A stretch of DNA of 64,000 bases from Phorcus lineatus (taxonomy: Eukaryota > Mollusca > Gastropoda > Trochida > Trochidae), in assembly GCA_921293015.1 (NCBI GenBank), contig OV121081.1:69519022-69583021 (forward strand), read 5' to 3'. The notes beneath the pieces were generated by a model. That model saw nothing but the letters and a program-made list of their open reading frames with translations. It searched no databases and was not told where the DNA came from. The translations under genes and the position numbers were made by a program. Each line of letters opens with the position of its first letter. The first letter of the stretch is position 1. Shown here piece after piece: positions 1 through 64,000 of this stretch.

Positions 1-2684
1 TTCTGATGTTTTCTGCAGAAGACAATTTTGTTCAGCAATTACACTAGTATCATACTGCCATAAAAAAATTAGTTGTTATTTTTATCATTATATTATTGTT
101 ATTATTTCGTTTTGCAAATATTTCACTATTTCTGTATGTTTCCCCGTTCTTTTTTGCTGTATCCTATTTGTTCAGAAACAATTATCAGCATTCAATTGTG
201 TGAAGTGGCTTAATATTTGCTAAACTCGCTGGGCATAAAGATAACCTTAGCATTAGAACAACGAATGTATTGTTAAGTTTGTTTTTTTCAATTTGGCTAT
301 AACGAGCATGTACAGAATAAAATACAATTAATAAATAATGAAAACTTTACTGCAGTCAAAATCATAAAGGGATATAAAAAGTTTTAAAAAAGGCTAAACG
401 TGGAATATTTTCAGTTTGCGAGTAAATTTAAGTCTCTCTTATGAACGAAGGCTGAGATATTTGTTATTAAGATGGATATGTATACAACATATAAACATTG
501 CTGTTATCAAAACAGAGGCTGCCCTTTTTGGTTCTCAGGCTTTTTAAAAAATTACATTACCAATATGGATATGGTCATAAATTGTTTTTATAACTTATCA
601 GTTTAAGCTTTGCTTAGAGCAAGTGTTTATGTTTGAGGAGGGGCCATAATCGTCCCAATTCATGAACTCTTGTTTACAGATGTAAGATAAGATAAGATAA
701 TTCCATTCATTAGTAACAAAAGTTTTTTGGGACAGTAGAAAATATCACATGTTTTGTTCAAAATAGTAAATATATCATTTGAATTTTAGAAAAACAACAT
801 TTAAATGTTGATGAGAATGAAAAAATTAAATTATTTTCTGTAAAATAGAACTTTCTCACAAATTATTTCATTCGAAGAGAAACAAGGCAGCATTGCTTGA
901 GGGTTGGTAATTAAGTGGATTTGCATCAGAGAGAATATCTTATACGTGGCCAAAGTATCAGAGGATTCGTGATTACACTATGTACTACTGACAGTTCTTC
1001 TGGGAATATCTCAGAAACCATAAAATACTTTATATACTTTATTCCAAAGACATTTAACAATTACTGACAGACATGAATATAGTTTTCAATAAATATGTAA
1101 CTCATTGTTTAAGAACCCTTATATGTGATGGCAAATGTGTTATCATTTTACACGGTTACAAACACTATTTGGTTCTTATATATATTTAAGTGGGTAAATA
1201 AAACAATCTTAATAGTGTGACCTAAATTTTTAATGTCCCAGGACATTCACACTTGTTTGTCGTTTCATAAATGATACAATGCCGCCTGGATTAATCATCC
1301 TACAAAAACTCTGTCATTGTTGGACGTCCCTGTTTTAATATTTGTTTTTGCACTTCACGGTGGAATAAAAGTTCATAACTCAGCACACAAATGTTATAAA
1401 TCCTAGAATTGCAATCTCTGTGAAATTAAACCATTGTCTATTTCGTTATTTTTATCCATTGCTCGGAAATATTAGATAAATATATTTCCGACCTACATGT
1501 ATATAGTGGGAGTTATTACAAGATTGAAAGGATTCTGTTTCAAGTATGGCATTACTGAGAGGGGATTCAAATTACATGTATGTACAGTAAAGACCTCATA
1601 TTAAACTTTAAAGTTCAGTTGTAAATGACTTCATCGATTCCCCCATGTAAAGTAAATAAAGGGAAACAAAGAAAAGGTAAGGATTGGCGGATTATAATAA
1701 TTTTGTTGGCATGAAGTAAACAGAGTTGTTTCTTTTTTACGTTTTTTCCCCTATCTTCTTAGTTGAAGTCAATGTCAATCAACTATTGCTCTTTACTGGT
1801 TGGTTTACTGAAAGTTCCTTGAAAATTATTTAAAACTATCATCTCTAAAAGAAAATTAGAGTTTTGTTTTATGAAGCCAGAAGAGTACCGCAATGCACTT
1901 AAAGTTTACTGTATTCAAGGAGCAATTCAAACATTGCGTTTGTTTTCTAGTGCATTTCACTGTGTAAAACTCTATGTTTCACTATATATTTCAATATTTG
2001 TTCTCATGCGTACTAGATGACCTTACAGACTACTCTGCTTCTCCAGTTACAAAGGTTTATGTCGTTGTATTTCTGATAACATTGGAAATATTTGTGAATG
2101 CTTTGTTTTTCTTTTGATAGCATCTTTATATACATCTGATATATCTTTAGCAAAAAAATCATTTGTTCTTTTTTTTAAGTTAAACTTTTCCTTGAAAAAT
2201 GTTTTTTTACGTGTATAAATACATTCCCATCGACCAGATGAAATGAAGGTCATCGTATGAACCCGATGTTCAGAGATACAACTAGAGATACACGATTACG
2301 CTTTTGTACAAACGACCTCATATATTATACTCCGACACTATCAGCTCCTGTCAACTATGTAATTTATGATAATTCCATTATTCATGATAAATATGTCTAA
2401 AGGTACTTCAGTTCAGGTATCACGTTACCCGTCAAAACATGACACTACTTATAGGTGCATTATGGTTTAACAGAGGATTAGACCGAAATATAACATCAGC
2501 AACTGTCTTCTTAATGTTGAATGTGCAAAACAGAAACATGAATCATTGTGTTGAACTGCTTTTTCTATGTAGGGTTTTTGTTTTTGTTCCTGGCCATGTA
2601 TTTTGATAAAACTTGATAATCTTGACCGTTCAACAGTCAAATCATGACATTGAAGTGCATTTGATCAATTTCTATATAGTTGCC

Positions 2685-2688
<4 letters not shown>
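1..2688. other. AT-rich non-coding stretch, no gene recognised
   Basis: Both strands contain only short open frames without a recognisable domain. I see no transposon ends, RNA gene or strong tandem repeat. It reads as ordinary intergenic or intronic animal DNA. Confidence 0.6.
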
Positions 2689-2768
<80 letters not shown>

Positions 2769-2784
2769 ATATATATATATATAT
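2689..2784. repeat. (TA)n microsatellite
   Basis: About 75 bases of uninterrupted TA dinucleotides are followed by a short A run and then another 16 bases of alternating AT. The tract is self-complementary and could extrude a cruciform. A similar tract lies at about 34.2 kb. Confidence 0.97.
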
Positions 2785-4199
2785 TTATGTGATAGCTCAT
2801 AATGAGATAGATATTAGGAGGAAAACTTGCCCATTCTTATGTTAACCTTTCATTCGCCCATCCATAATAAAACCTTTTTCTGATTCCTTTCTGAAAAGTT
2901 TTTCTTTCTAAAAGACTTGATTTGCAGCATGTGGTATGTTTTTTAAGTTGCATCACTAAATCCGCAAAAAAGTTGTTTTTAAAAAAATTCATCTTAACAA
3001 ATAAGCCAATGAAAAACACTTCCCACAAAGGAATGGAATCTTTTGAAAACACATCTCTACCGCAACTACTAAAGTAGTTGTATTGATGGGTTTAACAAAT
3101 CATTTTAGACTGTAATGATTGAGGAGTTTGATTGAGTTGTTACACGTGGGTGGCCTTCATGGGATTTGTAAGCACCCATTTCTCTTAATTTTCATCTGAA
3201 ACATGTTTATTCTTATCATTATTTATCATAAGAATATAACCTTAACAAAGATAAAACCTGACCTACCGTACTCTTAAAATATCATATATTGATACAATCA
3301 GTTTTTGAGCTAATAGAACACAGAAACCAAATAAAGTTATGGATGTTTACTTTTGAAACCAACTAGGATTTAAAAAAATATATATTTGACAAATTAAATC
3401 ATTGGTTTTGGACTTTTGTAGTTACTCATACAAGCCTCGATATAGAAGAAGGTCACTTTATTATGCAAAATCTAGTCTAATCTAGTGTAATGTTGGCCAT
3501 ATAAGGTGCCCCGTGATGTTAAGTACCAGTTTGTGTTACTTTTCTTTGTCAGATGATGTTTCCAGAAATTAAGATTATCTATAACCAAACAGAACAGTCA
3601 CAAACATGAGTACAGTGTCACGTTTACCGCCTGTTGGCAGACTTTTCGTAGACCTTAACAGATCTAATAGGCCTCCTACATATGTCATAGATAAATAACA
3701 GTCTGGGTCATCTTGAAATAGCCATCATGTCGTCCATAGAGGTTACAGAAACCTTTAAGTTTTATATTAAACTATATATATCAACACATATCTTGTCCTT
3801 TGCTAAAGGTTCTTGACCTCCATTAAAGAACGTTGCTTAAGAATTATCTATCTCTCTGTGTGTAGACGCTGATCTCACAATTATGCTATCGGATGTGCTG
3901 TCAGTGTTTCGATATATTTCATTCATTATTCATTTGAAATTTTCCTATTTATTCAAACCTAAGTTATGATGTATCTTAAAACAGATCACACTCCTTGTTA
4001 TCACTGACATAGCAACAGTGTCTTTCTGTTTATCATCAAGTAAGTGACTCCTAATGATTTATGAACAAACATATTTTGAAACCTTTAGTTGAAAAAGTAT
4101 TAAAATTAAATAAAGTTGATTAAAGGAATATTTTAAGCGATTGCATGTTCAGACCACAAAGCACTTGACTCAGTACATTGATATTTAAGTTAAATAAGA
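2785..4199. other. non-coding stretch, nothing recognised
   Basis: Only short chance open frames are present, none with a recognisable motif. Confidence 0.55.
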
Positions 4200-4345
4200 A
4201 TCGGCAGACATACACAAATGAGCTGCGTGTCCATTATCAGATGCACACACATGCCACAGGAAATAGTGTCTGATCAAATTTCCTTCTCCATAGTCTCTCT
4301 CGTCACTGTCAAAACAGAAAACCCTGTTGAAAAAAGAGAAGTTGA
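4200..4345 (+). repeat. diverged dispersed repeat, copy 1
   Basis: This stretch aligns by eye with about 10,245-10,400 in the same orientation. The shared core begins GAGCTGCGTGTCC here and GAGTTGCGTGTCC there, and continues through GTGTCTGAT and GAAAAC blocks. Identity is roughly three quarters over about 110 bases. Both copies carry small open frames that resemble each other (for example VSDQIS and VSDKIT), but this follows from the DNA similarity and does not by itself show coding. The family is unknown. Confidence 0.6.
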
Positions 4346-7300
4346 AGTACATGAAATGACATATAACCAATTATGGTGTCATTGTGCAGGTAGACAACAT
4401 TCTGAGTGTACAGATTATAAAGACTTCACTATGTCAATTATTGCTTAACTCTATTTAATTGAAAGGAATACAGTGTCTTTATTCTAATCTGCAGGTTATT
4501 TTGAAATTGGTTTTATCATGTAATGTTTATTGAATTAGATTACTTTTCACTCGTTTCTACAAAAAAATCTACTTAACATATAGTTAGTAGTAGGTAAATG
4601 GGGTGGGAGTGTACATTTATAGCATAGACTGTCTCTTCATATTGTCATATAAGTATTTTGTTAAATGTTCCCGTTTTAGACGGTTTTGTTTACAAGCTGT
4701 TTAAGCCATTGTCAGGATGCAGTTCACCCTAAAAATAATTAATTTGAGAATGAGACATAACTGTTAATGGATACTTATGCATATGTATAGATATACGCAT
4801 CAATTACATATTTCATGTCTAATAACAATTTATGTATAATGGCTTATTGCTATAAATTATTTTGAATTTAACTTATACCTCTAAATGTGAAAAGTAAAAT
4901 TGAAATTGTTTATTTATTCTTCACCATTATGTTAACAGTGATCAAAGTCGTGAGAAACCTTTCTGGGTGTTGCAAAAACAAGTCTATGTCTAAGTCTTTC
5001 TTCATACAAAGTTTGAGAGGACAGACTTTAACCTTCACTGCTTGTAATTGGAATGTCAAATCAAATCCATACAAACGGATCTGTTTAATTGTAGAGAATT
5101 AATCAAAACAGATATCATGGTCTGTCGTTTCATTTTTCTGTCATGAAGTACACATTAATTACTGCATCAACTATACACGTAGTCAGATTCAAATAGTAAA
5201 CTCTACCTTCTATGGTGTAAACTCTCAAAGATATTCAAGGCCTTGATGGGAACTCTCAAAACAGTAACTGGTATCAAATAACACAGTGTTTTTAGTGTTG
5301 TTATAGAGGCAGGGTTTAATAGTGTCACTCATCAGAAATGATATGTAAAACAATAGTAAATGTGATTATTGTGCTCATTGACATTTACTTTGACCATTTA
5401 CTTTTGAGCCATTAGAAAATACCTTATCCCTAGACCCCTATAAGTTGAAAAATCACTTTTTCCTGTGTCTAATTGAAAACAGTTATGAAAATGATGTATC
5501 AGCCCGGAAAGAATACAACATACAATTCTGAAAATGTCTTACATTTAAAACAATGTGATGTTTTCATATATTGAGTTACATTATCCTTAAGGAAGTTCTA
5601 AATTTTATATTCAAGAAAAGAGGTGATTAGAGACAGATAGACGGATCGATGAATGAATGGATAGACAGAAAAATGCCGATAGCCAATCTAATTGGTCATT
5701 TCAGGGCCTGATGAAATACAAAGTGAACATACAAGAGAAGAACAATGTTTGTTCGTGTTACATAGTTCCATCGTTAGAGCTCATCTACAAACAGGATCAC
5801 TACAGGAAGTCATAACTCGTTATGTGAGTAAACACATATATATTCATCTCCATCACTCAGCCAAACCTTTGATGTTCTCCTTAATCGAATGAAGGTTTTC
5901 TAAAAGTGTTTGGAAATGTTTATTCTTAAAGGAAATATAGAAGAGGGTTAATTTGCATCTTGTCAACCCATTTCATATTGAAGAAAACAATTTTACCCTA
6001 AAGTTTGCAGTATATGCCTTATTCTTTTTTTTTCAGTTGGACGATAATCACAAATAAAAATCATTTATTAACTTATAAAGTTGCCTTGAAATCAACTGTC
6101 TTCTTGTTGAATAAACCAGTTGTCCTCCTGCCATAAGGAGAAATTGCATTCACAAGTGGATTACAAGACAAGAAGACAAGAGCTGTCAAAATACTGCAGT
6201 GGTTAATCATATTTTTCCAGCTAGACTCTATTCAATATTCAGGTAAGCAAACAGTGTTTGTTATACTTGTGTGACTTTTATTGCAACAATTATCCCAATT
6301 TCTGTTTTTAGTCAATTAAAAACAAAATTAAATCTTTCAATGAGTTCTGAAAAGAAAATTGTCCATGATATCTACCCCTTTTCAGTAAAAACGGTATATT
6401 CCCAAAATATTGCTTTCTCATAATAAATTCTTTCATTTGTAATTGAAACTATAATTCCCTGAGATGTCCAATTAAAACCATCAGTGAACGAAAGACGTAA
6501 TGTATTATTTTGTAGTTAGGATGTAACTCGGATGTATAATCATGTAACGCATACTAATAGCATGATATTGTTTAAACTAACAAATGTGGAGGATGTCACT
6601 CCTTTTTCAAGTGAGCAATAACTTATCAAATAAATGCAACTCATATTCATTTTTTGCATCAATATTTCAATGAGTAATCTTAGCTCCGTCGCCATGATGT
6701 CAAGTTCAAAAGCACTGACCAAAGACGATTCCTTACTGTTGAAATGGTATACCTGTGAGTACTCCATTTATCATTCAGTTACATGGAGAATTAGAGCTCG
6801 GGAGATGTCTTATGTCAGCAGTGCTTTTTTCGGGTTTTAAGATCTGACATAGTTTTCAACGTCAGTGTTTTTTTCAGTCTTTTCTCAACAATCATCGGAA
6901 TACATTGTGTTTTTACCAACTATAATAGCTCTGAAGGACATTCCGCTAGTTTGCATTCTTATTATCAACCATCTTCTACTTGTGGATAATCTATTGTATC
7001 CATGTGAATGTGAATTTTGAATAAAAGTATACTTTAAAAAACCTACATGACCCTTACCACCTGAAAAGCTTATTCTCAAATTAGACAAGCCCATGCTTAG
7101 TTAGTCGTCGAGCAAGACAAGCAGGACCTTCAAGGGCAATGTACCAGATATATACGATTTTCAACGTCTTGGTAAGACATTATCCTAAATTAAGTTTAAC
7201 AAGATTCGCATTTCAAAATGTATTTGTTATCGACCCTGTGAGTGTACACAACGATGGGTAGGGATGAAAGAATAGAGAAGAAGTTTAGTGTGAAATATTT

Positions 7301-10244
7301 TCTTGTATTAGTCCGACTTTCAGAGTAAAATAACAAGGCAAGAAAACATGCATATTGTTTTCGCAGTTCTATATAACAGTTATTTTTTACCCTTTTACAT
7401 GGACTTCAAGTGACAATTTCGAGACAGAAAGATGCTAAGTTTACACGAAATACATACTTTTGACTATTGTTAATAAGAACGTCTCATGCCTTTTCTTGTA
7501 TATTTGTAAGATAAAACTGAATGCATACGTCTTGAAGACAAGATCAGATTATGATTCCTCAAGAATAAATATATATTTATGACAAGTTATTTTCAAAATT
7601 TCTTTAGAATGGCAAAACAATGATAGAAAACTGGTCTTGCAATAAATACTTCTGTGAATGCATACATTATTGTATCCATTGCTCGAAACTGAGTGACATT
7701 GCCCATAAAATTAGACCAAAACTTCATTACATTGGGAGATAATTAACAAACCAATTTATGTGCTTAAACAGTATCGTACGTCATATGGTTTCTGCTATTT
7801 CAGTATGCCAAATTTTCAATTCAATCTTAACAAGGTCTTAGATTAACCACTTTAGTCATTCAAATTTCCTTAAATACAGTTAGCTTTTGGAGTTTTCAAT
7901 TATAATAAGTATAGCATCAATTAGCAATATCAACAATGCTGTCATGGGTTTCGCAAGCGTAAGCAATTTTAAAGACAAAATTGTACAATTCAATCTGAAG
8001 TTTTTAGCTGTATAGACGTTTACTTTAGTAAGGTGTCGTAAGAATTAGGGTAAAAGGTACATTAGTCATTGTTGAATATTGAGATGTTATAACATATAAT
8101 TTTCATACCAAATCCCATTTTAGCTAAAGACCCCGATATCAGACCAAGGGCCGTAAAAGGGTCTGCTAAGGGAAACATTATATTCTGAAATTTGTCTATC
8201 TGTAGCTTAGGCTAGCAGATAAAAAGGAATAGCAACTTTTTTGGATCGTAAATTATGACAACCAATAAAATCCAAACCATTTAGTCATTATGCTTACCGA
8301 TTGCAATCATCTTTCTATACAGAAATCATGCTGACCGAGGTTGCCTAACAGTCACTAAAATATACAATATCACGCATCTAATATATAGTATATGACTTAA
8401 TTTGTATACAGCTTTAGAAAACGTGAGATGACGTTGAGGCTTTTAGTGTGTACATTGAATTGACTAACGTCTGACACATGACAATTTTAAGGTATCAAAG
8501 TTGAGACACACATTTAATTCTCTGACAGATGGTATTCATATAAAATTACGTTATTGTCACGAATATCGTTTTCATAATCAAACATCATATAACTAAGTCG
8601 GTAACAGCATTCAGCATTTGATACAATTTAAAAATAAAACTTTGATTTCATTTTAAATTCGATTTAATTATTTATCATTTCAAATAATATATTACTGTAC
8701 TTATCAATACGTTCTTTGAGACCTGTCTTTAAATAAAGATTTATTTATGTAGAAGTGATCGCTGCATTATGAAAGATTTTAGTAAAGCAGTGTCGTAATA
8801 TATATTCACAAAAATGCAGTATTGAGAACATTCAAACTAAAAAAACTTATTTTTGTCTTGTTAATGAATTCTCCTAAAAATAATGCAATCATACCCTATC
8901 GGAACTTTTGAGGATGAATACTTTCATAGTGTGTACGTTTAATTCACATTATTGACTGTTTTCTTTTTCTCAGAAAATGATGTTACAAACAGAAACGCCA
9001 TGTGCGTTTTACTCTGTTGATAAAGAATGTCATTTAGAATTTCTTTACTGTTTTTGACTCCTGTAAAGGTTACAATTTCTTAATTTAACTAAACAAATTA
9101 TCTGGAATTTTTCAATGTTTGTGTTTTCTCATAATGTTTTTCCAACAGTTATGCTTCTGTTACACTGAGCTAAATATCCTTTTTTATATCAGTTTTTAAG
9201 CTTGGTATATGATCGAGGATTGCAAATAGCTTTCATCACATATATGTTTATTTGACTGACATTCCAGGCGACATTCTAGCTGATCTTTAAAGTAAATCAC
9301 GCTAATTTCTATGAAACAATTTTTTCATAGCTTGAGATAATAATATATAGATATAATAATATGAGATACCAATTGTTCAAATACGATACATGATCGAATA
9401 TCGTGTTTGTATTGGCTGAGGCACTAAGGTTTTTATTCTGAAAAGTGTAAATCAATAACTGTCTTATACACATAATAATTTGTTTTAATGAACAAGATAT
9501 AGGATATGTATAGGAATGACACTTTATCAAGAGAACTCAGTGTAATAAGAGCTAAATTGCAGTTTGTTAGAAATTCTTGGAAATATATGTATGCTCGTAA
9601 CGCGTGCCACGTGGGTTTGTAAATGAGGAAGGTAATAGCAGAACGTCATTACATGTTTAACATTTCAAATGTTTTATATTTCAAAACACCATGGAATTGA
9701 AGATTCTTCTAGCAATTGTGTATTGTCTCGTAGTAAACTGTGTTTCGATTTTGAAATTATAACAAATACTGGCAATCCCTTGCTTGAGTAGACATTTAAA
9801 CTTGACCTTAATTCATTCATAACCTTTCCATATGAATGATTGCATATTATCCATTCCTCAGAATATGATTAACATGGAAAATTTCCCAAATATGCCATGA
9901 AAATTTCCCACAATTGGACATTAATGTGGTTTCAAACATACATTGATTTATTATCCATTGTCACGTTATATTTATATAATTGCTCATTTCTTCTTCAGTC
10001 TATCAAATCCTAACAACGGTTGTAGTTAGAAAGTGATATCCAAGGCTGACTTCAGGTTTTTAAAGAAAGATTCTACACATATTTTACAGTTTTAATCACT
10101 TTCAGATAACACTTATTTACTCACAAAGATGTATACCTACGCATAGGATGCTGCTATTTCCAAAACAGTGATTATTTTCAAGCAATATATTCATAAAGCT
10201 TAGCTCATATCCACTTAAATAACACATTATTCCATCAGACCACT
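4346..10244. other. 5.9 kb non-coding stretch, no gene recognised
   Basis: Open frames here are under about 76 codons, show no recognisable domain and often overlap on both strands. I saw no transposon coding sequence or sharp repeat ends. Short poly-T and AT runs occur throughout. Confidence 0.5.
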
Positions 10245-10400
10245 CACGAGAGAGAGCTGAGTTGCGTGTCCAATATCAGATGCCCAAACATACTACCGGA
10301 ATTGGTGTCTGATAAAATCACCTGCTTCATACTCTCTGTAGTCATTGTCAACAGAGAAAACTTCCGCTTCCTTAAAAAATTGTTCAGCATTCTATTCACA
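10245..10400 (+). repeat. diverged dispersed repeat, copy 2
   Basis: This is the partner of the repeat at about 4.2 kb, in the same orientation. It starts near GAGTTGCGTGTCC and runs past the GAAAAC block. An 84-codon open frame starts in it at 10,266, but only the first 34 codons resemble the partner's frame, which argues against a conserved protein. Confidence 0.6.
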
Positions 10401-12479
10401 CAGACCAAGGCGATCTACTTCTACATGTTAAGTCATTCAGTTAACCTTAATCAAATAAGCTTAAGAAAGTCAAAGTTGATATTGATATCATTGTCACTTT
10501 TTTATTGGACGAAATCGTAAAAGCATGTTTGGTATGTTGATGCAGAATTCAGTGATACTACTTTACTACAAATGTTGACCTTCCATCACCTGTCAGTAGA
10601 TTCTTGTTACTTATTTTCCTAACTGCACAAGATATGCTGCTTTAGAATATTTTAACTGATCATTTGAAAATTTAGTTATTACCAATATTACTTAAAGCTT
10701 TATATCTTCTCTGACTAGATTAGGCAGCACAATTAAATGGTTAGAAACGTATGAGGCTATCAGCATCGGGGTAATCAATTATTTTAAAAAATCAAACAAA
10801 TGTATTAAGATTAATTACTATTATGATTCAATTTCCTGCAAAAATATCATATTCATATATCTTTTTATGATTAAATACCATTTAAGAAAGCTATTTTGGC
10901 CTTCAGATAACCTGTACAGCAGTTCATAACCTCTTTTGCGAAACCAAATTCGGTTTAAGAACCTCCCGAAGGCTCCCTTTGGCTGTTTAACTTCTTATCG
11001 CATTCATTTTTATGAAAATCAGTTTAAAAAAGAATTACTCTGACAATCGGTTACCTTCCCTCACATTTGAAACCAAGGGTTTCATTATGTTGTAACTGAA
11101 GATATTTATATATATATAAAGTATATAGGCGAAGTAGATGAGCACTAACAGAAGTACATTGTAGCTACAGGTACTGACATTGTGAAGGTTTAAGTGATGC
11201 TTATCCTTTTAAAGTGTAGAATGTATCAGTGAAGCAGTATTTCTGGAAACGTTTACATCCTTTAATTACTGTATCAATCAAGGAAAGGGTTTTGTACAAT
11301 GTAATCTGACACTGAATTTCAAACATTTCAAATCTTAGATCTTTTCCCTTTATGATTTATTCTCAAATATATATTGCAGACGAAAGCCTTTTTTTGTTTT
11401 AAACATTCATATAAAACTCTCTTCAAGCATACATTTAAAGCGAGACGTATACGACGAATTGATCTATGTGAAGAGTTCAAATAAAATGGACTTTGTAAAA
11501 AACTAACATTAACAATCAGCTGTTGTAAATGGCCTTGAAGACTGCTACTGAGACTATTCGTCTGATGAACCTCGAACAGTCAGTTGTACTTCAAATTAGT
11601 AAATCATGTCTATTCTAATCGCGCTTCTGTTTCATCTTATTGTGTCACATATAACGTTGACTCCATGATCTGATAATCAAGGTCAATCATGACAACGAGA
11701 ATGAGTTTTCTTCTAAAGAGTTCTCTCATGAATTGTGACAGTCTTTTTTTTGGATACATTATCCAAAGAGTGTCCGAATTTAACGTTCTTCATAATTAAT
11801 TGATTGCTTTTCTTGCTTAATGTTTCTGTAAAACCCAAATAAATTGGCAAGAGATATTATAGCAGGTCACATTTTTTTTCTATACGGATATGATTCTGAT
11901 ATCAAGGAAGCCATATACCAGTTTCAAGAACAATAAAGAAACGTCGCTTTTCCTAAAGGTATTTAAACAATAAAATTCGAATGGCTAAACTTGCTGAAAA
12001 GAAGATGATGATCTTAAAACGTAAAAAGTAAAAACAAAACGATACCTTCCTTTCAATCCTAATCACATAAACGGTGTCGCTTTAGGAAACATTGATAAAT
12101 GTTGCCGAGACAGTAAGTCTGAGACGGATCTTTATTTCCAATGTTCGTTTGGACCAGCTGAAACCGTAACTATTTGATCTTGCCATTGTACTGCAAATGT
12201 CCTAACCAAATGTATTTATATTACTCCTCAGTCCCATCATGTTGAATCAAATAAACAGTTAAATTATTGGTCTGATAAGAAGTTAACTTACCTTTTCCTT
12301 GAACATCGTCAGTAAATTTCTTTTCATCAGACATAATTCCAAATAAAAATGATAGATAAGGACATTTAAAATAAATTGCAATCGGATAATGTTTCTGTAA
12401 AATCAATTCAGATGGCAATCTGTATAACACTGTGTAAAAACGAATATTGTTAAAATTTCGGGGTATTCAGACGAAAACA
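10401..12479. other. non-coding stretch, nothing recognised
   Basis: No coding region, RNA gene or clear repeat was found between the dispersed repeat and the 5' target-site duplication of the LINE. Confidence 0.5.
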
Positions 12480-12497
12480 TCATCCAACACAAGATGA
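12480..12497 (+). repeat. LINE target-site duplication, 5' copy
   Basis: The sequence TCATCCAACACAAGATGA occurs here and again at 16,786-16,803, immediately after an A-rich run. Two identical 18-base copies bracketing LINE ORFs are the expected mark of target-primed reverse transcription. Confidence 0.93.
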
Positions 12498-12696
12498 AGA
12501 GACTTCCAGTTATGTCGCAGAACGAGTAGGCAGGGTGAAAGTGCCGCTTCCCAAATCTGACTCCATCAGGCGTAATGTCTAACAGAAAGAAACAAATTAG
12601 AAACTAACAAACTCAAGAAACAGTAGAAGGAGAAAGTAAACAGAAATTAGACAGTTTTACCATAACTCGGTCGAATTCAAAAGAAAAAGGACCGGA

Positions 12697-13430
12697 CAAA
12701 TTGAAAATTTTGATGAGACGAAGGTGTGTTTCGAGAAATTGCTGGAAGCACAGACAAGATATATCAAAGAAGAAATAAATAGCGTAAGAACGGAATTAAG
12801 TGACATAAGAAAAGAAATCATGGACTTCGACGCTAAAGTGGAAAATGTGACAATATCAGTCGAATTCAACAAGACCAAAATTAAAGAAAACAAGTCCGAG
12901 ATAAACGCTTTGAAGCTGAACTGGAGAAGATGAAGCGAAATTCATTGACGCAGGAAACTAATTCGAGAAAGAACAGTATTTTGTTATATGGCATACCCGA
13001 AGAGCGTGATCCTGTTCAAGCTGCACGAGATTTGTTTATTAACATTCTCAAAGTTGAGCGAGTCGATGAAATCATGTTCGACAACGTGCATAGGTTGAAC
13101 AGAAAAAGCACAGACTCCAGTAACGTTCGTGCGGGAATGCGAAACCAATTGCTGTTCGGCCAAATCTATCCGTGAAAAGAAGTTGAGTGTGAGAACTGAC
13201 CTACCAGTGGTGTTGAAAAAACAACGAGGTAAACTCGCTCATAGAGCATATGAACTGAGAACAACAGAAAGAGTCCAGACTCGAATCATCGAACGAGATA
13301 TATCTCTCAAGCTGGAAACCCGAAAATGCCCCCGGACAACCTTGGACCACAGTGGAGGAAATAAACAACTAAGACGTACGACAGAATTTATTCGAAGGTG
13401 TTTTACACGGGTGTTTTGTTACTGGACTAG
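12697..13430 (+). pseudogene. LINE ORF1 protein (coiled coil plus RRM-like), broken
   Basis: In L1-type elements this RNA-binding protein coats the LINE transcript and acts as a nucleic-acid chaperone. The first part (to 12,933) is a heptad-rich coiled coil containing LLEAQTRYIKEEINSV. The frame then shifts at about 12,920 and continues with RKNSILLYGIPEE and FDNVHRLNRK, which match the RRM-like core of L1 ORF1p. A second frameshift at about 13,130 leads into the C-terminal domain with KLSVRTDLPVVLKKQRGKL. The translation is spread over at least two frames in this order, so it is a decayed gene. Confidence 0.85.
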
Positions 13431-13799
13431 TTTTCTATGTTAACTGAAATAAATGGAAGTTATATACAATAATTAATTTGAACAGTTCAGTTTTCAACAA
13501 TACTATTATAATAATAGTGAACTAATCTATATGGACATTTTACGAGCGATTCAAAGAACGTACGTACTGATAAGGTGGATAACGTGTACTAAAAATAGTA
13601 AAGCAGTATGAAGCTGAATCGATTTATCTTTCAGACTTTGTGTGTGGACTTTTTTACCAAATATTAGTTACGTTAAACTAAGTTAGCTTTGGACTCCTAA
13701 AAAGTATTAAGTCAAAAGTTATAAAGTCCGAGAGAAAAAGAAGTGCACTTGATTCACCCAGGAATGACATTTTAAAGGTGCTTCTGACGATACAGACTT

Positions 13800-16470
13800 T
13801 ATATTGTGTACATGTTTTGATAACTTTGACAATGCTTCATTATATTCAGAATATAATATGAAAAATGAAAAATCACCAGGTATGGATGGTTTTACAACTG
13901 AATTTTTAAAATTCTTTTGGAATGATTTAAATAAATATTTGATTAATTCCTTAAACTATGCTTATAAGCATCGCTCCTTATCTAGAAACGAGGATTAATT
14001 ACATGTTTACCAAAACCCAATAAGCCTAAACAGTTTCTCAAATCTTGGCGCCCCTTAAGCTTGCTCAATACTTCATACAAAATCGCATCAGCAGTTATTG
14101 CAAAAACGATTAAACCCATTTTACCAACAATTTTTAATGAAAATCAAAAAGGATTTCTACCAGGTAGGTAAATAGGGGAGGTTACTAGACTTAATTATGA
14201 TATTATGGACTACACCGAGACATTCCAAGTTCCAGGATTATTGTTAATGATTGACTTTGAGAAAGCCTTTGATTCTGTGGATAGACATTTTATCAAGAAT
14301 GAACTCAATTTCTTTAATTTTGGACCAAGTCTACAAAAGTGGATCTCTGTTCTCCAAAATGATATTGAATCATTTGTTCTTGTGAATGCATTTGGAAGCT
14401 CTACTTTCAAAATAACAAGAGGTTGTAGGCAAGGGGATCCGGTGTCACCATATATATTTATATTATGTGTAGAAATCTTAGCGCTCATGGTTAGAAAAGA
14501 TAAAAGGATAATTAAAGGGTATTAAAATTGGAAATATTGAAAGTATTTTGGCTTAGTTTGCAGATGATACTTCTTTATCTTTTGATGATACGGTGTTACG
14601 AATGAATTTGGAATAGGAAAATGTCCCCAGTCAAACCAGCAAAATATAACAAGACACTTGTATATTAAAGACAATTTAATCAATCAAATAATATACAAAG
14701 TGTTTAAGATTACAATATCAAGCTAGTACAAGCTATAATACAATATCAAATGAGTCACACTAATTACTAGTAGCTAAATAAATATATTCACCAGTCCTTG
14801 TGAATCACACAGTTGATGAATGTAGAAAATCAGTCAGAGGGTCTTGATAGGAGATATATGAATCCGGCTTGTAAAGGTATCCAAAAACAGTGGCACGGCA
14901 GATGATTGCAAAGTTGATTGTAAGAAGCAAGATCGAAACGGGTGTAAGTGTGACCTACTAAACATTACAACGATGTTATACAATGTTAAACTTATAAACA
15001 ATTACACACTCATAACAACGGAAAACGTCTTTATGCTGTTCTCAAGGTTTTCTGGACTTAAAGTTAATACTGAAAAAACTAGATTGATATGGATAGGATC
15101 TAAGAAGAGATCAAGATACAAGCTTTGCAAGGATTACAATCTTGATTGAACACAATCACAGTTTATTTAGTAGGTGTCAAATTTGTTGAGATTTAGAATT
15201 AATGGTTGATATTGATTATTCAGATACGCTGGAAAAAATTGAGAGAGAGAGAGAGATGAAAAGCTGGGAATTAAGGCTTCTGACACCCATGGTCAGAAAT
15301 GTAATGTTAAAATCTTTATTGCTTTCAAAATTAAATCATCTCTTCTCATCTATACCAAGTCCACCAGATAATGGTATTCAGTCATTTCAGAAGAGATGTT
15401 TTGAGTTTGTTTGGAAGGGAAAGAAAGACAAAATTAAAAGAAGTGTTATTACATCAACTGCTAAAAATGGAGGAATCAATGTTCCAATTAACAAAATATT
15501 ATAAAGTCTCAAAAAATTGTTTGGATTGACAGATTGCTATATAGTAAAAATTTTGTGATATACATTCGAATAGTCAGAGACTGTGGCTTGCAGATGGTGC
15601 TTACATTGGCAATTGTATGTTGCCTACTATTTCAAATACATTCTGGCAAGATGTTGTAAAAGCATGGGCTGACTAACAATATGTTACCAGGATGAGAATC
15701 TCTGCTGTAATGTTTTGAATCAATCTCTTTGGTATAATAATAATATATTGATTGGTGGCAAAACCATATTTTACAGAAATTGGGAAGAAGAGGAATAACA
15801 TATTTAAGAAATATTATGAATGAAGCTGGTACTATTATGTCTCATGAAGAATTTATTGATAAATATGATATTGTTGTTGATTTTCATACATACCAAGGTA
15901 TTAATCGTGCAACATTTCAATACTTTAAAAAGAGAAAAAAACAAAAAAACATATCCTCCTCCCAATTCTTCCATTTAATATTTCAAAACTTGACAAAAGT
16001 AAACATTTGTATCAAATATTATGTCAATTAAGTTTTAATAAATCAAATGGCCAATTGAAATGGGAAGAAATATTTGGCAAGGAGTTTCTACAGAATGAAT
16101 GGGAGAATATCAATATGATGCCAAATAGATGCACACAGAGTTTTAATCTAAAAAAATTTCAGTATGAAATAACTCAGCATTTTCTGACAACCAATATTTT
16201 TTTGTATAAGATTGAATATGTTGATTCACCATTGGGTTCTTTTTGTAAGCAGTTACCTGAAAGTATTATTTACTTACTGTATGAGTGAAGTCATGTGAGA
16301 AAAGTATGGAGTGAGTTGGCAGAACGGCTAGATAAATTGGTTTAACACCAGAAATTATTATAACCCATATAATACAATCTGTTTACTAGTGAAACAAAAT
16401 ATATACAGTATGAGCAGAAAGGGAAAGAAGTTCAATTTTGAAATTATTCAGAAAGAATTATTAAGATATT
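13800..16470 (+). pseudogene. LINE ORF2 reverse transcriptase and C-terminal region, broken
   Basis: ORF2 copies the LINE RNA at the nicked target. RT blocks appear in order: KNEKSPGMDGFTTEFLKFFW (about 13,860), a LLMIDFEKAFDSVDRHF A box (14,240), GCRQGDPVSPYIFILCVEIL (14,420) and FADDTSL (about 14,557). After the 398-bp insertion it resumes with FSRFSGLKVNTEKTRLIWIG (about 15,045). The C-terminal part continues with SIPSPPDNGIQSFQKRC (15,350), GITYLRNIMNEAGTIMSHEEF (15,790) and LKWEEIFGKEFLQNEWENI (about 16,055). The GCRQGDP box and the FSGLKVN and NEAGTIMS blocks are typical of L1/Tx1-type elements. Pieces lie in several frames separated by stops, and no endonuclease precedes RT, so this copy cannot act on its own. 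Confidence 0.9.
14622..15019. mobile_element. 398-bp insertion inside the LINE, possibly a solo LTR
   Basis: GGAAAA at 14,616-14,621 is repeated at 15,020-15,025. Leaving out the intervening 398 bases joins FADDTSL...RMNLE to FSRFSGLKVN in one frame at the place expected for L1-type RT, so this is a precise insertion younger than the LINE. On the minus strand the segment reads TGTTATGAG near its start and ends GGGGACA. These resemble the TG...CA ends of a long terminal repeat, though two extra bases lie between that TG and the duplicated target. No coding sequence is seen. A fossil solo LTR is the best guess; another short insertion type is possible. Confidence 0.65.
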
Positions 16471-16785
16471 ATTAGCAATGAAAATACATTGCCTTTACAA
16501 ATAATAAGCAATCAAAATTCTTTTCATTTTGATCCTCTTTCCACACTTTATTAAACTCAATGAGTCAGACTGATACTTATAAATCCAACAAAATGTAAAA
16601 CATGTTAACCTTGCAATATAACAGACCTGCAATACATATGTTTTTGAACCATGTATACAATTTGAACAAGTACTTTTGTATTTATATATTAATTAACTCT
16701 TGTATGTATATTTGCATCTATGTACAATATGTCTACAATTTATGTACAACAAACTATGTAAATATCTTATGGGAAATAAAAAAAT

Positions 16786-16803
16786 TCATCCAACACAAGA
16801 TGA
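16786..16803 (+). repeat. LINE target-site duplication, 3' copy
   Basis: This is identical to 12,480-12,497 and follows directly on the A-rich tail of the LINE, fixing its 3' end. Confidence 0.93.
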
Positions 16804-17894
16804 TTCTTTAAGAAACATTAGTAGAATAAGCATTTTGTTTCCAGATTTGACTATGATTATACAGATTCCTTATATATTAAAATGCCAAAGAATTCCATCT
16901 CCCTGATCACAGGTTATGACATTTTGAATAACATTTGATAGTAACATTTCTCTAAAATACCATTTCATTAGATGAAGAATAACTTGTTCCTTGATCGAAA
17001 CACTCTGTAGAAGATGACGTACGTAAATAAGGAAACTCTTGCTCTTCTTCAGAGGTTTGTACATTCTAGTCTAATTTGATTTGCCATCTTCTCTTGTTAG
17101 ATAAGCAGCAGAGAATATAACATGTCTTTAGCCCTTGGCTTCTTCAAATCGAATATGCATGATGTGTAGATCAAATAAAATGAGCTTACATGTATTTATG
17201 TATTACACCTTCTCAGCACTAAGAATAAAAAGATACTGTTTAGATTAGGATGAGTGAGGATCATCAGACAAGCACGATCTATTGTTTTTTTTCTTTCTGA
17301 ACAGATATACAGGTAGATGGAACGTATATTATAGATTTAAAAAAATGTGTATTGGCTCGGGATAATTTGGTCTTTATCTGTATTTATCATTGGAAAATGC
17401 TGATTCATTTGCAAAATTAAGTGTTGAGTCTTTCCAATGCGTTTAAAATATGCCATTTTTTTATGGAAAGGTTAAATCCTTTTCTCTATGATTTTAATTT
17501 ATTTCGTCAAATAAAAGTGGAAAATCTGAATTTCAGCTACAGTAAATAAATTTTCATTTTTTCTTATTATATGTTCATTTTAAACACTAATCAGTTTTAA
17601 TTTAGTTTCTCGTTTGTCATTAATTATTTCCAACGTTGCGTTTGCTTACATGCACCATCATTGGCTATTAGCAGTCATCACAGGACCAGAATTTAACTGA
17701 CCATTGTCTCAAATGAATGAGACATTTATGACTTTGCTTTCAAATATATTTCCAATCATCATCACCAAAGATTTTACTCATCAATGCATGTTTTCTTCCT
17801 ATAGGCCTGCGTTTAGGTTCTGTTTGTCATCTATAAGTTTGAAAACCCTGAGTTTATTTACTATAAGTGATCTTTTATGCCAAATATTACAATT
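16804..17894. other. non-coding stretch between two transposons
   Basis: About 1.1 kb with no recognisable gene. It is the original genomic sequence between the LINE and the palindromic-TIR element. Confidence 0.5.
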
Positions 17895-17901
17895 TAAATT
17901 G
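17895..17901 (+). repeat. candidate target-site duplication, left
   Basis: TAAATTG abuts the left end of the palindromic-TIR element and recurs directly after the right end at 20,410-20,416. The terminal TA can be assigned to element or target, so the duplication is between 5 bp (AATTG) and 7 bp (TAAATTG). Confidence 0.65.
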
Positions 17902-17903
17902 TA

Positions 17904-17924
17904 CAATCTGATTAAAATCAGATG
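17904..17924 (+). repeat. left terminal inverted repeat, palindromic
   Basis: This is a perfect reverse complement of 20,389-20,409. Its 18-bp core ATCTGATTAAAATCAGAT is itself a palindrome with an AA centre, so each end can form a small hairpin or bind a symmetrical protein dimer. Confidence 0.92.
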
Positions 17925-17941
17925 GAATTCCGCTTGTTTAA

Positions 17942-17988
17942 TTTCGTTTCGTTTTATTTCCGTTTTGTTTCGTTTCGTTTCGTTTCAG
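17942..17988. repeat. (TTTCG)n-like microsatellite
   Basis: Repeated GTTTC/GTTTT pentamers end in three clean copies of TTTCG just inside the left TIR. No equivalent tract lies inside the right end, so it expanded on one side only. Confidence 0.85.
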
Positions 17989-18005
17989 GTTAACAAGCTA
18001 TATTC

Positions 18006-18135
18006 CATCTGACACTGCCCCGTTAAGTTGAATGTCCCGGGCTTACGAGAATTAACCAATCAAAATCTAGGCCAATAATGCCATCACCCTGGACTCCATA
18101 CAGCGTATGTTCGGTGTTGCGCGGAGTTAGGCATG
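18006..18135 (+). promoter_or_regulatory. left promoter-like end of the palindromic-TIR element
   Basis: In order there are CATCTGACACT (18,006-18,016), AACCAATCA with a CCAAT box (18,056-18,060) and GGCATGGCGGAA with an ATG at 18,133. The same order occurs in mirror image at the right end. The interval is CpG-rich and no TATA box stands out. A small frame from 18,133 to 18,231 (MAETADLLQVLRSVYSAVV...) encodes only 32 residues and is unrecognised. Confidence 0.5.
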
Positions 18136-18361
18136 GCGGAAACAGCCGATCTGCTCCAAGTGCTTCGTTCGGTGTATTCCGCGGTGGTTTTCCCTCGCAT
18201 ATGCGCTGCGACACAAAGATGGTTCAGTTAGCATGTTTCTTCAGCGATCATTGAATATTGACAATTCATGTACTGTAAATATAAATATTTGAAAAATGTA
18301 GATATTGACAGCAAGCGCCATGTCCTCCTGTCTTACACCCAAACGGGTATTGTATTGTAAG

Positions 18362-18523
18362 ATGAACATTTGCGTGATATGTGGTTTCTCTTTTGTGCAA
18401 AAGGACATTTCAGAAACGGGTGCCGAAATTGTAAGAAAGTATTTTAAAGAAAACCTGCTTTTGAGTGAAGAGAAAGTAAATACCATAAAGAAGGCCATTG
18501 ATGTCGTTGTTAACCTCCTTTAG
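18362..18523 (+). CDS. short ORF with CxxC zinc-finger-like start, probably a first exon or remnant
   Basis: The frame begins MNICVICGFSFVQKD and runs 53 codons from this ATG to a stop (an in-frame start also exists at 18,305). After the stop the same frame gives GNQKEFRRFF. A CxxC pair followed by a charged helical stretch resembles the beginning of treble-clef/ZAD-like zinc fingers, but the second cysteine pair is not seen. No function can be assigned. Its position inside the element, in the left half and pointing inward, suggests it belongs to the element and not to the host. Confidence 0.35.
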   Translation: MNICVICGFSFVQKDISETGAEIVRKYFKENLLLSEEKVNTIKKAIDVVVNLL

Positions 18524-18842
18524 GGAAACCAGAAGGAGTTTAGACGGTTCTTTAGCGTAGAATAGAAAGTTAGGACGCTTTTACTTGAAATTCTGCTAAT
18601 ATTTGTGTGAATATGGACTTTAATCGTGCTTTTACAGGCTATAATGTGTAAAAGTTAGGAAAGGGGCCGTGTGTTTGGACGGGGTAGCGACCAAAGTGCT
18701 GCATCGTTTCCACACAGACATTTTGCCGATAGTTGGTCAAAAGGTTTGTTTACCTGTAGATTCCTTCGTCGTGATGCGCCAATGTGAAATTAAAGTGTAT
18801 AACAGAAAAACAACACTTTTGACCGTGTTTTAGACGGTTTTA

Positions 18843-19171
18843 TTATCCCGATCGGGATGTTGGTTCCCGAACGGAAACTGGTACCCGATCGAGGGGTGTG
18901 CAGAACCTGACAACGATCCGAGGCGAAGCGTGTTCGTTCCTTGCTTTTACCCCCTTACAGTACATGTGAAAGGGTAGTGATTTACCATAACCAGTGGGCA
19001 GAATTGCCATACAATCTTTACGGTCCAGTAAACAATTCAAAATTTTGACTTGTTCGGTTTCAGTTCGGAATTTCCAAATTCTTCAGCTATTTCGCGGGGA
19101 TGCGGTGATTTCGTAGACACGAAATCCGGTGAACTCGTAAACAAATCGAGCAGTGACTTTGTAGACAGGTT
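18843..19171 (-). pseudogene. RecQ-like DNA helicase fragment with P-loop
   Basis: The minus strand reads SPHPREIAEEFGNSELKP and, after what looks like one missing base near 19,050, EQVKILNCLL followed by DRKDCMAILPTGYGKS. This matches the start of RecQ-family helicases: an FG..LKP.Q motif 0 followed by motif I (P-loop, PTGYGKS), with LPFHMY continuing. RecQ enzymes are superfamily 2 ATP-dependent 3'-5' DNA helicases. Nothing after motif I (DEAH box, later motifs, RQC, HRDC) is found nearby, so only about 75 residues survive. It starts within the 24-bp-period repeat at 19,080-19,171. It may be an exon of a larger gene or a captured fragment. Confidence 0.65.
19080..19171 (+). repeat. inverted-pair arm with 24-bp internal period
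   Basis: Three successive units begin GTGATTTCGTAGAC, GTGAACTCGTAAAC and GTGACTTTGTAGAC, 24 bases apart. The segment matches 20,108-20,210 in inverted orientation, sharing GCGGTGATNTCGTAGACA. Because 24 is a multiple of three, it translates as 8-residue repeats on both strands (for example GDFVDTKS / GELVNKSS on plus). Confidence 0.6.
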
Positions 19172-19885
19172 TTAAAATAGGATTAGAAGTAATAATAACA
19201 AACCTTTATTTATCAAACTGAAGGATTCGAACACTAATAGGTTCGATTAAAGAAATAAAGTGAATAAAACCTTTAAATAGTCAATTTTGTTGTGTTTTGA
19301 AACTATTAAAGTAATCCAATATTCATGTGTTATTTTCAATTCTTTTAGTTCTTGTTTGATCTTTTAATAAAATGAATTAAGGTAACAGGCCCTCCTGTCT
19401 AATACTTTGCCTTTCGTTTGACTGACCTAAAATGAATAATTAATCAATAATATATGAATCATTTACAAATGAATTACTCGTGTTTGTTATTATTTCTGAT
19501 GCTTTGTCATCTTCAATATCTGAAAGTTATATTAATATTTCGATTACCTCTCCTATGTTAGCAACAGTGTAGGTTTAGTTTTGAATATTCAAATTTCTCG
19601 ATCGTTAACAATTTCACTTTGTCTCCTTCTCCTGTTAGTTTTGTAATATTTTATCTTTTTACCTTTTTTTTACATTTAAATATTTGTGTATATAACAATA
19701 AAAACATTGCCATATAGTCAAAAGTTCGGACTTGAAGAATTCAAACAATTTAGTATGTAACATTCAATATTAATCACTATCTGGAATTTCTAAGAATGTT
19801 TAACAACTTCTATGAGGGTCTGAAGTCGACATGACGAGCCAAAATGCTGATATTTTCAATATATATAGTTTTGGTGCTGGTTAAG
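19172..19885. other. internal AT-rich spacer of the palindromic-TIR element
   Basis: About 0.7 kb without recognisable coding sequence, lying between the inverted-pair arm and the GGCCCAGTG cluster. It may be a later insertion or a non-coding remnant. Confidence 0.4.
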
Positions 19886-20045
19886 TACTGAGCCAGTGCC
19901 GGTTTGATACAGTATGCCACTAATGGCCCAGTGCCGCACCAGCGTTGATAAACCGTAACGGCCCAGTGATGGCACACGGCAATGGGCCAGTGTTTTACAC
20001 AGCACTGGGCCAGTACTAGTCCGATGCTAAATTGCTTTCTGGGAT
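19886..20045. repeat. GGCCCAGTG motif cluster
   Basis: Near-copies of GGCCCAGTG occur five times within 120 bases (about 19,890, 19,925, 19,960, 19,985 and 20,004), at spacings of roughly 35, 35, 24 and 20. One copy is embedded in the palindromic GCACTGGGCCAGT. The cluster is GC-rich against AT-rich surroundings. It may be a nested short repeat or a protein-binding array. Confidence 0.55.
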
Positions 20046-20107
20046 GATATGAACTACTATAAAAGATAATAATTATTAAAAATAAGAGTCAACATTGACT
20101 TAGAAAT

Positions 20108-20214
20108 ACAAATTTAATACTGTCTACGAATTTACTGTCTGCGAAATTCCCGTGTCTATGAAATATTTTGTCTACGAGATCACCGCAAGCCATTTCGCGT
20201 ACTTCGTCCGCCAT
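20108..20214 (-). repeat. inverted-pair second arm with small ORF
   Basis: Read on the minus strand this begins ATGGCGGACGAAGTACGCG (ATG at 20,214) and encodes MADEVREMACGDLVDKIF followed by NFADSKFVDSI. The GDLVDK / NFADS / KFVDS pattern repeats like the plus-strand translation of 19,080-19,171. CCGCCATTTT around the ATG also matches the YY1-type consensus. The frame closes at about 20,089, so it is short. It could be the first exon of a gene read leftward. Confidence 0.45.
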
Positions 20215-20341
20215 TTTGAATGGTGACCCGAACAATGGAAGTAACGCGTAATCTGATTGGTTATAGCTCAATAGGTTGTTGGTAGGAAGTTCAAGGACGA
20301 ATGTCAATCTGGTGACCCCTCTAGCGGGATAGTGTCAGATG
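20212..20341 (-). promoter_or_regulatory. right promoter-like end, mirror image of the left end
   Basis: Read leftward there are CATCTGACACT (20,341-20,331), AACCAATCA (CCAAT at 20,260-20,256) and AAAATGGCGGAC with the ATG at 20,214. Order and orientation mirror the left end, so the element appears to carry two inward-facing promoters. Confidence 0.5.
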
Positions 20342-20388
20342 TTAGTATCGCATATTGATGATGGACAAAAGTTAAGCGCGCGATACAT

Positions 20389-20409
20389 CATCTGATTTTA
20401 ATCAGATTG
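20389..20409 (-). repeat. right terminal inverted repeat, palindromic
   Basis: This is the perfect reverse complement of 17,904-17,924. The candidate target duplication TAAATTG follows at 20,410-20,416. Confidence 0.92.
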
Positions 20410-20416
20410 TAAATTG

Positions 20417-21304
20417 TAAATATTGTGATTATCAAAGTGAAAAGAGACATTTATGAAGTTTTAAACAAGCAGAGTTTGATAGACATAAGGAAAAAAATTA
20501 ATTCTTTACATAAATTCTTAACGTGTTTTTACTCAATTTCAATTGAAACCTAATAAAAAAAACCTTTTTAATGAGTTCATCTAATTGGCTGAATGTTAAT
20601 ATTGTATAACCACTTTTCTGAAGCATAATTACATTCGCAAGAAAAAGAGGGTTTGCTGATAGTTGGGATTGATCCCATATTTGTAAAATTCAGTCACAGA
20701 CACTCACTATATGTACACAACTTTTTTTGTGTTTCATTTTCTTATGCTTTCTATAAACAAAAAAACCCGAAAGCTTGAGAAGTCTGTATTTATAATGTGT
20801 GCTATGGGCACATAATTAACATTTTGAATATAACTAGATTTGAAAAATAACAACTGGCAAATATAAAACATAACACTTCCAAACAATATATGTAACCTTT
20901 AACCGTGTTTCTCAATATTACAATGTAGTGTATTTGTGCCCTTTTTGACTTATGGCAAGAACTTGTGTTTATTTAGTTGAGTTCGCATAGAGGAAAAATG
21001 AAATAATTCGAGGTTAGTAACAAGGAGATATTTTATGTTAACAATAACACAAACCAACAAGAACATTAGTTTTCGTTCTGGAACTGGTGACTTAAGAAGT
21101 GATGTTGCTATTTATGACTGATATTTTCAATATATACCATGTTTGAGTAATATTATTACTTGAGAATAATCTGACAAAGACACCAGGTAAATCTTGAATG
21201 ATGAAAAATGTTCCAAAGCATCGTTAACTAAGCCACATAGCATTATATTGAAATAAGAAAACGTAATCTATGAACTAAGGGAGAGCGATATGTTCATGTG
21301 TACA
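20417..21304. other. non-coding stretch between two DNA transposons
   Basis: No gene or sharp repeat is recognised in these 0.9 kb. Confidence 0.5.
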
Positions 21305-21306
21305 TA

Positions 21307-22593
21307 CGAGGGTTGTCCCAAAAGTTTTCGGCCTGAATATGAAAACATGCCTGAAACGCAACCATACTGTGCGTGCATGAAGAACCTTTATTGACGAGTA
21401 AATGGCATGAAAATAACGAGATGCATGCTCTTCAATTGCAAATAATAGCCTGTCAATCTAAGATACCCTCACATCTTTTACCGAAATGGAGAAAAGTGAA
21501 TGTGAATGTGAATATCTGAGTTTAAAAAATACACTCCAAAGGAAATTCATGGGGATATGTTTCAAACATTAGGTGACTCTGCTCCTTCATATAGCACCAT
21601 TAAACACTGATGTGCTGAATTTAAACGGGGAAGAGTTAGCACTAAAGACGAGCCCGATCCTGGTCGTCCATCTGATGTCACCACACGTGAAAACATTGAG
21701 GCTATTCTTGATACAATAATGCAAGACAGGCGAGTGACTATCGGATACTTAGCTGATACTCACCACATCAGTAAAACATCAGTTATGCAAATTATACATG
21801 AACATTTACATATGAATAAGGTTTCAGCACGCTGGGTCCCCAGAATGTTATCTGAGGACCAAAAGCAAAAACGTCTAATGGTCAGTCAGCAACTTTTTGA
21901 CAAGTATCGCGCAGACCCAGAATCATTTTTCGCTCATGCCGTTACTCAAGATGAAACCTGGGTTCATCATTTTGACCCTGAGACAAAAAGCCAAAGAATG
22001 CAATGGAAAAAAGGACATCACCCACCCCTAAAAAGTTCGAATCTTGTTCCTCCAGTCGGAAGATCATGGCACCCGGTTTTTTTGGACTCTCGGGGTGTAA
22101 TAATGATTGATTAATTAAAGAAAGGTTTTACAATCAATGACACTTATTACGCAAATGAACTACGACAATTACGAGAAAAAATCAAAGAGAAACGAAGGGG
22201 TAAACTGCGCAAAGGTGTGTAACTGTTGCAGGACAATGCTCCCGTTCACACCGCCCAAATTGCAGTCGGTGCAGCACACGATTGTGGGTTCAGGATTCTC
22301 CCCCACCCTGCCTATTCTCCTGACCTTGCCCACTCAGACTTCTTTCTCTTCCCTCGACTGAAAACAGACCTCCGTGGCCAAAGGTTTGGGACTGACGATG
22401 ACAATATTGCTGCAGTAGAGGAGTTTTTGGGATCTCTTGATAAAAACTGGTTTTCAGATGGGTTGCAGATGTTACAAAAACGCTGGAGCAAATTCATTGA
22501 GGTCAAGGGTGATTATGTCAAAAAATAAGTCATAAAAGTTTGAATGTTTCTTTGATTTTGACGGTCAGGCGGAAATGTTTGGGACATCCCTCG
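21307..22593 (+). mobile_element. mariner transposon, full length but inactive
   Basis: The element starts CGAGGGTTGTCCCAAA and ends with the imperfect complement TTTGGGACATCCCTCG. A TA dinucleotide lies directly outside each end (21,305-21,306 and 22,594-22,595), as expected for Tc1/mariner insertion. At 1,287 bp it has the normal mariner length. The inverted repeats are about 30 bp with a few differences. The only ORF is the transposase, broken by stops, so the copy is dead but kept both ends. Confidence 0.95.
21486..22528 (+). pseudogene. mariner transposase (D,D34D), inactivated
   Basis: The transposase would bind the inverted ends and cut and paste the element. The N-terminal helix-turn-helix region contains YTPKEIHGDMFQTLGDSAPS and the linker GRPSDVTTRENIE. 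WVPRMLSEDQK follows. The catalytic triad is visible as D in TQDETWVHHF (about 21,950), D in LLQDNAPVHT (22,232) and D in AYSPDLAHSDFFLF, with exactly 34 residues between the second and third D. The C-terminus ends KGDYVKK, as is usual for the family. In-frame stops lie at 21,608, 22,112 and 22,220, and the start ATG at 21,486 is in another frame from the main body, so at least four lesions have accumulated. Confidence 0.95.
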
Positions 22594-22595
22594 TA

Positions 22596-25508
22596 TAGTA
22601 AGATCATGAAGAAACATTGTCTCTCTGATACTACTCAATATTCTTCTCAAAGCTTTAATCTAAAACAAGATGTTTATGTGGCAATGTATATGCGTCAAAA
22701 ATCTCAAATGAAAATGATGATGTTGTTTAAAAGAATGTTTTCTTCTGTCTTTCTTTTTCAGATCACTGTTTATATACAGTGAGAAATAGATAAAGAAGTT
22801 GTTATCCATAACATTGTTTGGATCACTACACCAACTTTAACATACCTTTAAAGAAATTCAGTATCATAATGTTCCTCACATTGTAAATAATTTGCAAATG
22901 ATGAACTTATAATTCAAATAGATTATATACTAAAAAAGTAATTCTTTTATCTCGAGCAGACAATTTGTTAAATGTATCATAACAACCCCAGAGCATTGTA
23001 TTTCAGTTCGCAAAATAGGCGTCGATTGGTATAGTCCTTTGTCAACAGGCCAAACTAAAACTAAACAGCACACCCTGAAAGATGGTCAGCGATATATATT
23101 GGATTTTTAACCCTGTCTAAGTTGAATGATTGAACTTTCAAGATTATCCTTTGAAAAAAATACTTGTGCATATGAATGTCCAAGTGTGCTTGGTATTGAT
23201 ATAGTAAATGTAGACAGTAGAATACATGTACACCATTCGTAACAGCTTAAGATTCGTATATGCATGTTCTCTCGTACAGAAAAAACTCAGCTTGTTTGTG
23301 TACTACCAATTCTTATCACAGATCATGTACAGTCTGTTATTCCAGGCAGTGTTTAGAAAACGGACAAGATGCGTGTAAACCATCACGCCATGAGCATGAT
23401 CTGCTCTTTTTCTGGCAGTAGACATATTATTGAGAACGAGTAGCATTGATTATTATCTGTGTGTTTTGTACGGAGCTTTTGGTACACATGCGGGTTGTGT
23501 TTTCTTCTCTATCGTACTTCCTCGCCACCGTGCAGACTGTGCTTGTTTGGTGACTGATCCAGCATGATGCTAACTATTGATAGATTGTTCATGGACCAAT
23601 GTTCATGGCTTTTACAATGAATGGAGCAATGCATTTTTTTTGCTATGCTCCAAAAGATAAGTCTATTTTTATATGAGTTGTGTATATGGCTTAAATCAAG
23701 AATTAAATAATATATTCTTATGGAGATATCCTGAAGTAATTCAGAGCAAAGATCAGATTGTTAGACCGTTTGACAGATCCTAGTCTCAAAGTAATAAAAC
23801 ATTAATGGTAACATTTTACACTTACAGATCACAGATTTTACCAATCACTGCATTTCCTCACAGAGGCCGACGTTAAGATTTTTGTTGGATGTTAATTATT
23901 AGTTTAAAACCACTGAAATCTTACCTTCAAATGATCAGTATTCTTGCCAACGATAAGAATTTGTGGAACACGTTTCCTTAGCATTGATTTTAAATTGCAG
24001 TGACCATCACAGTGATACAGGAGATATGTTAATGCATGACAAATTTTTCTCAATACCCTAATTATAAACAAAACATACATACAAAAATAACTTTCATAAA
24101 TTGAATGAAATGCCCAAAGAGTTCGTGATTCGTGACACCCATGCAACCCAACTGCCAATTAAATCGCAATAGAATTCATTTCTAAACCAGGAACACAATC
24201 CTACTGCTGGGTGTACACAAATACAATTTAAAAACATCAGGTTCCAAACTCTTGAGTAAGCGAGTCACCTATTTAAATAACTTTTTTGATAATTGTCAAC
24301 TGAAAAAAAAAGAACCAAACCTAACCAAAACCATGAAATATTTACCAAATCATTCACCTAAAATATATCAGCATTCAAAGACTTAACAACACCCCGATTC
24401 CCACCCCGAAGTATTTTCGTTTTGAATGCGAGGTGCATAAAACATGTTACAACTCAGCAACAAATAAGTTATGATTTTTTTTTTCTCAAACAGTGATATG
24501 ACTTCAAAGGATTTGGCGAAACGGTTTTATGTATTTTTTCTCACGATAAGTTGTAGGGCAACTGTGTCGTTGTAAAGCATGGGTTGTCTAAGATAACAAT
24601 CCAAAGTGAAAAATAACACAAAAACTGTGTTATTAAGCATTAACATTTGTTAACATATATTTAAAGATATTGACTATGCCAAAAGTTAATCTACGTGTAT
24701 GTTTTGTTCTAAAATGCTGTTATTTAAAATTCAAAGTTTGGTATTAAATCTCACCAAATTTCTGCTTCAAGCCGCTACAACTGTCAAGGAATCTCTGATT
24801 TACGCTCGTCTGGTACAACGCTATTTCTTTGGTTAATGGGGGCATTCATGTTCATTCAGTGTGAGAAAAGTGGATCCAATGTTGCCCTTTTCTAATAAAA
24901 CCAGCAGTTAGGTTCAATATGTAATCAGCTGTATATCTTAGTTTGGGCAAGAAGAAAAAGTCTTAACCTTAACATTTTTTGACAAAGCTTCTTCACAAAA
25001 CTTCAATCTTTTGAATGTTACGATATTTGTCTGAAGTACTTTACTATCAAAAGTCAAATGAAAAGTTTGAAATGGTTACGTGATGGTTAAAAATGAAGCT
25101 TGTATCTTTCATTTATCATGTGTACTTTTAAAAAACATTGACCTATTTACAAATATGTTTACATCTTTATATACATTAAACACAAAATACTTGAAACGTT
25201 CATCTTCGATTTAGGTTTGTCTTGTATTTGGGATGTAATTAGCCTCCTTGCGGATTCGATGCATCACAGTCCTATGCGTTATGTTTATGTTGAATACAAT
25301 CAGTAGAAGAAAAACGTAGACAGAGCTCACATTCCTTATGTATCTGTTGCCCGCAAGGAGCGATAAGTCACTTGATAATAATATTTTTGAAACAGCTTCG
25401 ATGAAGAACAATATCAGGACAACCAAAATCATAAATTTCATGAGTTTTTTTTAAAGATCTATAAAATGTTCTCCGTTCTTCTCTCATCATACATTTCATT
25501 TGCACAAG
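22596..25508. other. 2.9 kb non-coding stretch, no gene recognised
   Basis: No coding similarity, RNA gene or clear repeat was seen. A 76-codon minus frame at 25,211-25,441 has two hydrophobic stretches but no recognisable family and is not called as a gene. Confidence 0.45.
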
Positions 25509-25621
25509 TGGGCGGGATAGTGCAGTGGTAAGCGCGTTCGGAGTGGTAAGAGGTCCGTGGTTCGAATCCCGCCAGGGGCTTTGTCTGAAGTAGAGAACTA
25601 TTCTTCACGCAATTGCAGGAT
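25509..25621 (+). repeat. tRNA-derived SINE, head-only copy
   Basis: GATAGTGCAGTGGTAAGCGC resembles a pol III A box and GGTTCGAATCC is a consensus B box. The part after the B box (CAGGGGCT, TGTCTGAAGTAGAGAACT, TTCACGCAATT) matches the SINE at 46.6-46.9 kb in the region following its head. The tail of that SINE is absent here. The acceptor ends do not pair, so this is not a tRNA gene. Confidence 0.75.
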
Positions 25622-26110
25622 TTTGAACTTAATAAAGTGATCTTATGAAAACTAAAATTAATGTTTCCAAATGCAAGACAATGTTTGGAATAAAAAAAAC
25701 TGTTTTAAAATGAACGCTTCATGATCCGTTAAGTTATGAGAATCCATTTTCTTACCTAATATTGATTGAAAGGTGTTCACACATAATAGCCGACACTGGT
25801 TTTGGCTTGATACTTAAATATTTCTTCTTAGAATACGGACAATGAATGAGTAATGAGATGTTTTGACCCTTAGAAGAAAATACATTAGCATATAGTAAAC
25901 AATTTGAAGAAATAGGTATTTGAAAACCGTGTTCTTGTCCCTTTAAACTTGATCAAGAAGATCTTCAGGGATAGCAGCACTCTTAATCTTATTCACCGAT
26001 TACGTAGTTTCTTAGTAAACTTTGCATACTGCATATTAGAACATCAGACCCGTACTTTGCAATATCGTCATAATACTTTATAAACGTCATTATAAATGAC
26101 ATGTATTATA
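25622..26110. other. non-coding stretch, nothing recognised
   Basis: No gene, RNA or repeat was seen between the SINE and the 120-bp repeat. Confidence 0.5.
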
Positions 26111-26230
26111 AAAAGAACCCTAGCAATAAACATAATTTATTTTCGATCTCACCCAATGACATTAACATATTAATTGACAAGAATGAAATATAGATATTCT
26201 CTATCTGCTAAAGCTTCTAGTTCAGAAAAA
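26111..26230 (+). repeat. 120-bp near-identical repeat, copy 1
   Basis: This matches 33,492-33,613 in direct orientation with only one substitution and a 2-base length difference. It starts AAAAGAACCCTAGCAATAAA and ends CTTCTAGTTCAGAAAAA. The ends are sharp and not inverted repeats of one another. The copies are far more alike than the other repeat families in this window. Confidence 0.95.
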
Positions 26231-28648
26231 TGAAATGAAATACAACATTAATTGACTTTACAAACAATTGCACCTTCTTAATCTACCAAAAATATCAAAC
26301 CTGCCTAATGTTCTTGTTGTTTATAATTCGTCTTCATTGTTCATCGTTTAATTTTGTTGAAAAGCCAGTTTACCTCCGGGAATGCTTCCTCTTCGTTCAG
26401 TGATTGAATTGTACTTCATACAATCTAGCAACAAATTTGATCGAATTATGGTAAAGAGGCTGAACGATAATAACCGATTTTTGTGGATTGCGCACATGAA
26501 ATATATGTTGAAGGTTGAAAGATAAAATCTCAAATCCTATTATGACTTAAATTGTCATTACATTGGTAAATCAAGTCGATCATTTCTATATGATCATGTA
26601 AACGTCAGAGACGTGTATAAACCAATATAACTGTTTAAGTGCGACATTTTGTAAGTATTAAAGTTTAAGGTCACAGTAATAAAAGTCCCTATACGTGATC
26701 ATTGTCAACTGGGTGAGACATGTATGTTTTAGAAGCTTTTTAATTCAAGAATTTCAAATAAAGTCCGAAATGAATTATTAATTGTTTTTGTTATATAATG
26801 AGCAATGCTAAAATGAGAGTTATCAGTTAATAAACTGTCCTTCAAGCTACACAGACTATACCTTATATTTTCAGGTGTGACTGTGATATAATTAATCGAC
26901 TATGGCCACGTACCAGAACTACTTTCTACTTTATAAGCAAATTAGAATTACTGTGCTCCTTTGAAGTAATGGTACTAAGATGTTATTGTTAGAATTATAC
27001 AATAAACAGAAAACTTTACATTTGTGAAATTTCAGGGTTTTTCATTACGCGGTTCCTTAAATGTTTACCACAGTATTTTAAATGATCTGCGGAGGGTTGT
27101 AACACCTACCCCTTTAAACAGCTACTTCTGTTCTTACGCTCATGCTATTGATTCAAAAACTAATTTCTTCCTGCCTCATAAGCATTACATGAAAGTGTTG
27201 GCTATAGGTAGTGTAAAACAATAATACAGGCAGCTGTATATAAAAATAAATCATATGCGTTGATAAAACACTACCAATGAGTCACTAAAATATTAAAGCA
27301 TAACCCATCTAAATAACCCAACCAAAGTCTTTAATTACCATTGCAGTTGGATAACCTTGAGCCTTGACAAAGCTCGTGGATGAATCAGGCTAGTTAACAT
27401 TCCAGAGAGTGGATACCAATGTCGCAGCAGAATGGTCACAAATTCAATTTGACGAAATGTTCTGTACTCATAAGCTACAAAAACAAGTCAGTCATCAATT
27501 ATAATCATGAAACATTGCATACAATGTTGAAGTTATAAATAGTCACATAATTCACATTAGATATTTATTGTAATGTATTGACACACTTGCAAATAAAATT
27601 TACGTCTAATATAATTAATAATACATATAGTTTCAATTATCCTAAAACTATTGCGAACAAAACATCTCTTCAATGATAAAATGTGCTTCTATTTGTTCAT
27701 ATGACGTAAGATTGAATTTATAGAAACGGTCCAAACAAATTTTCATCATAAGGGTCATAATTAGGCACTGTTGTTGATCAAATTTTGAGGTTATTTTTGC
27801 TTTGACACTCTTTCAATCTTTCATAAAATCTCTTTCTCAGAATGTTCAATGTCAGTGAAACTGTGTCACACAGACAATCCAAACGTAAACGAGGTCTTCA
27901 TATAAACTGGCTGTAAAACTATATTTATATCAAATCAAATCAAATCACACAGTCAAATTCGAAACAAGCACCATGAATCAGTGCAGTCCTTCTTTTATAT
28001 TATGTTAAAACAAGTCTTTAGGAAAAATCTATTTTTGCTAAATTCATTATGACCAGTCTTGTTTTATTACAAATATGAATATGTTCCTCCTCTTGACGCT
28101 GATCTATGTGCATAGTATTTTTTCATTGTGATCCGCTCAAAAGGTATGATTAGCGGTTACAAGTTCGTACTTTTGTGCGTAGTTTGGTCATTGAGGCGGC
28201 AGACCTGCCTTCGAACGTTCAACTTTAAGTCCCTGAGAATGCGTTAGAATATATATGATAAGACTTACTCCCAGAATATCAATTCATAACACAATTACAA
28301 ACACCCAATTTGTTGAACCTGACACAACTGTATGTTGTCTTTCGGGAATAGTATTAGAACAGTAAGGTAGGGTAAACCATTTGACAAACATCAACATCCT
28401 CCAGACAGATCTAAAGCCCTCGCTCTCTCTAAAGAGGATTGATAATGACTTAAAACTAATCACTTCTTTGAAGTTATAAGTGTCTCAACAAATCTGAAAA
28501 GGAAATATTGACACGTGGCGTTTGTATTAATTGTGTCTGTAATTTATTGTTTTCTGTCGATGGCTTCGGTATCTGCGATTGAAATATTTTAGTGTGTTTA
28601 ACCACTTATTGGAATAAATAACTCCTACGATAAAATTTCAATGTTGGT
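26231..28648. other. non-coding stretch, no gene recognised
   Basis: Open frames are short with no recognisable domain. A stretch near 28,140-28,230 has weak tRNA-like features (TTAGCGGTTAC and TTCGAACG), too weak to call. Confidence 0.45.
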
Positions 28649-28921
28649 ATGAGTGTTATCTGTTTTCAGCGTGATGCCTTTAAGGAGTTACAGCTTCAGG
28701 GAGTCAATTTGTTTACGAATTTTGAACCCAAAAAGATCTTTTCAAAACTTGTTTTCGTGTTAGGACGAAACTCAAAAAACAAAATGACTTCCAAACTGCA
28801 AGTTTGGTATGAATTTTATCATTGTGGTGGTGCTGTGCTCTTCAAACCTTCATTTAAACCTCGTGATTACAGAGTTGTTAGGGGTGTTTTCAAACTACTC
28901 AATCGTTTGTGGAGGGAGTAA
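28649..28921 (+). CDS. unrecognised 90-codon ORF, possible terminal exon
   Basis: The frame reads through CFQRDAFKELQLQGVNLF, YEFYHCGGAVLFKPSF and ends GVFKLLNRLWRE. The sequence TTATCTGTTTTCAG just inside the frame looks like a 3' splice site, so the coding part could begin after it and end at the stop as a last exon of about 83 residues. I recognise no family, and chance ORFs of this length are expected in 64 kb, so this is weak. Confidence 0.15.
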   Translation: MSVICFQRDAFKELQLQGVNLFTNFEPKKIFSKLVFVLGRNSKNKMTSKLQVWYEFYHCGGAVLFKPSFKPRDYRVVRGVFKLLNRLWRE

Positions 28922-29429
28922 CCGTTTTGATTTGTTATTCATATGAACCCTTCATTCTTAACTTGAAAGTAAAGGGTCCGAAACATACTTTCCTGTTAAG
29001 GAAACAATTTTCAATCAACATTCTTTTTTCATCAACATTTACTGAATCCTAACTTTTAGGAAATTTTAAAACAGCTAAAATACCATATATCTTTACGTCA
29101 GAAATGTATTAGGTTGAGTGCCAATTACTTGTATACTCATTATAGGGATATTTCAGAGTTTGACCCCTTTGACCCACAACTTGACGCAGCACCTTGTAGT
29201 GGAGTATGTGTTTAAGTGACCCCGAGAGCTATGAGACTTGAGACGGGTAGAATTAGATTTACTCTTGAAAATTGTAAGTCGATCTGTCAGTTGATATCTT
29301 ATTGATCAATGTGTTTTTAATATTAGTAACAACTACTTTTGCTCGCCAAAGAAGTAAATGTTTATGTAAATGTATTACATCTATCACAGCAAAACTGTTG
29401 TTGTGTCATTGAAAATATGATAATGAAAT
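28922..29429. other. non-coding stretch, nothing recognised
   Basis: No gene or repeat was seen before the dispersed repeat at 29.43 kb. Confidence 0.5.
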
Positions 29430-29800
29430 CATCAATTAATTCATGATCCACTAATCTGTACACAACATATTCCTTAATCGCTTTTACTTATATCCTGACT
29501 ATTAAAAATTATAACAAAGGTTTGTAACAAGCAGGATCCCGATGTCAGAATATACCGGATGTAATCAGATTTGTCCAACCAGGTGATCAGTGCACACTAG
29601 ACTTACAGGGGTAACAAAATGGCAAAGGCCATTGAGGTGAAGCTATGTTAGCTGATTATATAAATGCTTATCATGCACATCTTGTAACAGTGACTCCTAT
29701 GTCCATGGCTCTGATAAGAAACAAGTCTGTGTCAGTTCAATTTACATCTTATCAGCTTCTAATTTAGGTAATGTACAACATATTATCGGGAGAAAGGCAA
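29430..29800 (+). repeat. about 350-bp dispersed repeat, copy 1
   Basis: This aligns with about 47,200-47,560 in the same orientation. Shared blocks in order include ACATTCCTTAATC/ATATTCCTTAATC, TAATCAGATTTGT, ATCAGTGC, GTGACTCCTATGT, CATGGCTCTGA/CATGTCTCTGA and CTGTGTCAGTTCAATTTA/CTCTGTCAGTTCAATTTA. Identity is about 70-75 per cent. No ORF spans it and the family is unknown. Confidence 0.7.
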
Positions 29801-32499
29801 GGAGGGAATTCGACCACAATGCCCAAATCGAGAAGTTTAAAATGAAAGAAGGCAGCGATATTGGTAAATTTCCTGTATTTCCTGATGTAGAATTTTAGTC
29901 AAATACAATTCTTCTCATTTGCGAAGAATGAAGCTTCTTGTACTTTAGTTCTTCTTGTATAATTCATAAAATACAGCACGCATTCACAGGTACAGATCAA
30001 ACGTATAGTTCATTTGGTTTAAAGATATTTATTTTTGAAAAATAACATGAACTAGATTGGCCAACAAGCTCAACAGAACAAACCGAACTGTATTAGAAAT
30101 GATGGTGAAATGCATTTGTGACATTTGCAGTCAATAGCATAATATGAGCACTTAAGCAAAACTTTGGATTCGATTATGAATATCTGAACTGATCTTAATA
30201 TTTCAGAACCCGTTACTGTGCTCAGAGATGAATGTCCATATAAAATAAATTCTAGTGGAAAGTCGTTTGTGTGAAATTTGTTTGATCTTATCGTTTTGAA
30301 TCTAGGACATACGAAGAAGTAATGAAGTGCGTCCTCATTGCGGTAGCCACAAGAGCAGTCTGCTTTATCAGATATGTATTTTCAGTTTATCAGCATTAAG
30401 ATCGCTACATCCTATTTCGCATTTCTGAAAATCACCAAAACAAGTTGCTTTCATACTTGAAGAGAATGAAAAAGCCAAAGAATGTCAATATTCTACTTGA
30501 ATCGCTCAAAAGAAAGGTAGGCGTCACTTGAAAAAAAAACACATTCAAAGTTGTAACTTGAAGTCTGTTGTGAGGGTTAAGATATATTTTTAAAAATTAT
30601 TAAAAAGATTAAAAACATGTTCGATTTCCTTTTCTACATCCAAGGCAATGTTTTGTTTAATGTTAGTTTAAAATGATTTTAAAAACTTTAAGCCTAAGTG
30701 CAAATATTTATGGATGATAACTTCTGTATTATGAGATATGAGACCTTTCGATACAGAATCCTGTATCGTTGTCAAGCGTGAGTCAAACGATACAAATGAT
30801 TTAGGCTTTCGTCAACATGTTCAGGAAGTCAGGATCAAATCAGGTGACAAGAAAAAGAACCATTGCACACATACACACACACACACGTTTTTTAATTTTT
30901 CTATTTTGTTACATAGAAAAGTTGAACATGTTACTTTCATAAAAATATCCAATTCTATCTTGGTATTGTTGTTCATTTAATGAATACCTTTTTGGTTTAA
31001 TCATTGTCGTTGATCAACTTGAATCACTTACCATTGTCAATGTTGGCATTTCACAATTTAGTAGAGAAAGGATTTTGATATTTAATGTTATTGATAACTG
31101 TTAGTACAGTTTCTTTAAAACTAGTCTCCCCAGATAGTTGAACATTTTCACGGCTCACACAGCTAAGTACATTATAAAACTATTGCTCATAATTTCCAAT
31201 GCATTAATTGGTGTTCCTGAACTCACAGTTGTAAATGGTATGCCTGGAGTAATTTTCAATACATAACATTACTTTGAACAGCATCCCTTTGTCAACAACA
31301 CCAGAGCATTTGTTTGACTATCCCGAAAGATAAGAATATTTTCCTCGAGGCAAAATGAAAATTAATTTAGGCCTTGCAATCACACTGGACCTTGACAGTC
31401 CAAGATGAAAGGGAACTAGCCTTCATTTAACAATAGGCAAATTAGTTGTCATCAAAATGAAAAATGTGACTGGTGATGCTGCTGTGTACACTGCTTATGT
31501 CAATGTTTGTAGGGATGATTAATTGTCTCTATATAGTTCGCTTTTGCCCTGGCCTTAGAGCCTATACTCTAGAACTTTTAGCTGAATGTTAGCTGAGTAT
31601 GAAATTACTTGGCACTCATTACGTTAAACAGACATTCAATGCGTTGTTGAAGTCACATGTGTAAAACGTGTGGTGTCATTTAAGTGGGAAATCTCAGCTG
31701 TAAGTGTCATCCTAATGCTAAGCGGTTCAGTAAAGGGGTGATGGAAATACAGTTATGGTTTAAAACTAGACACTGACGTGCGTAAATTTATCACACATAG
31801 AAAAATCATAAACTTTGAATGGAAATTTCAACGGATATATACAGTGTAAGTAGTATTGATGTAACTGTGATGTTCCATTTCGGCTGCGGTTCACTTATAA
31901 AGATTTGTTAGATTGTTAGTCTTGATTGTTCATCTGTTCACAATAGAGTTGTATACATCTGTTAGAAATAATTCCTTTTTCAAAGTGAATGGCCATAGCC
32001 TCCAAACCATGACTTCTTAATATTTCTCAATCATATTTGTTGACATTAACCAAATCAAGAAGAGCTTTATTTATACTAATATACAATGATACATTCTAAA
32101 TTGATCTCAATCATTGTGTTGTTCACTTTTGATATCAAAGCTACGATTACTCTCCTCCATATGTGTAATATCCACATAGCATTAGAGATAAGCAGGTTGA
32201 AATTAGGGCATCCTTAGTGCCCAGATACCTAATTTATAATGGTAATTATATTAAAGTGACAAAGGTTGATATCTTAACTAACAATTCAATTCATTTTTGT
32301 AAACTAGGTCCGTGTAGCTGTTTCTTTCGCAATTGACAGTTTAAACGTTTCATTGAAACATTTAACGTTTTGTATGTGTCATTTGTCAAAAAGTGTATTC
32401 AAATCTTAACCATTTTTTTATGTTTGTCGGACTTAGTTGCTCTTTAACAATACCTTAATAATCAACCATCATGTTGTTTACCTTTTTTCAGTTTCCATA
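29801..32499. other. 2.7 kb non-coding stretch
   Basis: No gene is recognised. A short (CA)n run lies at 30,865-30,886. Confidence 0.45.
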
Positions 32500-32720
32500 A
32501 TCGACTGGCCGGTTTGAATACTGTTGATTTTATTAGAAGCTTGAAGCTCGGAACATTGAGTGATAATTAAAGAGAAAATGCCTGCAGGAGTAGTTAATCA
32601 TGCTGGTTATAAGCTTCTTGTTTGTTAGGATAATGTGTAGACGTTAATACCAAACCAATATCAAACCAATAGATCCTGCCAATCAGCTTTAGCTTCAAGA
32701 TGTTTATACAACATGAACAG
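32500..32720 (+). repeat. dispersed repeat of the 55.5/59.9 kb family, diverged copy
   Basis: Blocks shared with 55,440-55,690 include GCCTGCAGGAGT, AGGATAATGTGTAGACGTTAATACC (GCCTGTAGGAGT and AGGATTATGTCTAGACGTCCATACC there) and a preceding GATTNTATTAG...AGCTTGAAGC...TGATAATTA segment. It is the most diverged of the copies recognised. Confidence 0.5.
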
Positions 32721-33491
32721 CTATCACTGCTGAGATCTTATTGGGGAATACTGAATTAAATGGTTTACATTCGTCAGAATAAAATAACTTTAATTTTGAT
32801 ATGACGATTTCATTATGCTAAACACGGCTTAAAAAGGATTAAAACCCACAGGAAAGAAATATTATTTCTTTTACCAGGAGCTACACTTATCATCATAAAT
32901 TATAGCCCTGAGGTGCTAAAATAATTCCAAATTTCTAGTATATTCTTTGAAACACATTTAACACTCTTTTCCATGATCATTGTAATATTGTATGGTATGG
33001 TATCAAATATGATATATAAATGACAGGAAAATAAGAGATAATATTTCCTTAGTATCTCAGTTCTGCACAGTCTGGCTATTTTATATTGGTTATGCTACAA
33101 CGGTCGGGGAACAAACAACTACTTCCTTGTTGTTTTAAACCGCTTGGGAACTAAAGGTACAATAACCTTCAAATCAATTCACTTTGCAGCTAGTTTGTAG
33201 TCTCAACTAGAGATTAAAAGCATACAGTTTATTTGTAATTAGGTTATGATGTAGATGAAACATTATATCTTGTTTGATATTACGTAATCAAATTTGAGTA
33301 ACTGTATCTTAGACAACACAGCCGCCACAATTTGCAAAATCTACTTTCATATTTTACTTGATTAAGTAACAAAACAAGTCGAGTTCTCAGGGCGCATATA
33401 AACCATTGAGAAACTTAAATTTCAACATTGATAACACAAAGTGATATCAACTTTCCCTTGCCTATTGCACATTAATCTCAACCCTAGCGAT
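32721..33491. other. non-coding stretch, nothing recognised
   Basis: No gene or repeat end was seen. Confidence 0.45.
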
Positions 33492-33613
33492 AAAAGAACC
33501 CTAGCAATAAACATAATTTATTTTCGATCTCACCCAATGACATTAACATATTAATTGACAAGAATTAAATATATAGATATTCTCTATCTGCTAAAGCTTC
33601 TAGTTCAGAAAAA
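33492..33613 (+). repeat. 120-bp near-identical repeat, copy 2
   Basis: This is the partner of 26,111-26,230, with GAATTAAATATATAG where the other has GAATGAAATATAG. It lies about 150 bases upstream of a copy of another dispersed repeat. Confidence 0.95.
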
Positions 33614-33764
33614 GAAAGTTCAAATAAAACCCAAAAGGACATGTTAATACTCTCAAATAATCAGAAATGAAAAGCTGTGTTTTAACATGAATAAGTAAGG
33701 CTGGGATATAAAGCTATCTTGTACTAAAGTTTTAAAGAAATGTTTGAAATGTAACGATAATGTG

Positions 33765-34010
33765 CAAAAAAAAGGAATCTTTTAATCTTCCTATTTAGTA
33801 CAAGCCTATCTGGACAATTTGTTCACTTTGTTGAACTTTAGGACCTTGGGGACAAGTTTCTTTTGATCAGTCACTTAAATGTTCCATACAGGAAATCCGA
33901 CTATTTCTTTGAATATCTAATTCAAGAAGACATTATATATAACTGAGTTGTCTTACATGGATATAAAAACGTTATTGTCGTTTAAAATATCTCAATTCGC
34001 TCTCGATAAA
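33765..34010 (+). repeat. three-copy dispersed repeat, copy A
   Basis: The core GGACAATTTGTTCACTTTG...ACCTTGGGGACA...TTGATCAGTCACTTAAATGTTC...GGAAATCCGAC is shared with copies at about 45.65-46.01 and 51.76-52.11 kb, all in the same orientation. Identity is roughly 80 per cent in the core and fades outward. No coding frame is conserved. Confidence 0.8.
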
Positions 34011-34170
34011 TAGTATGCACATGATCAAACGAAATGTGAAAGTTCGTAGGAGAAGAAACTTATTTAATAATGTGATGTATCACGACGACTCGGTTAGTCA
34101 TTTTGTAAGAAACTGCTCTGGCACTAACAATCTATATTCCTTAGTTTTGCAATTCTCTGCTTCATGATTT

Positions 34171-34173
<3 letters not shown>

Positions 34174-34245
<72 letters not shown>
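34174..34245. repeat. (TA)n microsatellite
   Basis: About 72 bases of uninterrupted alternating TA. Confidence 0.97.
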
Positions 34246-34246
<1 letters not shown>

Positions 34247-37200
34247 TTTCATAACAAAAACTTTATTGATGTCCGTGTGTGATTGAAGGGAAGTTCTTTC
34301 CATTGCAACTATAGATTTTCTCAGGAGAATTCTTAAATTAGTCTGGTATTTTTCAGAGATGTAAAAGTGTTATTTGAATGCATTTGTGTATGTGTGGTAA
34401 ACTGGTGGTTATATGTTTATGCTTTGTCACAACAATTCTATGGGTGTGATCATTTGTGCACCTAATGACGTCACGCGAAGTCACACAAAATGGATTAACG
34501 GACAAACTCAGTATACTCAGTACACTCAGATACTCGGTGTTCTTCCTTTTGTAATACTAGGTGAAATATTACGTACATGTATAATACCTACGAATGTGTA
34601 TTTTAGTTTTGTTTTGAATAATTAAAATTGTGAACAGATTAACAAGTTATAATTTTGACCCTTGATTTGCAGAATGTTTTACCATGAACATAAAACTCAT
34701 AGTCCTTAGTTATGAACCAAATATTATATCTAAATCAATAAGCAATAGACTGAAGAAAGACGCATCCATATTGATGCTAGGTAAACAATCTCTTTAAGAT
34801 CTGTAGGAAATGACTCAAGATAACAAACTGCTGCAACTGTTTAACATCATAAAGAAAAGCGGGCAGTTCTTGATGAAAAGACACTCACAACCCCAGGAAC
34901 AAAACGAAGATGAGAACAGTAATATTTGTTGGCACAATAATTGCTTATCTCATTTCAGCGCTGTTTATTTTGTTTATGTAAATGTTTGTCCTGTTGATAA
35001 GTTGTAACCTCCTCCTGCCCTTTTATTGAGCGATGTTGATTGATCCCTCGTTTCCGTTCTAAAATTTCGTTTAAGTTATAAAAAAATTTTCAAACAGTTA
35101 CTGACCTGATGAAGCGGCAGGAAATCCAAATTATTATTGATATTATGATTATGACAAAGCCATGTTTTGGTAATTATAGATGTGTAAATACGCATATCGT
35201 CTTTTTGTATTACAAAGGAAAGTCAACTACATCTAACAATTGAATCGAACAGCCCCTCATGAACAAGTCCAGAAAACCTCCTTGAGTCGACGCGACCTGT
35301 AATTTCAATGAGCCGTGATTACCGCAATTTCCAAATGCACATCAAAACATCACAGAAAATAGAGCTAATTTCAAATCATGTATCATTAACAGGTCAAACA
35401 AAACATCTAAAACGGTTGCTAGTTAAAAATATAAAAAAATAGAGGATATAAATGAATGCAGATATGGATTCACATCAATATAACACCGCTCTTTTAGATA
35501 GGTCAGGATCCAATCCTGTTACCTAACGTAATTAAGGAAACAACTAAGTGAATTAATTAAAGTTTATCCATATATGATTCTTCTAGTTGTATTTCCACTG
35601 CAAGGGATCCTGGTTTGGCCCAGGTTTGGTTTCCAGCTCTCAATTACACCGTGTAATCAGAGTATGCTCGTAGACACTGGGTGCACTATCTTTCACTATT
35701 ATGAAGTGACTGGCTCAGCTGCCTAATTGAGTTTTGAATATTTAGCAGTGACCAAGTATTCGTCCATAATAGATTGATACAACTCGCTGTCAATTCAATT
35801 CGTGTTCAATCTCTCATTTTCTAAACAAGAGTAGAGCCTCTATTTATATAAAATATTATTTCATTGACAAACCTATTCACTACAAGATAGCTTCTACATT
35901 GACTTTTCATTTGATTTACGATATTTGTTACTAAAGTTCTAATACGCTCCATCAAAGGTCCTTGTTTCAGAAATTAGGTCATACAGTTGGTGTAGGTAAA
36001 TATTAGGTTCCATTCATTAGATGATCATCTTGACATTACATTATTACTCAAACTATTAAACATTTAGTGTTTCATAATATAAATTATTGTAGAGTACACT
36101 GAAGTCATCGAAGAGATCAGGAGAAATTCTTAGCATTATTATTTCTAAGTGTCAGACGTTTGTTTGGACTTTAAAGAATAGGAACGATAATTGAGGATTT
36201 TCATATACCGAAAATACATTCTGTAATAACATCTTGACTAGTCCAACGTTAAATGCATAGGGATATAAGGACGATTGGTTGTATATCCGGGTTTGGAGAC
36301 TTCCTGTCTCGTCTACCTTTGGAGATACTGATGAGATAGCTGCTTGTTATAATATCCCATGCACGTACGCGTCAAAACAAAATGAATTTGCTATTAATCC
36401 ATTCTCAGTAAATATCTTATGATTTTATACATTTAGCCTTTGTACACTAATGACTATGTCTTTAAGATTTCTCTTTATTTTGTGACCCGAATTTATGTAT
36501 TTATCATGAAATTTCATACTTGGCTGCTTTATTCCCAATTCACTTAGTTATCTCCAGTAACTTAAAGATCAGTACACTTTCCAAACATATGTCTTAATTC
36601 AACTCATTACAGGCAGCTGACAGTTTCAGAAACAAGAATAAAAACAGCAGAAAGATCATTCGCTTCAATTTGGACTCAGTGCAGAGGTGTGTACGTTTCC
36701 CTTGCTTAACTCCGAAAAAATCGAAATATATTGCTTACACTTTGCATGTTTATTACACAACCACTTAATGGTGTCCTTTTCTAGATTAGAATTTCTAAAA
36801 AATGTGTCGATGGACATACGTTTGTTTTGGAATTTGCAGAGAGAGAGGTGCGGTTGAGGAACATAATTATTTTCAAATAATCGTTGCAATGAAAACGTTG
36901 AGGAATTGTACTCGAAGTTTTGAATTTGTTCAAGAATATTAACTGTTTTCTTAGTGATTTTTTATTTGGTGATTTTAATAGATATATTACCATTAATTGA
37001 GGATATGTCAACTTCTGACGGTGTTTGTTGGTCCTCAGAAAATGCAGAATAAGGCTTGTCCTTTTACGACCCAAAGAGACAGCCGATTGATTTTTCCATT
37101 AACCAAAGAGAGTTCCTAGATCTCTGCGATTAGAGCAGATGATAACCAAGGCATTCGCAGCTTTCATTGAAGGCTATTATAGAGTAACTTAATCTACAAT

Positions 37201-39190
37201 CTCAAATCCCTATTTGCCAAATAGCCTATACACAATATTTTTAGCTTCTTATAATTCAACATAGCATGTGTGGACAAGGCCCGAGAGTGTCCCTTATTTC
37301 CCATTTAGTTTTTAATTTATAACCCTCAATGGTAAAATACCTAGAAAGATAATTTCCGATTTCTTGACCCAATGTCCAAAGCGAAGAAAGAAAATTTATG
37401 AATTGACAGACGTTCAGACGCATACCGCCCATTGACATTTAGAGGCTTTCATATTGATGTGATTGTGTTTGGGATAAGACAAGGTTATATTTTATCCCAA
37501 AAAACAAACGGTTTTCTCATTTACAAATTAGAAACTTCTTGACAAAGGCTATCACTTTGCAAACCGAACAAATGTGAACCAAAGATTATGCTATACTCTG
37601 TGTAGATCTTTTTGGTCTTTAGGACGTTATCAAAAATCTATCTTTCTATTCTGCAATCAATTTCTTAACAGTGACAAAGTAGGGAGATAAGTTTTCAATT
37701 GATTTAGACCCTTTGAAAATATCCTTTGGATAATAATATTATTATTTCATGTTTTCAGCGGTTTGGTGTGTATTTTCGTTAACCTTAGTTCCCAAGTATA
37801 ATACCACCAATTTCAAGTTCTAGAAGGCGTATCGTTCCTTCCATGGTTTTGTAAACGAAATAATTGTGCAATATAACAAAGAGACAAAAGAGTCAAAGAA
37901 GAAGACAAAATTATTTTCATAATGCTAATTGAATAGCTTAAAACATTGACAAGAATAATTGTACTATTATCTAAAAACTATGGAACAGCTTGTTTGTATA
38001 TTACAAATATCTTTCATCGACTGACTGTCAAAGTTTCAACTCGAAACTTCATCGTTTAACGTTTTTACCAAACAATGAAAGCCACAATGAAGAGGACATA
38101 TTCACAATAATAATTTGAGTGTCTTGTGGTAAAGGTTAAATGTAAATGTTAAAAGTGAAAATAATTCTAAACATATGTAATTACCATTTAATACAAGCGT
38201 TAATTTTAGAGAAAAAAAAATGTCTTGTTATGTTAATGTTTCTCGTTTGAAGGTAGAATCACAGAAGATGGAAACCTTTCCTTTTCTGAATAGGTGGGAA
38301 AAGACCTGACTCTGCAGAATGGATTATATTATTGTCGTTGTCCAGCTTAACAAGTTTGATAAAAAGGGTTAGCAGGGTTGGTAAGTGCATAGACATAACC
38401 TTCGTCCTTCCATACTTCTGCGAGTTGATGCTAGCAGATTCTTTTCATATGGAACAAACATATTGTGTAGCGACGTCTTTTGGAATTTTCTTCAAACTTT
38501 TACTATCAATTAATATATAATGGTTACAATTTGAATGGCAATGACCAAGGTCTCATATTATGTAGGTATTTTTTGAGTGTTTGTTTTAGTGTTGAATATA
38601 CATTATTGCTGCCAAAAACATTCTAAACTATCATTTGATATTGATGAGCGCTGCATGGATAAACAGGATAAAATATTTCAAATTTCATGACAGAAAAGGT
38701 TTGAAATTTTGACACTTACATTTTGCATGTAGATGTATTGTGAATAATAAGTAATAGAATGTGAAGAATGGTAAAGAATTTTCACTAAAAGGATACTGAT
38801 AAGCGTTGACAAAAAAGTAAAGTCTACAATAATATTTCTAAATAGACATATGAAGGAACAACACAGACACGTGAACACACACATGTACTGGCAGAATCAC
38901 ATGAAAACAAATTAAGAATTTTCTTTACAATTTAATTGCCGATTAGCGAGCACAGCCCAGAGGTAGCATCATCAAGTGAGTTGACTTAAAGGTAACAACT
39001 GATGTAGACCAAACTGATAAAGACGTCAAGTGACATGATACGGGAAGCTCAATAAGTTTTGAAAGCTGGGCATTTATGTTAACACTGTTCACACAAGTCA
39101 TAATTTGATACTGACACATGTCAAAACAATTTCTAGAAACAACAGTTATTTAGATATGATAGCTGCACTGACCTAGGTGTCTCATTAATC
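34246..39190. other. 4.9 kb non-coding stretch, no gene recognised
   Basis: No recognisable coding sequence on either strand. Overlapping minus-strand frames of 60-97 codons at 36,665-37,438 show no family signature and lie in different frames without splice logic I can support. Confidence 0.45.
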
Positions 39191-39437
39191 ATGGATTCTC
39201 TCAAACATGAACAAGCTGTGGTCAACTGCTTTACCAGGGATGGATGTAAAGACTACTTCAGAAACCTGAAATCCGCCCTACGTGGAGGGCACTTCCGGGA
39301 TGACGAAGACGTCAAGGCTTCCAGAGATACATGGTTAGGGGGTAAGCCGAAAACTTCTACAAAGTGGCATCAAAAGCCCTTTAGATATGTGGAATAAGTG
39401 TATTGAGATGAAGGGTTATTATTTTAAAAAATAAAAG
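39191..39437 (+). pseudogene. mariner-like transposase C-terminal fragment
   Basis: The frame from 39,191 includes CKDYFRNLKSALRGGHFRDD and DVKASRDTWLGGKPKT. After a shift at about 39,360 it continues FYKVASKAL and then DMWNKCIEMKGYYF. This matches the end of mariner transposases (SDYFLF.LK..LRG..F..DE...., then RW.KCIE..GDY). The first and second catalytic D regions are absent, so only the last third remains. It differs from the 21.3 kb mariner (FRNLKSALRG against FPRLKTDLRG) and so is another lineage. No inverted ends were identified. Confidence 0.8.
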
Positions 39438-39649
39438 TAAAACATTGGTTATGTGAGTGTGTTCTATATTGAAGTTGCGAAAATTATGGAACCTTCTCGA
39501 TTGTAATTGACGTAGATGCGCCTTGCATATGAATTATATTCATTGAAGTTTGGTACATTGGAGCGTTTCTTAATAGATTTACAATTACTATACATGTTTT
39601 TTCAGTCCATGATCTCATTGATCCTAAATATGATAAGAAAAAAGATATA

Positions 39650-41866
39650 AAAAGAAAAGGACTGATTACTATCAACAAAAACAGGACAAGATAGAAGGAA
39701 ATATTAATAACTCTAAAACCTTTTGGTATGAACTGAAAATGTCTGAATGGTTGAAAGTTGGAAAAAAAAACCAATATACTCACCAGCGACTGGTGTAAGC
39801 ACTTTAAAGACTTGTTTGAAATTAACGATGAATGTATTAACGAGAATGACAAACCTCAAAACTCATCTCTGTTTGTAATAGATCTGAACCATGAGCTCAC
39901 GCAACAGATTCTTGATTCCCAAATTACAAGAGAAGAAATTTCAGATAGCATAAATAACCTGAAACAAGATAAATCTCCAGGCATAGATAACCTACTACCC
40001 GAATTTTTAAAGTATTCTATAGATTTCATATTACCTTATCTTGAACTTGTATTTAATTTGATTTTGGAAAGGGGCGTATTTCCTCAAGCGTGGTCAGTTG
40101 GAATTATAGTTCCCATACACAAACAAGGGGATTTAAATAATGTGGAGAACTATAGGGGCATAACTCTATTAAGTATATTTAGTAACGTCTTTACTACGAT
40201 TATCAATAAAAGATTAATTTTCTGGAGGGGAAACAATATATAAAATTAGTGAATCACAGGCAGGTTTTAGACAAGTACTACTACTGATAACATGTTTGTA
40301 CTATAGTGTTATAGTGTACTATAGTGTTATATATGCTATAGTGTTTTAGCGAGATATCTTAATTCTCAAGGGGGTAAATTTTATGCATTATTTGTTGATT
40401 TCTCCAAAGCTTTTGATTCTGTACAAAGACACATAAGCTATGAGATTTATTCAGAAGCGGTTGATTGACCAGTAAAATGTCAGAATCATTAAACAACATA
40501 TACGAGAACGTGAAAGCCTCTGTAAGGAACAAACATGAATTATCAGAATCTGTTGATGTACAAATCGGTGTAAGACAAGGCTGTGTACTTAGTCCATTTT
40601 TATTCTCCTTTTTTATTAATGAATTAGCGCTGCGAATAGAAAACAACTTCAAAAATGGTATCCAGCTACATCCGGATGTGTTCCAAATTTTCCTTCTACT
40701 TTTTGCAGATGACATTGCTCTTATTTCAAGTACTATTGCTGGTCTACAGAAGCAAATAAATGAACTGGAACGTTATTGTGAACGGTTTAAACTAAATGTG
40801 AATATGGAGAAAGCTAAGGTTGTTACGTTCAAGAAAGGTGATCGTCGCATCATGAACAATGGTACTTTAAGGGTAACTTGATAGTATCAGCAACTTCATA
40901 TAAGTACTTGGGTGCGTATTTTACTAATCATCTTTCCTGGTCAACCCATGTTAAGTACGCATCTGTCCAAGCACAGAAAGTATTAATCAGTATTATAAAA
41001 TTTAAAAATACTTGGAGACTTGAATCTTGCATCTTATTTTAGAATATTTGATGTGAAAATTAGTCCAATTCTATTACACGGGTCTGAAATTTGGGGTTTT
41101 CAACATTTTGAGCAAATAGAAAGAGTTCATTTATTAGCATGCAAGAAATTCCTAAGGATAAAGATTAACACACCTAATGCAATGGTATATGGGGAATGCG
41201 GGAGGTTTCCTCTTGTAATAGACTCACAAGTTAAGATTATAAAATACTGGCTGAGACTTCTTACTATGCCTTCTTATCGCTTCCAAAAAAAATGTTATGA
41301 AATGACCAAAATGGACAAAAGAATTGGATAACAAAAAGAAGCTATTATTCAAAACAAGATTTAATTATATTTGGTATGACCAAAAGGTTGATTTACCAAC
41401 AAGATTTCTAAACTCATTTTCACAAAGACTTAGAGATATCAACAAACAAACTGGCTATATAAACTTTCCATTTCCTCTAAATGTGAGTACTATTCAGCTT
41501 TTAAACCATACATTTATACTGAATATTATTTATCATGTGTTAGTACAAGAACGTTCAGAATAAGTTTATCACGCTTCCGATGTTCATCGCATGATTTATG
41601 GATTGAAAAGGGCAGATTTCTTAACATGAAAAGAGAGGATAGACTTTGTAAATCATGCAATAACAACGTATTGAAAGATGAATACCACTTTCTGCTCGTG
41701 TGTCCATTTTATGATGAATTACGTAAATAATACCTTAAAGAGTATTATTGTGTCCATCCTACTAGAGATAAATTCTTATCTTTATTAAACTGTAAACTTT
41801 TCGTTGTAATTCAAAACCTTGCAATGTTTATATACCACGCATTTAGAATCAGACAGTGACAGTAAA
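39650..41866 (+). pseudogene. LINE reverse transcriptase with C-terminal zinc knuckle, broken
   Basis: Conserved blocks in order are KQDKSPGIDNLLPEFLKY (39,960), GIIVPIHKQGDLNNVENYRG (about 40,100), FYALFVDFSKAFDSVQRH (about 40,380), GVRQGCVLSPFLFSFFINEL (40,567), LLFADDIALIS (40,690) and KLNVNMEKAKVV. Downstream come ISPILLHGSEIWGFQHFE (41,070) and NAMVYGECGRFPL (41,180). At the end is a CxxC...H....C knuckle, LCKSCNNNVLKDEYHFLLVC (about 41,650). The pieces are in different frames, and a stop interrupts the last block at ELRK. A local expansion at 40,299-40,348 breaks the frame just before the A box. Confidence 0.9.
40299..40348 (+). repeat. 18-bp tandem expansion inside the LINE RT
   Basis: TACTATAGTGTTATAGTG is followed by TACTATAGTGTTATATAT and a third partial CTATAGTGTTTTA. 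It lies between the AGFRQ and FYALFVDF blocks, where other elements of this type have a short non-repetitive loop, so it arose after insertion. Confidence 0.85.
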
Positions 41867-41996
41867 GTACATTTGGTCATTCTTCTTTAAAATGACATCA
41901 CAATTTATATGAATATTTATTTGTTATAGTTTGTATTATCCTTCATATTGTACTGTAGGCCTGTGGCCTCTCAGTATTGAATAAAGATTGATTAAT

Positions 41997-43689
41997 AAGA
42001 AAACGACGTTCCTGATGTAACCAGTCTACGTTATGATCATAAACAAGATAAAATCTTCAACTTTAAGATTAATACGATTTTTAATAAGTGATAACTTTAT
42101 TAACCTTTGGCAAAAGACCCATGTATAGTCATCGATATGATGAAATAATAGTTTCTATCATTAGATCTTTTCAAGGACAGTATGTTAAAAAACAAGATTT
42201 GATAAGCTTCAAAATAGATCTAAAAAATACTTTCTTTTCTGTAAACTCGTCCCTTTCTCTGTTTTAAAGTGTTTTTAAATGCTGTAAAAAAAGATTTTAA
42301 GGAACAAGCAAGTACAGTACTAGTAATTCAGGTTTGAAAATTCTTGAACACAGGTAGCTCATTATGATTGCGTGATTAGCTTGGTAACAACATAAATGAC
42401 GGATTCAAACGATATTTACTACGAAGTAATGAGTTAACGAGACTGATGTTTCTTTGTTAAAATCACTCTTACATTAAACAAATACTCAACTTAATGAGTT
42501 ATTTAAACATGTAAATCACACTTAATCTTCTATACTTTATTGCAGGAAAAATTTTACGATGAAAAAAAACTAAGTTGTTCTCGTATATGTAAATATGTCC
42601 TCAAAGTGATTAGAGTTCAAATTACAACCAATGTCAAGTATCAGGGAAATTCATTGAATGCAAGCCGTTTTTCAAGAATAGATAATACGTGTTGGAAATG
42701 CTGCCAATATAAATGTACATTAAAATTTTCACATTGGGATTGAAACTACAAAAACAAACATTTAATGTTGAGATTCAATTAGTGTTTTTATGAATCAATC
42801 AAGTACCAAAACGAATTTTCCATACTTTCAGAAGACGAAATAGCTCAAAATATTGAACGTTCTAAAAAAACAGTTTTGGATTAATAGAGACAATGGATTT
42901 AAGCTAAATTTTATCTCCTTTTAGACACCCAATATCATTTAAATTTTGTAGATAAAATTTTTTAAAAAGAGTTTGCTCAGGTGTCTACATTGACACATTT
43001 TAACGATAACGTCATTTAAATTCTTGTCGACAGTTGTTAGTTCAAATTCAAAGAAGTATTCATCTATCTGATCAACTATCGCGATCTGAAACTCTTCCAA
43101 AATTTAAGAAATGCATGAAATGATACACACAACACAGGGTGAAATAAAGGAGATAGAGATTTAGTTTAGGAGTGTATGAAATTTATATAATCATTTAAAG
43201 AATTGTAAAACTTGTTTACATCTGATTACATGTGGATTGGTATTTGTGTTTTGACGATATATATCATTTAAGATATCAGATATGTGTTTAAAGTGCTTTA
43301 ATCGGTTTTCGGTAACAACATTGTTCGATTCAGAACATCGCATGCTGAACGAAGTCACACCACGTCACTACCGATAAGTATGACGTCAAAGTGTTAGCTG
43401 TACAGCAGCAATGGTAATCTCGGCGCTTTTTTTGCTTTGTCATTGATAGAATTCTGCGATTATAAATGAAATACCAAATTCTGTCACGATGAATTACATT
43501 TTTATGAAAATTCGTGAACGAGATCGGTAACTATCTAGCTTTCGCTCGTAAAATTCCAAACCAACTTCTTGTTCAATGAAATAACATTTTAAACAATAAC
43601 GTATGCTCCATATATACCATCTTGTAAAACATATCTATTCAATCAAGACAATTTAAACGAATGAGATTAACACTAATTCGTCTTCCATG
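41997..43689. other. non-coding stretch, nothing recognised
   Basis: No gene or sharp repeat was seen. A 67-codon frame at 42,540-42,743 ends NTCWKCCQYKC, superficially like a LINE C-terminus, but has no other support. Confidence 0.45.
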
Positions 43690-43990
43690 TAATCCCCGGT
43701 CTGGAATTCAAGTTGCCAACATAACGCCAGACGGAATTAAATGATAGCCCGTGTGTGAGTCTGAATTATGCAATATGTCGAGGAGGGTTATAATGCAGTT
43801 CCAGCATTATGTTAGATGAAGAATTCCCCCGATACTCGACAACATGAGAGTGCATCGGATTCATACTTGAATTGAACTCTTGCCAAATGTTCCAGTAAAA
43901 GTAAATCAATCTCTAAGTATATATCTTCAAATACTGACGATTCAAATCAAAGTCACAAATGACATTTGAAATAAATGTTGCCGCCAGTAC
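43690..43990 (+). repeat. dispersed repeat pair, copy 1
   Basis: This aligns with about 48,880-49,225 in direct orientation. The best block is ACTCGACAACATGAGAGTGC then ATCGGATTCATACTTGAATTGAAC, against ACTCTACAACATGAGAATGC and ATCAGATTCATATTTGAATTGAAC. An upstream shared block is ACGCCAGACGGA / ACGTCAGACGGA. The family is unknown. Confidence 0.65.
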
Positions 43991-44466
43991 AAGATGCAGG
44001 CTGTTTGCTGCCTTCAGGGATTAAGTAATATATGATTACCAAGCACAAAACTTGAACAGAGCATATGCATTAAACAGCTAAATCCTTTGATATCGATCCA
44101 GCAATTTAATCAAAATAAACAATTTCATGTTTTTTTATCCTAACATAAACAGATGCATTTTAAACGCTTCTTCTTAGTGTCAATAATGTCGGAAGCGCTA
44201 TGACCATATATGAAGTGAAATTCAGGTTGAAATCTACTTTGAAAACAAGCAGTGATATGGTAATGCTATCAAAATACTTAAGGATATCAAGTTCATAAAT
44301 GTTATCAAATATCCAACTTGACGAGCCCCTTTATACATCTTCATGTGATTGTCTTCAATGATCCAATCAATAACATATTTGCTTTCAAAACACTATGTTA
44401 TTGACTTATTTGCACAGGAGTTTTCATTGATACACTTTCATTGCTGGTAAGAACATCGAACATCTC

Positions 44467-44506
44467 GCCTTCTCTGCCTTTAGAAGGCCTTCTCTGCCTT
44501 TAGAAG
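44467..44506. repeat. 20-bp tandem duplication
   Basis: GCCTTCTCTGCCTTTAGAAG is present twice back to back. Each unit has short complementary arms (CTTCT and AGAAG), and the junction forms GAAGGCCTTC. Confidence 0.95.
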
Positions 44507-44535
44507 ACGAGGTTTGTTCGACAATTTTTTGTGTG

Positions 44536-44550
44536 AAGCCCCCGGGGCTT
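44536..44550. repeat. GC-rich palindrome
   Basis: AAGCCCCCGGGGCTT has 7-bp complementary arms around a single C. It is notable in an AT-rich stretch but may be chance. Confidence 0.7.
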
Positions 44551-45186
44551 AAATAAATCACGCTAATGAAAACAAAGCTTTACAATTCATCTCCTTGATA
44601 AATACGTTTTGAATGATCTACACAAAAACCGTTTGAAAAAAATACGTCTTCAGTTATAGTTTATCAAAGTGAGAATATTATTTCTCATTTTCCATACTAA
44701 AAATGTGCGATCTGCAAATTCTTCAATCAGGAAGTGTCACAATTTAAAATGATTTTTGAAATATTTCAAAGAATGATAAACGTTTTACTTTCAACAACTG
44801 TTTTCATGAAATGGAATATGAATGGTCTTTTTTTTTCTTTTTTTGAGACCATCTTTTTAAGCGGGTTATATCTATAAATAAAGATGTATTGTAGCTTGAG
44901 ATGTTGCAGAATCTGGTATAAAAAACTAACAGCATGATTTCTCCTTCGATAGCAAGGATATGGACTTTCGACATCTAACTTTGTTGTTTAGAATTTTTAT
45001 GCCATTGATTTAAACTACGTGGATTCAATGTTTTTTTCTTCGTTTTACAATTTCGAATTCTTTTTTTTTTTAACATTCTTTCACCCAATCAGTATTCTCG
45101 CTTCATTATTGAAACTCCCAATACTTCACTTATAGCAATAAATACAAATTGATCATCATAGTCTTATTAATACTTAAGACAGTTTC

Positions 45187-45208
45187 CACATATTGCCGGC
45201 AATATGTG
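45187..45208. repeat. perfect 22-bp palindrome
   Basis: CACATATTGCC is followed directly by its reverse complement GGCAATATGTG with no spacer. A dimeric binding site or remnant transposon ends are possible; no other evidence supports either. Confidence 0.85.
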
Positions 45209-45644
45209 TATGTTATAGACAGATTTATATGTTTCCAAATAATAAAACAGCATATTTTAAATCATTGACCAATCGTTACTACAGCGTCCTTATCAACCTT
45301 TGAGCTGGGACCATTTTCCTTATCAATGTTTATGAATTATCATTTAGAGGTTTTGAAACAATAAACTCGATCATTCAGTTGAGTATTTTGAACGTTAAGC
45401 ACAGGTCTTGAGGCAAAAAAGAAATTTACCTATGCGCAGGTGCCCTACCAGGAGCACGCAAACCATCACACCACGACAAGGTATTGAATCACTTAGTGGT
45501 AAAACAAATGAACACGCACATTTAACTACTGCTGATATGTATCACAAAATGTTAAAAAGTAGTACGATGTGGATTTAGACATCACTACATATACCATATG
45601 ACCATTACAATAATCGTCACTACAAAAACGTTTCAGAGAGAAAT

Positions 45645-46010
45645 GTTATAAACTGTTATTTGGCGCCTTCTGATGTCCATCCCAATCATCAAAGCATGAC
45701 CTGAGTACTTTGAAGAAATGTTAAACTTCAACTTCAAGCACCTTGCAAATAAATTATATCTAAAGGAATTCTTTAATCTTCTTTTTGTTACACAAGCCTA
45801 TATGGACAATTTGTTCACTCTGTTGAACGTTTAGACCTTGGGGACAATTTTCTGTTTGATCAGGTACTTAAATGATCTATTCAGGAAATCCGACGTCTTC
45901 TTTATATATCTTATTCCAGAACATATTACACTGACGTTATCTGATAGGAAAAGAAAATGTCACTGTTGTTAAAATTACCTCAATTTCTTTTGATAACAAG
46001 ACGATCTTTG
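45645..46010 (+). repeat. three-copy dispersed repeat, copy B
   Basis: It shares TATGGACAATTTGTTCAC, ACCTTGGGGACA, GTTTGATCAGGTACTTAAATGATCTATTC and AGGAAATCCGAC with copies A and C. Similarity to copy C extends further upstream (AAACTGTTATTTG) than to copy A. Confidence 0.8.
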
Positions 46011-46603
46011 AAAGATTTTAGAGAACCCTTAACAAACTCATAAGAAACCACAGAATCGATTAACCTTTCCATAAAAAAAGGTTTTCTTACATATTGGAAA
46101 TCTATATTCTTTAGTAATGTTTGCGTTATGATTCTTTGGGGCAAGTAACCTTGTGTTCATTCACAAAATCTTAGTCTTTGTGTTAATAGCTTTAATGTAA
46201 TAAATGTTATTAGTGCAATTCAAACGCTATCACACTTTTTGTCACCACACTGACACAATCAAATGCAGGGGTATAAAGAAATATGTATTCAAAACCTTCA
46301 GCGGCATTGTATACAAAGAGCAAGTCTGTTGTAGACGAACAAAATCATTACATACAATGTGAAACACATTGCACTTTCACTTTAAAACCATATAAATTTG
46401 TCTAGTTAAGTTGGACTTAAGTTGTCATCACAATGTTCACAACATAGACATGATCTTACAACACGCAACACATTTGTGAGGTAAGTACTGATGAAGGCTG
46501 AGAACGCAGCACACTACTGCAGTCCTCCAATGCATGGTTGCAATATTGATCTCTGAATCAATAGTCATGAGGTATATGTATTTCACATTAAGTACCAAAT
46601 CAT
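46011..46603. other. non-coding stretch, nothing recognised
   Basis: No gene or repeat was seen before the SINE. Confidence 0.45.
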
Positions 46604-46608
46604 TATCA

Positions 46609-46908
46609 GGTGATTTGGGGTTTAACGCCGCTTTCAAGAGTATTTCACTTATATTACGGCTGCTATCTTATTGCAGGGAGAAATCCCGCAACACCATTGT
46701 GGCTTTGCATTGCGATGAAACCTGCGAGCATCGGCTGGAACTAGCGAACCGTGGGTGGTACTGCGCTGAAATTTAGTGAAGCATTGCACCCATACCTTAA
46801 TGCGTGCAGTTCTCTACTGAAGACAAATTTGCCGAGCCCCTGACGGGATTCAAACCACTGACCTCTTGATCCGAAGCCGAACGCGCTAACCTGCCTTCGC
46901 GATAGCCT
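46609..46908 (-). mobile_element. tRNA-derived SINE with mollusc-type 3' tail
   Basis: On the minus strand the element opens with GGCTATCGCGAAGGCAGG and a TTAGCGCG A-box-like region, then CTTCGGA where a tRNA-Arg(TCG)-like anticodon loop would lie. The B box is GGTTTGAATCC (46,846-46,856). A central body follows, and the tail reads GCAGCCGTAATATAAGTGAA then GAAAGCGGCGTTAAACCCC. That tail type, as I recall it, is widespread in gastropod and other molluscan SINEs. At about 300 bp it looks nearly complete. SINEs are non-coding, transcribed by RNA polymerase III and mobilised by a partner LINE. The 25.5 kb copy shares the head and the first 40 bases after it. Confidence 0.85.
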
Positions 46909-47199
46909 GATATACAAGCCTGTAAACTTAGATTTCTGTGGCGTTTCATACTGAAGGACAGATTCAATACACATTTTCTATCCTGAAACGAGGACATACT
47001 TTTAAACCAATGACCTTCTATACGAAACTTTTATCGCCTTTTTTACCAAAACTTGCAGAAATCAAAACTGCCTTGGAGCTATCACGAACTGTCTAAAACA
47101 TTACTTTAAATGCATCATCCACTCGATTCGTTTATCTCAAATGCTTAAAAGAATTCCTTTACAGATACATTTCAGATGTGTCATATACTAATACTCACC
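46909..47199. other. short non-coding gap
   Basis: Nothing was recognised between the SINE and the next dispersed repeat. Confidence 0.5.
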
Positions 47200-47560
47200 T
47201 AATCATGATCCAAACTTTTGTTATGAACAAGACATTCCTTAATCACCGCGATCTATAATCCAACTAAAATAACTTAAGACACTCTTTGTCGGAAGTTTTG
47301 TCAGAGTATGCTAGTTTAATCAGATTTGTTCGGCCATGTAATCAGTGCGCTCACGCTCAACAAGATTACATTGGTTACATAGTGACAAAGGCCAGTTAGA
47401 TGAAGCAAATTATGTACATGCTAATCATGAACATGTTTTAACCTGTGACTCCTATGTACATGTCTCTGACAAAAACCATTCTCTGTCAGTTCAATTTATC
47501 TTGTATCCATCAACTACTAATTGAGGCCATGTAGAACTCGACCCACCTTTTGCCTGAAGA
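47200..47560 (+). repeat. about 350-bp dispersed repeat, copy 2
   Basis: This is the partner of 29,430-29,800 in the same orientation. Shared blocks run from CATTCCTTAATC to GTCAGTTCAATTTA and a following CTACTAATTGAGG / CTTCTAATTTAGG. Confidence 0.7.
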
Positions 47561-48879
47561 TAAAAACCAGAACGTCCAAAGAAGGGCGTGTTAATGTTAA
47601 TAGACAGTGACATCGATCATTGTTGTATAACTTTTGGTCTTTACTACAGAACGGTAGTCGACCTCACAGTTTTGCACCGGGAAAATAGAGCCGAACGATT
47701 TTCGTAATAGAAACAAGAGAAAGGTCGTTTATCATATTCAAGGCCTCCGGCTAATACACAGTTTACAGAGTAATGCAAAATAACATTTTACAACAAATGA
47801 TAGTGTAATATACTCCTCAAATGAATCCAAAGAACAGTGGTATAATTTTGGATCAGAATCACTTAATCAATAAGCTTGCCATTTTATAAGGATTGCGTGC
47901 CAATCCGACGGCAATGTAAAGGCGTTGGGTTGATCGGTGTTCCAATCGTTGTTTATAGGGGAATGTGAGGTTTAGAAATATGCAATATCAAGAAAGTTAT
48001 CGCGCTGGCTGCAACAATTCCCACACACTTGTTTTGGTAATAAACAGAATAATATATTCGTGCTGATGAATACTATGTTCACAACACTCGCTCTCGCTAA
48101 GGAAATACTAATATTAATACACTTGTGCAGTAAATATTGTATGTCATGAACGCTCGTATGGTATCCTCGATTTATTCGGTGTGTGATTTTAAACATACCA
48201 TAGGAGTCTGATATTGACAACGTTACTGTAAATCAAGCACTTTTCTTTAAACAATTACTCATATGATAAAAACACACAGTCGCTCAGCATACGTATTTTG
48301 TACTAAAGCCAGAACGTTGCATCTTCATCATCATTCTCCTTGCTCAGTTGTCAGTTGAAATGATTATTTCTATTGAAGATAACCTGACGGAAAGAATAAA
48401 TAACGACGCCGGTTGGTAGTACGTTTTTTTCTCTATATTTTACTTTGTAATTAAATTTTGGTTGTGTTTGGTATGCGATTTCATCCTTCAATACCTACAG
48501 AAAAAAGTACCATAAAGTACTGGATAAGGTTAGATAATATTGTCCATATGCTTCATCAACATCAGAGTAAAACTTGAAACAACAAAATAATGTGTATTAA
48601 TAATGCGGAAGAGGGCATCCGAATTTGGGTCACAGAAGCCAGTATACCTATTTTTACGGCAGACACTCATTCTTTAGAACGACACATCCGTCTAAATCAT
48701 CTCTGTAACAGATTATTCCTAAGTTACGTTATCAGCCTAGATGTCATTGAAACATCACTGACAACTGAGCATACAGACTCCTGACATTTGTTTCCATTCG
48801 AGATCTATGTCATTAAGTAACAACTCTGGTCGTGTAGATGTGCCAACATACATCAGTCACAAAATCTCTTTCTGGCATG
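47561..48879. other. non-coding stretch, nothing recognised
   Basis: No gene or repeat was recognised. Confidence 0.45.
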
Positions 48880-49225
48880 TTATATTTTGTCTATTCTAAT
48901 CTTCAACATTACGTCAGACGGACGGATTATATCCTTTTTTGGGAATGAATTATGAATGTAATATTTCGAGAATATTCATAATAAAGTTAAAGCAATATGT
49001 CTCATTTTGGAGCAAACACTTGTGACTCTACAACATGAGAATGCATCAGATTCATATTTGAATTGAACAACATAAACTTCACAATTCATAGAATTCCAAC
49101 CCACACAACCGACACTCACGACTCATTGGCTCTGAACATAATTTGATACAAGTATATCCAAGTCAATATTGTTTTTATCTGTCGACTGTAAATGACGTTT
49201 TATGAAATGATTAAAACTGAAGATT
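48880..49225 (+). repeat. dispersed repeat pair, copy 2
   Basis: This is the partner of 43,690-43,990. The best block is CTCTACAACATGAGAATGC followed by TTGAATTGAAC. Confidence 0.65.
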
Positions 49226-51754
49226 TTCATTCAAATAGAATTAAATAAACATGTCATGCTTCCATGGAATCCGTCTCTTCTAGTAGGCAAAATTAGTTCC
49301 AGGAACGTTTTGAACTTCAAAACGTACCAGAAATCGACTGGTTGAAGTAGAGATGTTAAGATTTAATGTGGTACAGATAAGTCAAATCATGGAATTGCAG
49401 AAGTAGTTGACGTGTCCTAATACGGAGGAGACTATTACCAGTCCGAAGTTTATCTTCAATGTTCACCCTGATTATGTGCGTGTTTAAACCCAATTTCATT
49501 AGAGAATGTTAGGTTAGTTGCTTCAAAACTAGAGCTTTAGTACGAGAAAGTAAATGACGGTTTTCGTGTTCTGTCTTGTGGGAACAGACGTTTTTAAGAT
49601 TACGGCTGAGAAATCACGTCCCAGATAAAACAGCAAATCCTGCTTGTGATCAAATCTCTGATTTACGCAGCTTGATACCATCATTGATCTTATGTTAATT
49701 AAATTATTCTAATCTTATAACAGAAGTGACGGAGTTTAATGAAGTTGTCTGATAATTAAAACTGACATGATAAAAACCCCATATCATTTGATCTGAACGT
49801 AATATATAGCAAATTACAAAGTGCAAAAAGATTATTGCCTAAAGAGATAGACGAATCATGACTGCCTTATTGTGGCTATTCGAATCGAACTAAACTTCAT
49901 GATTTATTGACCAAAACAAGACCCAGAGATCATGTAAGTCATGCAAAATCAATCCATGCATGCTTCAAAAAGATTTTACACAAACAAACACACAGTAACT
50001 CATGTTCTCGGATGTACCCTTCTTTACCAAAACTTACCCAAAGTTATAATTCAATTGAATAACAATCATGAAGGGGAATGATCACACTAGTTCAAGAAGT
50101 GAAAAAGTCACAGTTTAAACCAGTTTATACAATTTTAAGGCTAAGTTGCCAATATTGACAATCCTTTTGAAATTAGTCTCAATTTCGTGAAAATGTATCG
50201 AAGAACAATACATGCTGTCAATCTGATCTGGTCCATAAGGTTATACAAGTCAGTTGCATAATCCAAACTCACTTCATTGTATACATACAATTTTACTTCT
50301 ATATCAGAGATAAACAGATTTACACTTTTGCACACACTTTGGAAGGATATGTGTCCTATATTGCCGTACTTTTATCTCTGAATCAGCAGCAATGACAAAT
50401 TCACGCAAAACAATTAAAAATCCTGAGTCAAATGATAAAATCAACTTAACATTTCCATTTAAAATCTTTGCAATTGAAATGTTTGCTCAAATGTTTTCAT
50501 TTCAATGCGTCTGAGAATATTCCCCACCGATCAATACACTTCACTCCCTTGAGAAAACTATCCACGTAGAGATTTAAACTAGATCAATCACACTCATGAA
50601 GACATAGGTCAGCATTCTCTTCTTTGAATTACAAATATTGTTTAAGTGTCCACCTAATACAGTTTGCGAAATTGTAAAGGGTAAGATTTGGTCTTTCGAA
50701 GAGAGAATAGCAGTTCGTATTCATGAAACTGAACAGGTTTGAGACTGCAAAGGATGAAAACAGGAATATTACATATTTTATGGGCACAATTTGGATTATT
50801 TATCTTGCAGTTTATTATTATTGAAACGTGTACTAACCGCTTTACTGACCATGAAACCAAAGTGTTTTCATAAGGGATAACATTTACCCTGTTTTATTCA
50901 TTACTCAAAGAGAACGAATGTGTGTCTTGGCTTCTTAAACATACAGATCAGAGCTTCGTCGTAAAAATACTCGTCATTGGACGTAATTTTCTCTCTTCCT
51001 ACAACAAATCGATTTGAGGAATGAATATTTTGATCTTGTTTTTTTTCTCTACAGCTATCACTGAGCACTTACGAAGTGTTATAAATACATTGCCCACAGG
51101 TTTTGTGTCCTTTTAGGGAAATGTTGTGGGATTTCGTCTAGAGGCTGGAGCTCATCAAGTTAGGTTTCAAGATTATTTTGATTTGTTTATTTGTATAAAT
51201 TCTTGATAGATGATTAAAGGACAATTTATCAATTTAAATACTGAAATATCACTCGTTATTTCTAAAAGATGAGAAATGGAACAAACGTAATGTGTCGTGT
51301 GTGTGTGTGTCCGTCATAAGTTATCAAGTTATAAGCTCTCATTCCTTGTTAAAAACCTAACTTTTCTTAAAAGATAAAATAATGATTGCATAAAAACTGC
51401 TCGCGATATTTTAAGTCATGAATTTGTGAATGTGTGTGTTGAAAGTGTCCTGATTCAGGTTATGTAATCGTAACAGAACCGACCACCATTTTGAAATTGT
51501 GCAGGTTTTTACGTTATATTCTCCTACTTCTCTGCTCCTAGACCAATTCTTGAAATTGTTTGAATTTGAGATTTAAATATCAAGAAGATTCATCGTGACG
51601 TACAGATGTAGGAATATTAAGTACAGACAATTATAAGAACTCCTTTAATTTTAAAACATCACGCATCATACATGTTTATGTATGTATTTCAGCCATCAAT
51701 ATAATGGTGTAGATGGAAAACCAGCTCGTGCTTTTAGATTTCTCAGGATTGAAT
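49226..51754. other. 2.5 kb non-coding stretch
   Basis: No gene is recognised. A short (GT)n run lies at about 51,297-51,311. Confidence 0.45.
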
Positions 51755-52115
51755 TAAAACTGTTATTTGACTTTTGTGACGCTAGTTTGCAAAAAACTGT
51801 CTCTCTGATGAACAAAGTTCATTAAATGTTCGGAAATGTTACTCTTAAACTTCAGTCACTTTTCTATGTAAACGATTGCTATAATCTTATTTTCTTGGAC
51901 AAGCTTATATGGACAATTTGTTCACATTGTTGGACTTTAAGACCCTGGGGACACTTGCCTGTTTGATCAGTCACGTAAATGTTCTATTCGGGAAATCCGA
52001 CATCTTCTTTATACATCAGCAGTCCAGCAGACATTACCACTGACGTTGTCTCATAAGATAAGAAAATGTCTTAGCTTTTAAATTGCATCAATTTCTCTTA
52101 ATAGACCATCATGCA
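51755..52115 (+). repeat. three-copy dispersed repeat, copy C
   Basis: Core blocks TATGGACAATTTGTTCAC, ACCCTGGGGACA, GTTTGATCAGTCACGTAAATGTTC and GGGAAATCCGACATCTTCTT match copies A and B. ACTGACGTTGTC and AAGAAAATGTC follow as in copy B. Confidence 0.8.
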
Positions 52116-52453
52116 CGTAATCACACAAGCTTTGAAAATCCGTGAGATACATTTTATAATGTAATTCATCCATATAATCAGAAAATAAGTTAAATTATGT
52201 AAAGGAAAACTTACATTTGTTTTTTAGTTGTACTATCATCGGTTGTTTTAATTATCATCCTTGTCCTTGTTCAGGATTTGCTATGTGTTCATCAAAAATA
52301 CTTAAAGTAAAGACTCGTTTCACTTAACGAAGCTGTTAGAATGTACATGCATAGTTAATTATCATGTTATGAGAATGTGATCGTTTACATGTTTAAGATT
52401 ATTTAATATCGATGCACTGTTCAATGGGTCACGTGCTTGTTTGTTAAGGTTAT
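52116..52453. other. non-coding gap
   Basis: ATGTGTTCATCAAAAATACTTAA at about 52,282 resembles ATGTGTTCATAAAAGATACTTAA inside the tandem duplication at 53.5 kb. Otherwise nothing was recognised. Confidence 0.45.
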
Positions 52454-53060
52454 GAAGAAGAAGAATATTTTATTTACGTGTCACATGTTGTTATAAAACA
52501 TTTGGAACATTTTATAAAATCACTTTTAAAAAACAACATCCAGCCTTAAAAGGCTTATGAGACACGGATATCATTGATAATGTAAAACAATATAAGATAA
52601 AAACATATACATTGTTAAAATGGTGTGATGACAGTCGCAAAAATGTTTATTATACAAGTGATAACTACATGTTAATGTTGGACCTTTTACGTCTATTAAA
52701 CATTTTGATTAACATGGCAGAAAGAGATATAAATACATTGTCATTTAACATTAAATAAACAAATTGGTCAACTGGTGAAAGCTGGGCAAAAAGAGGGTCT
52801 CTACTAGTTATATTATTCAAAAAATCGTACCTTATATCAGAATAGAAACTACAGGTGGTCAAAAAGTGGACTTCGTCTTCAGTATCGTTACTGTCACAAA
52901 ATTTACAAATTCCTTGATTTAGTGGCACCTTGGGTTTTGAAAATCTTCCAATTTCAATTTCTAGGGGTAAAGTTCCACACCTAAGTTTACTCATTAGTTA
53001 TGTAGGGGAGCTTGTTTTTCTGTATGTTTCCTTAATATCTCAGACCAGTCTAATTTAGGA
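52454..53060 (-). mobile_element. 3' end fragment of a LINE, minus strand
   Basis: Only the C-terminal end of ORF2 and the 3' untranslated region remain. In element orientation it ends AATAAAATATTCTTCTTCTTC, a short TTC-type tail. It is a different element from the 39.6-42.0 kb LINE but has the same zinc-knuckle architecture. Confidence 0.85.
52665..52994 (-). pseudogene. LINE ORF2 C-terminal zinc-knuckle fragment
   Basis: The open frame reads SKLRCGTLPLEIEIGRF, then QGICKFCDSNDTEDEVHFLT followed by TCSFYSDIR. The CxxC...H....C knuckle and the preceding LRCGTLPLEIE.GR segment are the ending of CR1/Jockey-group LINE proteins. Upstream coding similarity (DIKETYRKT) is interrupted by a stop just before the frame at about 53,000, and RT is missing, so this is a heavily 5'-truncated copy. 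Confidence 0.88.
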
Positions 53061-53373
53061 AGCTTCCAGAGATAGAAGTTTCTTGGGAATCTTAGTAAAC
53101 ATATTTAGCTGGCTCTGGAAACCTACATTTACACATTCACCTTCCTACTGAATTCTCCATTTGACTGATCATTCATTGTTTGTTCTTCATCTTTTAAGAT
53201 TACCAGCCACATCATCTGCTATTCCAAAGAACTTTTGGTGATTATATTTTAGGTTAATGTGACTAATTTGATAGTGTATTACCTGTTTGTATTAGTCTAT
53301 ATTGTAATTTTAAACTTTGTGTTGAAATCTGTTATACTTCTACTCAATTGTTTTTCACATTCAGCTGGTTGAC
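53061..53373. other. non-coding gap
   Basis: No gene or repeat was recognised. Confidence 0.45.
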
Positions 53374-53700
53374 TGGGTACAATTTCCCCTTCTAAATTCA
53401 TACGTAAAAATCAGCACTCCCATTGTGATGGGTATCTTGTCCTTCTTTCTCCCACTAGCTATAACAGATAAAAAGTATGAAACCTTTTCTTAAAATTAAA
53501 ATGATCCCGTGTTGTCCAAATTATTCATAATTTATCATGTGTTCATAAAAGATACTTAATGTAACTGACTTTGTATCATTTTAATGGGTACAATTCCCCA
53601 TTCTAAAGTCAAACGTAAAAATCAGCACTCACAGTGTGGTGGATATTTTGTCCTTCTTTCTCATACTAGCTGTAAGAGATAAAAAGTATGGAACCTTTTC
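53374..53700 (+). repeat. tandem duplication, period about 211 bp
   Basis: TGGGTACAATTTCCCC at 53,374 recurs as TGGGTACAATTCCCCA at 53,585. About 115 bases after each start are alike, including CGTAAAAATCAGCACTC, TTGTCCTTCTTTCTC and GATAAAAAGTATG. Differences show the duplication is not recent. Confidence 0.85.
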
Positions 53701-55439
53701 TTAAATGACCCCATTTTGTCTTTATTGAATGGTTCGTCTGAATTATGACATCAGTTTTAACTTTCAATGTAGATACGCTATATGGGACAGGTATATTGCA
53801 TTGAAGGCACCGAGAAACGTTCAGTAGCAACGTTTCAAGGGATTAGATGCATCGGGTGAAACATTGTTTTTATAGAGTATAGCTTGTATACTTTATATAT
53901 CATAAGGTTAAGATTCTTTGTGACATTTTGAATCATCAAGATTATTTCACTGTCTTTATGACCGTAGAAGTTTTGTGACCTTTCGTCTTATTTAGTCGTC
54001 CAGATTGTTATGCTGGCTTTACGACTTGTCATTTATTTCAAAATAAAAAGTAATACGCTTTTACTAATAGCAATTTTGCTTACTCTTAAACTTTAACTTA
54101 AACTTACACTAATCAGACAAAGAGAAGCCATGGATTTTTGTTCATTATAAAACCCAATCATCAATAAAAGCAACATATCAATGTTATATAAATTGCAAAC
54201 ATTCTTACCGACATATACATTTCACAGATCTTTTTATCTAGAGATGAGGGTAAAGGTGGAATTGTAATATAACACATAAGGATGAATCAGTTTTAAACAA
54301 AGGGGACAAGGATCAAATGGGATTCATTCATGAATAATGACACGGATTACAGCAAACTACTGAAGCTCCTCTATCATACATTTTCATATATATACATTTA
54401 ACATGTTAATGTTATATAATTAACCTTAATGTTCTCTGTGTCACTTATGTGGAGTATGAGAAATAGAATTCCTATTTGTTCTATACATGAAAACACAGTT
54501 TACAGACCTTGATGAATTGGGAATCACAACACGGAAGCCGAAACAATGATATTCATAGTTGTTATCATACTATATATTTGACTCACTACCGCGCTGTTAA
54601 TAATGATTATGTTAATGTTTATCTTTGTTATTAGTTGTTTTTATCCTGTATGCTTTATTGTTTTTGATTTTGATATATCCGGTGAAATGTCACATATATA
54701 ATTATATTAATGTGATATATCTAATTATCTGTATTACGCAATACATTCATCATCTTCCAGTGGTCTATATTATTCATGACTACACGTGTTTATTAATTTA
54801 AAAGGAATATACTTTATGTATATACTTTTTTTCTATATAGCTTTAAAGTTGTGATAAGATTCTTACATTTATCAAGCTTATGGAAATAATCATGTACATC
54901 AATTCATAAAGAGAGGTATAGACATTAAATATGTTTAGATCTGATGTTTCCTAGAAAATTTTTACTTCAGTTATAGGCCTCGCAAACAGACAAGCCTGGA
55001 AATGTCCTGTAATGACCCTTCTTTCCGCATTCTGTTAAATCTGCGTTTATGAATCCGCTTTCGCTTCTTCCTAAAATAACGATCTCTTTCAGGCAAAGAG
55101 CCTCACTCTTTCACGAAATATAGTAAAACTGATACATTGAAAGCCTATTGTGATAAGGTTTAAATTCGAAAACCTAGTTTGATGATGCAAAATTTCAAAA
55201 TTGATTCAATGTGATTATACAAAATAAATGTTGAATCGATCGCGATTGCAGGACATGCTACACATTATTACAACGAAATGTCTGAAATGTGATAATTCTA
55301 TAAACTTACAAAATGGCATATCAAAGTATACACTTTCTAATTTCCAGTACAATTCAAAAGTCAACTATAATGACCATATAAACGTGAATATTCCAAAATT
55401 GCAATAAACACACTTCTATTTGGGACAATCAATATATGC
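53701..55439. other. non-coding stretch, nothing recognised
   Basis: No gene or repeat was recognised. Confidence 0.45.
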
Positions 55440-55820
55440 TTCATCAAATATGCAGACCCGAATGATTGGAAAGTTCTGAAATATTGTGATTTATGTTGGA
55501 ACAATCATCGAGCTAGAACCTGGAGCACTGACAGTTGATTATAGAGACATTGCCTGTAGGAGTGAATAGTTATCCCTGTAATCAACAGATTGTGTACCTA
55601 TCAACAAATGTGAAATGATTAACTAAAGGATTATGTCTAGACGTCCATACCAAATTATACTCCATCAGATTGTGCTCAGCAACTACAGCTTTCAGGGGCT
55701 GTGCGTTTGGATTGATTCGTAGCGGATAATAACTAGAATGTTTATCAGTCTAGCAAACTCTTATTACTAACCAATCAGACATCAGCGATATTTCCACAAG
55801 ATAGGAAATGAAACATATTT
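55440..55820 (+). repeat. dispersed repeat family, plus-strand copy
   Basis: Blocks GTGATTTATGTTGG, GAGCACTGACAGTTGATTATA, GAGACATTGCCTG, CAACAGATTGTGT, AGGATTATGTCTAGACG and AGATTGTGCTCA occur in the same order on the minus strand of about 59,800-60,065. A diverged plus-strand copy lies at 32.5 kb. No ORF is conserved. Confidence 0.75.
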
Positions 55821-58800
55821 GTACTAACGATTCAAAATTGCTAGAGCAATCGAGGCTTACTGATAGCTTTACCCTGAATGAGTGGAACGTTTTCCCGTGA
55901 CTGTGTTTTTATCACAGACTTTTTAAATAATCACTTAGAACGATGTCGAGTGCAATATCTTCTTATATCCTTTAAAAACTAGAAGTTAGCAAACATATTA
56001 TTTTGTTGTAGTTCATATTGAAACTGTGAATTTTATCACTCAATCAAAGTGTTGCGATTACCGTATCAATTATATTGTTGTGCTCTGAAATTCAAAGACA
56101 CTAAACTCTTGTGAACTGACAATATTAAATTGGTAAATATTATTAAACAAGGTTTGTACATGTATTATAGATCTTCGAATACATCGTAAAGAAGGTTGTT
56201 TACACAATACGTACCATTTCGACTCTATATGGTCAACAGGCGAATGAAAATCATGTTTATTATAGATAATACATTAACAAAAAATCAACATACATAATTT
56301 TGACAATGTTCATGTTCATTGATGTTCATTGATATTGAATTTCAACATTAATCGACTACTTAATCCAATATGCGTGACGTGTTCAGAAAAGACTGATAAA
56401 ATAACAGAGGGAGATCCGTGTTACTAGAGTTGTTCCGGGCCCGTTGTTCCTGCAGTTGTTCATGAATAGGAATTTCTATTGCGGTCCAGATTTTTTTAAC
56501 ATTTGACACGATGACACCTTTATCTGTTACTTTTGTATAACATGTGTGATACAATAATTCAAAACTATGACAAAATCAGAATAAAGTTGTTACTACTATT
56601 ATGACTTTGTATTTATGTTGTATTAGTTTGGTTGTATAGCCTAGTATATTCCAGAGATTGCTTCATTCTTTCTTCCTTCCGTGATTGCCTGAGACAGGCC
56701 TTTGCTGTTGAACATATTAAGAAGATAAGTAATCGGTAAAAGGGCTAGCTGGTAGTAAGCAGTTCACACTCAATTTTCTGGTACTTGCATTTGATTTTGT
56801 GATGTTGCTGAACCAATGTTCTCAACTATCTTGGATACAATCAAGCCGGATTTATTTATCAGCAGCTCAAGACTCCATCGTTTAATTCGAATTTTATCGA
56901 ACTGCTGTGTTGATCAAGGGCTTTTGAAAATACATTAAGCTATCTTATTAACTGCAACTCATTTCATATTACATTTCCTTTTAGTATTTCCTCTAACGTA
57001 ACAATTAAAAATGTTGTTATTTTCAATGAATTTTAATAATTGTATGATTGATTGTCATATTTTTCTGATTTTACAGGAGTTTTCTTATTCCAAACTAACG
57101 TGTAACACTATCACATTCACTATCCAACGCGGTATCAAACGTTAAACTTTATTGTGAAATTCACGAAAATCAGGTGGGATGAAGGAATAAGCATATACTC
57201 CTAAACGTCGTGAATTTCATAATAAAGAACTTGTTTTCGGGATAATATTATCTCCAACATTCTGTTCTTATAAATTTTATTTGTTATTTGAAGGAGTCAA
57301 TCCTTTGTTTAGCGTTACATAAATAAACGTGAGTTTGAGGAGATATGTATATGTCAATGTAATAACGATTGATTAGGAACATCTTTTCGCCAGCACGTTC
57401 TTTTTGATCATCCTTAAAACCCCAATTATTTCTTTCTCTCTGTTATTCAAGTCCTTATTCGTTCCCAAAAGTCGTATATTTCATAGCACTGTCCGAATGT
57501 AATCACCAATGCAGCTTATACATCAAGTCAACAGTTTATATCAAGTCTACCAGGCTCATTGGTTGCTCCATTTCGATATAAATGTTTATTATGAACCTGG
57601 CAAGAAGACAGTAAGTGTTACAGTAATGATTTGCACACATCTTGAACAGAATGCAAAATAATGTCAAAGTTTAACTGAGTTTAGCTGGTCTTAAAAGTCC
57701 GTTCTTTGAATGCTGCCACTTGTAATACAATCTATCTTCCTAACATGCGTCCCATTTATCACGTATCAGACTGTATTAGCTTTTTTCTACTAAAAGCTTT
57801 CGATTTTTCTCAGCCATTACATCAAAACCAATTGTCAATGAGGATTTAATGCACCCGTCTCATCTGTTTCTGACACTTATTCATGCGAAGGCTGCCAATA
57901 ATTCAATGACAATACCAACCATGGCATAACATACGTGTCCGAGGTATAGTGTATTGAAAACATACACCTTATATTTTGAAGAATATCTGTAGGCATCACC
58001 TATTTATTTATTTGAATTGTTTTATATGAAACCATGATTTTTTATAGAACATAACGAAACCTTCTAAGGAATGTTCAAGAGATTACATGCCTTAACGGTT
58101 CTGGGAGTATCAGGGGGGTTTCCATTTATTTTTATATTGATTGGTATTGATAAATAGGTCATTTAACTTCTTAACATTTATATGACCGTTTACAATCGAA
58201 AACAACAAAATGTCATCTGGAAACAACTGACTGTGAAAATTGACTAACCACGAGAGGTTTGGTGTGCATTGAAATTCTTCAAAATAAAGAACAAGTGTAT
58301 GAACTATTGCTGACAATATTAACTATATCATACCATTACTTCAAATAAGTTAAGCACCACCAATGGTTTGCAGGTTTTTCGCTCAACATTGCGATAATGT
58401 TATATTTGCAAGCTGTCTTGATTTCTGAAATTAAAATAATCCAGTTCAGCTCGCCTCATAGACTGCTTTTTTCCATGTTGGAAGTGATTCAACATCACAT
58501 ACTGATCACTTATGAATACGCTGTAAAAACATTTAAACACGAAAATAATTCATACAAATACACAGTCAGGGACCTGAATGTGTCATGAAAGATTGCAATT
58601 TTGCTTTTGATCTATAGCTGTTCTGTAACCCCCAAAGTGCAGTGAATCCCAATGAACAACTGCTCAGTTAGCCTTACATACTCTGGATTAAAACATCACT
58701 CTAAGAGTTTGCACACTGAGTTACTCCAGTTAGGCTCGAACCTGACACCTTTAGCTCTCCTAACTTACGCTATTTATTATCTGAAATAAAAGTGATTGTA

Positions 58801-59559
58801 TTTGCAGTAGTTAATATTTTCTAAGATTTCAGTTGTTTATTTTAGTTTAGTTTACAAAAATAAACATTCATTATTCATCATGTTGAGGGCGAGTTAAAAG
58901 CATTAAGTTTACTGTATCCTGTCTCTCCTTAAATAGCTTAGACAGTTCGAGAACGCCAATGTGGGTTTAATACATTTGACAGTTGAATTGCTGTGATTTA
59001 TTCACTCTCCTGAACACTTAGAAAATCTTTTGACTGGAAACTCTATCCTTCATTTAAAATAGCAATGAGTGATGAGAATTCGATGACCGTAGTTTAAAGT
59101 GACTAAGTGAGCGTTCCATTACTCGGACATGTCCATCTTTTTCCATGAAGAAATTATCGTTCCTAACATAAATATAGATTCATTATTGTTTTCTTCACAT
59201 CTTCAACTATTCCATGATATAGATATTTCGAAAGTCAGTCCTCTTCATCGTCTTTGCCTATATTTTCAGGAATAAAGGTCTGACAGAAAGTATTACAAAA
59301 CCATGTTTACGCCAACTAATTTAGGAAATTACGGTTTTCAGGGTATACGAAGAATGCATTACCTAAAGCGAATTGAACCAACTCTATAGCATCTTGTTTA
59401 TTGCAAGGGAGCTGCTTTGAAGATCTCATTCGTGTTCATTGGGGTTATAGTACGCCTTTGAGTAGCGCCCGGACAAATGTTTGAATGAATGAATTGATTA
59501 ATGAATAATTATTAACGAGTGCCATCTTTGAGGAATGGGTGGTCAATTCATAATGACTA
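55821..59559. other. 3.7 kb non-coding stretch, no gene recognised
   Basis: Only short open frames without recognisable domains are present. Confidence 0.45.
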
Positions 59560-59680
59560 TAGAAATCATTGTATAGGCGTCTAGACATTATCACCATATA
59601 ACCATATAACAGTAGCCGACACGTCCTCCTGCAGGGTACGTGTTAGTCTTTATAATCAAGCCGCAATTGGAGATGTGAAA
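59560..59680 (-). repeat. dispersed repeat family, short diverged minus copy
   Basis: GGCGTCTAGACATTATCAC, CCTCCTGCAGGGTACG and CTTTATAATCAAG parallel the GCGTCTAGACATAATCC, CCCTCAGGCAATG and CTCTATAATCAAG blocks of the next copy in the same order. Confidence 0.45.
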
Positions 59681-59789
59681 ATGTTAGTCCTTATATCTTT
59701 CATTTCCTATGTTGTGAAAATAACATCAACTGATTATAAATGAACTTTAACATCAATGAGTAGTTTCTTCCGCCAAGAATAAAAACAAA

Positions 59790-60065
59790 TATGATGGATC
59801 TTGACGCTTAGGCTGATGAGCACAATCTAATGACAGAGGTATTGGTATGAGCGTCTAGACATAATCCTACTGTTGATTATTGTACGCATGCTGGAAGGGA
59901 CACAATCTGTTGTATACTAGGATAATTATCCACTCCCTCAGGCAATGTCTCTATAATCAAGTGTCAGTGCTCGGCGGTTCAAGCTGATGATAAAACCAAT
60001 ATAAATCACATAGTTCAAAAGTTTAACAGATTACTCTATGCAAGTCATTTACATCTTGGCAATAT
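59790..60065 (-). repeat. dispersed repeat family, minus-strand copy
   Basis: This is the inverted partner of 55,440-55,820. In plus orientation it reads GAGCACAATCTA, GCGTCTAGACATAATCCT, ACACAATCTGTTG, CAGGCAATGTCTCTATAATCA and GTGTCAGTGCTCGG, then ATATAAATCACA. Confidence 0.75.
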
Positions 60066-61164
60066 CATATCGTACAATTTCAATTTGTTGTTGATTCAAT
60101 CAAGCACTTTTTGTTTATAGATAATACGAATTTAAGCTAAAGCTATACTTCATTGTTGTTATCATATTGAAAGACTGCGTCAAATGGACACAGACATTGT
60201 TTTATCGATTTACAAATTACAAGTCAAATGTCATTTAGTCGTTGTGCACTGGTGTCAAAACAGAAGATCTTTTGATTTCATACTAGAGTCTCGAAACATC
60301 CTATAATATATTTACCTCCTCGTTCTTAGTGCTAGACGGGACCTCAGTACTTGTCTCGTACAAACCAGTAGCAGTGACTAATGTTTGGTAAGCATATTTT
60401 AATTGATAATATGTTCCTACATTCATAATTCATAAAAACTAGGACAGATAACTCAAGTAATCAATTTGATAGATCTAATATTTTGTAATATTCAAATCAG
60501 CTTGTATTGAATGAAGCAAGTGTGTCAAACCTCTTTCAGTGGTTAAAAATGAGTGACAGACGTCCCAGGGGTATTTGACAGTGGCCGACTTCTTTCCCGC
60601 AATATTTTTCGGACTGGATGGTAATCAATAGGCACTTAATCAAATGAATTAGAAAACCAGGTCGTGAGCATGTAGTATCTCTACTGAACGTGATGACCAT
60701 ACCCAGGGGAAACATGAAAGCTTTACACAAAGTACTAGACAAGGGGAAGTTTTATTGTAATTAACTCACTTCATCAGATGCGCTTGCTATGATCTCTATA
60801 CAGCCTCAATAAAAGCGTTAGTCCATCAATATGCATTCCAAATACCATTGATGTCTGCCTGTATTTGATCTAAGAAGTCACGAACAGTTGAAACAATTTC
60901 GGTCACAATATGTCAGAATTATTTTAATCTTGTCAATGCCCCTAACTGATTTCAAAATTTAATGAAACTCCTATAAGCATGGACCTTTCATAGAACACGT
61001 GTTAAGAAGCAAATTTGAGGTTGTATGTTTTTTCCTCTCCTTAATGTAAAACTCATGGTTGACTTTCGTGTATTTTAAGAGTAAATTTGACATAATTATC
61101 CATGACGTTACCTATGTTACATTTCATTGATACTTATGCATTTCCAAATTTCCAAAGTTTAATC
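60066..61164. other. non-coding stretch, nothing recognised
   Basis: No gene or repeat was recognised before the Tc1-like element. Confidence 0.45.
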
Positions 61165-61166
61165 TA

Positions 61167-62359
61167 AACTCTTCAAAAAAAGAAACTTGACACTGACTTT
61201 CAAAGTTCAAGATAAAGACCACAGATGCATGTTAAACATTGAAATGAAAACTAAAACGCTGTTTAAAGATCTCTGTTCAGTGAATTTTATTCAGAATAAG
61301 CATGATCTTGAAATGCACAGGTGCACAAGTGTTTCAACATCACAGGGGTGCACAACTGTCATTTTCGGAGGAATAACGTAAGGCTGTAGGATCAAGTCCC
61401 TATACCGTACTCCTGTGAGGTTACCCACAACATGCACAAGGGGTGTCCTAACACCGTGACGAATCCCGGTCCACACCATGGCACTCCCACCTCCAAATGG
61501 GACAACCTCCTGAACACAGTTGGCAGCATAATGTTCTCCACGACGTCGGTATACACGTGCTCGTCCATCACTTCGTCGAAGCAGAAAACAGGACTCATCA
61601 GTGAAGAGAACGGTTCTCCACCTTGCACGTGCCCATCTCATGCTCTGTTGACACCACTAGAGACGTTCCGCCAGATGACGTTGCGTTAAACCGGGACGTC
61701 GAACCGGGCGTCGTGGAAAAAGTCCAGCCTCTCTCAGCCTGTTGCGTACCGTTTGGTCGGAAATTCGACGAAGGCCTGGTATCTGCGTTGTTGTTGACGT
61801 TGCTGTCCTGGTGCGTTCCCGAAGGTGGAGCAGTCGGATGTACCGATCTTGGGCCCGAGTAGTCACCCTTGGTCTGCCTGACCTTGGCCTATCATCAACG
61901 CTGTTTCGGGTGTTAAAACGGGTCCACAATGAAGAGATGGTCTGTCTGGATACGCCAAAGTGTGTTGCAACATCTCGCTGCGTCGCTCCTGCTTGCAGTC
62001 TGCCAATAGCGTTGTTGCGTTGCGTCTGTTCAGTCTTGCCATTCTTCAGGTCGCTGTACCGATGTTGTGTAGTCTGAATGAACAGCGGCTGATATGGCTT
62101 TTTATACTCCTAAAGCAAACGTGTCTGCATGTAAACCTGCATGATCCCATGCTGCACGTGCTTTGGCAGAAAATGCATTTGGACGAATCGCTCGTTTTCG
62201 TCCCTGAACACAACGTAAGCTTTTTGTGCCATTGTTTTTGGTAAATTTACACTTTTGAGCAAGCCTTTCTTTAAATTACCGGTATGTATCATGAAATTTT
62301 TTACCCGTTTCGAAAAAATCAATTTCGCATGAATGTCAAGTTTCTTTTTTTGAAGAGTT
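61167..62359 (-). mobile_element. Tc1-like transposon with perfect ends and internal deletion
   Basis: The first and last 26 bases (61,167-61,192 and 62,334-62,359) are perfect reverse complements beginning AACTCTTCAAAAAAAG. TA lies directly outside each end (61,165-61,166 and 62,360-62,361). At 1,193 bp it is shorter than usual Tc1-like elements (about 1.6 kb) because the transposase gene ends before its second catalytic residue. It cannot transpose on its own but could be moved by a related active transposase. The identical ends suggest fairly recent activity compared with the other elements here. Confidence 0.93.
61291..62042 (-). pseudogene. Tc1-like transposase, truncated
   Basis: ATG at 62,042 opens MARLNRRNA. 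After a shift the helix-turn-helix region follows as RLQAGATQRDVATHFGVSRQ, TISSLWTRFN and then GRPRVTTRAQDRYIRL, with the GRPR motif. A second DNA-binding part reads ISDQTVRNRLREAGL. The first catalytic D is in RTVLFTDESCF (about 61,600), followed by VYRRRGEHYA, FGGGSAMVWTGI and RYRDLILQPYVIP. There the homology stops: the segment with the second D (DNARPH) and the third acidic residue is gone, and the frame runs into the 3' sequence and ends SRSCLF. An in-frame stop at 61,654-61,656 splits the frame. Lesions are therefore one N-terminal shift, one stop and a deletion of perhaps 400 bases. Confidence 0.92.
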
Positions 62360-62361
62360 TA

Positions 62362-64000
62362 TGTAAGTATTGGATGTGTGCTTATACATTATTGTGAATA
62401 TGCTCTGTTGAATGAACTAATAGACTAAGAAGGATATAAAAAGGTTGAAAGGGTGCTAAAACGACGCTTCAATCATAACAGCAATCGTCTTCTATGCGTA
62501 GAGTCATGTTTATAACCGAGTTAACTATCAATGTACACCCGTGCTTCGTAAACGTTCTCTATATATTGTCAACTTGTAAACAGTTTCTTACATCTTCATT
62601 TCATTGTCAACTTCTTGTAAAGTATGACAAATCGGCCATCCTTTTCATTCCTTTAAACACGCTTAGTTAAGTATTGGTATATGTTCATTTGCATGCCAAG
62701 GCTTAATTGAATTTCAAAAGGCTTTATTTTTCAAAAAAGTTCTAACCGTTTTAATAGTTGTAATTTCAACCACAAACTCTGGTACAAACATGCCAGGTAA
62801 TGTCACTTAACTGTCAAACATTTTTCAATTAATCAATAATATCTTTTTGAACTTTTCATATAAAGGCTGGTGTTTCTAAAAGCCTCTCTCAAACTTTATA
62901 ATACCACTCGATAATTGTAATTGAACACATTCTTCGCGATCAGTTAGCTGTATTTTAACGAGACCTCCTTTTTACTGAAATGGGAGTAAAGACGAGGCTG
63001 AGACTGCATTTTTTAAGGGTGTTAAAGGCCATGTAGGATCAATGTGCCGCCCTTAGTTGCAACCTAACACCGGAACGCATCATGTTATAGGAAGGATCTT
63101 ATACCTCCTTCCGAGCCGAACAAAAACTTCAAGCATGTAATGGGGAAAATCAATGCAGGGGCTCGGCTATTGACGCATCCTTAAATGAGAAACCTGTAAT
63201 AGAGTTGATGCCATGCACAAAAAGTGCCCTTTGAAAAAATGAACTGACCTTAATGGGTGACAGCCTGATTAAAATCTCAAACTTCATGTCTTTGAATGAT
63301 GTCTATGCATTTCGTTGAATTAAATGAAAACATTTCAAAGATTTAAAAGATTATTTTATCACTTTTACCGCCTCCCTTTTCGATACACAATTATAAAATG
63401 GTTTGGTTTGATATCGGCACTCATGTATGATCCAAATGGTTAGCCAATGATGCCAATGTATCATTCTAATGTTAGACTAATAAACAATCTCGTATTTACA
63501 GGAGGTTTTATCTAATGGATTATACTCATCCGTTAACACATTAATAAATGAAGGATATTCAAGAGGACAGGTTTTCATACTTTTCTCCAAAGCGCCTCAA
63601 TAACAAGATCAATCATGGCATTTAATTTTGCCGCTTCAAACTGAAATTGCTTTATAAAACAAGATTTGTGGCGATACAAAGTAGAGTGTAATAAATATTA
63701 CATTACACACAAATGAAAATATCTAGTCGTTAGTAGAAGGCAAAGTTTGTGTAATAACAGAAAATAAAATAACAGAAATAACCAAATACCTTAAACATGT
63801 ACTAATACAGTTTCGGCTCTGTTCAGAAATTTGGTTCATAAAACATCCCATAATCCCAATGTGATCTTATTTAGTCTGAGTTAATGCAACTGACAAACAT
63901 TATCTGTCAGATTAATTGAAACTTTATATAACAACATTAAATTAAAGGTAAAAGTTAATAGGTGAAACATTCTTCTAACTAGTTTACGCTGTTTAAATGC
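62362..64000. other. non-coding stretch to the window end
   Basis: No gene, RNA or sharp repeat was recognised. A slightly GC-richer patch lies at about 63,000-63,180. Confidence 0.45.

Follow-up and report, generated by a model that had tools for sequence, protein, structure and literature searches.

Miniature transposons are usually traced back to a single founder that has spread. MuDR elements duplicate about 9 bp of target sequence, and Helitrons are not known to leave a target duplication. For the AcademH lineage, the description in PMC10045372 gives target duplications of 9 or 10 bp together with a helicase; Kolobok elements duplicate TTAA, and as summarized in PMC9587614 the KolobokH type is reported from fungi only. 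Here we analyze an element at positions 17904–20409 of a 64,000-nt window of Phorcus lineatus DNA, the window being the whole stretch that was analyzed. As a matter of classification this element is ordinary. What is new is that its family consists of two size classes, and that the short copies carry differing joints.

The element is flanked by a perfect 9-bp direct repeat, rather than the 5–7 bp repeat given in a preliminary description of this DNA, and its terminal inverted repeats (CAATCTGATTAAAATCAGATG) are perfect over 21 bp, just as that description had it, or 23 bp long when TA, two bases of the duplication, is included:

17895–17903, plus strand: left target-site duplication, TAAATTGTA, identical to 20410–20418
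17904–17924, plus strand: left terminal inverted repeat, 21 bp, with near-palindrome
20389–20409, minus strand: right terminal inverted repeat, 21 bp
20410–20418, plus strand: right target-site duplication, TAAATTGTA

Each 21-bp end contains ATCTGATTAAAATCAGAT or its complement. The palindrome first described within each end does exist as a self-complementary terminal 18-mer, but it is a near-palindrome, with a 2-bp centre between 8-bp arms. From base composition, a 9-bp match at one fixed boundary has a chance of about 8e-6, and the best of 20 dinucleotide shuffles gave an inverted pair of 18 bp, compared with the 21 bp of the real sequence. The window holds 134 exact inverted pairs of at least 14 bp, and outside (TA)n arrays the pair bounding 17904–20409 is the only one that adjoins a direct repeat of at least 8 bp. 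The left flank at 17888–17903, TACAATTTAAATTGTA, is itself a 16-bp palindrome, created in part by the duplication.

Searching the 958-Mb host genome, with the reversed 18-mer as control query, we found exact copies of the terminal 18-mer at 762 places (389 + 373), compared with 6 (2 + 4) for the control. Pair statistics rest on the first 100 of these 762 places, i.e., the matches listed, among which there are 42 pairs less than 3 kb apart, one 10-kb pair and 14 singles. The 42 close exact pairs comprise 19 short ones (131–170 bp) and 23 long ones (1673–2506 bp, the window's own included), with none in between; the sequences examined were those of all 19 short pairs and of the 22 long pairs lying outside the window. 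With CA...TG taken as the terminal bases, exact duplications bracket 33 of 38 end pairs (10 bp in 22, 9 bp in 11), compared with 0 of 1406 when flanks are swapped, and the other five have either a 10-bp duplication with one mismatch (three pairs) or none (two). Four further long copies have duplications of 10, 10, 9 and 10 bp, and the 55 short copies scored below have 10 bp in 24 cases, 9 bp in 22 and no exact duplication in nine. The genome-wide search that the preliminary description had proposed for its end pair thus finds the pair flanking similar interiors, and the ends are joint boundaries. This confirms a genome-wide family of DNA transposons with palindromic inverted ends.

The 10-kb pair (L010, L011) was considered as a complete copy and rejected: it has no duplication at its ends, contains one 141-aa ORF twice, in opposite directions, and is called composite. 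In other collections the end pattern gave no match among genome contigs and one among viral contigs (L001), which we attribute to chance, since the 261 of its 2880 bases that were read show one end and, by eye, phage-like coding DNA.

Read inward from the tips, the two ends are built in the same order: the near-palindrome is followed by a second fold-back and this in turn by an inner site, CATCTGACACT, which is exact at both ends:

17918–18012, plus strand: left second fold-back, with arms 17918–17938 and 17992–18012 (86% complementary) and a TTTCG-rich apex
18006–18025, plus strand: left inner site, CATCTGACACTGCCCCGTTA, the left edge of the stretch absent from short copies
20322–20341, minus strand: right inner site, the right edge of the stretch absent from short copies
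20334–20395, minus strand: right second fold-back, stem GTATCGC/GCGATAC (z −2.64; 3 of 200 shuffles this low)

The motif ATCTGA occurs 54 times across the window and eight times in the element, where six of the eight copies lie in the ends, three in each. The left inner site CATCTGACACTGCCCCGTTA has 188 exact copies in the genome, compared with none for its control, and the inner sites are kept in all 19 long copies compared, one of them with a base change. Folded as DNA, 17917–18013 reaches z −4.12, with 0 of 200 shuffles as low; the second fold-back stems differ between the left and right end. The entire ends fold at z −2.13 and −2.15, and in these folds the second fold-back forms and the outer palindrome does not. 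On the left both structures use the same CAGAT arm and they are therefore mutually exclusive. When the ATCTGA motifs are removed, 8 and 237 of 5000 shuffles attain the pairing of the end stems, and the spacers have ordinary free energies (586 and 200 of 1000 shuffles as low). Both the shared arm and these ordinary inner-spacer energies weaken a reading of the ends as hairpins.

The short copies lack the interior: their left end runs to about the left inner site and is joined there to a right end that begins near the right inner site. Of the 14 singles, 11 pair with a short partner end carrying at most three changes, and these recovered copies together with the short pairs made up a first set of 30, from which three lost the script anchor (L086, L089, L095) and two were misplaced (L049, L090), leaving 25 scored. 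A second set was obtained by DNA search with the short copy L036, scoring 40 of 792 candidates and hence selecting for likeness to L036; it held 32 short copies, two of which were lost (L124, L125), leaving 30 and bringing both sets to 55.

Among these 55 copies, 33 breakpoint pairs and 43 joint strings can be told apart, and in the first 19 short copies every joint string differs. Counting positions into the site as positive, the left part stops between −8 and +6 bp and the right part between −16 and +7 bp from the inner-site edge, where the lower limits are partly fixed by the script anchors and the upper limits are free of that effect. In one of the copies left out (L090) the break by eye lies further out, within the TTTCG run. 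Among the 25 joints of the first set, 20 have an overlap of 0 to 3 bp and five have 1 to 3 added bases. The copies thus record insertion with a 9- or 10-bp duplication, as well as a middle that was lost repeatedly at the inner sites. These losses look like recurrent internal deletion focused on the inner sites, caused by cutting there or else by repair that stalls at the fold-backs.

We favour cutting, and with moderate confidence regard 17904–20409 as a non-autonomous, long-class copy from a cut-and-paste family of AcademH type with several hundred members, whose short copies arise by cutting at the inner sites followed by end joining. A DDD/E transposase supplied by complete relatives would bind the ATCTGA sites, three per end, pair the ends and insert the element with a stagger of 9 or 10 bp. 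The same enzyme would also cut at the inner ATCTGA sites, so that the middle is lost, and end joining would close the gap, losing a few bases, using short overlaps or adding bases in the process; each short copy would then be a scar made more or less anew. Two observations favour cutting: in the scored copies the retained sequence never extends more than 7 bp into an inner site, and the outer cut likewise falls 2 bp outside an ATCTGA. What speaks against it is that copies of the inner segment alone are not found: on contigs 1 and 2, each of the 22 exact matches listed for the left inner site adjoins an outer end, so the piece cut out does not seem to reinsert. A stronger version, which we put forward only tentatively, is that the family has a second, inner set of cutting sites at which its own transposase drops the middle, most miniatures being separate products made in place and not the offspring of one founder. 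The suggestion that the ends have a bearing on the mechanism gains some support, since the deletions behind the short copies go no further than the inner ATCTGA sites within the fold-backs; recognition of the hairpins as such is hypothetical.

A close rival keeps the AcademH-type family but has the short copies come from interrupted gap repair. After the element has left, strands copied from a sister copy would fold back at the second fold-back, stop there and get joined. Most breakpoints do fall within the second arm of the respective fold-back or close to it, both fold-backs beat shuffles when the motif is included, and the joints show the small overlaps and added bases given above. However, the free energies of the spacers are ordinary once the motif is removed, and the wall at +7 bp is sharper than stalling needs. 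We consider this account possible, though less probable than cutting at the inner sites.

It is unlikely that the short copies are simply one ordinary miniature family that has drifted through point changes and small indels. Joints do recur, the commonest breakpoint pair being found in eight of the 55 copies and three other pairs in four each, and some short copies may descend from one another. But drift from one ancestor fits poorly with 33 breakpoint pairs, with family sequence flanking each joint and with added bases at some of them. Moreover, both right-end variants occur in short copies (ACG in 7/19, AAG in 12/19) as well as in long ones (ACG in 4/19, AAG in 12/19, other in 3/19), which argues for several origins of the short copies against one.

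The interior of the long copy is decayed, and contains the following features:

18079–18523, plus strand: remnants of a possible left gene (ORFs 18079–18231 and 18302–18523; no Pfam match; best PDB E 0.061)
18843–19082, minus strand: helicase start carrying RecQ/DEAD motif 0 and a Walker A motif (LPTGYGKSL); the reading frame is interrupted upstream
19085–19096, plus strand: left near-duplicate, AGCTATTTCGCG, matching 20188–20199 at 11 of 12 bases
19101–20187, no strand assigned: AT-rich nested insertion whose inverted ends are imperfect; left boundary placed to within 4 bp
20188–20199, plus strand: right near-duplicate, AGCCATTTCGCG
20188–20214, minus strand: probable first codons of the helicase gene (MADEV...), by eye in ORF 20089–20334 (minus), which alone has no Pfam match

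The ORF at 18843–19082 matches Pfam DEAD at E 0.0013, and 18936–19067 does so at E 6.4e-4, with 19.9 bits compared with a cut-off of 26; all Pfam helicase scores fall below the curated cut-off, and the best support from PDB is a RecQ match at E 0.015. The stretch 19037–19171, which by eye continues the helicase start, has a weak and unrelated Pfam match. When the genome is searched with a protein from a related copy, 170 matches result, this helicase place among them. In another copy (L099) one ORF holds both a comparable start and the helicase motif, and two pieces on the same strand match DEAD positions 4–33 and 87–130 in that order (E 0.011 and 0.021), the second containing DEFHVIALW by eye. 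No relatives of the helicase piece were found in phage records, and of 40 stretches matched by its pattern in viral contigs none was confirmed; searches for Rfam families and tRNA were also negative. Of the two gene fragments proposed earlier, the helicase-like one is thus supported, if weakly, while the second amounts to short ORFs without a family match.

The arms of the nested insertion (19101–19119 and 20169–20187) are 95% complementary, its GC content is 0.322 compared with 0.417 and 0.432 outside, and a 12-bp near-duplicate this good arises in 9 of 3000 random placements. It has probably cut off the first codons of the helicase gene at 20188–20214 from the remainder. The insertion is ancestral to this group of copies, and not private to 17904–20409, because its motif TCGTAGACA is found in 23 of 23 long copies. 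Degenerate copies of the GTGATTTCGTAGACA motif, inverted, are found at both of its ends.

The preliminary description recognized no transposase, and indeed none of the 30 ORFs of at least 40 aa in this copy has a Pfam match to one. Neither was a transposase of the family recognized in the scanned pieces of L097–L099, although Pfam may hold no Academ model. L097 (7.3 kb between ends) and L098 were rejected as complete copies, since they contain other repeats and no recognizable family transposase. Inside the long copy L098, a 394-aa ORF (2459–3643, plus strand) has Psq and Tc5-like helix-turn-helix matches (E 0.0013 and 0.048). Elsewhere in the window there is a 167-aa ORF (21611–22114, plus strand) that by eye resembles a decayed mariner-type transposase and has weak Pfam helix-turn-helix matches, a non-LTR retrotransposon remnant (39755–40881, plus strand; RVT_1 E 6.4e-17 at 40465–40878) and pieces of a Tc1-type transposase (61291–62109, minus strand; HTH_Tnp_Tc3_2 E 8e-9).

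Taken together, these sequence features indicate that the family is probably AcademH-like. The spread of the duplications over 9 and 10 bp makes AcademH likelier, the decayed DEAD and RecQ matches would agree with its helicase, although all the Pfam scores fall below the curated cut-off, and a deleted copy would lack the DDD/E transposase. The superfamily is not proven, because no transposase is recognized here or in the scanned pieces of L097–L099. The under-described superfamily suggested earlier finds no support, since the duplications and the helicase-like piece agree with the account of AcademH in PMC10045372.

It is improbable that these are non-autonomous MuDR-type elements that have taken up a fragment of a host RecQ gene. 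A duplication of about 9 bp is indeed present, and the scanned pieces (this copy and L097–L099) contain no MuDR transposase that could decide the matter, but a helicase piece common to many copies (170 matches) does not look like a single-copy capture, and AcademH by its description combines both features. A relative of KolobokH or of Helitrons, in both of which helicases can occur, is ruled out for practical purposes by duplications that are 9 or 10 bp long and vary in sequence, where the one should show TTAA and the other nothing.

The birth step of miniatures becomes directly open to study here, because the joints of dozens of short copies differ while falling at the same two places, and it can be linked to a defined site adjoining the fold-back ends. 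We noticed no published account of such repeated joints among titles and abstract openings on miniature copies and internal deletion, though one may exist. The closest relative by description is the AcademH lineage of Academ (Kojima 2020; PMC10045372, PMC10799480), which has the same 9 or 10 bp duplication and a helicase to which the decayed pieces here probably correspond; no transposase is seen in our family, and the comparison is one of descriptions, not of end sequences or size classes. KolobokP with its solo end repeats, as outlined in PMC9587614, likewise involves excision of a part within a larger element that leaves scars, but there the end repeats are excised, with a 3–5 bp duplication, whereas the elements studied here lose the middle and keep their ends. 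The scars of Ds excision, with their V(D)J-like joining, are in the account of PMC1978519 likewise ascribed to end joining with small overlaps; a Ds scar comes from a whole element, whereas here the element remains and is scarred between two of its inner sites. MITEs, finally, are likewise short, with two ends and no genes, but they are called structurally homogeneous in the abstract of PMC6850418, whereas the joints here vary copy by copy.
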